Virus record (IMG/VR): IMGVR_UViG_3300042731_001923
Coordinates: 1-44,171 of that record
DNA: 44,171 nt
Source of the DNA: a virus
Direction: 5' to 3' (one strand)
The notes under the pieces are model-generated. The model saw only the letters and a list, made by a program, of their open reading frames with translations, was not told the origin of the DNA and made no database searches. Numbering within the stretch: position 1 is the stretch's first letter; every line of letters starts with the position of its first letter. Shown here piece after piece: positions 1 to 44,171 of this stretch. The translations under genes were made by a program, and so were the position numbers.

Positions 1-301
1 TAGCTGTGACAACTATATCCCTGTACCCCGCGACCCCGTGTGAGCTAAAGAGTGCGAATCGGCGCATGCCGCGACAGAGCTTGCTCCATGCCGCCTCCTT
101 CAGTTCATCTATTATCAGCTGCCGAGAGGAGCTATCCGGCAGCCCATAGGCGAAGACTCGGTCGCTGCCCGCAATACTTGCTGAGAGTTTGTACGTTGAG
201 ACCAAGTATTCCTCTGCCCGCACCACCACGTCCGCATCAGCCATCCTCCTCACATCAGATACTTCCACCCTATCGACAAACCGTGTCGGATCTTGTCCCA
301 T
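1..301 (-). CDS. Hypothetical protein, runs off the window edge
   Basis: Reading frame of 100 codons open from the ATG at 301 to the window edge, so the carboxy end is missing in the linear window. The start shares its A with the stop of the DNA polymerase gene (TGATG), indicating translational coupling. The visible protein begins MGQDPTRFVDRVEVSDVRRM and is a charged soluble protein without a motif I recognise. If the window ends are joined, the frame closes after one more residue (Arg) with TGA, giving a 101-residue protein. It belongs to the replication operon by position. Function unknown. Confidence 0.7.
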   Translation of the reverse strand, partial: MGQDPTRFVDRVEVSDVRRMADADVVVRAEEYLVSTYKLSASIAGSDRVFAYGLPDSSSRQLIIDELKEAAWSKLCRGMRRFALFSSHGVAGYRDIVVTA

Positions 302-2328
302 CAGTGCACCTCCTTCCAATTCATACCAACAGCTGCCTCACCATCAGATGGCACAGTCAGCCCCAAAATCTGCCCAGCCTGCCGGATACCCTCTTCAAGT
401 AGGAAGGAGACCCGCTCGGCGTGATCCTCCCTTACCTCGAACGTGTACTCGTCGTGCATGACGCACACCTGGCGAGCATCCAGCCCTTCCTGTTCGATCC
501 AGTAGTTCACCAAGCAGATTGCTATCTTCATGACCATTGCCTCGGCACTCTGCAGCATATAGCATAGCAGATCTTTCTCGCTGTTGATGTAGATCTTTCT
601 GCCGTCCAGTCCGTACAGGTAGCCTCGCTCTCTCCATGCCTTCTTCAGCCCATCCCTCAGCGTCTTTAGCTTCGGCATGCCTGTTAGGTACTGGTCGATG
701 ATTTTCTTGCCAGCCTGCATGTTGCTCTGGATCAGGCGCCCCACCTTGGTCGGGCCTGCACCAAAGATAAAGCCATAGAAGAAGTTCTTCGCGTGCCCCC
801 GTGTGGGCAACCCTGCCTTGTTCATGTTCAGGGTGTGGGTGTCAGTGCCATCCTCCTTCTTCCCATGTACCACAGCGAAGGTGAACTCGTCATCCCCCAT
901 GTACTCCGCCAGCATACGCGCTTGGCAAGACTTAGCATCCGCACTCACCAAGACGTAGCCCTCTGGCGCGATGAAGATCTCTCGCATCTCCTCGGCAAAG
1001 AACGACTGCTTCTCTACCGATGGCACGTTCACTAGGATCTTGTGCGTCATGCGAACCGTAGGGCATGCCTGCGGGTTCACTTGGCCGTGCAACCTGCTGT
1101 CTTCCCCGATGTGCCCGAGCCAGCCCTCCATGGTGGACAGGCGCTGCTTCGCTTTCATATGCTTGGCAATCAGCCTGCCCGTGTCACCACGGATGGTGTC
1201 GAGGCTGGACTCCGTGAACTTCGGGCTCGTCACCTGCTTGGTCTTCTTACTGATGTTCCACTCATCGGGTTGCCAGCCCTGTGTCAGCAAGTAGGCCTTC
1301 ACCTCTGCATCAGAAGTTAGGCTGATCTTCCGCAATTCAACACGGCAGAACGGCCCGCCGATTGAGAACCGCACTACCTCCGCACCTGTGCTAGCTTTCG
1401 CTATGCTAGACTGCTCATCCAGTTGCTCATAGTCATCGAATAGCGCAACCACACTTTTATTCCACTTGCCCGAGGCCATGAACGGCTTGGTCACAAACCG
1501 ATACTGCCCCCACTCCGGCAAGGTTGTCACTGTCACCTCTGTGCCGAGAGCCTTGCTGATGTAGGCCGCTGCCTTGGCAGGGTCCTTGTCCAGTTTACCT
1601 TCCAGCGGCTTGGCAATGTATGGCAGGCGAGGGCCAAGCTCCGTCTCCAACCCGTCAATCATCTCATGCAGTGTGGCGATGTGCTTTCGCAACAGCGGCA
1701 CGTCTACCAACCAGCCAGTCTCCTCCTGCTTCTGAATGATCTGCGAGACGCGCTGCTCATACCGTACATAGTGTGGCAGATCCTGGTACTGGAAGTCAAC
1801 CCCCATACCTACTTCACGAAGCAGCTCGACTAACGTGAGATAGTTGATCTCTACGTCTTCGGTGCATCGGTGCAACATCTCCGGCGAGAACACTTTCCAG
1901 TCGTAGTGATCCACTTTGCCACGCCCCACTCGGTAGCCCCAAGCTGCCAGGGAGTGTGGCCCTATCCGGTCCTTCTTCCCAGTCACAGGGTTCGGCACGG
2001 ATGGGGGAGTACCTTTCGCCAGCTTCCGCTCTGGGTTAAGCGTGCGTGACATCACCACTGTGTCCAGCACCTGGTGGGTGAACACCTTGCCTGTCAGCTT
2101 CTTGATTGCCGGCAGGTCGTACCCAATAAAGTTATGGCCAACCAGAAGATCTGCCCGGAAGAGGTAGTCGATACCGCAGGCAATGCTGCCGTGGTGCCCG
2201 TGCACTGTGGTGTCGCCATAGAACTGATACACCTGCCCCGTGTCTATGTTCTTCGCCACAATGCAGTGGATCGTCGTGATGCCTTCGAGTAGATCGTCAC
2301 CCTCGATGTCGGCAACTAGCCTAAGCAT
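301..2328 (-). CDS. Family A DNA polymerase (T7 gp5-like) with 3'-5' exonuclease
   Basis: Replicative polymerase, 675 residues, close to T7 gp5 in length. Exonuclease motifs are visible: D7/E9 in VADIEGD, N66/D71 in GHNFIGYD, D158 in the CTEDVE segment. Polymerase motif A is at 464-471 (DAKSCQAR), motif B at 510-523 (R510, K514, Y518) and motif C is the HDE at 625-627. Motif A is unusual: the position normally held by the Glu steric gate is Gln469. The longer frame from 2373 would add 15 residues, but ATG 2328 overlaps the upstream stop by 8 nt and begins right before the exonuclease domain, so I prefer it. It lies after ligase and primase-helicase in one operon. Confidence 0.95.
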   Translation of the reverse strand: MLRLVADIEGDDLLEGITTIHCIVAKNIDTGQVYQFYGDTTVHGHHGSIACGIDYLFRADLLVGHNFIGYDLPAIKKLTGKVFTHQVLDTVVMSRTLNPERKLAKGTPPSVPNPVTGKKDRIGPHSLAAWGYRVGRGKVDHYDWKVFSPEMLHRCTEDVEINYLTLVELLREVGMGVDFQYQDLPHYVRYEQRVSQIIQKQEETGWLVDVPLLRKHIATLHEMIDGLETELGPRLPYIAKPLEGKLDKDPAKAAAYISKALGTEVTVTTLPEWGQYRFVTKPFMASGKWNKSVVALFDDYEQLDEQSSIAKASTGAEVVRFSIGGPFCRVELRKISLTSDAEVKAYLLTQGWQPDEWNISKKTKQVTSPKFTESSLDTIRGDTGRLIAKHMKAKQRLSTMEGWLGHIGEDSRLHGQVNPQACPTVRMTHKILVNVPSVEKQSFFAEEMREIFIAPEGYVLVSADAKSCQARMLAEYMGDDEFTFAVVHGKKEDGTDTHTLNMNKAGLPTRGHAKNFFYGFIFGAGPTKVGRLIQSNMQAGKKIIDQYLTGMPKLKTLRDGLKKAWRERGYLYGLDGRKIYINSEKDLLCYMLQSAEAMVMKIAICLVNYWIEQEGLDARQVCVMHDEYTFEVREDHAERVSFLLEEGIRQAGQILGLTVPSDGEAAVGMNWKEVH

Positions 2329-2512
2329 CGGGCACCAACTCCCTGCAAACAGGGCAAGGCACAGCTGCGACAAACGCCTCCAAGGGATCGTGCCACTCTG
2401 CTTTCTCCGTGTTCACACTGCCGTCTTCGTTCCACAGGTCATCCTCACAAGGGAAGCTCAGCTTGTTCTTGTCCAAGACAACCCCGCAGTTGCCACAGCT
2501 AGTCAGATTCAT
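2321..2512 (-). CDS. Small zinc-ribbon protein
   Basis: A 63-residue protein with two CxxC pairs (C6/C9 and C53/C56) and an acidic middle, the pattern of a four-cysteine zinc ribbon. It sits between ligase and DNA polymerase with a 4-nt ATGA overlap upstream and an 8-nt overlap downstream, so it is translated with them. A role in DNA binding or as a protein adaptor in replication is inference from position; the family is not recognised. Confidence 0.75.
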   Translation of the reverse strand: MNLTSCGNCGVVLDKNKLSFPCEDDLWNEDGSVNTEKAEWHDPLEAFVAAVPCPVCRELVPDA

Positions 2513-3393
2513 GACATATCCCTTTTATCCCGGAAGCCCAAGAACACAGGGAACCTGGGCGCCTCTTTAACACCGACAGGGAAGGATTTGTACTTCACCA
2601 CCTTGCCGAGTAGCGTATCTCGCTGAGCCCACAGTGTAGCACGAAGCTCTGCTGTGAACCCAGTCCCGATCTTGAAGCGAATACCCGTCTCCAGATCCTG
2701 TACGTGCAGTGCACCCAAGTCACCCGCTGGCACCTGCCCCTCCTTGTGGGACGACCTCTCAGTCTGCCCGAGAGCGTTGACCTTGGCCTCGTTCTCGTTG
2801 TGCATGCGCTCCTCAACATCCACCACCGTGGCCTCGCTATCCACGAACCGCTTCAGCTTGAGCAGGATGCCCTGCTTCAGGGTGGATCGACCATGCTTGT
2901 ACTCACCATCCAAGGAACGGACCATCAACCCCTCATACCCCTGATCCAAGAAATGCTGCTCGAATGCCAGCAGTAACTCCTCGCTGCTCACCTGGTAGTG
3001 CTCGACGTAGCTAACACCTGGATGCCCGGCATTGTACACCATGGCCGAGGCGTTGCCAATACGGATATGAAACGGTGTGTGCAGCTGGTTGTACACATCG
3101 AACACATGCAGCACCACGTCCGGCTCTCCCTCGTGCGACATCACAGCTGACGTGGTGATGCTGAAGCAATGGGGATCGGTCGGATCTCCGACGATCAGTT
3201 CCCCATCCAACCCCTCCAGCTCCGGCCTGCCGAACAGCTGCTGGACATGACGGTTCGGTATCGGCTTGAGACTGCGACTCAGCACCTGCCCGTCCTTGAT
3301 GATACAGCGAATGCCGTCCAACTTAGGGCTGACCAGCACCGGGTAGTTGATCGCTCCGGTGTCCTTCACAGCTGCTGCTAGCAATGGCTTCAT
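2509..3393 (-). CDS. ATP-dependent DNA ligase
   Basis: Nick-sealing ligase of 294 residues, shorter than T7 gp1.3 but with the nucleotidyltransferase motifs: motif I KLDGIR with adenylated Lys24, motif III in LDGELIVGD, IIIa in HVFDVY, motif IV EGLMVR, and motif V LLKLKRF. The carboxy part has an OB-fold-like segment ending KYKSFPVGVKEAPRFPVFLGF, typical of T7-like ligases. A GGGAGG ribosome site precedes ATG 3393. It joins Okazaki fragments in the phage replisome together with the neighbouring polymerase and primase-helicase. Confidence 0.93.
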   Translation of the reverse strand: MKPLLAAAVKDTGAINYPVLVSPKLDGIRCIIKDGQVLSRSLKPIPNRHVQQLFGRPELEGLDGELIVGDPTDPHCFSITTSAVMSHEGEPDVVLHVFDVYNQLHTPFHIRIGNASAMVYNAGHPGVSYVEHYQVSSEELLLAFEQHFLDQGYEGLMVRSLDGEYKHGRSTLKQGILLKLKRFVDSEATVVDVEERMHNENEAKVNALGQTERSSHKEGQVPAGDLGALHVQDLETGIRFKIGTGFTAELRATLWAQRDTLLGKVVKYKSFPVGVKEAPRFPVFLGFRDKRDMS

Positions 3394-3557
3394 CCCTGTG
3401 CCTCCCTGCCGTACAGGACGTCATGCAGGATCAGCTTGGCCTCGTGACGGGAGACCGTGCTACCGCAGCGAGTGTTAATCTCTCGCTGCAGCGCGGTGTA
3501 GATGTCACGACCAGCTGGTATTGGTGGTAGGATTAGTGGTTTCTTATCCGCATTCAT
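3390..3557 (-). CDS. Hypothetical 55-residue protein between primase-helicase and ligase
   Basis: A short gene: ATG 3557 shares its A with the TGA of the primase-helicase gene (TGATG), and its own TGA overlaps the ligase start (ATGA). The protein begins MNADKKPLILPPIPAGRDIY, contains one TRCGST segment and is basic. The perfect stop/start overlaps on both sides and the absence of other coding in the gap support it as real. No function recognised. Confidence 0.7.
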   Translation of the reverse strand: MNADKKPLILPPIPAGRDIYTALQREINTRCGSTVSRHEAKLILHDVLYGREAQG

Positions 3558-5284
3558 CAGTACGTTGCTCCTGTCGTGGGGACCGTAGGTTCAGCGAACT
3601 CACCAGTCTCTGGGTTGTACACAATAGGGAAGGCGCCGGTCCTTCCGTGCTCTCTATCTTTCAACACACGGCACGTCACCGTGTTGCGCTCCACCAGATC
3701 CTCTGCCTGAGTGTTGCGCTCAAGCCCGATGATGTAGTGGGACCACTTAATCATCGCCCGGCTGCCGGTGAGCTGTGCCAGCTTAACACGACCACCCTCT
3801 TCGTGCGGTGCCCCTGTCTCCGGCGCATTCAGGTGAGAGCTATAGAACAGCGTGAAGCCGAGAGCTTCGGCCATCGCTGACACCTCACCGAACATACGGT
3901 TCAGCTCATCATTGGTCTTGCTGCTGTCCAAGTGCGCGGTCAGTGCAGAGATGGGGTCCAGGATGATATACTTGCACCCCTCTACCAATACCATGTGCCT
4001 GATGGTTGCCTTGATCGTATCCCAAGTGCGGTCCTCATTGTGATCGTACAGCAGGATCTTGCCATCCAAGTCGTCAATAGCTGCATCCAGCTCAGCCTGA
4101 TCGTACGCCACCTCCGGGTTGTGGAACTGCTTGCCTCTGAACTTACCAGCAATCATCTTCAAGGTCTTCGGGTTCGGCTCCTCCAACATGAAGACACCGA
4201 TCTTCTGCTTATGGCCAATGATGACATGCTCCTCCAAGGAGTGCCAGAAGCTGGTCTTACCAACACCCACGCCAGCGGCAACACCAATAAGCTCGCCTTT
4301 GCGAATGCCGAACGACAGCCGGGTAAGGGTAGGCCAAGGCCAAGACTCTCCCCATTGTGCCTTCTCTCGTGCCTTCTCTCGCAGATCCGCCACCGTCTTG
4401 ATGCCGGAGGGTTTGTAGGTGTCAGCGTTCCACATGATGGCTCGCTTCAGCTCTTGCAGCTTGCCGTCCTTCAGCATGGCGTTGGCATCCTTGCCGGGGA
4501 GCTTGGCGATCTTCACCTTCTCCGGCCACAGCTTGGCCACAGCTTCAGCACTCACCTTGCCCTGCTCATCCTGGTCGAAGATCAGCACTACCTCCTCGAA
4601 CTTGTCGATGAAGGCACGCTGTGCTGCCAGTTCGTTCACCACCTTGGTCGCTGCCACCTCCTTACTCGCACCTCGCACGATGGATACCACGGCAGGCATA
4701 TAGTGCTCGTACTCTGTACCCTTCGACAGGTCTCGTAGCACCTGGAACACAGCCATGGCATCGCACTCACCCTCGGTGATGAACAGCTTCTTGGCGCCAG
4801 TGTGCGCTGCCTGGTACTGGCCGAACAGCTCGACATCGGTCTCAAGCAGAAGCTGGGAGAACCGCTTGTCCTCCACTCGTCGGATCTTGTAACCCACCAT
4901 CTGGCCGCCCTTGTACATGGGGTAGTAGTGCTCGTAAGGTGTCACCCCATCGCCGCCACTTACCGATGCACGCACGTCGAAGTAAGCTGCCGTGTCCTTG
5001 CGGATGCCTCGATCCGTGAGATCCCTCACCTGGTGGGTATTGTAGATCTCCGTGATGCGGGCCAGCTTCTCCTGTGGTGTCATGATCTTGCCAAGGCCGC
5101 CGAACTGCTTCTTCCCTTTCGGTTGTCCGTCCTGCTCTCCGTACGGGTCAGCTACCCATGCCTCACACGACCAACAGTACCCGTTGTGGCTGCCATCTGC
5201 CCGCTCGTACACAGCCAGGGCGTCGCTTGAGCCGCACTCATCATGACCAATGTGCTCTACTAACTGCCCTTGTTCCTGTGTCAT
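3557..5284 (-). CDS. DNA primase-helicase (T7 gp4-like)
   Basis: Bifunctional replicative primase and DnaB/RecA-type helicase, 575 residues. The amino end has a zinc site (probable ligands H14, C17, C37, C40) for template recognition. The TOPRIM core shows EGECD at 171-175 and DQDEQG at 237-242. The helicase has Walker A GVGVGKTS (about 338-345), Walker B ILDP (441-444), and a QLTGSRAMIKWSHYIIGLER segment at about 504-523 carrying the H4/arginine-finger features. It unwinds DNA and makes primers for the adjacent polymerase. ATG 5284 overlaps the upstream stop by 4 nt. Confidence 0.95.
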   Translation of the reverse strand: MTQEQGQLVEHIGHDECGSSDALAVYERADGSHNGYCWSCEAWVADPYGEQDGQPKGKKQFGGLGKIMTPQEKLARITEIYNTHQVRDLTDRGIRKDTAAYFDVRASVSGGDGVTPYEHYYPMYKGGQMVGYKIRRVEDKRFSQLLLETDVELFGQYQAAHTGAKKLFITEGECDAMAVFQVLRDLSKGTEYEHYMPAVVSIVRGASKEVAATKVVNELAAQRAFIDKFEEVVLIFDQDEQGKVSAEAVAKLWPEKVKIAKLPGKDANAMLKDGKLQELKRAIMWNADTYKPSGIKTVADLREKAREKAQWGESWPWPTLTRLSFGIRKGELIGVAAGVGVGKTSFWHSLEEHVIIGHKQKIGVFMLEEPNPKTLKMIAGKFRGKQFHNPEVAYDQAELDAAIDDLDGKILLYDHNEDRTWDTIKATIRHMVLVEGCKYIILDPISALTAHLDSSKTNDELNRMFGEVSAMAEALGFTLFYSSHLNAPETGAPHEEGGRVKLAQLTGSRAMIKWSHYIIGLERNTQAEDLVERNTVTCRVLKDREHGRTGAFPIVYNPETGEFAEPTVPTTGATY

Positions 5285-5448
5285 AAATCCTCGTCATCGG
5301 GGAAGGTGTCATTGTCAAAGTCAAGCGAGCGAAGGGTTAGCTCGTCTGTGTCGAAGTCATCCACGCACTGGTGAAGGGCGGGGCCATCCGTCTCCTCGTC
5401 ATAGTCCACCAGCTGTCCGCACTTCTCACATCTGATACGGGTGCACAT
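5281..5448 (-). CDS. Acidic cysteine-containing 55-residue protein
   Basis: Short gene with ATG 5448 (TAATG overlap with the upstream gene) and TGA overlapping the primase-helicase start (ATGA). The protein has C2, C7, C10 and C29, including a CxxC (CEKC), then a highly acidic tail rich in Asp and Glu. It may bind one zinc ion. Its gapless coupling to both neighbours supports a real gene co-translated with the primase-helicase. Function unknown. Confidence 0.7.
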   Translation of the reverse strand: MCTRIRCEKCGQLVDYDEETDGPALHQCVDDFDTDELTLRSLDFDNDTFPDDEDL

Positions 5449-5825
5449 TACAAGCCCTCCCCTTCAACCACCGTGATCTCTTTGCAGGCTATGCGCTCCT
5501 CCGACGCCCACTCGTCCGCCTCCCTCCGTGAGAGGTAGGCACCACTGACGTAGAACCGCTGTGGCAGATGGGGTGCATAGCCGATATTCAGGAAGAGGGT
5601 TCGTTTCTCCGGCACGTTGACCAAGTCAAGGGCAGTCTTCCGCAGTCGTCGGCTGCCAGATCCCCGGAGCGAACCCTCTAGGTCGTACTGGCGTACGACA
5701 GGGCTGCGCAGGTAGTGGGACTCGCCTATGGCAGCCGCGATAGGGTAGCAGCCGTGGATGTCCGTCGCCAAGATGCGGACGGGGTGCCCGGCCCTCGTTT
5801 GAATCGGTTTGTTTAAGTCTAGCAT
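5448..5825 (-). CDS. Hypothetical protein, first gene of the replication operon
   Basis: A 125-residue protein starting MLDLNKPIQTRAGHPVRIL. Openings of this kind occur in many phage proteins of unknown function, as I recall. It has no catalytic motif I recognise. ATG 5825 has a strong GGAGG site, and a GAACTA-16-TCTAA promoter lies just upstream (5853-5879), giving a predicted leader of only about 20 nt. It is thus the first cistron of the unit leading into primase-helicase, ligase and polymerase. Confidence 0.8.
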   Translation of the reverse strand: MLDLNKPIQTRAGHPVRILATDIHGCYPIAAAIGESHYLRSPVVRQYDLEGSLRGSGSRRLRKTALDLVNVPEKRTLFLNIGYAPHLPQRFYVSGAYLSRREADEWASEERIACKEITVVEGEGL

Positions 5826-5852
5826 GATATGAATCCTCCTGTATACTTGGGC

Positions 5853-5879
5853 TTAGACACCAAGCTGTCGAAATAGTTC
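5853..5879 (-). promoter_or_regulatory. ECF-sigma-like promoter (copy C), leftward, before the replication operon
   Basis: On the minus strand GAACTA at 5879-5874 is followed by a 16-nt spacer and TCTAA at 5857-5853, with TTGG directly before GTGTCTAA. The form matches the RpoE/AlgU promoter architecture (GAACTT-16/17-TCTRA). The expected start of transcription is near 5846, about 20 nt before ATG 5825. Confidence 0.75.
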
Positions 5880-5880
5880 C

Positions 5881-6240
5881 CTAGAACTTGTCTTTAATAC
5901 CTAGCTCCGCCCGCACTCTGGGCTCGTGTATCCACCGGGTCACCGGCTTCGCTGCCGCGTGCACCTGGCGAGGGTTCGGTGCCTTGTCCTCGGCAGCTGG
6001 GCCACGGTACACACGGTGGGTGTGGATGTACTTGATGTGCGCCTCGTACCCCTCGCGCACCAGCCACCGCTTGCCTGCATCAATGGCGCCCTGCTTTGTC
6101 AGGTAGTGCGCTGGTGATACGAAGTACCGCTTGATGCGCGGGAAGTTTCCGATCTGAATAATCAGCTGGAAACCAGGCCGGGTCTTCAGTGTGCCCAGCT
6201 TCAGCTTGGGACGTGGGTTCCTGCTGTTTCGCTTGCTCAT
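5881..6240 (-). CDS. Basic hypothetical protein
   Basis: A 119-residue basic protein (start MSKRNSRNPRPKLKLGTLKT). ATG 6240 with an AGAGGTG site at proper spacing is preferred over a GTG nine bases upstream. The segment with KRYFVSPAHYLTKQGAIDAG looks like a compact alpha/beta fold, but no family is recognised. It is the last gene of the early small-gene block before promoter C. Confidence 0.7.
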   Translation of the reverse strand: MSKRNSRNPRPKLKLGTLKTRPGFQLIIQIGNFPRIKRYFVSPAHYLTKQGAIDAGKRWLVREGYEAHIKYIHTHRVYRGPAAEDKAPNPRQVHAAAKPVTRWIHEPRVRAELGIKDKF

Positions 6241-6283
6241 GTGAGTCACCTCTTACTTACTGTGGGTTGCTTGCTCAGCTACG

Positions 6284-6586
6284 CTACGCTGCCTTATAGC
6301 GGGGTGTGCCGATGGGGCCGTGCTTGGCCTTGTCGTAGGTGCCTTGCACTTTGCGCCGGAAGCGGCTAGTGTAGGCCACCACACCATCCTCGCCCACCAT
6401 CCCTCCCATCACCGGGAAGCCCTTGGCGTTCAGCTCCATGGTCACCACCTTGATGGCTTCCCAGATGAAGCGACCACGCCGAAACCTCTTGATGGCTGCG
6501 TTCGCTTCTGCCCTGCGGCTGCGGTACTGCTCGAAGGTCTCGCCTTCCAGCCGCTGCGGTCTTATCATCTTGCCGATACTACCCAT
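6284..6586 (-). CDS. Hypothetical protein
   Basis: A 100-residue basic protein with an Arg-rich amino half (IRPQRLEGETFEQYRSRR) of a type seen in several phages, function unknown. ATG 6586 has a GGAGGAG site located inside the end of the upstream 45-residue gene. Part of the early leftward operon. Confidence 0.75.
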   Translation of the reverse strand: MGSIGKMIRPQRLEGETFEQYRSRRAEANAAIKRFRRGRFIWEAIKVVTMELNAKGFPVMGGMVGEDGVVAYTSRFRRKVQGTYDKAKHGPIGTPRYKAA

Positions 6587-6587
6587 G

Positions 6588-6725
6588 TTACTCCTCCTCG
6601 CCGTGGTATGCGGCTTTCTGTTCCAGTTGATACAGCCTGTCTTGCTCTGTCAGGGATAGTGTATCACCATCTGCCTGTCGTTGCAATAGGGTTTCATATT
6701 CGTTGATCTCTTTGTTGCTTAGCAT
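6588..6725 (-). CDS. Small hypothetical protein, 45 residues
   Basis: ATG 6725 preceded by GAGGTGGTGAG. The predicted protein is helical and charged (MLSNKEINEYETLLQRQADG and a tail ending in GEEE). The stop is one base before the next gene's ATG, and its last codons supply that gene's ribosome site, which supports a real translated unit. No family recognised. Confidence 0.65.
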   Translation of the reverse strand: MLSNKEINEYETLLQRQADGDTLSLTEQDRLYQLEQKAAYHGEEE

Positions 6726-6726
6726 C

Positions 6727-7128
6727 TCACCACCTCACTGATAGCCCTACTACCAAGGGATTGTACTCCGTCTTAGGAATCGCTGTCAACTCCCAGTGTT
6801 CACCCAGCCTGACATATCCTGCCACGTAGGGGATAACTGGCTTTAGATACCCGGTCGCCAGTCCGTACTTCAGCCCGAAGTATGGGTTGCCCTCCACCAC
6901 TCGCCCGGCGTACACTGTCCACTTGCCAATGCTATTGTAGTACGCTCCCACCTGGTAGCTGTCACACTCCACTCCCAGGCCAGGGTTGATCCCATTGTGG
7001 TGCGTCACTGACTTAGGGTTCTGAAACAGGTGGACGCTGCCCAGTGTGGCTGAGTAAGCCTGGTGCTCGCACGCCTGAGCTGTGCCGACCATCACCATCA
7101 TTGCTGCTGCTAGTGCCCACTGTTTCAT
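6727..7128 (-). CDS. Exported protein, probable small outer-membrane beta-barrel
   Basis: A 133-residue protein with a clear signal peptide (about residues 1-19, cleavage after TAQA), then alternating aromatic/polar strands (HNGINPGLGVE, VGAYYNSIGKWTVYAG, VIPYVAGYVRLG) and a terminal Trp in GLSVRW, as outer-membrane barrels have. A Cys follows the cleavage site, but the preceding residues are not a good lipobox. An exported barrel expressed early could block adsorption by competing phages; that role is inference. Lies among early genes with a good ribosome site (GAGGAGTAGGATC). Confidence 0.75.
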   Translation of the reverse strand: MKQWALAAAMMVMVGTAQACEHQAYSATLGSVHLFQNPKSVTHHNGINPGLGVECDSYQVGAYYNSIGKWTVYAGRVVEGNPYFGLKYGLATGYLKPVIPYVAGYVRLGEHWELTAIPKTEYNPLVVGLSVRW

Positions 7129-7132
7129 GATC

Positions 7133-7252
7133 CTACTCCTCTCGGTTGCTCGCCAGGTGGGCAGCTGTGACCGCCCCTACTATGCCACCGATGACAAAGG
7201 CCATCACCATTGGGAACATCAGCTCATGGATTGTTATGCAATGTTCTAACAT
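7133..7252 (-). CDS. Small single-pass membrane protein, 39 residues
   Basis: ATG 7252 follows GGAGGTGAGAC. The protein has one hydrophobic helix (LMFPMVMAFVIGGIVGAVTA) and a short charged tail ending NREE. Its last codons and stop contain the GAGGAG site of the next gene. Early membrane peptide of unknown role. Confidence 0.65.
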   Translation of the reverse strand: MLEHCITIHELMFPMVMAFVIGGIVGAVTAAHLASNREE

Positions 7253-7262
7253 GTCTCACCTC

Positions 7263-7583
7263 CTACCCTACTGTGTTGATAATCCAAAGGCTGTTTGCTA
7301 CCACCACCAGATAGACGGTGCACACCGCAACCAGCCAGCTGTTCTTGACGTGTGTCAGCAGTATCCAAAGAGGTGCCATCACTATCAGCTTGACCACCCA
7401 CAAACTGTGCACGCTGTCCGTAGTCACCAAGAGCAGCTTCATTAGCGGGTTTGCCTCGATGTCATACGTGCCCACTTTCACAATCATGTGCGCTGTGGTT
7501 GCTGCGTCCGCTATCATTAGGAACAGCAGCAGGATGAAGAGGCCCAGCTTAATGTGGTGATGTCGCATGTACGTGTCAGTCAT
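7263..7583 (-). CDS. Three-helix membrane protein, DUF5658-like
   Basis: A 106-residue membrane protein with hydrophobic segments at about 10-30, 45-75 and 80-105 and the sequence ADAATTAHMIVKVGTYDIEA followed by NPLM. The E-x-NPLM signature after the first helix is what I recall for the DUF5658 family, function unknown. ATG 7583 with a GGGAGAGG site is chosen over an upstream in-frame start at 7643. It overlaps the preceding gene by 8 nt. Confidence 0.75.
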   Translation of the reverse strand: MTDTYMRHHHIKLGLFILLLFLMIADAATTAHMIVKVGTYDIEANPLMKLLLVTTDSVHSLWVVKLIVMAPLWILLTHVKNSWLVAVCTVYLVVVANSLWIINTVG

Positions 7584-7779
7584 GACGCCTCTCCCTGTAG
7601 TCCGCATCAACGCCGCCCCCTGCAATGATGTCGTCGTCTTCACAGTCCGAAAATATCTGATGAGGCCCGGGAGCTGCCCCGAACTCTCGCTGGCCTAGCC
7701 TGCTCCCTTGCTCCAAGGTGTCGCACGCTACCCAATGCACGTCGTCATCTTCTTCAGAATGGATCAGTTGTACAATCAT
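7576..7779 (-). CDS. Acidic hypothetical protein
   Basis: A 67-residue protein, acidic (EEDDD and EDDD clusters), starting MIVQLIHSEEDDDVHWVACD. ATG 7779 has an AGGAG site, and the stop overlaps the next start by 8 nt. No family recognised. Confidence 0.65.
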   Translation of the reverse strand: MIVQLIHSEEDDDVHWVACDTLEQGSRLGQREFGAAPGPHQIFSDCEDDDIIAGGGVDADYRERRHD

Positions 7780-7854
7780 GGTCTCGCTCCTATTGTTAAA
7801 GTGGGCAGCGGCTACTGGCCTGGCTAGCTTCGGCTGTGCCTACTCTCGCTGCAT

Positions 7855-8664
7855 TCACACGTTTTCGCCGCTGCCCAAAACTTGTGGACCCCAAACTTGG
7901 CCGCCCCATTGCTGAGCCATCGCCTCGGCCAACCCACGAGGGGTTAGAGAGCGGAGCTTTTCCCTGTCCTCGCTAGGAGGGAGGTTGTTCTGTCCCGCGT
8001 CTGTCTGGTTCGCCCACCTTGGTTTTAGTGTGCCCCACTCTGCCCCACACTTTTGACACCCGTGCGCCATCTCTTCCGGAGTGCCGGTAGCCCCACACTT
8101 GCACACCATTCGAGGTGGGATATACTTAGTCGGAACCAGTTGTGCCAAGTTGTCAAGGATAAGTCCGGTACTCTTGCTTGCATCCTCCCCATACTCATAT
8201 TGCTGGATCCACTGTGCTTTAGGTAGGTGCGGGAGGTATCGCGGGATCACACCTCGCGGGTTCTCGATACACTTACGCTTAATGGGTAACTTCCACAACG
8301 CATCTACAAAGGCAAGGGCTGCCTGCCTCGCTCGTTGCCTCTCGGCCCCGATCAGTGTTCCCGGCTTCATCTTGCGCGGCTTTCCTTTGATGGTTGGCCT
8401 TTCACTATATGCCCATTCTGCCGCCGTTGTCAAGTATGTGCATGGAGGGTGGGCAATTAGCAAGTCGAAGCTTTCGTAAGGGCCGAGGTAATGCTCACAA
8501 TCAAAGACGGAGCCGCGATAGTGTCCACCGCGCGTGCCTGTCAAAAACTTACCTTCCCCCGGACGCAGGTCAACTGACCACGCTTGGTGCCCTAAGTTGA
8601 TGAACGCATCTCGCACCCGGCCAGAAAATTCACAGGCCACCAACACACGCAGACGCCTACTCAT
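7855..8664 (-). CDS. Putative DNA cytosine methyltransferase-like protein
   Basis: A 269-residue protein of a phage family usually labelled DNA (cytosine) methyltransferase. Motif I-like VLVACEFSGRVRDAF is at residues 7-21, the PC motif is in AHPPCTYLT (about 71-79) and ENP stands where motif VI (ENV) is expected. A zinc-ribbon insert (CKCGATG ... CQKC) follows at about residues 188-210. The degenerate motifs mean methylation activity is not certain. It could modify phage DNA against host restriction. The start overlaps the upstream gene by 8 nt. Confidence 0.75.
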   Translation of the reverse strand: MSRRLRVLVACEFSGRVRDAFINLGHQAWSVDLRPGEGKFLTGTRGGHYRGSVFDCEHYLGPYESFDLLIAHPPCTYLTTAAEWAYSERPTIKGKPRKMKPGTLIGAERQRARQAALAFVDALWKLPIKRKCIENPRGVIPRYLPHLPKAQWIQQYEYGEDASKSTGLILDNLAQLVPTKYIPPRMVCKCGATGTPEEMAHGCQKCGAEWGTLKPRWANQTDAGQNNLPPSEDREKLRSLTPRGLAEAMAQQWGGQVWGPQVLGSGENV

Positions 8665-8959
8665 GGTTCAGCTCCACGAGTTGATACTCACCGTTGGCAA
8701 TTTTGTTTTTGGTCTCTTGTGTACTCTCCCCGAGAAACTGGTTGCGGTATTTGCTAGTCGTGCGTGAGTAGTCCCACGTATTAGCGTCCAGGAATGTCTT
8801 CCCCTCTACCACTACGGCAATGACAGAGTCATAGGATTGGAACACCTTCGCACGGTGCAGCATACCTAGTGCTTGGCCGCCATCGAAGGTGCCCCGCAGG
8901 ATAAACTGGTTTGCTACAGGGTTTCCGCTCGTTTTGCTGATCATCTGCTGAACTTTCAT
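8657..8959 (-). CDS. Hypothetical protein of a widespread phage family (DUF8033-like)
   Basis: A 100-residue protein containing SGNPVANQF, FQSYDSVIAV and DYSRTTSKYRNQFLGE, which I recall as conserved blocks of a widespread uncharacterised phage family (possibly DUF8033, not verified). ATG 8959 has an AAGGAG site, and the gene overlaps the methyltransferase start by 8 nt. Function unknown. Confidence 0.75.
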   Translation of the reverse strand: MKVQQMISKTSGNPVANQFILRGTFDGGQALGMLHRAKVFQSYDSVIAVVVEGKTFLDANTWDYSRTTSKYRNQFLGESTQETKNKIANGEYQLVELNHE

Positions 8960-9032
8960 GGTGTTGCTCTCCTTTTGAATTACTAGTCCGGTGCCCGGTG
9001 CTCCGCTGAGAAGTACGGCGTAACCTTTCGGC

Positions 9033-9260
9033 TCATAGCCCTACCATAGCGGCCTGGATAGCTGTTACGCTATATTTAGCACCGTCCGGGGTTTCTGTCA
9101 AGCCCATATCCTGCAGCCAACCGAGCATGGCCTCCGCTGCGTCCTTCCGTGACATGCGACGGCACAACCTGACGGCCTCCCGGTATAACCCCTCGTCGTT
9201 GTTAACCCACAGGGAGACATTCCACTGTGTCCAATTTTTGTGTCCGTTGTACTTACCCAT
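9033..9260 (-). CDS. Hypothetical protein (DUF7249-like)
   Basis: A 75-residue protein starting MGKYNGHKNWTQWNVSLWVN. The YNG-x-x-NW-x-T/QWN-x-x-LW-x-NN pattern belongs to a small phage and plasmid family I recall as DUF7249. A GGAGG site lies 9 nt before ATG 9260 inside the upstream gene. Function unknown. Confidence 0.75.
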   Translation of the reverse strand: MGKYNGHKNWTQWNVSLWVNNDEGLYREAVRLCRRMSRKDAAEAMLGWLQDMGLTETPDGAKYSVTAIQAAMVGL

Positions 9261-9396
9261 GGTTGCATACCTCCGTTACATGGTAACCTGGCTGGCCTCT
9301 GGTGAACTCCCTCGCGTATGCCTCGGCCTGGTAGATATCTTTAGCAAGCATGCACACAAACGGCACGCGATACAAGTGAATTAGAAAGTGTGTCAT
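9253..9396 (-). CDS. Small hypothetical protein, 47 residues
   Basis: ATG 9396 is preceded by a strong GGAGG site, and the stop TAA lies within the first codons of the next gene (8-nt overlap). The protein reads MTHFLIHLYRVPFVCMLAKD then a charged half. No family recognised, but the tight packing supports expression. Confidence 0.6.
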   Translation of the reverse strand: MTHFLIHLYRVPFVCMLAKDIYQAEAYAREFTRGQPGYHVTEVCNHG

Positions 9397-9401
9397 TGTT
9401 G

Positions 9402-9602
9402 CTACCTCCTTCGTTCAATGGTTTGGACTACTCTGTGACCGCACGCAGCCCATTGGTGTAGTGCTATTACCCCTGCTATTGGTGTGAGGTGATAGCTGCG
9501 TACGTCGCCGTCTCCCAGCCTTACCACCACGCGCACCCGCGAGGGGTCTACTTCGCCAGTCGCATCGGCGACCAGTTCCAGGCTGACCTGTTTCATGCTC
9601 AT
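9402..9602 (-). CDS. Hypothetical protein
   Basis: A 66-residue protein with beta-strand-like alternation (SRVRVVVRLGDGDVRSYHL). ATG 9602 follows GAGGTGAAAAT at suitable spacing. Early gene of unknown function. Confidence 0.65.
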   Translation of the reverse strand: MSMKQVSLELVADATGEVDPSRVRVVVRLGDGDVRSYHLTPIAGVIALHQWAACGHRVVQTIERRR

Positions 9603-9664
9603 ATTTTCACCTCGTTTGCTCTGTTGGTGCTATCGTCTCATATTGTCCGGCCTGGCGTCAAGCC

Positions 9665-9970
9665 TTAGTATGCGGAGAAATATACCTCGCTATCTTCCCT
9701 TAGCCCGCACCCTGTCAACCATACCAAGCGGCGCAAGTTTTCCTCGTGGTCTGCTAGCTCCTCGTCATCCCACGCGCCGAAGCCCTTAAGATAGTCGGCA
9801 CAGTTTGTTTTGTCACCCGTGACAGTGTAATGCTTTAGGACATAAGCTACCGCTTCGCTCGCGTCCTGCCCCGGTGCCCCACAATCTACCAGCGCGTCTA
9901 GCAGGTCACCGTGTAGCTCGTCAGCTGCTAGAAAGAAATCAGCCCCGCTATAGTGTATTGAATCAAACAT
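9665..9970 (-). CDS. Strongly acidic early protein, antirestriction-like candidate
   Basis: A 101-residue protein with about 21 Asp/Glu against about 6 Lys/Arg, so a net charge near -15. It contains ADYLKGFGAWDDEELADHEE, which I associate with uncharacterised prophage proteins. The second gene from the early promoter region and its acidity recall DNA-mimic proteins such as T7 Ocr; there is no sequence proof of that. ATG 9970 overlaps the previous stop by 8 nt. Confidence 0.7.
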   Translation of the reverse strand: MFDSIHYSGADFFLAADELHGDLLDALVDCGAPGQDASEAVAYVLKHYTVTGDKTNCADYLKGFGAWDDEELADHEENLRRLVWLTGCGLREDSEVYFSAY

Positions 9971-10139
9971 TACAAGTCTCCCGTAATTCCGGCCACATCT
10001 CGGCGGCCTCTGTTAACCTTGCCCCCGACCATACCGGGTCCAGTGCCACACTGTCAAGTAATATCTGCACATAGTTCCGTTTTAGCTGGTTGATGCGCTC
10101 CAGCCTAGCGTATAGCGCCGCAATCTGTTGTTCGCTCAT
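9963..10139 (-). CDS. First early leftward gene, 58 residues
   Basis: ATG 10139 follows AAGAGGCGAGACC. The product begins MSEQQIAALYARLERINQLK, is helical, and carries an acidic-aromatic end (RLTEAAEMWPELRETCNV). It is the first cistron downstream of the leftward promoter at 10388-10414, after a leader of about 240 nt. Its stop overlaps the next gene by 8 nt. Function unknown. Confidence 0.65.
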   Translation of the reverse strand: MSEQQIAALYARLERINQLKRNYVQILLDSVALDPVWSGARLTEAAEMWPELRETCNV

Positions 10140-10259
10140 GGTCTCGCCTCTTGTTTCGCCTTACCTGTAATCGTTATCGACATGAGACCACAAACCTTGA
10201 CACCAAGTAAAGCAAAAAGATTTTATAAGGTGATAAGTATTACTAGTGATAGATATATT

Positions 10260-10286
10260 GAACTAAGTAGAATATTTGGTGTCTAA
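10260..10286 (+). promoter_or_regulatory. ECF-sigma-like promoter (copy A), rightward
   Basis: GAACTA 10260-10265, 16-nt spacer, TCTAA 10282-10286, preceded by TT (TTGAACTA). Its predicted start point is near 10294. It shares about 30 further bases of downstream leader similarity with copy B (27304). It points toward the small rightward gene at 10792 and the late region, and faces the leftward copy E about 100 bases away. Confidence 0.72.
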
Positions 10287-10299
10287 ACCCTTATCTTTT

Positions 10300-10312
10300 C
10301 TTACGTAGTAAG
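10300..10312. repeat. Palindrome downstream of promoter A
   Basis: CTTAC-GTA-GTAAG, perfect 5-bp arms, starting 14 nt after the TCTAA element. The same palindrome with one loop change occurs at exactly the same distance after promoter B (27344-27356), followed in both by a shared CCGGAC. It may be an operator or a 5' mRNA hairpin. Confidence 0.7.
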
Positions 10313-10387
10313 CCCGGACAAAAAGAAGCCTCGCGGCTTTGGAGCGCAATGGAACAAAGGATAACAAACTATACTAATAGAGCCCCG

Positions 10388-10414
10388 TTAGACAGCTTAT
10401 CCGTCCAGTAGTTC
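10388..10414 (-). promoter_or_regulatory. ECF-sigma-like promoter (copy E), leftward early promoter
   Basis: On the minus strand GAACTA (10414-10409), 16 nt, TCTAA (10392-10388), with GG before GAACTA as in RpoE promoters (GGAACT). Predicted transcription starts near 10380 and runs into the early gene block from 10139. Confidence 0.75.
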
Positions 10415-10452
10415 CCTCATCCGTCCTGCCGTACCCATTCCGGCCTTAGCTC

Positions 10453-10527
10453 GTACTTAGTAGTATATTAGTATTTAGTTTGTATTCAGTATACTTAGTT
10501 CGTTCTTATGCGGTCAGTATGTTCTTA
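10453..10527. repeat. AT-rich stretch with iterated TTAGT
   Basis: TTAGT occurs at 10457, 10468, 10475 and 10495, with TTCAGT at 10485, at roughly 7-11 bp spacing. This AT-rich stretch in an otherwise GC-rich genome is a candidate DNA-unwinding element or iteron-like array. No coding potential. Confidence 0.5.
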
Positions 10528-10569
10528 GGGGGTCAAACCACCCAATCGCACCTGTCCGGAATTATTCCT

Positions 10570-10617
10570 AACTGATAGCATATCTCACCTGACAACCGTT
10601 ACCAGGTAACATCAGTT
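10570..10617. repeat. Nested inverted repeat around GTTACC-A-GGTAAC
   Basis: A perfect palindrome GTTACC-A-GGTAAC (10598-10610) is enclosed by a second inverted pair, AACTGAT (10570-10576) and ATCAGTT (10611-10617). Likely a protein-binding site (regulator or origin). Confidence 0.6.
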
Positions 10618-10625
10618 CGCATTTA

Positions 10626-10670
10626 CGAATCATTCTCAAATAAAAGTCCGTTCCAGGTGCGAATCATTCT
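10626..10670. repeat. Direct repeat CGAATCATTCT
   Basis: Two exact 11-bp copies, 10626-10636 and 10660-10670, 34 bp apart (just over three helical turns), between the nested palindrome and a GC-rich hairpin. Candidate paired binding site. Confidence 0.55.
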
Positions 10671-10791
10671 GGACCCCATATAGGGGGGTGTGGGGCCTTG
10701 TGCTAGTGCATTAGACCCCAGCCAAATTGCTGCACAAAATTATACTTCCTGGGCCGGCTAAGCCCGGACTGAGATCGACATGGAGGCAGAT

Positions 10792-10959
10792 ATGTGGTAT
10801 CAAGTGGACACGGGCTATGCCTGTGCTGGGATTGAGGTAGGGCCGGGCTGGGTCGTTGTGTCGGCTGCCCCGATCTTCCGGTGGATGGTAGGGAAGCGCC
10901 TGCAGGACATAGCAAGGTGGAAGAAACTGCAGTGCCTCCGCCCTGTACTTACGAAGTGA
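10792..10959 (+). CDS. Small conserved hypothetical protein, 55 residues
   Basis: ATG 10792 follows GGAGG at 5 nt. The product begins MWYQVDTGYACAGIEVGPGW and continues with AAPIFRWMVGKRL. This W-Y-x-V-x-T-x-Y-A-C-x-G-I-E-V ... AAPI-x-RWMVGK pattern is a small protein family common in bacteria and phages, as I recall, with no known function. It is the only supported gene in the control region, downstream of promoter A. Confidence 0.7.
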   Translation: MWYQVDTGYACAGIEVGPGWVVVSAAPIFRWMVGKRLQDIARWKKLQCLRPVLTK

Positions 10960-11145
10960 GGGCCACATCGGCAACAAGATCGGCACCAACTGCTAGTTAT
11001 GCCTTGTCATTCAGACACTTACACGAAATCAACACGCAAGGCTAGGGAGGTGACTCCTCCTGTGCCGGTAGGCCAGGTAGCAGACTGACGTGATGAAAAA
11101 TCCGGCGCGGACGGCCTATGGCCTAAAATAATTTGAAAATAATTT

Positions 11146-11172
11146 GAACCTTTTCTGAGAATTGTTGTCTAA
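11146..11172 (+). promoter_or_regulatory. ECF-sigma-like promoter (copy F), late operon
   Basis: GAACCT 11146-11151, 16-nt spacer, TCTAA 11168-11172, preceded by TT. It is the most divergent copy in the upstream element (two changes from GAACTA) but keeps the exact spacing and the GNTGTCTAA end. Predicted start near 11180, about 235 nt before the first late gene. Confidence 0.65.
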
Positions 11173-11301
11173 GGTGGATAGGAAAGGAAATTTTACCCGA
11201 CATCTCACCAGCCTTTCTTGCCCGAGCAGCGCATAAGACCAAGCCCAAAAATGGAGCAAGGCAGCCCTAGCTCGATGTCCGGATCAGCCCATACTGGTCC
11301 G

Positions 11302-11340
11302 AGGCGGCCCGCCCACACCACTCAGGGATCAGGGCCGCCT
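11302..11340 (+). promoter_or_regulatory. Hairpin in the late-operon leader
   Basis: AGGCGGCCC (11302-11310) can pair perfectly with GGGCCGCCT (11332-11340), 21-nt loop, followed by TT only. A second 7-bp stem, ACCCGCC (11354-11360) with GGCGGGT (11388-11394), follows. The weak T-run argues against a full terminator; an attenuator or protein-binding leader is possible. Confidence 0.5.
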
Positions 11341-11414
11341 TTAATGCAACAGCACCCGCCCCGCTTCCCGTAGGCTCAGCGCACCCTGGCGGGTCACTTA
11401 TTTTGGAGGCCGTC

Positions 11415-11543
11415 ATGTGCTTTGACGAAGATCTGGATAGCACCCCAGAGGCCAGCTGCAACTGCTGCAGCTCCCCGGTTACTGACGAAGACGGCACTTT
11501 GGTTTGCCAAGAATGTGGAGCCCCGTATCATGAGCAGCGGTAG
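11415..11543 (+). CDS. Small zinc-ribbon protein, 42 residues
   Basis: ATG 11415 has a GGAGG site 5 nt upstream. The protein has C15-x-C17-C18 and C31-x2-C34, a zinc-knuckle pattern, in an acidic chain ending GAPYHEQR. First cistron after the late promoter. The function is not recognised; a nucleic-acid-binding or regulatory role is inference. Confidence 0.7.
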   Translation: MCFDEDLDSTPEASCNCCSSPVTDEDGTLVCQECGAPYHEQR

Positions 11544-11552
11544 TCGCGGCAT

Positions 11553-11924
11553 ATGAACTGCAACGAGATGATCCCGGCCCACATCAAGGTGGGTGCTTAC
11601 AGGTATAAGGTCGTACAGCGCGGGGATCTTTGGCAACGAGCCAACGAAGTCTATGGGCAGTTCCATTCGACGGATCAGACTATCGATCTGGTCGTTGAGG
11701 GTGTTTCTGATGTGCTGATTCTGGATACGCTCACTCACGAAATCCTTCATGCGATCTGGTGGAGTGTGGGGCTTCACGACAGTGATCCAGAGGAAAGGGT
11801 TGTCACGGCGCTGGCTACAGGATATACCGGAGTTCTGGCTGACAACCCTGACTATGTGGACTACATTCAAGTAGTTACGATTACAGAAAGGGAGAAGTAC
11901 AATGGCAGCCAAGAAGAAGAATAA
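11553..11924 (+). CDS. Putative zinc metalloprotease-like protein (HExxH)
   Basis: A 123-residue single-domain protein. It has a beta-rich start (IKVGAYRYKVV ... IDLVVEG) and the zincin signature HEILH (residues 68-72), followed by EERVV about 17 residues later, which may supply the third ligand. Similar small proteins are frequent in phages and prophages. The substrate is unknown; it could mature a virion protein or be a structural relic. The ribosome site is weak, so translation may be coupled to the preceding gene. Confidence 0.7.
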   Translation: MNCNEMIPAHIKVGAYRYKVVQRGDLWQRANEVYGQFHSTDQTIDLVVEGVSDVLILDTLTHEILHAIWWSVGLHDSDPEERVVTALATGYTGVLADNPDYVDYIQVVTITEREKYNGSQEEE

Positions 11925-12105
11925 GAAGTGGATCCAGAAAGCCATCAAGAAGCCAGGAGCCCTGCACAAGCAGCTTGGCATCCCTGCCGGCAAGAAGATC
12001 CCAGCCAGTAAGCTGGCCGCTGCGGCGAAGAAGCCGGGCAAACTTGGGCAGAGGGCGCGATTAGCCCAGACCCTGAAGACACTCCCAAAGAAGAAGAAAA
12101 AGTAA
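11902..12105 (+). CDS. Lysine-rich basic protein, 67 residues
   Basis: A very basic protein (MAAKKKNKKWIQKAIKKPGA, then AGKKIPASKLAAAAKKPGKL, tail of lysines). I recall the WIQKAIKKPGAL and LGQRARLAQTLK blocks from many tailed phages in the structural region. It may bind packaged DNA. GGGAG precedes ATG 11902, and the gene overlaps the previous one by 23 nt. Confidence 0.75.
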   Translation: MAAKKKNKKWIQKAIKKPGALHKQLGIPAGKKIPASKLAAAAKKPGKLGQRARLAQTLKTLPKKKKK

Positions 12106-12131
12106 CCCACTAATCACTGAGGAATATTATC

Positions 12132-12389
12132 ATGGCAAACCCCCGCGCTTCTAAGGCTCAGCTCGTTGATCCCAGTAACAACCCGATGATTACCGATCAG
12201 CAGACCAACATCCCGTCCTACGATATTACCTGGACAGCCAACGAACCGACTGCCGGTGATACCCATACCATTGCGGATGGCGATGTCCCGACTGTGGCCG
12301 AGCTAGGCCAGGCCGTGGCGGATCTCACTGCCAAGGTCAATGCGCTGATTACGCTCGTAGAGACCCACGGTTTCGCGGCTGATGCGTAA
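12132..12389 (+). CDS. Hypothetical virion-region protein, 85 residues
   Basis: Start MANPRASKAQLVDPSNNPMI; it has a Thr/Asp-rich centre and a helical end (LGQAVADLTAKVNALITLVE) that looks like a short trimeric coiled coil. GAGG precedes the ATG. It is probably a minor structural protein by position between the basic protein and the tail fibre. Confidence 0.65.
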   Translation: MANPRASKAQLVDPSNNPMITDQQTNIPSYDITWTANEPTAGDTHTIADGDVPTVAELGQAVADLTAKVNALITLVETHGFAADA

Positions 12390-12400
12390 GGGAGGATCTC

Positions 12401-12850
12401 ATGGGCGCAAATAAGGGCGACACTGTCAAGTATTTACCCATCCAAGATGTGGCGGTGAATGACAGTAACAAGGACATCACCATCGCCAACCTTGGCAAGT
12501 ATGACTACCAACTGCTATGGCTACATGTTGATTATACCGCCACGGCAACAGCAGGTAATCGACTTCTGGAACTGGAGCTGCTAGACCCGAACGGTGATAG
12601 TTGCGGGCACATCCACCCAGGCTCTTACCAAGCAGAGAACTTGAACTATCACTACTACTTCTTGCCCGGTATTTTCCGTGAGACTGTATCGGCAGTTGCA
12701 GAGTCGGGGGTGGACGGTACAATCCAGGTTCCCGTCCCAGCCAAGTTGATTGTTCCAGCAGGCTATACACTTAACATCCGTGATGCCAATGCGGTCGATG
12801 TGGCAGCTGATGATATGCTCCTCCATGGCATGGTGGAAGTCCTCCGATAA
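12401..12850 (+). CDS. Hypothetical beta-rich structural protein
   Basis: A 149-residue beta-rich protein (YDYQLLWLHVDYTATA, GTIQVPVPAKLIVPAGYTLN) without a signal peptide. GGGAGG precedes ATG 12401. The fold pattern resembles small head or tail decoration proteins. It lies directly before the tail-fibre gene. Assignment as a virion component is inference. Confidence 0.65.
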   Translation: MGANKGDTVKYLPIQDVAVNDSNKDITIANLGKYDYQLLWLHVDYTATATAGNRLLELELLDPNGDSCGHIHPGSYQAENLNYHYYFLPGIFRETVSAVAESGVDGTIQVPVPAKLIVPAGYTLNIRDANAVDVAADDMLLHGMVEVLR

Positions 12851-12870
12851 TAACAACAAGGTAGCGGCCA

Positions 12871-14253
12871 ATGGCAACTGACTATACGGCGACCAGCATC
12901 GGCAGCGGTGTTGCACAGCAAAGCAAAATGAATGCGGAGTGGGCAGCTATCCAGGCTGCCCTTGAGCGTGTGCTAAATGTGTACGGAGATGACACCAATG
13001 GCACCAATGCCATGCAGGTGGACTTTGACCTGAACAGTAACGACATCCTCAACGGTGGTGTTGGCAACTTCACGGACATTGTTGTTGGTGGCACCAGCAT
13101 TGCGGCCCAAGTGGCTGCTGCTGCTGCGTCTGCCGCCGCCGCCGCTTCCTCTGCATCTGGAGCTGCTGGCTTTGCTCTGGCCGCATCCAATCATGCAGAT
13201 GCTGCCGAAGCCTATGCTGATGCCGCCGCTGCATCGGCTGCCAGCCTCAACCTGCCCACTCTGGCCGCTGGCGATGTTGGCAAAATGGTCAAGGTCAATG
13301 CGACCTATGATGGCTACGAGTTCGCTGTTGGTATCGACGACAATGCCTCTGCAGTAGCGATGACTATTGATGCTGCCGGCAATGTCGGTATCGGTAACCT
13401 TGCACCTGAGAATTGGAGTTCCAATAGATCGATACTACAATTAGGTGCAATAGGTGCGCTGGGCACTTATGACACTGGCTCTTACGCTGTGTCCTTATCA
13501 TCTAATTGGTACAATGATGGTGCTGATAAGTATATTGTTACAGACGAGGCGTCGGTATATACCCAGACATCCGGCTCACATAAGTTTTATGTAGCACCTT
13601 CAGGCACCGCTGATACCGCTATCAGCTGGATCGGTGCGTTGACTATCGACAACAACGCTAACATAGGTATCGGGGAATCATCACCCGCCGATAAGCTACA
13701 TATCACTGAAACGGGAACGTCAGTCGCTGCTACCTTGCGGTTGACCGGAACGAATAGCAATGCATCGGCTTCCGGCCATTCTACTATATCATCCGAGTCC
13801 TTCGCCGCTGGTACAGGGTCTAGTCTTGTTCTTAGTACGAGAACTACAGCGGGGGCAATTACTGAAGGGCTGAGAATAGATTACCAGCAAAATGTCAGCA
13901 TCGGTAACAGCGCTCTTGAAAGCTGGTCTTCGTCATGGCGTGTGTTGCAGCTAGGAAGCCTTACCTCACTTGCCGATGCAAATGGCACGCCGGTATTGAG
14001 CCGTAATGCCTATAGTGACGGTACTGCGGACAGATATATGACAACCGCAGCCGCGTCGCGGTACTACATGGGTTCTGCCGGTATTCACGTCTTCGCAGTA
14101 GCCCCTTCCGGCACCGCCGACACGGCTATTAGCTGGACTACTGCGCTGACTATCGACAATAACGGCTATTTAGTCACAAGCCTGCCTACCTCTGCAGCTG
14201 GCCTGCCTGCTGGTGCGTTATGGAACAATTCTGGTGTTGTAAACGTTGCGTAA
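12871..14253 (+). CDS. Tail fibre protein with duplicated domain
   Basis: A 460-residue fibre. An amino region with DDTNGTNAMQVDFDLNSNDI and an Ala-rich heptad stretch (about 75-130) predict a trimeric shaft. Two related domains follow, about 168-265 and 340-433, each carrying W-SS-x-x-x-x-LQLG, then APSGTADTAISW and ALTIDNN. The end, LPTSAAGLPAGALWNNSGVV, is a carboxy motif common in phage fibres. It probably contacts the host receptor. The gene lies apart from the tail-tube genes, at the start of the late operon. Confidence 0.85.
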   Translation: MATDYTATSIGSGVAQQSKMNAEWAAIQAALERVLNVYGDDTNGTNAMQVDFDLNSNDILNGGVGNFTDIVVGGTSIAAQVAAAAASAAAAASSASGAAGFALAASNHADAAEAYADAAAASAASLNLPTLAAGDVGKMVKVNATYDGYEFAVGIDDNASAVAMTIDAAGNVGIGNLAPENWSSNRSILQLGAIGALGTYDTGSYAVSLSSNWYNDGADKYIVTDEASVYTQTSGSHKFYVAPSGTADTAISWIGALTIDNNANIGIGESSPADKLHITETGTSVAATLRLTGTNSNASASGHSTISSESFAAGTGSSLVLSTRTTAGAITEGLRIDYQQNVSIGNSALESWSSSWRVLQLGSLTSLADANGTPVLSRNAYSDGTADRYMTTAAASRYYMGSAGIHVFAVAPSGTADTAISWTTALTIDNNGYLVTSLPTSAAGLPAGALWNNSGVVNVA

Positions 14254-14267
14254 TAAGGAGATAACTG

Positions 14268-14540
14268 GTGACAATCATGCTTAACAAACCCCGTACCAAG
14301 GCCATTGCAGGTCTTGGTGATATTGAGATCCCGGCACCTGTTGCCGAGTGGCAGCGTATGCAGAACAATGGAGATAGTACGGTTACTGTTATTATCGCAT
14401 TTTATAAAGATCAAGCTGCACTTGATGCCGGTGATGAGGCGTTTGATATTCGCAGTTATCAAATCAATGCTCACGCCAACATCGACACGTATTTGAAGAA
14501 TGAGCTGATCAAACTCAGTGACTTCAACGAAGCAAGTTAG
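14268..14540 (+). CDS. Hypothetical protein after the tail fibre
   Basis: A 90-residue protein with GTG start 14268 (AGGAG 7 nt upstream). Alternating strands (STVTVIIAFYKDQAALDAGD, IRSYQINAHANIDTYL) suggest a compact beta domain. It could be a fibre cap, chaperone or accessory virion protein. No family recognised. Confidence 0.65.
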   Translation: MTIMLNKPRTKAIAGLGDIEIPAPVAEWQRMQNNGDSTVTVIIAFYKDQAALDAGDEAFDIRSYQINAHANIDTYLKNELIKLSDFNEAS

Positions 14541-14566
14541 TTTTAACAGACCCAGGAGTGAGTCTA

Positions 14567-14869
14567 ATGAAGATTGATTTTTCCGGCCAGATCACCAACC
14601 TTGCCAACCAGCCAGTGAAGGATGAGGCAGAGAAGCCTCTCACTCTTGGCAGTGTAGCCATTGCTGCCCTGCTGAATAATATGCCGGGTGATGATGCCCT
14701 GAGCGCAGAGAAGAAGGTGACCCTTGCTGTCATCGCCCAGCAGGTGCATAATGCGGAGGGCGAGGTCTCTCTGTCTGTCGAGGATGTAGCTCTGGTCAAA
14801 GAGCGGATTGGCAAGGCGTATGGTCCGCTCGTTGTGATGAAGGCATACCAGCTCATCGACGCGGAGTGA
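14567..14869 (+). CDS. Conserved hypothetical phage protein
   Basis: A 100-residue protein with KPLTLGSVAIAALLNN, LSAEKKVTLAVIAQQVH and VKERIGKAYGPLVVMKAYQL, blocks I recall from a common small phage protein of the structural region. AGGAG lies 8 nt before ATG 14567, so I choose it over the GTG at 14558. Function unknown. Confidence 0.7.
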   Translation: MKIDFSGQITNLANQPVKDEAEKPLTLGSVAIAALLNNMPGDDALSAEKKVTLAVIAQQVHNAEGEVSLSVEDVALVKERIGKAYGPLVVMKAYQLIDAE

Positions 14870-14873
14870 TCCT

Positions 14874-15461
14874 GTGGATGCAGCAAGGTATACGGAGTTC
14901 AAGGGCTTTCAGGAATTGGATGCTGACCGCTCCGTTCTAATCGCAGCCAACGGACAAATGAGAACGGCCAGCTTGTTTGCTGAGACGATCCAGGGTGGGT
15001 CGAAAGAGAACTACACCCCCGTATACTCACTGCGAGATACAGCCGACAGAGGGCTCCTCAGCGCTTACTTAGTCTATATGACTAGCATTGATGAGTATGA
15101 TGCTGCCACGAAGCTAGTTGGCTCTCTCCGTCACTGGCGCAAACTCTTGGAGTGTACTTGGTTTATCGAAGGAGATAAGACCAAGGGCTTTGATGGCCTG
15201 GAGCAGTGGCGACAAGATATGCAAGACCGTGATGCCAGCGCAGGCAAGCGGGCACTCTTGCAGCAGGCCCAGCGAGGAGATACCTCTGCTGCCCGCAAGG
15301 TTCTGGACATGGCCGCCCCTGCCACCAAGCGAGAGGTTGGCCGACCTGCCACCAAGCAGCAGAAGAAAGAGGCCGAGAAGGATAAGAAGGCCCAGGCCAA
15401 GAAAAACCGGCTGGCACAGTTGAAGAAAGAGCATGAGGCCAAGCATGGAACCGAGACCTGA
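14874..15461 (+). CDS. Putative small terminase subunit
   Basis: A 195-residue protein directly upstream of, and overlapping, the large terminase gene. The amino half is globular and helical (SVLIAANGQMRTASLFAETI). The carboxy half is Lys/Arg/Ala-rich (KKEAEKDKKAQAKKNRLAQL), suited to DNA contact. GTG 14874 has GGAG 7 nt upstream. The call rests on position, size and charge rather than a diagnostic motif. Confidence 0.55.
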   Translation: MDAARYTEFKGFQELDADRSVLIAANGQMRTASLFAETIQGGSKENYTPVYSLRDTADRGLLSAYLVYMTSIDEYDAATKLVGSLRHWRKLLECTWFIEGDKTKGFDGLEQWRQDMQDRDASAGKRALLQQAQRGDTSAARKVLDMAAPATKREVGRPATKQQKKEAEKDKKAQAKKNRLAQLKKEHEAKHGTET

Positions 15462-17073
15462 GTGGGAGCTGGACATTGATGAGGATGCCCTCCCGCTTCG
15501 GCGGTATTACGAGGACTCGCTTCATGCCTTCGCTGAGTACATCAACCCGCTGTACATGTATGGAGAGGCGCATTACGAGCTGTTCTCCATCCTGGAACGA
15601 ACTGAGAGTGATGATGAGGATGTTGCCAGGGCTGCAGCCTACCAGCTGGTGCTCTATCCTCGTGGCCACCTAAAGAGCCACTGCATGGCTGTATGGGTTG
15701 TTTGGAAGGTTACTAAGGAGCCGTGGACGACTGTCATATACCTGACTGCTGGCGAAGACCTCGCCACTGTGCAGATGAAAGCCATCAAGGACATGTTTAC
15801 TTGCGAGGAGTATGTCACGCTCTGGCCTGAGATGTTTGCTGAGAATGAGGCTGACCGAGAGAAGTGGTCCACCTGGTCGATCATCACGGATCACCCGGTC
15901 TATAAGGAACGCCGCGTGCGTGACTATACCGTAATCATTAAGACTATCGGCTCCTCGGCAACCGGATTGCACTGTGATGCCCTTGTGCTCGATGACGTAG
16001 TTACTAAGAACAATGCCTATACGGATGCAGGTCGCAAGCTGGTAGAGGACACCGTTGCTGACTTTGCTGCTGTTAAAAATACTGGTGCCATTACCAAGGC
16101 TGCCGGCACGCGGTACGACGAGAAGGATATCTACGGTAAGATGATTGATGCCGAGACGCCTATCTTGAATATGGAGACCGGAGAGCAGATTGGATCTGAT
16201 AAGCAGTGGCAGGTCTTTAACCGGCAGGTTGAGTCCAGAGGCGACGGCCTCGGCACATACCTCTGGCCTCGGGTGCAGTCTCCAACTACAGGACAGTGGT
16301 TCGGATTCGACTTTAATGTCCTGATCCAGAAGAAGACTGAGTTCGTATCCATCGGCACTCTCGCGCAGTATTACGCGCAGTATTACAACGACCCAAATAT
16401 GGTGAAGGCTGGCGACCACGCCGGCTTCCACTACTATAGCCGCAAGGGGTTACAGCGTGTTGGAGAGACTTGGTACTACGGAGACAAGCGGCTTGAGATT
16501 GCTGCCGGCATGGACTTGGCCTGGACAGATGAGACGGGCAAGAATGGCAAGCGTGCTGACTATACTGCGATTGTCATTATAGGTGTTGATAGCGACGGCT
16601 TTATATACGTGCTCGATGCAGTCCAGTTTAAGACCTCGAAGTACAGCGTGTACTATCGCCACATCGCCAAGGCATATGATATGTGGCGATTCCGAAAGCT
16701 GCATGTGGAGAGCGAGAGCGCGGGTAAGTTCATTGTCGAGGCCCTGCAGAACTTGGTTCGAGAGAATGCGCTGAACTTGGTTGTTGTTGGGAAGACAGTG
16801 CCTCGTAATCAATCAAAGGAGGAGCGAGCAGCTGCTATCCTCGAACCACGTTATGATGGTAGCACCATCCTTCACTACAAGGGTGGCATCATCTCTGAAC
16901 TGGAGCTGCAGATCACCTCCCTGCGCCCACGACACGATGACTTACGAGATGCGCTGACGATTGCAGTAGACAATGCTAAGAAAGGTGTTGTCCGTCCGCG
17001 AGTTACTGCAGCTGTTGCGCAGAACAATAACACACACATGGGTGCCAGCCGCTTTGGCGGGCGCAGACGTTAG
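15445..17073 (+). CDS. Terminase large subunit (ATPase-nuclease)
   Basis: DNA-packaging motor, 542 residues. The ATPase part has a Walker A-like YPRGHLKS at about 74-81 and a Walker B-like LVLDD at about 181-185. The nuclease part has Asp residues in AAGMDLAWTDE (about 355-365), ESESAGKF and RHDDLRDAL near the end, as in T7 gp19-type terminases. ATG 15445 has a GAGG site; a start at 15433 would add four residues. It cuts and translocates DNA into the prohead at the portal encoded next. Confidence 0.92.
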   Translation: MEPRPEWELDIDEDALPLRRYYEDSLHAFAEYINPLYMYGEAHYELFSILERTESDDEDVARAAAYQLVLYPRGHLKSHCMAVWVVWKVTKEPWTTVIYLTAGEDLATVQMKAIKDMFTCEEYVTLWPEMFAENEADREKWSTWSIITDHPVYKERRVRDYTVIIKTIGSSATGLHCDALVLDDVVTKNNAYTDAGRKLVEDTVADFAAVKNTGAITKAAGTRYDEKDIYGKMIDAETPILNMETGEQIGSDKQWQVFNRQVESRGDGLGTYLWPRVQSPTTGQWFGFDFNVLIQKKTEFVSIGTLAQYYAQYYNDPNMVKAGDHAGFHYYSRKGLQRVGETWYYGDKRLEIAAGMDLAWTDETGKNGKRADYTAIVIIGVDSDGFIYVLDAVQFKTSKYSVYYRHIAKAYDMWRFRKLHVESESAGKFIVEALQNLVRENALNLVVVGKTVPRNQSKEERAAAILEPRYDGSTILHYKGGIISELELQITSLRPRHDDLRDALTIAVDNAKKGVVRPRVTAAVAQNNNTHMGASRFGGRRR

Positions 17074-17081
17074 GAGCCAAG

Positions 17082-18881
17082 ATGACTGGGCATTCCATAG
17101 ACATGTTTAAGGCTATCATCGGGAATCCAGATGCAATGGCATCTGAGATTGCCAGCCTTTGGGATACTTGGAAAACGGCCAAAAATGCCCGTGAGGCAGA
17201 GATAGCCGAAGTTCACCAGTACCTATATGCCACGAGCACCGAGACAACTGGCAATAAAGATAATGGCCACAATCATACGACCCACCGTCCTAAGCTGACC
17301 CAGATCTATGACAACCTCTTAGCCAATTATGTCAGCGGCCTGATCCCGCATGACAACTTCTTCCGCTTTGATGCAGAAGACGACAAGAGCTTGGATAAAG
17401 ATACGAAGGCGAAGATTGAAGCGTACCTTCGTACGAAGCACCGGCAGATGCCGAACAAGTTTCGTGGCCAAGTCAAGACGTTGGTCTCTGACTGGTTGGA
17501 CGGTGACTGCTTTGCTCAGGTATACTACCAGAATAGCACGCATACCACAAGTGACGGTGAGGTCCACCAAGGCTACCAAGGGCCTGTTATTCGTCGTATC
17601 CGAATGGCGGATATTGTGTTTAACCCGTTAGCAGAGAGCTTTGCTGCCTCTCCCAAGATTATTCGCACAGTGAAGACCTTGGGCAGCCTGGCAAGAGATA
17701 TCGAAGAGTCTCCCGAGCAAGCCTATCAGGCAGAAGTGTTTGAGAAGCTGGTACGGGATCGACAAGCTGCGAAAGAGGCTAAGCCTAAAGATGTGAACCA
17801 GGCTGTCCAGCTGGAGCTGGATGGCTTCGGTAGCTACGATACCTATATCCGTGGTAATCACGTAGAGATCCTGGAGTTCTATGGTGATATCTTCGACCTC
17901 GATAGCGGGAAGCTGCTGAAGAACTACTGCATCACTGTTGTTGATCGTCGATACGTTGCACGCCAAGCACCCGTCGATACTTACAACGGCCTTCCCATGA
18001 TCTTCCATGCTCGCTATCGGGAACGCAAGACCAGCGGTTACGGAATGGGCGCCCTTGAGAACCTACTGGGCATGCAGTATTACATCAACCACTTGGAGAA
18101 TGCCCGAGCCGATGCGTTTGATGAGATGCTTCTTCCCGACCGTGTGATCGCTGGCATTGTTGATGAGACAGTTGATGAGAAGGGCTCTAAGCTCTACTAT
18201 GTAGACACCAGCGGTGATGTGAAGAACCTGGCACCTGATGCGACCGTCCTGAATGCCGACTTCAAGATCGAGCAAACAGAAAAGAAGATGGAACTTTATG
18301 CTGGGGCTCCCAGCGAAGGGATTGGTGTTCGTACTCCTGGTGAGAAGACGAAGTTTGAGGTCGGCACCTTGGAGACAAACAGGAGCCGCTTCTTCCAGCA
18401 TAACATGCAGGAGTTTGAGTCGGCGATCCTTGAAGACATTATCAATGCAGAGGCGCAGCTGGCGCGAAAGTATCTTGCCCAGACCAAGGATACTATCCGT
18501 CTCGATGACGAGACTACGGGTGCGAAGATCTTTCAGGAAGTTAGCGCAGCCGACCTGCAGGCGACTGGCAAGCTGGTCCCAACAGGTGCCCGGCACTACG
18601 CCAAGCAGGCCCAGCTAGCGCAGAATCTGCTGCAGTTCCAGCAAGGCGTGTTGTCAACTGATGCGGAGCTTCGTCAACACTTCCCGTCAGTACGCTTAGC
18701 ACAGATCTGGGAAGAGTTCATGGAGTTTGAAAGCTACGGGATCATGCAGCCCTACGGTCGTATTCCAGAACAGATGGAGGCGCAGCGGTTGATGGGTGCA
18801 GCCCAACGTCAGCTAGAGGATGAAGATGCCATTGACCTGGAAGAGGGCGAGAGCGAGGATGTAGCAGAGGTGCCGGCATGA
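17082..18881 (+). CDS. Portal protein (head-tail connector)
   Basis: A 599-residue protein of the T7 gp8 kind, beginning with helices, then the LTQIYDNLLANYVSGLIPHD segment and RSRFFQHNMQEFESAILEDI typical of podovirus portals. It forms the dodecameric ring for packaging and tail attachment. The acidic carboxy end (AIDLEEGESEDVAEVPA) is usual. It lies between terminase and scaffold, as in T7-like phages, with AGGAG before the ATG. Confidence 0.92.
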   Translation: MTGHSIDMFKAIIGNPDAMASEIASLWDTWKTAKNAREAEIAEVHQYLYATSTETTGNKDNGHNHTTHRPKLTQIYDNLLANYVSGLIPHDNFFRFDAEDDKSLDKDTKAKIEAYLRTKHRQMPNKFRGQVKTLVSDWLDGDCFAQVYYQNSTHTTSDGEVHQGYQGPVIRRIRMADIVFNPLAESFAASPKIIRTVKTLGSLARDIEESPEQAYQAEVFEKLVRDRQAAKEAKPKDVNQAVQLELDGFGSYDTYIRGNHVEILEFYGDIFDLDSGKLLKNYCITVVDRRYVARQAPVDTYNGLPMIFHARYRERKTSGYGMGALENLLGMQYYINHLENARADAFDEMLLPDRVIAGIVDETVDEKGSKLYYVDTSGDVKNLAPDATVLNADFKIEQTEKKMELYAGAPSEGIGVRTPGEKTKFEVGTLETNRSRFFQHNMQEFESAILEDIINAEAQLARKYLAQTKDTIRLDDETTGAKIFQEVSAADLQATGKLVPTGARHYAKQAQLAQNLLQFQQGVLSTDAELRQHFPSVRLAQIWEEFMEFESYGIMQPYGRIPEQMEAQRLMGAAQRQLEDEDAIDLEEGESEDVAEVPA

Positions 18882-19213
18882 GCGATCAGCCCTCACACCT
18901 AATCCTTCGACATATCGCGGATGCTGACGAAAGGAAGGCGGTGCTGGCCTCTTATGCAGATGCTGCCCTCTTCCGAGAAAAGGCCGTGGCTGTCCTCCAG
19001 AGGAAGTGGCACCAGCTCCATGGAGAGCAGACAGCCAATCGTAGTTATGGCTTACCCGCCTGGCCATACCAGCAGGCAGACCACAACGGGGCACTGCGGA
19101 CTATCGAAGAGGTGCTCCACGAGATCTTCAACATCAAGGTGACACATCATGCCCCAGACCAGAACGAAGAGCGCAGCCCAAGAGCGGGCGGAGCGGCAGG
19201 CAAAAAGAAATAA
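18878..19213 (+). CDS. Hypothetical protein after the portal gene
   Basis: A 111-residue helical protein. Its ATG overlaps the portal stop by 4 nt (ATGA). It includes ANRSYGLPAWPYQQADHNGA and a Lys/Gly-rich end. It could be a virion assembly factor; the family is not recognised. Confidence 0.65.
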   Translation: MSDQPSHLILRHIADADERKAVLASYADAALFREKAVAVLQRKWHQLHGEQTANRSYGLPAWPYQQADHNGALRTIEEVLHEIFNIKVTHHAPDQNEERSPRAGGAAGKKK

Positions 19214-19340
19214 GGAACTGGAAGAGCGTAAGAAACAAGCTGAGCAGGCTGTCAAGCAGACAACAGGCTTAGTGAGTAAAGGTCTTACCGCAGTCCAAGA
19301 GGCGCGTAAGAGACGGAAGAAACTCTTGGAGTCACTATAA
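19149..19340 (+). CDS. Small basic coiled-coil protein
   Basis: A 63-residue Lys/Glu/Arg-rich helical protein (ERAERQAKRNKELEERKKQA). It overlaps the previous gene by 65 nt in another frame, which lowers confidence, but AAGGTG lies 8 nt before ATG 19149. The frame spans the otherwise empty stretch up to the scaffold gene. Confidence 0.5.
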   Translation: MPQTRTKSAAQERAERQAKRNKELEERKKQAEQAVKQTTGLVSKGLTAVQEARKRRKKLLESL

Positions 19341-19365
19341 CTTACTCCCGACAGGAGACATTGCA

Positions 19366-20112
19366 ATGCCTTTTGAACCCCCTTCAGGTGATGAGACAAA
19401 ACCCCCTGAACAAATCGCAGCCGACCAAGCTGCAAAAGAAGCTGCTACAAAAGCTACCGCTACTGACCATACTAGCGCCTTCTTAGTAGCAGGAGACCGA
19501 GCCTTCAGAGATGCAGACTCAGTCGTGAAGAACATTGAGAGCGCACAGTCCCACATCGCAACGCTGGAAGCAGAGCGTAAGGCAGACCGTGAGCGTCTCG
19601 CTTCGCAGGACGCGGAGATCGAACGACTGAAGAAGATCGTAGACGGCTTAGATGGAAGAGATGATGACACTGGAAAGGCTGCTCAGACCGAACAGCTAAG
19701 TAAGGATGAACTCGTCGCCCATGCTGCCAAGCTGGCAGTAGGTATGATTGCACAGACACAGACAGAGACGCAACAGGCTGAGAACCTCGCAGGTTGCGAG
19801 GCAGCAGCAGCGGCAGCCTACGGGAAAGACTCCGTACAAAAGGTTGCTGAGTTAGCTGCCAGCCTCAAAATGTCTCTGGCGCAGGTTGATGCTCTTGGCA
19901 AGGAAAGCCCTGAAGCATTCGCCCGTCTGTTCTTGCCGAAGGACCCTGGTGCTGCGCATCAGCCATCTCAAGGCACAGTCATCCCTCCTGCCGGCGTTAC
20001 ACCGCAGCGAGATGAACAGCCCGTCAACATTGTCAAAATGAGCGAGCGAGATCGTATTCAGCACGTTGCAGCCAAGATGGCTGCTGCCGGTGTTGGCGGC
20101 TACAGTAACTAA
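19366..20112 (+). CDS. Scaffolding protein
   Basis: A 248-residue acidic, mostly helical protein. It has a long coiled coil (DSVVKNIESAQSHIATLEAE ... EIERLKKIVDGLDG, about 50-105), Gln/Ala-rich helices and a basic end (MSERDRIQHVAAKMAAAGVG), the layout of podovirus scaffolds (T7 gp9). AGGAG precedes ATG 19366. It directs capsid assembly and leaves the head. It sits between portal and capsid genes. Confidence 0.85.
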   Translation: MPFEPPSGDETKPPEQIAADQAAKEAATKATATDHTSAFLVAGDRAFRDADSVVKNIESAQSHIATLEAERKADRERLASQDAEIERLKKIVDGLDGRDDDTGKAAQTEQLSKDELVAHAAKLAVGMIAQTQTETQQAENLAGCEAAAAAAYGKDSVQKVAELAASLKMSLAQVDALGKESPEAFARLFLPKDPGAAHQPSQGTVIPPAGVTPQRDEQPVNIVKMSERDRIQHVAAKMAAAGVGGYSN

Positions 20113-20136
20113 CTATAACCTGTGGAGAGATAAACA

Positions 20137-21123
20137 ATGTCTGGGAATACCACTGACAATAGTTCTGCACTTCGTCGGGCAGAGGTGTACTCCAATCTGA
20201 TTTTGGATACACTGAAGGACGACTTCCTCCCGGAAGGCATCCACCGAGATGTGACGGACTTCCAAGATGGCGACACCCTGCACATCACCACCTTTGGTGA
20301 TCTGGTGTTACGCGACCTGGCTGAAGATCAACCCACTCCGGTTGATCCGATGGATTCCGGTGAGATCACGCTCACCATTACGGAGTACGTTGGTAACGGC
20401 GTTTACATGACTGATAAGGTCCGCCAGGATTCCTGGAAGGCCCAACAGTTCGATGCCGCGATTGTGCCCAAGCAGCTCCGCGCAATCAAGGAACGCTACG
20501 AGTCCGACTTGCTGGCCGCTGGCCCGAATGGTCAGACCGCTGCGAATGCCAATGCCATCAACGGCTATGCTCACCGTTTTGTTGCCTCCGGTAACAACAA
20601 TGTGGTAGACATCGAGGACTTTATCTATGCCAAGCTGGCTCTGGATAAGGCGAATGCCCCTGACGAAGGTCGTATTGCGATCTTTGACCCACTGGCTGAA
20701 GCTGCCCTGAATGCTCTGGGCAACCTGGTCAATGCCTCCAACAACCCCGAGTTCACGGGTATTGTTGAGTCCGGCTTTGGCAAGAACATGCGCTTCATCC
20801 GTAACATCATGGGCTTCGATGTGTACATCAGCAACCGCTTGCCGCGTGTTAGCAATGAAACCGTTGACACCACTGGCATCACCGTGGCGGCGCCTTCCGG
20901 CTCTGCGACAGTGACTTCTGGTATCGCCTGTCTGTTCATGTGCGTTGGTGATGATACCGAGACTCCCATCATGGGGGCCTGGCGTCAGCAGCCGTACTTT
21001 GAAGGCGACCGTAACGTCCGTATGCGTCGTGATGAGTTCTATTCTGCAGCACGTTGGGGCTTCGGCTTGCAGCGCACGCAGACTCTGGTAACTCTGCTCA
21101 TTTCCGCATCGGACTACAAGTAA
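20137..21123 (+). CDS. Major capsid protein
   Basis: A 328-residue protein, HK97-fold type by context and length (T7 gp10A is about 345). It follows scaffold and precedes a decoration-like gene. Features include LRDLAEDQPTPVDPMDSGEI with a beta-hairpin-like E-loop region near residues 60-90, and a helical spine region AAGPNGQTAANANAINGYAH. GGAG precedes ATG 20137. Highly expressed structural gene; a terminator hairpin follows the next gene. Confidence 0.9.
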   Translation: MSGNTTDNSSALRRAEVYSNLILDTLKDDFLPEGIHRDVTDFQDGDTLHITTFGDLVLRDLAEDQPTPVDPMDSGEITLTITEYVGNGVYMTDKVRQDSWKAQQFDAAIVPKQLRAIKERYESDLLAAGPNGQTAANANAINGYAHRFVASGNNNVVDIEDFIYAKLALDKANAPDEGRIAIFDPLAEAALNALGNLVNASNNPEFTGIVESGFGKNMRFIRNIMGFDVYISNRLPRVSNETVDTTGITVAAPSGSATVTSGIACLFMCVGDDTETPIMGAWRQQPYFEGDRNVRMRRDEFYSAARWGFGLQRTQTLVTLLISASDYK

Positions 21124-21136
21124 GGGAGGCTAAACC

Positions 21137-21667
21137 ATGAATAAGGAAGTCCTGCAAGGTTCGACCAACCACTTTGGTCCTCGCGGCTCCGAGGTAGACT
21201 CCGCTGTTGACCTTGAAGCGAATGTGGTCCGTCAGATCGCTCTGCCGATCTACACCACGGCTGGTTCGCTTCTGCTCAACGTGGCGCCGGATACTGACGA
21301 TACTGTCAACATTATTCCGGCGAACAGCTTCATTAAGAGCTGCCAGATCTACGTCGAGGATGCCTTCACCTCCACTGCCGATGCCACTGGTATCGACGTG
21401 GGTCTTGTACAGGCCGATGATGGCACCACCGAGATTGACCTCGACGGTCTGATCGCTGTTGGTGGCGTCGGCGCCAAGGCCAATTTGACCGCTGGCAGCT
21501 GGGATGCAGGTGATGGCGCACTGATTGGCACTGAGATTGGCAGCGAAGCGGGCCTGCTGTATGCCAAGTGGGCAACTGGTGGTGCGTCTGATACGCTGAC
21601 TGGTACTGGCGTCGTGCTGGTGGAGTACATCCCTCCGCTGACCCACCTGTTGGCTGATAAGACCTAG
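21137..21667 (+). CDS. Putative head decoration protein
   Basis: A 176-residue beta-rich protein immediately after the capsid gene with a strong GGAGG site. It alternates strands and Gly/Ala/Thr loops (AGSLLLNVAPDTDDTVNIIP, GTGVVLVEYIPPLTHLLADK). Position between capsid and tail-tube A, and its own downstream terminator shared with the capsid gene, suggest a high-copy head protein. No family recognised. Confidence 0.7.
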   Translation: MNKEVLQGSTNHFGPRGSEVDSAVDLEANVVRQIALPIYTTAGSLLLNVAPDTDDTVNIIPANSFIKSCQIYVEDAFTSTADATGIDVGLVQADDGTTEIDLDGLIAVGGVGAKANLTAGSWDAGDGALIGTEIGSEAGLLYAKWATGGASDTLTGTGVVLVEYIPPLTHLLADKT

Positions 21668-21688
21668 TAGTAGTAGATAGTAATAAGC

Positions 21689-21726
21689 CCCTCACCTCTG
21701 CCGCAAGGCACGTGAGGGTTCTTTAC
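21689..21726 (+). terminator. Intrinsic terminator after the capsid genes
   Basis: CCCTCAC (21689-21695) pairs with GTGAGGG (21712-21718), and an inner TGCC-GCAA-GGCA stem is closed by a GCAA tetraloop; TTCTTT follows. It probably gives partial termination so that capsid mRNA exceeds tail mRNA. Confidence 0.8.
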
Positions 21727-21742
21727 CAACCAGGCCGAGACT

Positions 21743-22495
21743 ATGGAAAAGCGTACTCTTCTTGAAATGATCAATGATGTTGCGATCTCTCTTGACTACG
21801 AGACGGTCAACAATGTCAGCGAGACACCGGAGTCAGAACGGGTAGCGAATATCATCCGCAATGAGTATGCGAAGATGATGGCCAGCCTGGACTACCCGCA
21901 CCTGAAGGTAGCCACACAGCTGGAAGGGCTTGGCGATGTGACTCGCCCCAACTTCATGAAAGTCCCTGACCTGATCTCTCGGGTCTACAGCATTCGCTAC
22001 GACACGACTGAGTCGGGCGATACCAATAGTCGCATTGGCGGCATCACATTCTATGAAGATCCGGAAGAGTTTCTGGATCTCATCTACTCTCGTAACACTG
22101 GCGACGATAATGTCGAGGTGTACACCACAGCAGAGGGGGTTCCGATCTGGACGCTCACCGATACAGCGCCGACCTTCTGCACCACGTTCGATGATAATAT
22201 CCTCATATTCGATGCTTACGACTCCGCAGTGGACAACACCCTGCAGGCCAGCAAGAGCCTGGCCCGAGGACTCCGAGCGAATGCGTGGGTATTAGCCAAC
22301 AACTTCACACCCTTGATGCCGGTGAACATGTTCCCCACCTTTGTGTCAAAGTGTAAGGTCGTAGCCAATGAACAGCTACGACAAGTAACCCTGACCACCG
22401 AGGCCAGGGATGCTCAGATCGGGCTTAACCGACTGAGCCATAGCAAGCGAGTCAGGGAACAAAAACGCAAACCTAATTACGGGAGAAAAAGGTAA
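21743..22495 (+). CDS. Tail tubular protein A (T7 gp11-like adaptor)
   Basis: A 250-residue protein with a T7 gp11-type start (LLEMINDVAISLDYETVNNV, then RVANIIRNEYAKMMASLDYP). It forms the adaptor ring between portal and nozzle. It lies directly upstream of the gp12-like gene, as in T7. The ribosome site is weak. Its TAA overlaps the next ATG by one base. Confidence 0.88.
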   Translation: MEKRTLLEMINDVAISLDYETVNNVSETPESERVANIIRNEYAKMMASLDYPHLKVATQLEGLGDVTRPNFMKVPDLISRVYSIRYDTTESGDTNSRIGGITFYEDPEEFLDLIYSRNTGDDNVEVYTTAEGVPIWTLTDTAPTFCTTFDDNILIFDAYDSAVDNTLQASKSLARGLRANAWVLANNFTPLMPVNMFPTFVSKCKVVANEQLRQVTLTTEARDAQIGLNRLSHSKRVREQKRKPNYGRKR

Positions 22496-22941
22496 TGCAG
22501 TCACTGAAATTTACGGATCTGCGCCGTGATCGAGAAGGGCCTGCCGAACTTAACTCGTCTTCTAAGAAGGCCCTTGAGGTTGTCATTGATGTAGCCGGCC
22601 CAAAGGAAGTCGAAAGTAAGACTATCCAGCTCAAACTCGACCAGCGCGGCCTGATCCAACTGTCATTCAAAGAGGGCGGTCAGCTGCCCGAGTTGCTGAC
22701 GGGCCGTTTCACCAATATCGAGGAGGTTGCTACGTCTCTGAGCGTGTGGCAGGATCGGCGTGCCAAGCAGTTTAAGTTGGACCCCGACATCCAGCGCCCG
22801 CATGCCGGTGGCGGGCAGAGCGTAGTGGATGCCGTCAAGGATGCCGTGCAAGATGCTCCTCCCACTTTTGAGGGTGCAGAGCCCACAGCATTCGACGGAG
22901 ATGCTGACGACGACGATGACATCGAAGTAGCCCTCAACTAA
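22495..22941 (+). CDS. Hypothetical protein between tail-tube A and B
   Basis: A 148-residue protein with a beta-rich first half (KALEVVIDVAGPKEVESKTI), a short QRGLIQLSF segment and an acidic end (DGDADDDDDIEVALN). It is coupled to the gp11-like gene by TAATG. Genes at this position are found in non-T7 podoviruses, as I recall; role unknown. Confidence 0.7.
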   Translation: MQSLKFTDLRRDREGPAELNSSSKKALEVVIDVAGPKEVESKTIQLKLDQRGLIQLSFKEGGQLPELLTGRFTNIEEVATSLSVWQDRRAKQFKLDPDIQRPHAGGGQSVVDAVKDAVQDAPPTFEGAEPTAFDGDADDDDDIEVALN

Positions 22942-22953
22942 GAGTAACATAAC

Positions 22954-25900
22954 ATGGCAAGACAGTCCTTAGTCAAGAACTACAATGACCTGAGCAAGGG
23001 TGTAGTCACTGATCTAAACCAGCTGGCTGGTGCTCCGGAGAATGCTGTCAGGAATGCGCTAAACTTTGCATTCGCTTCGGAGACAGGCGCGTCTCGCCGC
23101 AAGGCGCTGGACCTGGAGGAAGGTATCTCCGGGTCCAGTTATGTTACCTTGAACTCTGACCTGGCGCTTGGCTCCGCAAAGGTGCAAACCTTTGAACTAC
23201 CAGGTGTGCGATCCGCCCTTGGTGCCACCACAGGTGATGTAGTCTTCCGCACGTTCGAGGGCAAAGGTATTGTTTACGATAAAGCCAGTGACGCACAGCT
23301 GGCAGACGCTGTTGCTGACGCGACAGTTGCCCCTCCTCCAATTGATACCAGTCAGTGGCAAGATGTTGCATGGTCGCCAGAGCTTGGCCTCTTTGTAGCC
23401 GTGGCAGAGCTGTCCACTACATCCATGATGGTCAGCTCTGATGGTGAAGTCTGGTCTCCTGTGGAGGGGGTCCCTGCCTCGATAAACCTGACTGCTGTTG
23501 AATGGTCTGGTTATCTGAATCTGTTTGTTGCCCTCGGTCGCAGCGGTCTCCTCTACACCAGCAATAATGGGATACACTGGACACCGCGACCTGCTACAGG
23601 CTTAACTTGGCCATACGCCTGTGTGTGGTCACAAGCAGCTCGCACGTTCGTTGCTGTTGGCGGCAGCTCGCAGTGCTACACAAGTACGGACGGCATTACT
23701 TGGACCTCCCGCGTCATTGGCACCCAGTCCTGGAGAGATGTTACTTGGGCGCCGGAGCTTGGCCTCTTCGTTGCTGTTGGCGCCCTTACCATCTATGGTG
23801 GCCAGAACGTATCCACTAGCCCTGACGGCATCACTTGGACACTGCGCACTGTTTCCAACAGGGTGTGGCGAGCTGTTGCATGGTCTGCATCTCTAGGGAA
23901 GTTTGTTGCGGTAGGCCCTGATGGTTTCGCGCTGCATAGCTCTGACGGTATTAGCTGGACCGAGGTAGCTGTTGTGCAGACCAATACGTCTTGGCGTGGC
24001 GTGGCGTGGTCTCCGGATCTTGCCCGCTTTGTTGCTGTTGGCCCTGGATCCACCTCTGCTATGTACAGCGACAACGGAACCACCTGGAATGATGGCACAG
24101 CCCCGGCTGTCACCGAGACATGGGAGGCCGTTACTTGGGCACCAGAGATTGGTAAGTTCGTTGCTGTTGCATCGGCAAGCGTAACAAACGCCCCTGCTAT
24201 GACCAGTAATGACGGTGCCTTTTGGGAGACCATCACACCTTGGTCCGAGCTGGTGAACGAGAATCCGTCTGAGTGGACGGTCTTTCAGGGGGTTCCTTTG
24301 GGGGTCCAGTCCCAACGAGAGCTAGGGGTTTTATACTCGGAGACTCCGACAAGCTACAAGCTCACCACCTCCTTGGGGTATGGTGCCCCGGCTATCCGAG
24401 ACTTCCAAGGCGTGGATGACGGCTTAGCAGTAGATGAAAGACCTGATGCACTTAAGTTCGATGTTACTACAGCCACGGGAACGTTCTATGTCGGGGATGA
24501 CATCGTTATCACCAACGGCATGCTGACGCGCCACTTCCGCATTTTAGCCATCACCGGCACTCTATGGACTGTGGATAAGGCTCCTTATCTCACCCGCGAG
24601 AGCGTAACTGCCTTTGATGGGGCGGACGGTCAAGACTACGCGGGGTGGACGGTGTCCGGAGGCTCCTTCTGGTTTGGTACTGGCGGCACGGGCACGATCA
24701 ATGTATCCTCTGGTACAGGGCTTTCCGACGCTCACAGGTATAACTTGATGAATCAGGGCTGGACTCAAGAATATGCTGACCAGTATGCGGCTGCCACCGG
24801 GTATTGGCCCAGCAATGCGCAGGTGTGGCATGCAGGGAAGGACGCCAGCGATGTCTTCTCCCCTACAGAGCTAGACAAGGTAGACTTTGGGACAAGTCCT
24901 GCACCGAAGGGTCGTATTATTCTTGACCCCTTCCGTGAGTGGCGCCACACGCAAGTACCTGGCGTATTGTACGAGTCTGTAGCACCTCTCACAGCCTCTC
25001 GCGGGTTCACCACCATTGCCAAGTTCAACAGCCGTATTGCGGTCGCCGGGGCGAACATCGGCGGTGTGGAGAATGTCGTCTACATCAGCCCTGTTGTTCT
25101 TGACAATATTATCCCGAGGACTGGCGCCAGTATCCAAGATCTGAACCTCAAGGAAGTGCTCCGATTCCACCAGGCGAATGACCCCACCGCTGAGTTTTCA
25201 AATGAACTACTGCCCGACGATGGCGCTGTAGTGCCGATTGCTGGGGCTAGTCGCATCTATAAAATCGTGGCCATGGAGCAGTCGCTGCTGGTCTTCGCAG
25301 ACAACGGCGTTTGGGCGATTGCCGGCACAGACCCCGAGATCGGTTTCACTGCAGACGCCTTCGCTGTCTATGATGTAGCAGGTGCCCCAGGCTGCTCTGG
25401 CAGCCGGGGAGTTATCAAGGTAGAGGGCCAAGTCCTTTACCTTGCTGACGAGGGCTTGCACACAGTCGGCGTAGACCCGACTACTCGTCGATTCGTTGTA
25501 TCGAACCTGTCAGCCTCTCAGGGCTTCAAGACCTTGTACCGTCAGCAGCTCTCTGCGGGTAGTGCGGCGGCAGCTATTGCATACCACGACAAGGCGAACT
25601 TTAAGGTATACTGGGCCTACAACAGCACGCAGGGCTCTTCCACACCGGAGCTGAGAAATAGCCTGCTCGTGCTGGACCTTGTTACTGGCGGGGTTTACCC
25701 ATACCTGCTCCCGACCACACTAGAATGTACGGAAGGGCACCTCACTGGCTACTACATGTCGATCGACGGGTTTGTTCAAGACCCTGCCTTCCCTGCCAGC
25801 GACGGAACTATCCCTCTGAAGCTGATGGTGACCCAGGCATCTGTGTTTGGGACAGCGGCTGCCATGAAGCATGCGGTGATGGAGTTCAACAACTCCGGCA

Positions 25901-26379
25901 CTGTCTTCGATGACTACTCCTCTTGGCGCGAGGTCGTACATAGTGACACGGATGCAGGTGTAGAGATCGCTGCCTTCTTCGAGACCTGGCCCGACACGCT
26001 CGGCGACACCTCTCGTAGCAAGCAGAGTGTATGGGTCTTTACCCACATGCAAAAGACTGAGACCGGCTGGGAAGATCTTGGTGGTGGCGCCCTTGCCCCG
26101 ATTGGGGAGAGCAGCCTGCTCATGAGGAGCCAGTGGGACTGGCACAACTCTGCAGCTGGCGGCAAGTGGGGCAATCAGCGAGAAATCTATCGGCACCTTC
26201 GCCCGTATGTTCCTGAAGATGCCACGGACACTTACGACACTGGAGAGTCGATCATTACTACGGAGAACAAGGCGTACGGCAGAGGCCGTGCTCTCGCCCT
26301 TCGTTTTGACGCCCAGCCTGGGAAGGATGCCGTCCTGCTGGGCTTCTCAATACCATACAGCGTGGAGGCCACACCGTGA
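22954..26379 (+). CDS. Tail tubular protein B (T7 gp12-like nozzle) with beta-propeller insert
   Basis: A 1141-residue protein, longer than T7 gp12 (about 794). The amino end (KNYNDLSKGVVTDLNQLAGA) and the later DNGVWAIAGTDPEIGFTADA region are gp12-like. Between about residues 133 and 432 are seven repeats of about 43 residues. Each repeat has W-x-x-V-x-W-(S/A)-x-x-L/I-x-x-FVAVG followed by S-x-(D/N)-G-x-x-W, the Asp-box (BNR-type) beta-propeller pattern. The propeller could extend from the tail tip and bind a surface glycan or receptor. No strong ribosome site is visible. Confidence 0.85.
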   Translation: MARQSLVKNYNDLSKGVVTDLNQLAGAPENAVRNALNFAFASETGASRRKALDLEEGISGSSYVTLNSDLALGSAKVQTFELPGVRSALGATTGDVVFRTFEGKGIVYDKASDAQLADAVADATVAPPPIDTSQWQDVAWSPELGLFVAVAELSTTSMMVSSDGEVWSPVEGVPASINLTAVEWSGYLNLFVALGRSGLLYTSNNGIHWTPRPATGLTWPYACVWSQAARTFVAVGGSSQCYTSTDGITWTSRVIGTQSWRDVTWAPELGLFVAVGALTIYGGQNVSTSPDGITWTLRTVSNRVWRAVAWSASLGKFVAVGPDGFALHSSDGISWTEVAVVQTNTSWRGVAWSPDLARFVAVGPGSTSAMYSDNGTTWNDGTAPAVTETWEAVTWAPEIGKFVAVASASVTNAPAMTSNDGAFWETITPWSELVNENPSEWTVFQGVPLGVQSQRELGVLYSETPTSYKLTTSLGYGAPAIRDFQGVDDGLAVDERPDALKFDVTTATGTFYVGDDIVITNGMLTRHFRILAITGTLWTVDKAPYLTRESVTAFDGADGQDYAGWTVSGGSFWFGTGGTGTINVSSGTGLSDAHRYNLMNQGWTQEYADQYAAATGYWPSNAQVWHAGKDASDVFSPTELDKVDFGTSPAPKGRIILDPFREWRHTQVPGVLYESVAPLTASRGFTTIAKFNSRIAVAGANIGGVENVVYISPVVLDNIIPRTGASIQDLNLKEVLRFHQANDPTAEFSNELLPDDGAVVPIAGASRIYKIVAMEQSLLVFADNGVWAIAGTDPEIGFTADAFAVYDVAGAPGCSGSRGVIKVEGQVLYLADEGLHTVGVDPTTRRFVVSNLSASQGFKTLYRQQLSAGSAAAAIAYHDKANFKVYWAYNSTQGSSTPELRNSLLVLDLVTGGVYPYLLPTTLECTEGHLTGYYMSIDGFVQDPAFPASDGTIPLKLMVTQASVFGTAAAMKHAVMEFNNSGTVFDDYSSWREVVHSDTDAGVEIAAFFETWPDTLGDTSRSKQSVWVFTHMQKTETGWEDLGGGALAPIGESSLLMRSQWDWHNSAAGGKWGNQREIYRHLRPYVPEDATDTYDTGESIITTENKAYGRGRALALRFDAQPGKDAVLLGFSIPYSVEATP

Positions 26380-26834
26380 TCAGATACCAAGAAGAGAGCT
26401 TCATCGGCGCTAAAGAGGACTTCGCCCCTCTCTTGCAACTACACTGGGAAGAGATCGCCCGACACACGGACACGATCAAGCTAAATGTGGACTACGCTAC
26501 CTATGCTAAGTTGGAGGATGCAGGGGTTCTCCACACGGTGACAGCCAGGGATGACGGCAAGCTGATCGGCTACATCATCAGCTTCGTCGCACCGAACCTG
26601 CACTACAAGGACCATGTGATGGCAAACAATGACGTGCTGTTCGTCCATCCGGACTACCGTCGAGGCGGCACATTCATCAAGATGCTCAAGCTGGCGGAGT
26701 CTCTCCTACGAAAACGGGGGGTCACGAACTTCTATATCCACATGAAGATCACGCACGACTTCAGCGTAATCCTTGACCGTATGGGCTACACCGAGATCGA
26801 GCATAACTTTGAAAAACAATTACAGGTGAACTGA
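26376..26834 (+). CDS. GNAT-fold acetyltransferase-like protein (T7 gp13-like position)
   Basis: A 152-residue protein with GNAT features: KLIGYIISFVAPNLHYKDHV followed by DVLFVHPDYRRGGTFIKMLK (motif A, acetyl-CoA binding loop RRGGTF) and VTNFYIHMK. GTG 26376 overlaps the previous stop (GTGA) and has GGAGG 7 nt upstream. In T7-like phages the gene at this place is gp13, which I recall as GNAT-like and needed for assembling internal proteins. Enzymatic activity is not shown. Confidence 0.8.
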   Translation: MIRYQEESFIGAKEDFAPLLQLHWEEIARHTDTIKLNVDYATYAKLEDAGVLHTVTARDDGKLIGYIISFVAPNLHYKDHVMANNDVLFVHPDYRRGGTFIKMLKLAESLLRKRGVTNFYIHMKITHDFSVILDRMGYTEIEHNFEKQLQVN

Positions 26835-26835
26835 C

Positions 26836-27300
26836 ATGGGCGTCACTACTGCGATCGCTGTTGCAGGGACTGGCTACACAATCTACCAAGGAGAGGAGGC
26901 GGGCAAAGAGCGACGGCAAGCTGTGAGGGAGCAGCAGGCTGCTACCAGGGCTGCCAACCGCTTGCGGGAGATTGCCACAGCTAGGGAGCGACGGAAGGCC
27001 CTCGCCGAGGCACGGAAGCTTGCTGCCGCTACGAGAGCCACTGCCGGAGCTACAGGGACAGGGGGGACATCCGCTGTGCAGGGAGCACTGTCCTCAGTAT
27101 CAGCGCAGACAGCAGAGCGGCTGGGCTTCAGTAAGGTACAGCAGCTCACGGGGCAACAGATCGCAGGTTTCGAATCAACTGCAGCAGCGGCTGGGGTGCG
27201 GGCACAGGAAGCACAGGCTCGCTCTCAGCTACCCCGCCAGTTGGGGTTTGAGCCCTCTTTTGCAAGTCTCTTCAAGGGCGAAGAGCAGCCTAAGAAGTAA
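26836..27300 (+). CDS. Internal virion protein, T7 gp14-like
   Basis: A 154-residue protein with a hydrophobic start (TAIAVAGTGYTIYQGEEAGK), a long Ala/Arg/Glu-rich helix (EIATARERRKALAEARKLAA) and Gly-rich and Gln-rich parts ending LGFEPSFASLFKG. This is the layout of gp14-type ejection proteins that form a pore or channel on infection. AGGTG precedes ATG 26836. It ends just before promoter B. Confidence 0.8.
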   Translation: MGVTTAIAVAGTGYTIYQGEEAGKERRQAVREQQAATRAANRLREIATARERRKALAEARKLAAATRATAGATGTGGTSAVQGALSSVSAQTAERLGFSKVQQLTGQQIAGFESTAAAAGVRAQEAQARSQLPRQLGFEPSFASLFKGEEQPKK

Positions 27301-27303
27301 ATT

Positions 27304-27330
27304 GAACTATCCTGAATCTCTGGTGTCTAA
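27304..27330 (+). promoter_or_regulatory. ECF-sigma-like promoter (copy B), before the ejection-protein genes
   Basis: GAACTA 27304-27309, 16-nt spacer, TCTAA 27326-27330 followed by CCC, with TT upstream. It fills the short gap between the gp14-like gene and the 1442-residue gene. Predicted start near 27338; the leader carries the palindrome at 27344-27356 and an AAGGA ribosome site. Confidence 0.78.
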
Positions 27331-27343
27331 CCCATAGTATTTA

Positions 27344-27356
27344 CTTACGCAGTAAG
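27344..27356. repeat. Palindrome downstream of promoter B
   Basis: CTTAC-GCA-GTAAG, 14 nt after TCTAA, the same position as the palindrome behind promoter A (loop GTA there). The arms are conserved while the loop differs. CCGGAC follows in both copies. Confidence 0.7.
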
Positions 27357-27381
27357 GCCGGACCAATAAGGACCAAATGAC

Positions 27382-30300
27382 ATGCCGCTTGATGATATGC
27401 CAGTCACCGAGGATGTGCAGGAGCCAGAAGATATGCCTGTTGAGGGCACCTTGCCCGCTCTGACTCAGCATCCCGAGGACACCAGAAACTACCTGACCTT
27501 CCAGGCTGCTACTGTGCAGTCTGATCTTGACCCGGAGACACCTCTCTTTGATGCGTTCCAGCGGATCTCTGGCACCAGCTCTGACCCCGAGAGGGCGCTC
27601 AAGGGGCTGGCTGCCCAGAAGTCCCAGCGCGAGCAGGAGGATTTTCTCTCTGTATTCAAGCAGAGCCCTGGCGAGACGCCTGAAGATGTGCGGGAGAACT
27701 ACGCCGCTGTCTCTGATATTGTCACCCAGCTAGAGCAGGAGGCTGATGACGAGGACCTGATGTTCGTCAAGGCCGCCTCCGAAGGGAGCCTCGATGCTGA
27801 GACCGAGAAGCGGCTGGCTGTGCAGCTCAAGATCGCAAAGATGATGAAGTCCACCTGGGACCAGATGGATACCGGGGATGTCGCTCTCGATGTCCTCGGC
27901 TTTATCACGCCCGGCAATATCCTCAAGGACAACTACGATCTGTCCGGCAATGCCTTCAGCTCCGAGGAGTGGCTGCACAACTTCATCACCAACTTCAAGC
28001 AACTCGACCCTGATAAACAGATTGAAGTCCTCCCCACTGTCAAGGACGTGCTGTACGAGGGACTGGGCAACAACATCAAGGTAATCAATGTCCTCGACAA
28101 GCTGCTGCAACCAGGCGGTGAGGATGATCTGTCTGAGTTCGGTGCTTTGTGGTCCGCCCTGGACACCATTGACGTGGCCGCTATCGGCAGTGCCATCACC
28201 CTGAAGATCGCCGGTATCACCAAGTCCCTGAGTGCAGCCCGCAATCTGGCCAAGCTGAACAACTCGATCAAGGCAGCCGAGGTGAACAGTGCTGTCATCA
28301 TGGACGGTACTGAGAGTGTGGCCAAGGCGGCCAACATGGACAGGGTCACCACCGCTGTCAATGATGCAACCGGCTTTGACATGACTGACCTCGATCCCGG
28401 CCAGGCTGGAGGCATCTCCACGGAGACCATGAACCGGATCTCCATGTTCGACAGCCAGGCCAAGGAGTTGGTAGACGAGATCTCCGGCACCGATCTGTTC
28501 CTGCGAGAAGGGTTGCTGCAACAGGCTGAGCGATCAGCTGTCGAGCAGGCTATCGTAGAGGAGCGACGTGCACTTCCCGGTGTCGAGAATGTCCGGGTCC
28601 TGTCCCGAGAGGGAGATCGCTCCGTCATCGGCTTCGATGTTCGCAACCCAGACGGCACCACCTCCCCCATCGAGTACCGTGCCCAGCTTGTTCTGGATGA
28701 CGTTGGTGTGTACGAGCAAGACACAGTCGGCCTCCTGTCCCGGTGGGCCGGCTCTCCTTCCGTGTGGGCCAAGAAGAACGTGCGGGAGGAGGTGGATGCC
28801 GCCATCCGTGCTGACTCAGCACAGGCTCTTATCTTCAACCAGCTGGCGGAGCTGAACCGAGAGGCAGCTAAGACTGTGCTCGGCCCGCTGGGGCTGAAGG
28901 GGCTAAACCCGGCTAGTCGCAAGAAGCTGGCCCAGCTGGATCATGTGCTCCGGGTAGGGGATGAGCAGACCAAGGTCTTCACCCCGACAGAGTTACGTGC
29001 TGGCGTGGATGGTGTGCCCTTGGATGAGCAGCAGATCGAAGCCTACTACAAAATGCGCTCCGTGATCGATAGCCTGTTCCAGCTTCGCAACAATACCAAG
29101 CGGGAAGAGTTGCGGATCAAAGGGATGAAGAACGTCAGCCTCCGCACCTACGATGATGCCGGTGAAGTGGCCGGTGAAGTGAATCAGATCGGTCGCCCGT
29201 ATCTGACAGAGCAGGAGGGTCTCGGCGCCCTCAATATCAACAAGCCTGACATTGTGTGGGATGCCAACCTTCGGCAATTCGTTCGCCGGGAAGACCTGGA
29301 TCTGGAAGAAGTCTATGCGCATGGTGGCCAGGTGGTCAAGTTCATGGAACCCATCACTCCTCCGGGCACAGGCGAGCGGGTCAGCTTTGCCATCACTCGG
29401 TCTGACGACATTACCTCCCTGCCTCGGGTTGTGCTGCACCGCAGGGCTGGCTACGTTCCCAAGATCAACAAGAATGTCAGCTACTTCGTGAAGGCTTTTG
29501 AGCCTACCCGCCTGGATGGTCGTGACATTGCGGCTACTGACCCTGGTGCTGCTGTCCGCACGCTGCGCTTCTTCGACAACCGCAAGGAGGCCGAGGAGTG
29601 GCTGGCTGAGCACGAGAAGGCAAACCCAGGTGTGTACCGTGTGCTGGAGGATCGTCAGCTGGAGCAAGAGCGACGCGCTGGTGCTGTTGATGGTCCCGGC
29701 GTAGGTGGGCATGGCCTGTACACGGGGCCTCGTGCATCAGAGGACATCCCTTTCGGCAAGGCTGGCGGACCAACGGAGCGCATCGGGTCCTTTGAGGCTA
29801 TTGGTCGCAACCTGTCCAGCGTGGCACGATACGTTCCTCGCAATGCTTGGCGCTTGGGGATGGAGCAGCGGGCTCTGAACACAGCCAACAGGTTGTTGCC
29901 GGGCTCCCATTACACATCCTTCAACCAATTGGTGAATGTGCCAGATACCGAGAGCGGGCGCTTCATCAAGAAGCTGCATGACCAGATCGAGGAGTGGATG
30001 GGCTTCCCCACCAAGGAAGAGCAGTTGTGGGCAGCTACAGTCCAGGAGACGTATGACAAGCTCGTAGGCACGAAGCTGCCCGGACTGAAGGGGTTGCTCT
30101 ACCTCAAGCACAAAGACCCCATAGCGGCTGCCAGAGCGGCTGCATTCCACTCCCTCCTGGGGTGGTTCAACCCCATCCAGCTATGGGTTCAGGCCCAGGG
30201 TGCATCTGTCGCCTTGGGCACCAACCTGTTTCGTCCGCTGGAGCTGGCCAAGGTCATCAGGGGCACCACAGCACTGGCTGCCGTGGACCACCTAGAGAAC

Positions 30301-31710
30301 CCCAGAGCTATTGTTCATACAGCTAAAGCCTTCGGCATGGCCGAGGACGAGCTGGTCGCCATGAAGGCGCTGTGGGAGAAGACAGGGCTGAAGGATTCCA
30401 TCCTGACGACCGCCGATCATGCCGCCGCTGCAGTGGGACACGGCATAGGGATGGATGCCCTGGCTCGGGCCAGTAACAAGGGTCTGGTGTTCTACCGGGC
30501 AGGGGAGCTGTTCAACCGCAGGGTGAGCTTTGTCACGGCACTGCGCCGCTGGCAGGAGAAAAACCCTGGCGTGCAAGTCACTGACGACGCACTGAAAAGC
30601 ATCCTGACACAGTCCAACAATTTAATGCTGGGGCTTACCCGAGCAAACCGGGCACAGTGGCAGAAAGGCGTGTGGTCCGTACCTACCCAGTTCCTGCAGA
30701 TCTCCACCAAGACCATGGAGACCCTGCTCGGGATGAACGGGAACTTCACCGCAGCAGAACGCGGCCAGATTCTGATGGGGCAGCTGATGCTCTATGGGGC
30801 TGCCGGCATCCCGCTGGGCGGCATGGGTGCGAGCTGGCTGATCCAGTCCATGGGGTACACCTCCCAGTCTGACATCGAGAACAGGCTGGACCCGGAAATC
30901 CGCAAGGCAATCAACGAGGGCTTTGAGGGCTGGGCCTCTATGGCCATGTTCGGTATCGACATCGACGTTGGGCAGCGTGCCTCCCTGGCATCTGGTATCA
31001 ACCAGACACTGGACAGATTTATCTTTGATGACGGCACCTTAGCAGAGAAGTTTCTGGGCGCATTCGGCTCATCCGCTACCCGCTTTTGGCGAGGAATGAC
31101 CGGGGCCTTCGAGCCTTTGTCCGGTGGCCTGGCCGAGACCCGTGCTATCTCCAATCCGCTGGCTGTTGTTGGCGACATGGCGAAGACCTTGTCTACCTGG
31201 AACAATGCCAGCAAGGGCCTGTTCATGAATCGATACGACCTGATCGTGGATCGCCATGGCAACCCCACAGTCAAGCGGGAGTTCTCCATGGCGGAGGAGG
31301 TCGCTCAGGCTATCGGCTTCCGGCTGACCGAAGAGGTGCAGACCTACGAACTGCGCGACATCATCGCAGCCAAGGAGCAGCTCCGCAAGGATGTAGTGGA
31401 CTCAGTTGTTCAGGTGTTCTGGGACTACTCACTTAAGGCGCAAGACAATGCACTCACAGAAGAGTATAAGCAACAGACGAGAGATCGGATGGCCCTGCTA
31501 TACCAGACACTGGATACCAACTATGAGCGTCAGCAGGCCAGGAAGGCTGTACAAAAGCGCCTCGCGTTGGGGCAGGACTCATACAGCAAGCAATGGCAGA
31601 AAGCACGCCAGCTGTGGAATGATGGCCAAGTGGATATGCTGCTTGATTGGCACAGCAAGTTGACCACCCGTGGCATCCTACAGCAGAACAGACCGCAGGA
31701 GACAGAATAA
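27382..31710 (+). CDS. Giant internal virion (ejection) protein
   Basis: A 1442-residue protein, the largest in the window, in the place of T7 gp15/gp16. It starts with an acidic Pro/Met-rich stretch (MPLDDMPVTEDVQEPEDMPV), then long helical regions, and a carboxy region with Ala-rich and amphipathic helices near 1000-1200 (AGIPLGGMGASWLIQSMG). I see no transglycosylase motif here. It probably forms part of the inner core and the trans-envelope conduit. AAGGA lies before ATG 27382, under promoter B. It overlaps the next gene by TAATG. Confidence 0.82.
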   Translation: MPLDDMPVTEDVQEPEDMPVEGTLPALTQHPEDTRNYLTFQAATVQSDLDPETPLFDAFQRISGTSSDPERALKGLAAQKSQREQEDFLSVFKQSPGETPEDVRENYAAVSDIVTQLEQEADDEDLMFVKAASEGSLDAETEKRLAVQLKIAKMMKSTWDQMDTGDVALDVLGFITPGNILKDNYDLSGNAFSSEEWLHNFITNFKQLDPDKQIEVLPTVKDVLYEGLGNNIKVINVLDKLLQPGGEDDLSEFGALWSALDTIDVAAIGSAITLKIAGITKSLSAARNLAKLNNSIKAAEVNSAVIMDGTESVAKAANMDRVTTAVNDATGFDMTDLDPGQAGGISTETMNRISMFDSQAKELVDEISGTDLFLREGLLQQAERSAVEQAIVEERRALPGVENVRVLSREGDRSVIGFDVRNPDGTTSPIEYRAQLVLDDVGVYEQDTVGLLSRWAGSPSVWAKKNVREEVDAAIRADSAQALIFNQLAELNREAAKTVLGPLGLKGLNPASRKKLAQLDHVLRVGDEQTKVFTPTELRAGVDGVPLDEQQIEAYYKMRSVIDSLFQLRNNTKREELRIKGMKNVSLRTYDDAGEVAGEVNQIGRPYLTEQEGLGALNINKPDIVWDANLRQFVRREDLDLEEVYAHGGQVVKFMEPITPPGTGERVSFAITRSDDITSLPRVVLHRRAGYVPKINKNVSYFVKAFEPTRLDGRDIAATDPGAAVRTLRFFDNRKEAEEWLAEHEKANPGVYRVLEDRQLEQERRAGAVDGPGVGGHGLYTGPRASEDIPFGKAGGPTERIGSFEAIGRNLSSVARYVPRNAWRLGMEQRALNTANRLLPGSHYTSFNQLVNVPDTESGRFIKKLHDQIEEWMGFPTKEEQLWAATVQETYDKLVGTKLPGLKGLLYLKHKDPIAAARAAAFHSLLGWFNPIQLWVQAQGASVALGTNLFRPLELAKVIRGTTALAAVDHLENPRAIVHTAKAFGMAEDELVAMKALWEKTGLKDSILTTADHAAAAVGHGIGMDALARASNKGLVFYRAGELFNRRVSFVTALRRWQEKNPGVQVTDDALKSILTQSNNLMLGLTRANRAQWQKGVWSVPTQFLQISTKTMETLLGMNGNFTAAERGQILMGQLMLYGAAGIPLGGMGASWLIQSMGYTSQSDIENRLDPEIRKAINEGFEGWASMAMFGIDIDVGQRASLASGINQTLDRFIFDDGTLAEKFLGAFGSSATRFWRGMTGAFEPLSGGLAETRAISNPLAVVGDMAKTLSTWNNASKGLFMNRYDLIVDRHGNPTVKREFSMAEEVAQAIGFRLTEEVQTYELRDIIAAKEQLRKDVVDSVVQVFWDYSLKAQDNALTEEYKQQTRDRMALLYQTLDTNYERQQARKAVQKRLALGQDSYSKQWQKARQLWNDGQVDMLLDWHSKLTTRGILQQNRPQETE

Positions 31711-34094
31711 TGCCTTTTCAGAAAACCGTGGCCGATATTCCAACGGCAGTGGACTACTCCGCCACACCAGCCATGCCGGGAAGCGGGGCTAGTATCCAGC
31801 TGGCTGGCGAGGTAGCCGGTGAGACCATCAAAGGTGTGCAGAAGAACCGCCTGGAGAGCGACGTACAGCAGACAGCGGATGTGGCTACTGCCGTGGCCGG
31901 GGCTGTTGCCGAAAAGGGCGCCACGGCTTTCACACCAACGGGAGAGCTGAATACCGAGGGCCTGTCTCCAGACCTGCAACAGCAGATCAGCCGGGTGAAG
32001 GCCAATGCCGGTGACAAGTTCAAGCGGATTGCCAATGCTGTGCGCCAAGGTGCCAAGTCCGAAGCAGCTGCAGCACTGGAGACGGAGGCCACCGTGCGCC
32101 GGTTGGTGTCGCAAACCCCCGGCTTCGGCAGCGAGATTAAGCAGCTGGCCAGAGAGTTGGTCGGCTTCGATCCCAGCGGCTATGCCCTGCGCCAGATCCT
32201 GGGGGTGGATAAGCCCAGGGGCTCAACCAGGCAGACAGCCCAGGAGAAGCGCATCGAGGAAGCCCAGGTCATCCAAGACGGGTTGGCACGGGTGGGGCAG
32301 AATATCCCGCTGGACACCATCTTGGGCAACCTGGCTATCCGGGACCGTGCCAAGATGCAGCAGGAGATCCTGGACGCTGACTTGGATATCGGTACGCACA
32401 ACCTCCGCCAGTGGGCACAGACCAGCTTTGTGGAGGCAGGGCCTGACTTGACAGCCACGCTGCTTAACGTGGCGCAGATGGGCGCCGAGGGCGGAGTCAC
32501 GGAGCCTGCCCAGTACACCAATGCCGTGATCCAGCAGAGGGAGGCCCACAAACAGCTGTTCCGCAGCCAGGTGGCCTCTCGTGGCGGCATGGATGTAGGC
32601 CAAGCCCAGGCTATCGAGGGCCAGATTGACTCCTTGTACGCACCTCTTCTTAAGTCCGTCGAGCAGAATCAGTTGGGCAAGCTGCTGGAAACCAAGCTGG
32701 ATGTCGTCGCCAAGGTGAACCAGCTGTGGGGTAAGCAGGCTACCCCGAAACTTACCCGCATTGTGGATGCCTATGGTCCGCAGGTGGGTGGTCAGATCCT
32801 GGAGATGATGAGCAACATCGCCGACCCGAAGCAGTTCGAGTTGGTATTCTCATTCGACCCTGGCCTGCGGGAGGTCATCCAACAGGGCAAGCTCACCCAG
32901 ACCCAGGCAGCCGATGGTGTGGAGGCCGTGATTAGCAAGGTCATCAGCGGGGAGAACCTGACCGAGGACGACTTACAGTTCCGTAAGATGGCGGAAACCT
33001 TGGTCACCCAGCCGGGCAACAAGGAGACCCGTGAAGCATTCGTGAAGGGGCTGGGGCAGGGCGGTGCACCAGTGCGTGCAGTGTCTATCCTGACCGAGAA
33101 GGTGCACCGCAGCCAGGCGACCCCCGATGAGATCAAGTTCGTCAAGAACCAGTTCGATACCTACGTGGGCACCGCTGCCACGGAGGACGTACCTGGCAAC
33201 TTGGTTGACTCTATCGCAAGGGAGCTGCTGGAGCTGGACGTTCAAGGTATCCAGGGGCAGCTGCAGGCCACGCCTATCACTCAGCGGGGCATCCGTGCTG
33301 CTATGATGGGGCTGGCGCCGAAGGCCACCGGCCAGGTCAAGCTCACTATCCCGTACGATCCCACCCGCCAGGGTACGGCTCTGGACTTCCAGACCACCAG
33401 CATGAAGCGATTGCAACCCTTCTTGGATGCAGCCATCGCCAAGGGCTACGCAGCGGATCTCGGGGTGTCTCCGACTACCTTCGCTCAGGACATGATTGCC
33501 CGAGTGAATGCTCGCATGGATAAGTTGCGGGTAGTGGAGGAGGAGCAGACGAAGGAACTGGTGGAGACCACCAAAGAGCAGAGCATGTACACCAAGATCT
33601 TTGACCCAGCCGCAGTGATGGGCTGGGCATTGCCTGAGAACCGCCCTCAAACAGAGGAGGCCAAGGCTGCTGCTGAAGAGGAGCTGGTGAACACGTACCT
33701 GGAGGTAGTCAAGCTGACCGAGAGCGGGGGTGATCCCAACGCTGTATCCAGCGCAGGGGCATTAGGGGAGATGCAGGTGATGCCGTCAACTGCAACAGAC
33801 AAGTCGCTCATTGCGAGAGGCTTGACCCTGGCTAAGAAGAACCCAGACGGCACGTTCGATAAGGAGGATCTAGCACGGTTCGGGCGGGACTACTTCAAGC
33901 TTCAGCTGAAAGACTTCAGTGGGGATTTTGAGGCAGCACTGATCGCGTACAATGCTGGACCAGGTAACGCGAAGAAGTGGCTGGCAGCGGGTAGGGATTA
34001 CTCAGTATTGCCACGTCGGCAGGAAACTGAACCCTATGTGCGCCGGGCAATGAAACACCTGGCCGAATTAACGAAGAGCAAGCGAGGTGAGTAA
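31710..34094 (+). CDS. Internal virion protein with C-terminal lytic transglycosylase domain
   Basis: A 794-residue ejection protein. Residues 1-650 are helical. The carboxy part (about 665-780) is an SLT/lysozyme-like domain with the probable catalytic E671 in LTESGG, then AVSSAGALGEMQVMPSTA and AYNAGPGNAKKWL, the classic family 1 motifs. It would open peptidoglycan for the tail on entry. In T7 gp16 the domain is amino-terminal, so the order is reversed here. ATG 31710 shares its A with the previous stop and has GGAG 8 nt upstream. Confidence 0.9.
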   Translation: MPFQKTVADIPTAVDYSATPAMPGSGASIQLAGEVAGETIKGVQKNRLESDVQQTADVATAVAGAVAEKGATAFTPTGELNTEGLSPDLQQQISRVKANAGDKFKRIANAVRQGAKSEAAAALETEATVRRLVSQTPGFGSEIKQLARELVGFDPSGYALRQILGVDKPRGSTRQTAQEKRIEEAQVIQDGLARVGQNIPLDTILGNLAIRDRAKMQQEILDADLDIGTHNLRQWAQTSFVEAGPDLTATLLNVAQMGAEGGVTEPAQYTNAVIQQREAHKQLFRSQVASRGGMDVGQAQAIEGQIDSLYAPLLKSVEQNQLGKLLETKLDVVAKVNQLWGKQATPKLTRIVDAYGPQVGGQILEMMSNIADPKQFELVFSFDPGLREVIQQGKLTQTQAADGVEAVISKVISGENLTEDDLQFRKMAETLVTQPGNKETREAFVKGLGQGGAPVRAVSILTEKVHRSQATPDEIKFVKNQFDTYVGTAATEDVPGNLVDSIARELLELDVQGIQGQLQATPITQRGIRAAMMGLAPKATGQVKLTIPYDPTRQGTALDFQTTSMKRLQPFLDAAIAKGYAADLGVSPTTFAQDMIARVNARMDKLRVVEEEQTKELVETTKEQSMYTKIFDPAAVMGWALPENRPQTEEAKAAAEEELVNTYLEVVKLTESGGDPNAVSSAGALGEMQVMPSTATDKSLIARGLTLAKKNPDGTFDKEDLARFGRDYFKLQLKDFSGDFEAALIAYNAGPGNAKKWLAAGRDYSVLPRRQETEPYVRRAMKHLAELTKSKRGE

Positions 34095-34095
34095 G

Positions 34096-34320
34096 ATGGG
34101 CCATCCGGTATTGGAGCATGTGCCGCAAACTGCAAAGGTGGCGGGAGAGGCGCTGTCGCTGTCATTTATTGGCGGGGTATTCCTGGAATGGTTGCCGCCG
34201 ATAGCTGCGGGAGTAGCCATTGTGTGGCACATGCTGCTGATATACGACTGGACGTGTAAGAAGATCCAGGAACGGAGGAAGTTTGGGAGAAGGGAAGAAG
34301 ATAACAAGAAAAAGGAATAG
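34096..34320 (+). CDS. Small membrane protein, putative holin
   Basis: A 74-residue protein with one or two hydrophobic segments (ALSLSFIGGVFLEWLPPIAA, GVAIVWHMLLIYDW) and a strongly basic, charged tail (CKKIQERRKFGRREEDNKKK), the layout of small phage holins. It is the last late gene before the terminator, as T7 holin is late. GAGG lies 8 nt before ATG 34096. Holin function is inference from topology and position. Confidence 0.6.
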   Translation: MGHPVLEHVPQTAKVAGEALSLSFIGGVFLEWLPPIAAGVAIVWHMLLIYDWTCKKIQERRKFGRREEDNKKKE

Positions 34321-34345
34321 CGAGGGGATCACTCCCGAGCAGCCA

Positions 34346-34455
34346 ACATAACAATAACAGGCTGGTTGCCCCCTCGCCACTCCCACGCCCCGGCTCAGTC
34401 CGGGGTTTCTTTTGCCCGGCTGTAGCAGCCTCCTTCCGTTTAATATCTGTTATAT
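34346..34455 (-). repeat. attC-like site 0, contains the terminator
   Basis: Read leftward, the ATATAAC box (34455-34449) contains the stop codon of the first cassette ORF. A GTTATGT box (34352-34346) closes the site. The arms next to the boxes (AACAATAACAGG and CAGATATTAAACGG read outward) are only partly complementary. Length 110 nt is within the known attC range. It is the weakest of the complete sites. Confidence 0.45.
34388..34413 (+). terminator. Strong intrinsic terminator of the late operon
   Basis: CCCCGG-CTCAGT-CCGGGG stem (34388-34405) followed by TTTCTTTT. It lies between the convergent late (rightward) and leftward transcription units. A longer inverted pair, CGAGGGG (34321-34327) and CCCCTCG (34370-34376), precedes it. 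Confidence 0.9.
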
Positions 34456-34650
34456 TTCTCTTACGCCCTTGCTGGCTCGTTTCGCCTCTTCTTGCAAATT
34501 CTCATAGGCAAGTTCAAGCGCTTCCTCATAGCTAACCCCGTAATCCTTCTCGGCATTGCGGCGCAATTGATCGGGGGTCTGATACCCCTTAGCGATTCTT
34601 TTCAGGGTATCTCTCATCCGGTTAAACTGTTCTTTCTGCTTTGGTGTCAT
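34450..34650 (-). CDS. Cassette ORF 1, helical hypothetical protein
   Basis: A 66-residue protein, charged and helical (MTPKQKEQFNRMRDTLKRIA). ATG 34650 has GGAGG 6 nt upstream; the longer frame to 34731 only translates the attC-like site and is discarded. The TAA stop lies in an ATATAAC box. No family recognised, as is common for integron cassette genes. Confidence 0.7.
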   Translation of the reverse strand: MTPKQKEQFNRMRDTLKRIAKGYQTPDQLRRNAEKDYGVSYEEALELAYENLQEEAKRASKGVREI

Positions 34651-34664
34651 CATTAGCCTCCGAA

Positions 34665-34727
34665 GTATAACAATGCAATTAACAGCGATCCTCGCTGCGC
34701 TCGGCCGCGTTATCGCAGCCGTTATGC
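34665..34727 (-). repeat. attC-like site 1
   Basis: A 63-nt imperfect inverted repeat. Read leftward, GCATAAC (34727-34721) and GTATAAC (complement of the GTTATAC box, 34671-34665) form the outer boxes. The inner arms TGCGATAACGCG and CGCTGTTAATTGCA pair with single unpaired bases, as attC extrahelical bases do. The stop of the upstream ORF is within the first box. Confidence 0.7.
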
Positions 34728-35039
34728 GCACAAATTAGTATGGTAATTTCTATCGAAGTCATACATTGCATCGCTCGGCGATTTTCCAAAGCCAGCAATG
34801 CCGTCCTGTAAGTTTTCACCATAAAGTGCGCACCATTTATCGCCATCAATTTTCAAAGTAGGCCGCAACAATACGCAGGGCCGCATCTGCTCTGCGGCGG
34901 CTTCTTTATATTCCGCCATAGCCTGCTCTACATAGTGGGTCAAGTTCATATCTCGGATCGCCGAGCGAATTGCATCATCAACATCACCGCCGGAAATCTT
35001 ACTTCTTGTTGCGTCATATATAGCTTGGTAACTACCCAT
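34722..35039 (-). CDS. Cassette ORF 2, conserved hypothetical protein
   Basis: A 105-residue protein starting MGSYQAIYDATRSKISGGDV and with DKWCALYGENLQDGIAGFGK near the end. I recall this Y-Q-x-IYDA-x-RS-x-IS ... W-CALYG-x-NLQDG-x-AGFG pattern from uncharacterised proteobacterial, phage and cassette proteins. ATG 35039 has GGAGG 6 nt upstream. TAA lies inside a GCATAAC box. Function unknown. Confidence 0.75.
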   Translation of the reverse strand: MGSYQAIYDATRSKISGGDVDDAIRSAIRDMNLTHYVEQAMAEYKEAAAEQMRPCVLLRPTLKIDGDKWCALYGENLQDGIAGFGKSPSDAMYDFDRNYHTNLCA

Positions 35040-35054
35040 ATTTGTCCTCCAGCC

Positions 35055-35117
35055 GCATAACAACGGCATTAAAATTGACCTTCGCTACGCTGCGGCAATT
35101 TATGCCGAGCGTTATCC
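35055..35117 (-). repeat. attC-like site 2 (best copy)
   Basis: A 63-nt inverted repeat. Outer boxes, read leftward, are GGATAAC (35117-35111) and GTTATGC (35061-35055). Inner arms CGGCATAAATTG and CAATTTTAATGCCG pair almost perfectly with unpaired bases on one side. The centre CCGCAGCGTAGCGAAGG forms the terminal structure. This is the full R''-L''-L'-R' attC plan. Confidence 0.78.
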
Positions 35118-35327
35118 ACCAAATACTTTTCGCCACACCGCTCTACGCCACATTCTTGTATCTTGCTCAACTTCATACCTAATTTCTTCCGGTGCATTTT
35201 TAGAACATGTTTGCGGCTTCCAGCGCATATCCCGCACAGCGCGTCGTAGGCGTATCAGTATTACCACAAACAGAAACAAACCCCCTGATGCTAGAAGTAA
35301 TATATTGGATAACAAATCATTAAACAT
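35112..35327 (-). CDS. Cassette ORF 3, small membrane protein
   Basis: A 71-residue protein with one transmembrane helix (LLSNILLLASGGLFLFVVIL), then a basic and Trp-containing tail. ATG 35327 follows GAGG at 8 nt and lies within attC-like site 3. The TAA stop lies in a GGATAAC box. Function unknown. Confidence 0.65.
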   Translation of the reverse strand: MFNDLLSNILLLASGGLFLFVVILIRLRRAVRDMRWKPQTCSKNAPEEIRYEVEQDTRMWRRAVWRKVFGG

Positions 35328-35380
35328 CGCTCGTTCCTCGCTGCGACCGCTGACGCGGCGCGTTAATTCAATCGTTAAAG
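35307..35380 (-). repeat. attC-like site 3
   Basis: A 74-nt site. Read leftward, CTTTAAC (35380-35374) and GTTATCC (35313-35307) are the boxes; inner arms GATTGAATTAACGCG and GCGATGTTTAATGATTT are partly complementary. The centre CGCAGCGAGGA resembles those of sites 1 and 2. The downstream ORF starts inside the site. Confidence 0.55.
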
Positions 35381-35527
35381 GGCAATAAAGCGCCCTGCTA
35401 TCCCGCAAGTCCGTAGAATCGCGGCATCGGTGTCACCGTAGGCAACCAGCACAGAAGGCGCGCCAGCATTTGCAGCCGCCCTTGTTCCGTCAACGTGGTG
35501 GAAGTGCAGTCGCCCCTCAATTAATCG
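35375..35527 (-). pseudogene. Start-less C-terminal gene fragment in a cassette position
   Basis: An open frame of 50 residues (ends ILRTCGIAGRFIAL) begins immediately after the stop of the upstream gene and has no ATG or early GTG/TTG start. It contains EGRLHFHHVDGTRAAANAGA and PSVLVAYGDTDAA. The well-formed amino acid pattern suggests the carboxy end of a larger protein that I do not recognise. It ends with TAA in a CTTTAAC box, like the neighbouring cassette ORFs. Confidence 0.5.
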
Positions 35528-35533
35528 TTATGC
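35527..35533 (-). repeat. attC-type half box at the array edge
   Basis: GCATAAC read leftward, containing the TAA of the upstream 107-residue gene, followed by GATTAATTGAGG, similar to GATTGAATTAAC of site 3. I could not find a convincing partner arm, so this may be a recombination scar or the array boundary. Confidence 0.4.
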
Positions 35534-35851
35534 GCTACCAGCACCCGTAGTTCGTGACATCCGTCTTGCCATTGCCCGTAACTGGTGAACCAGCCTCTTC
35601 TGGGCAGTCACAGCTTGGCGCCGGGTGAAGTATACGTGATCACCGCTGGCCGCCAGTATGCCCCTCACCTTGGTCTCTGGCACGTAAAGAACCAGCCCGT
35701 ACTCGGTAGAGGCACGGTTCGTTCCTCGCTTGCTGGTGATAAACACACGTCCCAGCTCTACAGCTGGCCCGATTGCCGTGTTCACTACCGAGATCGCATA
35801 CAGGCTCATGCCCTGCCGGACATTGTCCGGGCTTGGTCGCCTCTTACTCAT
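35528..35851 (-). CDS. Basic hypothetical protein at the array edge
   Basis: A 107-residue basic protein beginning MSKRRPSPDNVRQGMSLYAI. ATG 35851 overlaps the previous stop (ATGA), so it is translated in the leftward operon; the longer frame to 35947 is not needed. It includes VRGILAASGDHVYFTRRQAV. Its stop lies in the GCATAAC box at the edge of the cassette array. No family recognised. Confidence 0.7.
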   Translation of the reverse strand: MSKRRPSPDNVRQGMSLYAISVVNTAIGPAVELGRVFITSKRGTNRASTEYGLVLYVPETKVRGILAASGDHVYFTRRQAVTAQKRLVHQLRAMARRMSRTTGAGSA

Positions 35852-36117
35852 GTCTTTGCTCCCAGAATTTTCTCGATCTTCATTGAGATCGTCGCCCCAT
35901 ACAAGGACCCGCTCACTGTGCCTATCACATACGGGATCAGCAACCACAGGGACAGCTCCGCCACAACCAGCTCCCTCATGGTGAGGAACCAGATCCCGTT
36001 ACTCAGCACTGCACATGTCGCATGGTAGCCCATGTGGTCCCGGTTGCGAGATCTAGAGGTCATGGTGAAGGCTATGTTCTGCACGAATGCCATCGCCAAC
36101 ACTAATAGCCAGGTCAT
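35848..36117 (-). CDS. Three-helix membrane protein, conserved in phages
   Basis: An 89-residue membrane protein, MTWLLVLAMAFVQNIAFTMT then SRSRNRD, a second helix after HATCAVLSNGIWF and a third in LWLLIPYVIGTVSGSLYGAT. The W-x-LMLA-x-x-FVQN-x-AFT-x-x-SRSRN opening is familiar from many phage genomes, with no proven function; it could be a holin or antiholin. Overlaps both neighbours by 4 nt. Confidence 0.75.
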   Translation of the reverse strand: MTWLLVLAMAFVQNIAFTMTSRSRNRDHMGYHATCAVLSNGIWFLTMRELVVAELSLWLLIPYVIGTVSGSLYGATISMKIEKILGAKT

Positions 36118-36440
36118 ATACCGTCTCCTAAGAACTGTGCCAGCAGCCCGGCGAACATCTCCATCATCGTGGAGTGCTGCCGGTGGTCATAGACAAAGAT
36201 GTAGTCGTCTCCCACATCCGGCCTACGGAACCTGACCAATGCCTCGATGGCGACTATCTCCATCAGCTCGTGGCACAGGATCATGAGCGCGACCCTCTCC
36301 CCGCACTTTGTGCCGATTGTCAGCGTACCTTTGCCAGGCCCCTCTCCGTCATAGCTAAAGCTGCCCTCACAGGAAGTAGCGTCCCACCTCACAGTGAACA
36401 GCGTACTATTAACTTGTAGCTTGCGTAGTCTCTTTAGCAT
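36114..36440 (-). CDS. Zincin-like hypothetical protein with HELME
   Basis: A 108-residue protein. ATG 36440 has a GGAGGGAGGGG site. The layout resembles the HExxH protein at 11553: beta strands, then CHELMEIVAIEAL, then a helix ending TMMEMFAGLLAQFLG. The second His of HExxH is Glu (HELME), so it is either a degenerate zincin or a variant with a different ligand. Also contains YDHRQHST. Function unknown. Confidence 0.65.
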   Translation of the reverse strand: MLKRLRKLQVNSTLFTVRWDATSCEGSFSYDGEGPGKGTLTIGTKCGERVALMILCHELMEIVAIEALVRFRRPDVGDDYIFVYDHRQHSTMMEMFAGLLAQFLGDGI

Positions 36441-36667
36441 CCCCTCCCTCCTGCGATACACGCCCTGTGTACCTCGCTGTGCATCTTCTTGCCCCACTCC
36501 AATTGATGCGGTGTTGCGACCTCCGTCTTGAAGTCGATGTCACCCTTGGGCGTGTCAGCAGTCAAGGCCAACTTGATGGCGGCCTCGGCCTGCTTTTCGG
36601 AGACAGCTTCGACTAGCCTGCCTCCCCTCCACTTCCCTCCGTACCTCCACATTACATAGTAGATCAT
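36434..36667 (-). CDS. Hypothetical protein
   Basis: A 77-residue protein (MIYYVMWRYGGKWRGGRLVE) with an alpha/beta pattern (VSEKQAEAAIKLAL). ATG 36667 is coupled to the 31-residue gene upstream (TGATG); a GTG at 36679 with a GGAG is an alternative start. No family recognised. Confidence 0.65.
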   Translation of the reverse strand: MIYYVMWRYGGKWRGGRLVEAVSEKQAEAAIKLALTADTPKGDIDFKTEVATPHQLEWGKKMHSEVHRACIAGGRGC

Positions 36668-36762
36668 CACGGGCACCAAGGGTCTCCGCTACTAGGCGCT
36701 GTAAGCCATGTCAGGATGCTAGCGAAGACCACGACTAGGCCAAACAAGCACCACAGCCCCAT
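36667..36762 (-). CDS. Tiny single-pass membrane protein, 31 residues
   Basis: ATG 36762 follows GGGAGGGTAGC. The product is one helix (MGLWCLFGLVVVFASILTWL) plus a short tail. TGA shares its A with the next ATG (TGATG). It fits exactly between its neighbours, which supports it. Such tiny membrane peptides occur in phage lysis regions; role unknown. Confidence 0.5.
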   Translation of the reverse strand: MGLWCLFGLVVVFASILTWLTAPSSGDPWCP

Positions 36763-36763
36763 G

Positions 36764-37411
36764 CTACCCTCCCAACCCTGGCAGCAACAACCCCTGCCGT
36801 GGCTTTGCTATCTCCAGCCCCTCGGGCGTAACTAACGGAACGGGATACTTCTCGGAGAGCATCTCGTACCGCCGCAAGATCACATCCCGGCCACGATCAT
36901 TACGGATCGTGATCTTATTCCCTGCAACGTCCTCGACGAAGTTCTCCGACATAGCCAAGATACCGAAAGTGTTCACAGCGACCTGATTCAGGCCGAAGTC
37001 AAACTGCCGAATAAGCTGGTTGGAGCTAGTGTCCTGCACCAAGAGGTTGATGTCGTAACGCTGCTCTACAAACTCACTCTTGAAGCGCCACACGGAAAGT
37101 AGCGGCGGCGTTGTTTGGCCATACTCCTCCCCGCGCTTGTGCAAAGACCACCCTTCCCGCTCCGCAATCTTACTGGCGACTTCGGGAGACCACCCCAACC
37201 GTTTCCCAACCCACCCCGATGGTGACAGAAAGATGTCAAGATCTTTCACCTCTTGCCCCATCAGTAGGTCACGGACAGCGCCGCCAGCCAAGATCGGGTT
37301 GAGCCCGTACTCCTGTTGGAGCTGCCGGGGATAAGCCAGCCACCTTTCCAGCGTGCTACGATTAGCGGCAAGGCTCGCGCTGAGTTGCCGCACTACCTCA
37401 TGCTTGTTCAT
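36764..37411 (-). CDS. Nucleotidyltransferase-fold protein
   Basis: A 215-residue protein with the poly(A) polymerase/CCA-enzyme head signature GGAVRDLLMGQEVKDLDIFL (about residues 43-62: GG, RD and the D-x-D metal pair). It has only the head domain and no RNA-binding tail. The second half holds FDFGLNQVAVN, also usual in the fold. It may add nucleotides to tRNA or another acceptor, or act as a toxin-like enzyme; the substrate is unknown. The upstream gene's start overlaps its end region by tight packing. Confidence 0.75.
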   Translation of the reverse strand: MNKHEVVRQLSASLAANRSTLERWLAYPRQLQQEYGLNPILAGGAVRDLLMGQEVKDLDIFLSPSGWVGKRLGWSPEVASKIAEREGWSLHKRGEEYGQTTPPLLSVWRFKSEFVEQRYDINLLVQDTSSNQLIRQFDFGLNQVAVNTFGILAMSENFVEDVAGNKITIRNDRGRDVILRRYEMLSEKYPVPLVTPEGLEIAKPRQGLLLPGLGG

Positions 37412-37722
37412 ACGCAGCTATACCCACCACCCAGGTGGTCCTCGATGCGGAGGAGGGTGACGCCGGCCCGCAGATCGTACGCCACCTGCGCAAGAATGTC
37501 GAGGAGGGCGGAATCCTCCGCCTCATAGTCAGCCTGCGCATTGCGTGGGATCAGGTAGAGCGATTGCGTACCGAAGTCCGCTGCCGTGATTGCCACCGGG
37601 TGTCCGCACAGGGTGAACACAATGACCTGGTTTACTGCTGCATCTTCCTCGGCGGCCATCGTGGGGGCGATAAGCGCAAATAACAGAGTGGCTATCGCCA
37701 GTAGTTTCGTAATCATTCGCAT
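37408..37722 (-). CDS. Exported hypothetical protein
   Basis: A 104-residue protein with a signal peptide (MRMITKLLAIATLLFALIAP, cleavage likely after TMA). ATG 37722 has GGAG upstream. The mature part includes VNQVIVFTLCGHPVAITAAD and GGGYSCV at the end, with two Cys that could form a disulfide. It overlaps the upstream lipoprotein-like gene by 10 nt. A periplasmic role, perhaps in lysis or exclusion, is inference. Confidence 0.7.
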   Translation of the reverse strand: MRMITKLLAIATLLFALIAPTMAAEEDAAVNQVIVFTLCGHPVAITAADFGTQSLYLIPRNAQADYEAEDSALLDILAQVAYDLRAGVTLLRIEDHLGGGYSCV

Positions 37723-37895
37723 GGTTGCTTCTCCTGTTGGGTAGTAATCACCCGTTGGTTGCTGTGGTCGATGACGGTCATCCCCGATGGCTGCACTGGC
37801 GGGTTGCCTGAGCAATTCACCAATGACACGAGGAACGCAGCAGCCGTAAGGGCTGCCAATAACTTACCGATTGCCATCCACTGACTGTGATTCAT
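37713..37895 (-). CDS. Small exported, possible lipoprotein (o-spanin candidate)
   Basis: A 60-residue protein with a hydrophobic leader (IGKLLAALTAAAFLVSLV) ending in VNC, an imperfect lipobox, then a Pro-rich mature part (SGNPPVQPSG). Outer-membrane spanin subunits are short Pro-rich lipoproteins, so this is a candidate, but no clear inner-membrane partner overlaps it. GGAGG precedes ATG 37895. Confidence 0.6.
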   Translation of the reverse strand: MNHSQWMAIGKLLAALTAAAFLVSLVNCSGNPPVQPSGMTVIDHSNQRVITTQQEKQPCE

Positions 37896-38181
37896 GTGGC
37901 CTCCTGTTGTGTACTGTACCTTTGAATGGGAGCAGCCCAGGGTAGTCCGATGAGCTGCGCTGTTTCACATTACATGGCACACCCTGTCTCAGCATAGCAC
38001 GATATAGCTGGTCATTGGTGGCGCCTTTGTGCCGGAAGGCAGTGACCCACACACTCCACTGCACCCACCCCTTACGGTAAGGGCAGTCCTTGATGGACTT
38101 CGCCCTCTTGGCCAAGGAGATGATTGAGCGTGCTGTCTCCTCACTGATCCCTCTTCCTTCCAGCTTTACTTTGCTAGCCAC
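37864..38181 (-). CDS. Hypothetical protein
   Basis: A 105-residue basic protein, GTG start at 38181 overlapping the previous stop by 8 nt. It includes SIISLAKRAKSIKDCPYRKG and WVQWSVWVTAFRHKG. It overlaps the next gene by 32 nt. No family recognised. Confidence 0.6.
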   Translation of the reverse strand: MASKVKLEGRGISEETARSIISLAKRAKSIKDCPYRKGWVQWSVWVTAFRHKGATNDQLYRAMLRQGVPCNVKQRSSSDYPGLLPFKGTVHNRRPHESQSVDGNR

Positions 38182-38479
38182 TGCTCCCCACCGGGGTGAA
38201 GGTCACGCTGCCATCGTCATGGATGACGGACACAAAGTATGTAGTGCCTCCCAAGTTCCAACGGGAGCCCTCGGTAAAGCCGACGCTGTGCGCGGCAGTC
38301 TCAACCTTCGGCTTATCCGCCTTCGGCTTGCTCGCTTCCTTATTGGTAGCAGGCTTGCTGGCCGGCTTCTCGGCCTTGCTCTCCTGCTTTGCTTCGCCGA
38401 GGTGCCTCTCTTCCTCAGTCATCGCTTCGCCCTTATCTTCCGGGTCGGCGGGCAGGCTGTTCAAGTTCATCATGGTCAT
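38174..38479 (-). CDS. Hypothetical protein with Lys/Ala/Pro-rich linker
   Basis: A 101-residue protein. Residues 20-62 are low-complexity and charged (KQESKAEKPASKPATNKEAS), followed by a small beta domain (GSRWNLGGTTYFVSVIHDDG). GGAGG precedes ATG 38479. The tail domain may bind a partner while the linker is disordered. Function unknown. Confidence 0.65.
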   Translation of the reverse strand: MTMMNLNSLPADPEDKGEAMTEEERHLGEAKQESKAEKPASKPATNKEASKPKADKPKVETAAHSVGFTEGSRWNLGGTTYFVSVIHDDGSVTFTPVGSSG

Positions 38480-38480
38480 G

Positions 38481-38714
38481 CTATCCTCCTCTCAGTGAGC
38501 GGGTGAGTCTGTCAACCCTTCGCTGCATGGCTTCCGCCGTTGCGCGACCAAGGCAAGCGAAGTAGATAAGGCCTATATCATCAAGCTGGATGTCCACCAC
38601 CGAATCCTTCCCCGTGGCAGAGGTGAGGTGTAGGTGCACCACCACTGTTCCATCTTCCTGGGCGTACTCCTGGTCTAGGTGGCGTACCATGTGTGGCTTG
38701 CGTCGTCTGCTCAT
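38481..38714 (-). CDS. Hypothetical protein
   Basis: A 77-residue protein with a basic start (MSRRRKPHMVRHLDQEYAQE), beta strands (GTVVVHLHLTSATGKDSVVD) and a helix ending in Arg. The ATG overlaps the previous stop (ATGA). No family recognised. Confidence 0.65.
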   Translation of the reverse strand: MSRRRKPHMVRHLDQEYAQEDGTVVVHLHLTSATGKDSVVDIQLDDIGLIYFACLGRATAEAMQRRVDRLTRSLRGG

Positions 38715-39175
38715 GAGACCCTCGCACTTTCAGCGGCACTGCTGCCGAAGTAAAACCCTATGATAGCCATTAGCACATGCGTATGCAAGGGTGTGATTAC
38801 GATCCCGCCGTGCACCTGGTGCCACACCATGTGGCTCTGCGGGCCAGAGAAGGGCCAGAAGCCCCCGCTCATCTCAGTCCAACCTGTCACCACCGAGACC
38901 CCAGACCAGCCAGCCAAGATGGGCAGGACCAGGATCGCCACAGTAGCCGTGATCGCTATCGTGCGCCTGGTGAACCGCTTCTCTCGTTGGTTGGCAAGGG
39001 TTCCACCCTCCGCACGCTGCTTGCTTTCCTCCCCAGCATGGTGCCGCTCAAGCAGCATCCGTTGCTGCTCGGCTGCGGCCTTCTGCTTCATGGCAAAGAT
39101 GGAGGCCATGAATGAGAGCGCACCTGAGACCACCCCTGTGACCAGCTCAGCGGGGATTGCACTTAGCAGGCTCAT
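38711..39175 (-). CDS. Membrane protein, holin-like
   Basis: A 154-residue protein, start MSLLSAIPAELVTGVVSGAL. An amino hydrophobic helix is followed by a charged coiled coil (AAEQQRMLLERHHAGEESKQ), a transmembrane helix (IAITATVAILVLPILAGW) and a carboxy helix (HVLMAIIGFYFGSSAAESA). Similar proteins in other phages sit near lysis genes, as I recall. It may be a holin or a scaffold for one. The ATG 39175 overlaps the previous stop (ATGA). Confidence 0.65.
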   Translation of the reverse strand: MSLLSAIPAELVTGVVSGALSFMASIFAMKQKAAAEQQRMLLERHHAGEESKQRAEGGTLANQREKRFTRRTIAITATVAILVLPILAGWSGVSVVTGWTEMSGGFWPFSGPQSHMVWHQVHGGIVITPLHTHVLMAIIGFYFGSSAAESARVS

Positions 39176-39420
39176 TCCCCTCGCTCCTGCAGCAGGCAAT
39201 CGCGCCGGATTGTGATAACGATCTCGTTCTCTCGGGTGTCCATCCTGGTCATCCCCTCCACCTGAGTAGCTAAGTAGCGCCCGAGCGCACCTCGCAGCTC
39301 TGCCTCGATGCGTCTCAGGGCATCCGCGATAAGCGGCTCAGCAGCGAGGGCCATGTCAGCTTGTATGCCCCGGCTTAGCTGCGCTAAGAACTGGGGCTCT
39401 CGAATAAAGGTGCTGCTCAT
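39172..39420 (-). CDS. Hypothetical protein
   Basis: An 82-residue helical protein (FLAQLSRGIQADMALAAEPL) ending with a beta strand (NEIVITIRRDC). GGAGGG precedes ATG 39420. No family recognised. Confidence 0.65.
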   Translation of the reverse strand: MSSTFIREPQFLAQLSRGIQADMALAAEPLIADALRRIEAELRGALGRYLATQVEGMTRMDTRENEIVITIRRDCLLQERGE

Positions 39421-39424
39421 GGTC

Positions 39425-40246
39425 TTACCCTCCCTCAGCTATCCCGAACCGACGCTTGATCGTGTTCAGGCTCAGAAACTCGGGGTCATAAACCCCGTCC
39501 ACTACGTTGCGTTTTATCACTACGCCCCTCCAGTACATCTGGTTGACTGACTTGGGAACAAAGTCCGAGTCATGCTCGAAGTAACAGCCCGCCATGCAGC
39601 CCATGATATGCTTGCCACCGGCAGTAGTCCGCTGCGACCAATCGCCCAGGTGCAAGTGCCCCGCCGTACAGGACTTATGCCGCTTGTTCAGTAGCATGGT
39701 CGCGGGGTGCTCGCCGCCAATAGGCCGGGCCATTACACCTGACGTGAAGTAGTGACTGTAGGTCACGCCGTCAATCTCCACCTCCTCTAGGAAGGGGTAG
39801 ACCTTCCACCCGAACCGCTCATATCCTAGGTCTCCAGTGCTGATCGTGCCGTCCAAGATGGCATCGCATTCAACAGCCCGGTTGATCCTGTGCTCGTGGT
39901 TCCCGAGCAGCATGTGCAGCTCAGGCCGGTACTGCCGCATCTTCAGGCGGCGCTGCTTCGCATTATAGGCCGCGAGAGGTGCCATCAGTGCCGCCATTCC
40001 GTCCTTCGCTGCCTGGCAGTCGTGGCTATATCTGCGCCCCTCGAACCCTTTCTTCCCTCTATCGTAAGAACAGAGCGACGGCATGTCTGCAAAATCCCCC
40101 AAGCAGATGATCTTCTCCGGGCGCTCCTGCAGAATGATCTTACCGAGCCAGTCAAGCCGACGGAAGCTCTGATCCGGCTCAGCATGTACGTCTGGGATTA
40201 CGAGGTGGGTGGGTCCGACGCGAACCTTACTCGGACTCTTCATCAT
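39425..40246 (-). CDS. Calcineurin-type metallophosphoesterase
   Basis: A 273-residue protein with the dimetal phosphoesterase motifs in order: PDVHAEPD (D-x-H), CLGDFAD (GD-x-x-D), LLGNHEHR (GNHE), and GHLHLGD (GHxH). It hydrolyses phosphoester bonds, perhaps of nucleotides or nucleic acid ends. ATG 40246 is chosen because GGAGG lies 6 nt upstream; it overlaps the previous gene by 20 nt. Adjacent to resolvase and exonuclease, so a role in DNA or nucleotide metabolism is likely. Confidence 0.88.
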   Translation of the reverse strand: MMKSPSKVRVGPTHLVIPDVHAEPDQSFRRLDWLGKIILQERPEKIICLGDFADMPSLCSYDRGKKGFEGRRYSHDCQAAKDGMAALMAPLAAYNAKQRRLKMRQYRPELHMLLGNHEHRINRAVECDAILDGTISTGDLGYERFGWKVYPFLEEVEIDGVTYSHYFTSGVMARPIGGEHPATMLLNKRHKSCTAGHLHLGDWSQRTTAGGKHIMGCMAGCYFEHDSDFVPKSVNQMYWRGVVIKRNVVDGVYDPEFLSLNTIKRRFGIAEGG

Positions 40247-40472
40247 ACCCATCCTCCTCATCCGCTTGGCGCACTACAGCCGCCTCTTCTTCACTTAGCT
40301 CTGCATCCGCAGGGTCCTTATACATGGTCTCGTCAGTGATGAAGACAGCGACGTTCTTTTCCAAGATGGCTCCCACCACTTCCCGGCTGGCCTCCAAGTC
40401 TTCCGGCTCTAGGCTTTCCAGTGCCCGTCGCAGCAGCCACAGCTCGCCTTTACTAATTCCCAGCAATGACAT
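40227..40472 (-). CDS. Acidic hypothetical protein
   Basis: An 81-residue protein with a helical start (MSLLGISKGELWLLRRALES) and a strongly acidic end (ADEEDGYDEESE). ATG 40472 shares its A with the resolvase stop (TGATG). No family recognised; it may bind a basic partner. Confidence 0.65.
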   Translation of the reverse strand: MSLLGISKGELWLLRRALESLEPEDLEASREVVGAILEKNVAVFITDETMYKDPADAELSEEEAAVVRQADEEDGYDEESE

Positions 40473-41032
40473 CACGATACCTCTCGCTCTTTGTGGACAC
40501 CGTACAGGCCAATGAGGCTGGCATCTGCACGACCAATATCTTTCTTACGCTTCAACTTGTCCGCTGCATCCGGCAGCAGCTCGATGGCCCTGATCCTGGC
40601 CATGTCCTTCTCGGTCTTGAGCAGTCCGTGGTGCTTCTTCCACACCGCTGGCATAACTCGGATTAGGTTCCCCTTTCCGTAGTATGCCTCGCAGACACCT
40701 CGCAACACCCCGAAGCCCTCTCCGAACACAAAGGTGGCATGAAGGGGTTGGTGGGCTTCCGTGCCACGCTGCTTGTCCTGCCGGTAGACAGCACCAACCT
40801 GTTCAATGTACACCCTCACGGGCTCTACAAACTTGCCGGGGTGGATGATAGTACCGAACGCAGCTGCATCCACCTCCCAAGAGTGCCGGTCCACCATCTC
40901 CCCTCGCCCGTTTCTGACACGCTTCGTACTCTTCACCTGTTGCGGCATGTCGTGCACCTCTAAGAGCGTGCCATCACCATCGAAGACAGAGATGGCCCCC
41001 GTGAGACCCGGATCAATCCCGATGACGATCAC
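40472..41032 (-). CDS. RuvC-like Holliday junction resolvase
   Basis: A 186-residue nuclease of the RNase H-like RuvC fold: GIDPGLTGAI at the amino end (first Asp), VYIEQV (Glu) and DIGRADASLIGLYG near the end (Asp pair). GTG 41032 overlaps the exonuclease stop (GTGA) and has GGGAG 8 nt upstream; the longer frame to 41062 is less likely. It would resolve branched DNA before packaging, the job of T7 gp3. Confidence 0.88.
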   Translation of the reverse strand: MIVIGIDPGLTGAISVFDGDGTLLEVHDMPQQVKSTKRVRNGRGEMVDRHSWEVDAAAFGTIIHPGKFVEPVRVYIEQVGAVYRQDKQRGTEAHQPLHATFVFGEGFGVLRGVCEAYYGKGNLIRVMPAVWKKHHGLLKTEKDMARIRAIELLPDAADKLKRKKDIGRADASLIGLYGVHKEREVS

Positions 41033-41958
41033 TTGGGCGGCTCCCACATCTCTCCGACCCACCGCTGCATGTGCACCAGCGTAGCCTGCTCGATCAGTAG
41101 CTCGTCTGCTGTCTTGTAGCCAGCGTACTTCTGGTTAGTGGTCTTCCGATCCTTGTCGAATGCCTTCCGGTAAGCAGCACGGGCCTTGGCATACTGGGAT
41201 TTATATGACCTTGCCTTCCCCAAGATCTTTTTAGCACCTACTTCTCCGACACGATCTAGGCCGGGGATGCAGTCAGTACTGTCACCAGCAAGGGCCTGTA
41301 CCCAGAACCACGTCTCCGCCTCACGCACTGATATGCTGTACCACAACCGCTTATCATAGTTGTAGTGGAGGCCGGGGATACTCTTCAGGTCCTTGTCCAC
41401 TGACGCTATGATGAACGGCTCCGCATCTGCTTCGCAAGCTGTAGCCAAGATGCCGCACATGTCATCCGCCTCGCACCCATCAATTACGGTTGCGTTCCAC
41501 TTGTTAATCAGGAAGTTCCTGGCCGCCTCAAAGTGAACCGGCTTCTCCTTGTCACGGCGATTCTCCTTGTAAGGACGCAGCTTTGCCGTGGTGTCCCGGA
41601 AGTTGTTGTCTCCTGTGAGGAGAACAATCAGCTGCTCAGGCTCGGTGACTCGGACCACGTCCTTAATCATCCCATCCAGTGTGTGCAGCGCATGCGACAC
41701 AGGTGCTATCTCTTTCCGGCTGATACGCAAGAAGTCCTGCTTGCGCTTGCCCAGCTTCTCCAGCCACTCGTCGTACTGCTTGACCAGCTCAAAGGACTGA
41801 ATCACAAACTGCTTGTAGCTGTCGTAGTCCTCTGCATCAATTACTTGGTCAGAGGGCACGCCTTGCAGCTCCAGCGGGAGGATGTCATAGACAGTTTTCT
41901 CCGCTATCCAGCAGGCTTTGTGCACCATTGTGTCTGCGTCGATGATGACCATGCACAT
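41029..41958 (-). CDS. 5'-3' exonuclease (FEN/T7 gp6-like)
   Basis: A 309-residue PIN/FEN-type nuclease: IDAD near the start, LTGDNNFRD and PYKENRR (about 114-135), CEADDMCG, ASVDKDL and GDSTDCIPGLDRVGEVGAKK, which covers the metal-binding Asp/Glu residues and the helix-hairpin-helix. It probably removes RNA primers and processes ends, like T7 gp6. The ATG shares its A with the previous stop (TAATG). Confidence 0.92.
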   Translation of the reverse strand: MCMVIIDADTMVHKACWIAEKTVYDILPLELQGVPSDQVIDAEDYDSYKQFVIQSFELVKQYDEWLEKLGKRKQDFLRISRKEIAPVSHALHTLDGMIKDVVRVTEPEQLIVLLTGDNNFRDTTAKLRPYKENRRDKEKPVHFEAARNFLINKWNATVIDGCEADDMCGILATACEADAEPFIIASVDKDLKSIPGLHYNYDKRLWYSISVREAETWFWVQALAGDSTDCIPGLDRVGEVGAKKILGKARSYKSQYAKARAAYRKAFDKDRKTTNQKYAGYKTADELLIEQATLVHMQRWVGEMWEPPK

Positions 41959-42551
41959 TACGGGGCTACCTCGTAGGTAGCCGCATCATCATCATCATCC
42001 GGCCCCATCTGGCTGAAGTCAATTCCAGTCAGAGTCGGAGGGGCTGCGCCCACGCCTTTCTCGGCGGGAGGCGGGAGGTGCCGGCTCGCCTCGGGAATGT
42101 ACGCGCTGAGAGCATCCCCTGCCGCCGCCGCCGCCAGCTCGTCCAAAGCAGAGTGACGAGGGAGTTGGATCGGTAGCTCTCCGCTCCATTGCCGGTGGAA
42201 CTCATCGAGGGACACAGGTGGTGCAACACTCTCCTCTTTGCGAACTGCCACTCCTCCATCCAGCATCACCTCCAGCCTGGCCATTGCTTCCCACGCATGG
42301 TGCACGGCATGCAACAACCCTGTCTCTGGGTCATAGGGGCCGTCGATTACCTCGTCCAGCAGGTGCCTGCCATCAGCATCCAGCAACCGGGCTGGGTCAA
42401 GGTTCATGAAGTTGCGGTCTTCGTACTGCAGGTCATACTTCACCAAGCCGAACTTCGAGGCTAAGGCTACAGCCTTAATCGCACGCGGGAAATAGTGAAG
42501 GAACCCACGAACAACCGGAGGCTTCTCGTCATCGTTCTTCTTGCCTGCCAT
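41958..42551 (-). CDS. DUF5664-type putative dATP/dGTP diphosphohydrolase-domain protein
   Basis: A 197-residue protein. Residues about 10-100 carry ASKFGLVKYDLQYEDRNFMN, LDADGRHLLDEV and TGLLHAVHHAWEAMARLEV. That pattern (KYG ... ARLLDA-x-RHL ... GL-HA-x-HA-W-x-A) fits DUF5664, a family I recall as related to dATP/dGTP diphosphohydrolases. The rest is low complexity with Pro/Ala and an acidic end (MGPDDDDDAATYEVAP). ATG 42551 has GGAGG upstream. May act in nucleotide pools; activity unproven. Confidence 0.7.
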   Translation of the reverse strand: MAGKKNDDEKPPVVRGFLHYFPRAIKAVALASKFGLVKYDLQYEDRNFMNLDPARLLDADGRHLLDEVIDGPYDPETGLLHAVHHAWEAMARLEVMLDGGVAVRKEESVAPPVSLDEFHRQWSGELPIQLPRHSALDELAAAAAGDALSAYIPEASRHLPPPAEKGVGAAPPTLTGIDFSQMGPDDDDDAATYEVAP

Positions 42552-42552
42552 G

Positions 42553-42798
42553 TCACACCTCCAGCAAAGCTGCGAACTTGTCGGCCAGCTTGTCGGCACG
42601 CCCGCTCTCGCAGTAGTGCGCCTCTTGCTTGGCGACCAGGGCCTGGATCTCGTTCTCCAAGGTGCGGATCTCTCCTGCCACCTCGTCAGCCCGGTCTGCC
42701 TCTGCCTCGCTCAGGGTGTGCAGCCGCTCGATCTTGCTGGTGATGTCACTGATAATGCTGGCAACCGTCTCAGGTTGTGGTTGCTTACGAAAGAACAT
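42553..42798 (-). CDS. Coiled-coil hypothetical protein
   Basis: An 81-residue protein: MFFRKQPQPETVASIISDIT then a coiled coil (SEAEADRADEVAGEIRTLEN). GGAGG lies 7 nt before ATG 42798, so I reject the longer frame to 42828. It ends two bases before the next ATG. Function unknown. Confidence 0.7.
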   Translation of the reverse strand: MFFRKQPQPETVASIISDITSKIERLHTLSEAEADRADEVAGEIRTLENEIQALVAKQEAHYCESGRADKLADKFAALLEV

Positions 42799-42844
42799 CT
42801 CGATTCCTCCTGTTAAGGTCATCTTCATAATCTCCTGGATTAGC

Positions 42845-42867
42845 GGGCCAGCCCCATCGGCTGGCCC
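42845..42867 (-). promoter_or_regulatory. Perfect hairpin between SSB and downstream genes
   Basis: GGGCCAGCC (42845-42853) and GGCTGGCCC (42859-42867), 9 bp with a 5-nt loop. Read leftward no T-run follows, and on the plus strand only TTT, so it is more likely an mRNA-stabilising or processing hairpin than a full terminator. It could make SSB mRNA more abundant than downstream mRNA. Confidence 0.65.
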
Positions 42868-42891
42868 TTTGCCACTTACCGTGCACGCAAC

Positions 42892-43812
42892 TTAGTAGGG
42901 CGCACCACCTGCCGGGGCCGCAGGCGCAGCTGCGTCAGGCACGAAGGTATTGCTCGCCGCATCATAGCGGAACCCAGGAGGTGCCGCAGGCATGGCCGGG
43001 GCTGCCGCAGGTGCCTCTACAGGTGCCGCTGCCGGAAGGGCAGGTGGCGCCGGAGGAGCCGCTACAGCAGCTGCAGCAGGTGCCTGGGCCGCTGGTGCTT
43101 GGGCAGGGGCCGCAGCCGCAGGAGGAGGCGGAGGCGGAGCCTGAGTGCCAGCTGCCGGAGCTGCCGGAGCTGCCACCTGCTGCCCCTGAGTTGCCGCCTG
43201 CTGGGCATCATACTGCTTAGAGATCGCCTCGCACTGGGAACCGGGGTAGTCCTGCGCCTCTTGTGCCATGCGCCGCATCCAAGGCTTCAGCGCAGCCCAG
43301 CTCTCCAGCGTGGGGTTGTCGAAGTCGAAGATGAAGGTCGGGTTCTGCACAGCAGGCAGCTCCTGGCCAGGCGGTAAGGCGGGGCATGCACCGATGCTGT
43401 CAATGCGGGTGCCCGGAATCACCGCACCGTTGGCATCCTTCTTCGGGGCGATGTTTATCAGGCAGGGCAACGTCGCATTTACGAGACCGGCGAAGTCACC
43501 ACCGAACTGACCTGTCGGGTCTAGGGTGTTGTAGATCTTGGTGACATTGCTGTTTGAGGTGTTGAAGGCATTCTCCTTCTTCGATACCCAGCGGGGGCGC
43601 TTAACACCGTCGATCTCGATGAAGTCATCGAGCAGCTCAAAGGTCATCAGCACCTTGCCACAGGGTGCCTTTGCCTGGCCTCGGTAGGCTTTGCGCTCGT
43701 GGACGCCCATGTAGGCGAAGCCCACGAAGCGCGAGTAGTGTGCGCCGAGAGCTGGATCACCGAACTCTCCACCACCGCTGGGGGCGCTCATGTTGTTAAT
43801 GTTCGTACTCAT
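42892..43812 (-). CDS. Putative single-stranded DNA-binding protein with Ala/Pro-rich tail
   Basis: A 306-residue protein. The first 190 residues form a beta-rich domain (ARYRG-like segment KAYRGQAKAPCGKVLMTFEL, then RPRWVSKKENAFNTSNSN), a type I associate with phage SSBs of the gp2.5 role. Residues about 190-285 are a long Ala/Pro-rich low-complexity tract, then a short end. Promoter D lies 30 nt upstream, and ATG 43812 has GGAG. SSB is inferred from pattern, promoter strength and neighbours. Confidence 0.65.
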   Translation of the reverse strand: MSTNINNMSAPSGGGEFGDPALGAHYSRFVGFAYMGVHERKAYRGQAKAPCGKVLMTFELLDDFIEIDGVKRPRWVSKKENAFNTSNSNVTKIYNTLDPTGQFGGDFAGLVNATLPCLINIAPKKDANGAVIPGTRIDSIGACPALPPGQELPAVQNPTFIFDFDNPTLESWAALKPWMRRMAQEAQDYPGSQCEAISKQYDAQQAATQGQQVAAPAAPAAGTQAPPPPPPAAAAPAQAPAAQAPAAAAVAAPPAPPALPAAAPVEAPAAAPAMPAAPPGFRYDAASNTFVPDAAAPAAPAGGAPY

Positions 43813-43839
43813 TGCTGTCATCTCCTGTAGTTGTGACAA

Positions 43840-43866
43840 TTAGACAACGTGTGTCTGGGTTAGTTC
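43840..43866 (-). promoter_or_regulatory. ECF-sigma-like promoter (copy D), before the SSB gene
   Basis: On the minus strand GAACTA (43866-43861), 16 nt, TCTAA (43844-43840) followed by T, with TT upstream. It overlaps the stop of the preceding gene. Predicted start near 43832, about 20 nt before the SSB ATG at 43812. Confidence 0.75.
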
Positions 43867-44102
43867 AACTTAATGTGCTTAGGGTCGATAGGTATCTTAT
43901 CCAGTAAAAGGACCACCAGTGCTGCGACGTTATTCATTTCACTATTGACTTCCCCCACGTTCTTCCCGTTTTTAACCAGACGCATAGTATAGCATGACTT
44001 GATGTCGTCCTGCAACAGTATCAGCTCGGTTTCATTGTGCCTCCAGTGTGCCAGTTGTGTCACCTCCAGTGCGGAGTCAGTCCGTGCCAGGGGCAGGATC
44101 AT
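43860..44102 (-). CDS. Hypothetical protein upstream of the SSB gene
   Basis: An 80-residue protein starting MILPLARTDSALEVTQLAHW, with a helical end (VNSEMNNVAALVVLLLDKIP). ATG 44102 has AGGA 7 nt upstream; in-frame starts at 44129 and 44135 lack a ribosome site. Promoter D overlaps its stop. No family recognised. Confidence 0.65.
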   Translation of the reverse strand: MILPLARTDSALEVTQLAHWRHNETELILLQDDIKSCYTMRLVKNGKNVGEVNSEMNNVAALVVLLLDKIPIDPKHIKLN

Positions 44103-44170
44103 GGTACGATCCTGTCCAGCAGCTTCCATAGCCACGGTGTGGCCAGCTCGAACCGCAACCTGGCGTTCAC
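44099..44170 (-). CDS. Tiny ORF at the window edge, 23 residues
   Basis: GTG 44170 to TGA 44101-44099, encoding MNARLRFELATPWLWKLLDR then IVP. The stop overlaps the next ATG (ATGA). If the window is circular, the GTG overlaps the TGA of the gene at 1-301 (GTGA). It is too short to be sure and has no good ribosome site. Confidence 0.35.
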   Translation of the reverse strand: MNARLRFELATPWLWKLLDRIVP

Positions 44171-44171
44171 C

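Follow-up and report, generated by a model that had tools for sequence, protein, structure and literature searches.

An array of integron-type gene cassettes in an apparently lytic podophage, with genes antisense to their attC sites

The DNA analysed here (the window, a virus record of 44,171 bases) carries a cluster of attC sites without an integron integrase (CALIN), in which the cassette genes are read from the strand opposite to that expected from bacterial integrons. The presence of a CALIN-type cassette array in this phage is supported by an attC covariance model, by clean negative controls and by gene content. The full explanation that we favour, and consider likely, is that the cassettes entered at G|TT through a host integrase and that their genes were kept along the leftward phage transcript.

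attC sites and cassettes in the window

The window encodes a DNA polymerase, a primase-helicase, a ligase and an exonuclease, together with a terminase, a head-tail adaptor, a capsid protein and internal virion proteins. The virus is apparently a lytic podophage, distant kin of Vibrio phage ICP2; its terminase shares about 39% identity with the terminases of ICP2 and its relatives. Two transcription units converge near 34.4 kb, and the array lies at this convergent end, as a preliminary description of the DNA had stated. The G+C content of the array is 48.7%, compared with 55.8% for the genome, which places it among the lowest 1.7% of windows. An Rfam scan gave nothing at gathering scores, and a blastn search of the locus against phages gave no match. 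A further DNA methyltransferase of this phage (PHROG 757) is encoded outside the array, at 7855-8664 on the − strand.

To search for attC sites we used two home-made covariance models. R1 was built from 34 attC sites of known orientation, taken from Pseudomonadaceae integrons (found through IntI), a Shewanella and a Vibrio prophage, and attCaadA7 in what we take to be its sequence; R2 was built from 126 sites. Among the hits used to build R2, every strand call matched the direction of the array. The features of the locus are as follows.

34387-34406, + strand: terminator-like hairpin of the rightward unit (consensus match only)
34449-34455, + strand: left boundary box GTTATAT, where cassette 1 begins (G|TTATAT); positioned by script, no complete attC by the model
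34450-34650, − strand: cassette 1 gene, 66 aa, with GGAGG as ribosome site and a TAA stop that lies within the left boundary box
34665-34727, + strand: attC1, complete, 63 nt; R'' GTATAAC, R' GTTATGC at 34721-34727
34722-35039, − strand: cassette 2 gene, 105 aa, with GGAGG as ribosome site and a TAA stop that lies within the R' box of attC1
35055-35117, + strand: attC2, complete, 63 nt; R'' GCATAAC, R' GTTATCC at 35111-35117
35112-35327, − strand: cassette 3 gene, 71 aa; predicted membrane helix; start inside attC3, stop in the attC2 R' box
35307-35380, + strand: attC3, complete with imperfect arms, 74 nt; R' GTTAAAG at 35374-35380
35375-35527, − strand: cassette 4 remnant, a phage adenine methyltransferase reduced to its final 49 codons, ending in a TAA within the attC3 R' box
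35512-35533, + strand: right half (L'-R', GCCCCTCAATTAATC-GTTATGC) of a fourth attC; its sequence resembles the right halves of known attC sites
35528-35947, − strand: phage gene of up to 139 aa adjoining the array; stop TAA is part of the right boundary box
Cassette spans, each opening with the TT of an R' box and closing with the G of the following one: 34450-34721, 34722-35111 and 35112-35374; deleted remnant, 35375-35527

Exactly three matches with E of at most 10 were found in the 44-kb window, all on the + strand, all in the array and within 716 bases. With R1 and R2, respectively, attC1 scored 26.1 bits (E 7.5e-4) and 28.8 bits (E 8.8e-5), attC2 17.9 bits and 27.8 bits (E 1.5e-4 with R2), and attC3 14.2 bits (E 0.52) and 31.6 bits (E 1.9e-5). 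As a negative control, 43 related viral loci (456 kb) gave no attC-model match reaching E 10. As a positive control, the model was run on two phages of Qi et al. 2023 and recovered three sites from TJE1, whose sites were part of the R2 input, and five from MW202573, whose sites were not. The models were calibrated only briefly and their E-values are rough, but the contrast between the array and elsewhere is clear despite this.

The preliminary description had proposed four inverted repeats of 63, 63, 74 and about 110 nt as attC sites. The first three are the model matches reported above. The longest, at 34346-34456, was rejected as an attC: it has no model match, its centre is the terminator-like hairpin, and its right end alone (GTTATAT) is R'-like. 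On folding, attC2 forms the canonical hairpin on the − strand (z −2.5). The lowest-energy fold of attC1 is not canonical and attC3 folds no better than its shuffles, so some sites in the array may be inactive. attC1 and attC2 retain all boxes, the spacer and the extrahelical bases.

The integron integrase model TIGR02249 had no match in the whole record, which bears out the earlier statement that no integrase gene is visible, and no sigma-70-type promoter match was found in 34000-36600. The locus is thus not a complete integron, which would comprise intI, attI and a cassette promoter. A CALIN is recognized by at least two covariance-model attC sites within 3-4 kb and no integron integrase gene nearby; here three sites lie within 716 bases (E 2e-5 to 1.5e-4) with no such gene, and we therefore classify the locus as a CALIN. 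The attC sites are of uniform polarity and the cassettes are delimited by G|TT, as in a cassette array.

Proteins 61% and 73% identical to that of cassette 1 are encoded in viral contigs L113 and L114. Cassette 2 has relatives in Paraburkholderia, Stutzerimonas and phages, and a distant one adjoins an attC array in contig L223 (a tRNA suspected by eye in that contig was not found by ARAGORN). A homologue search with the cassette 3 gene found none. The cassette 4 remnant is 67% identical to the adenine methyltransferase of Pseudomonas phage 8P (E 1e-14) and has no upstream start codon. The array is closed by the half-site at 35512-35533, where the left half is missing and the model has no match; the 139-aa phage gene has its stop codon in the R' box of this half-site, and tblastn found no homologue of the gene in phages. 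Both remnants would be accounted for by a single deletion that took the left half of the attC along with the 5' part of the methyltransferase gene. The cargo of the array probably consists of small accessory or counter-defence functions.

Gene polarity in the window and in other arrays

We found attC1-3 on the + strand and the cassette genes on the − strand. This arrangement reverses that of bacterial cassettes, so that the genes are not read along the attC top strand. In this respect the earlier statement that the genes are laid out as in integron cassettes does not hold, since bacterial cassette genes are sense to attC and these are antisense. In an unfiltered scan, attC1 and attC2 scored 15.2 and 11.3 bits on the + strand versus about 4-5 bits on the − strand, and we discarded the assignment of the attC top strand to the − strand that the open reading frames had suggested; attC3 gave no full-length match on either strand. 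Coding on the − strand is backed by relatives in that frame for genes 1, 2 and 4. Ribosome sites had been described just after the boxes: GGAGG does lie just past attC1 and attC2 for genes 1 and 2, and gene 3 starts inside attC3. The stops were placed correctly, each cassette gene's TAA lying in an R' or boundary box. This TAA is the reverse complement of the TTA in the first bases of the cassette; because the stop is supplied by the cassette's own TTA, each of these mirror cassettes is self-contained. Overall, the preliminary observation is partly confirmed and its interpretation partly supported.

The same mirror layout was seen in other viruses. Two pattern scans of IMG/VR, followed by the attC model, yielded dozens of viral contigs with arrays. 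By a simple ORF count that leaves out duplicate contigs and one contig with an integrase, 51 viral cassettes were antisense, 19 sense and 24 undecided, compared with 9 antisense and 71 sense among bacterial integron cassettes, taken from Pseudomonadaceae, Shewanella and Vibrio only (Fisher p 4e-15 for 51:19 against 9:71). A stricter gene call, with duplicates still included, gave 75:28 for viruses versus 3:63 for bacteria. Counted per contig, 25 viral arrays were antisense and 13 sense, against 0 and 17 in bacteria; the viral excess over 50:50 (25:13, p 0.07) is only suggestive. Flanking genes alone gave 26 opposite and 11 same (p 0.02), and directions were mixed within a contig in one of 44. 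The mirror layout thus predominates in viral attC arrays. Given the contig-level p of 0.07, we read these counts cautiously, as suggesting that phage arrays track phage transcription, freed from the bacterial polarity rule.

Among phages of the earlier study, the annotated genes over the PH101 array are on the − strand and its attC sites on the + strand, MW202573 is also mirror, and TJE1 has the usual polarity. Elsewhere, Pfam matches back the coding strand of antisense cassettes (N6_N4 methylases, C5 methylase, MT-A70, Mom, SSB and DUF1643). DNA-modification genes in antisense cassettes lie at L237 3903-4595, L231 12923-13576, L273 5036-5563, L279 3278-3739 and L124 5360-6352; the products at these loci are N6_N4 methylases, Mom, MT-A70 and C5 methylase. 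An integron integrase was found in one of the 47 viral records with attC arrays (L263, record G186, IntI at 4499-5428). Sample 3300021512 holds three different phage contigs (L144/L147/L264, L260 and L216), each with an attC array.

Cassette exchange and the probable origin of the array

Two contigs, L124 and L262, represent one phage, with 100% identity over 6,091 bp and 99% over 123 bp on the other side. At the same locus, L124 (5180-6520) carries a C5 methyltransferase cassette and L262 (100-1760) several different cassettes and attC sites. The right flank that they share begins at the R' box (GGCG|TTAC); no box marks the left junction. Because the two differ in cassettes with the right junction at the R' box, at least one phage swaps its array content according to the integron rule, and we infer the same for the window array. 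A methyltransferase gene and the half of its attC that adjoins it are common to MW202573 and L164, with 74% identity.

Over 72 nt, attC3 shares 85% identity with an attC of L153, a phage fragment with portal and terminase genes. As proof of cassette exchange this match is weakened, since a single source integron has similar attC sites next to its various genes. The L153 gene at 573-1067 and the window gene at 35112-35327 are unrelated and both start at an identically placed ATG, preceded by GAGG, within almost the same attC. Mirror cassettes may take their ribosome site and start codon from attC. In the PH101 array (L163), 1531-1619 is repeated at 2939-3027 and 2032-2144 at 3433-3546, as if a cassette had been copied.

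For the window phage itself, near relatives sought in IMG/VR with the terminase and an internal virion protein were not found, and a capsid search returned a single relative, L070 (79% capsid identity), which stops short of the locus. As no relative spanning the array locus was found by these searches or with the 139-aa gene, no variation is shown at the window array.

Several other origins were weighed. The array could be a relic, in which genuine attC cassettes acquired long ago have decayed sites and are now inherited as an ordinary block of phage genes. The incomplete site at either end, the deletion that left only a remnant of cassette 4 and the poor folding of attC3 all fit this history; it is at odds with the intact boxes, spacer and extrahelical bases of attC1 and attC2, and we regard it as possible though doubtful. 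Alternatively, only attC sequences may have spread, inserting between resident phage genes that never travelled. The genes are indeed phage-type genes, with relatives that lie away from attC arrays in phages and prophages, and in L153 a sequence resembling attC3 adjoins a different gene. However, the genes fill the space from box to box and stop in the box, the array G+C is unlike that of the phage, MW202573 and L164 have in common a gene plus the adjoining attC half, and another phage gains or loses genes with a junction at the R' box; we therefore consider this account improbable.

The prevalence of mirror polarity in phage arrays, and the finding of IntI in only 1 of 47 viral array records, could point instead to a phage-specific recombination system that merely resembles attC and uses another recombinase. 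Such a system seems very improbable, as the sites have the features of bacterial attC and as attC sites of PH101, which also has a mirror array, are substrates of IntI1 (PMC9892861). Least credible are chance palindromes or ordinary terminators between fixed phage genes: terminator-like hairpins are present in the region, but three model matches within 716 bases, with none elsewhere in 500 kb, refute this to a good degree.

Under the explanation that we favour, an integron integrase encoded by the infected host would act in trans and bring cassettes in by recombination at G|TT. The substrate would be the folded bottom (−) strand of attC, and the partner a phage GTT or an attC already present. 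Two observations make delivery by a host integrase plausible: phage attC sites are substrates of IntI1, and another phage swaps cassettes at the R' box. The first entry would have been at the GTT overlapping the stop codon of the 139-aa gene, with a predicted empty site of ..TTTAATATCTG|TTATGCGCTACC..; the cassette junctions of the array would lie at 34449/34450, 34721/34722, 35111/35112, 35374/35375 and 35527/35528. Insertion at the convergent end of the map would be harmless, and genes pointing along the leftward phage transcript would be retained, this transcript expressing them without an integron promoter. We speculate that in mirror arrays the non-template strand of transcription would be the recombinogenic attC strand, so that phage transcription would expose it.

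Relation to known systems and significance

Cassettes can insert at secondary sites outside integrons (attG). The proposed entry resembles attG insertion in using a GTT outside an integron, here presumably at a phage-gene stop codon; it differs in that the target is a phage genome and the empty site is predicted rather than observed. Chromosomal and class 1 integron arrays (Pseudomonadaceae, Shewanella, Vibrio) share with the window the attC boxes, spacer, extrahelical bases and box-to-box geometry, whereas the window array has no intI, attI or cassette promoter, and its genes are antisense where theirs are sense.

Phage CALINs, their IntI1 activity and their methyltransferases are already known from TJE1, PH101, P12002L and MW202573 (Qi et al. 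2023, PMC9892861), and IntI1 recombines PH101 attC sites (two assayed) with preference for the bottom strand (PMC9892861). Like those arrays, the window array is an attC cluster without integrase in a virulent phage, with small genes and a DNA methyltransferase; it differs from them in phage group and in genes. The text of PMC9892861 does not mention opposite gene and attC polarity, although PH101 and MW202573 show it here, and we found no report of antisense polarity in phage arrays in the literature searched, whose scope excluded many subscription journals and all bioRxiv preprints. Phage CALINs as such being known, the novelty lies in the inverted polarity, which seems undescribed.

How integron cassettes are born, and why their genes and attC sites have one polarity, are open questions in bacteria. 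If phage arrays are systematically opposite, polarity would be set by expression (cassette promoter versus phage transcript) or would reflect a different birth route, and the bacterial and phage cases could be compared directly. Phages would then be both a reservoir and a vehicle of cassettes, with anti-restriction genes swapped by a recombinase that phages do not encode. We tentatively suggest that phages share a pool of mirror cassettes of their own (attC inverted relative to the gene, stop supplied by the R' box), swapped between unrelated phages via host integrases, rich in DNA-modification and counter-defence genes and with its own route of cassette birth. If this is true, the mirror-cassette pool would be the phage-side counterpart of bacterial integrons as defence libraries.
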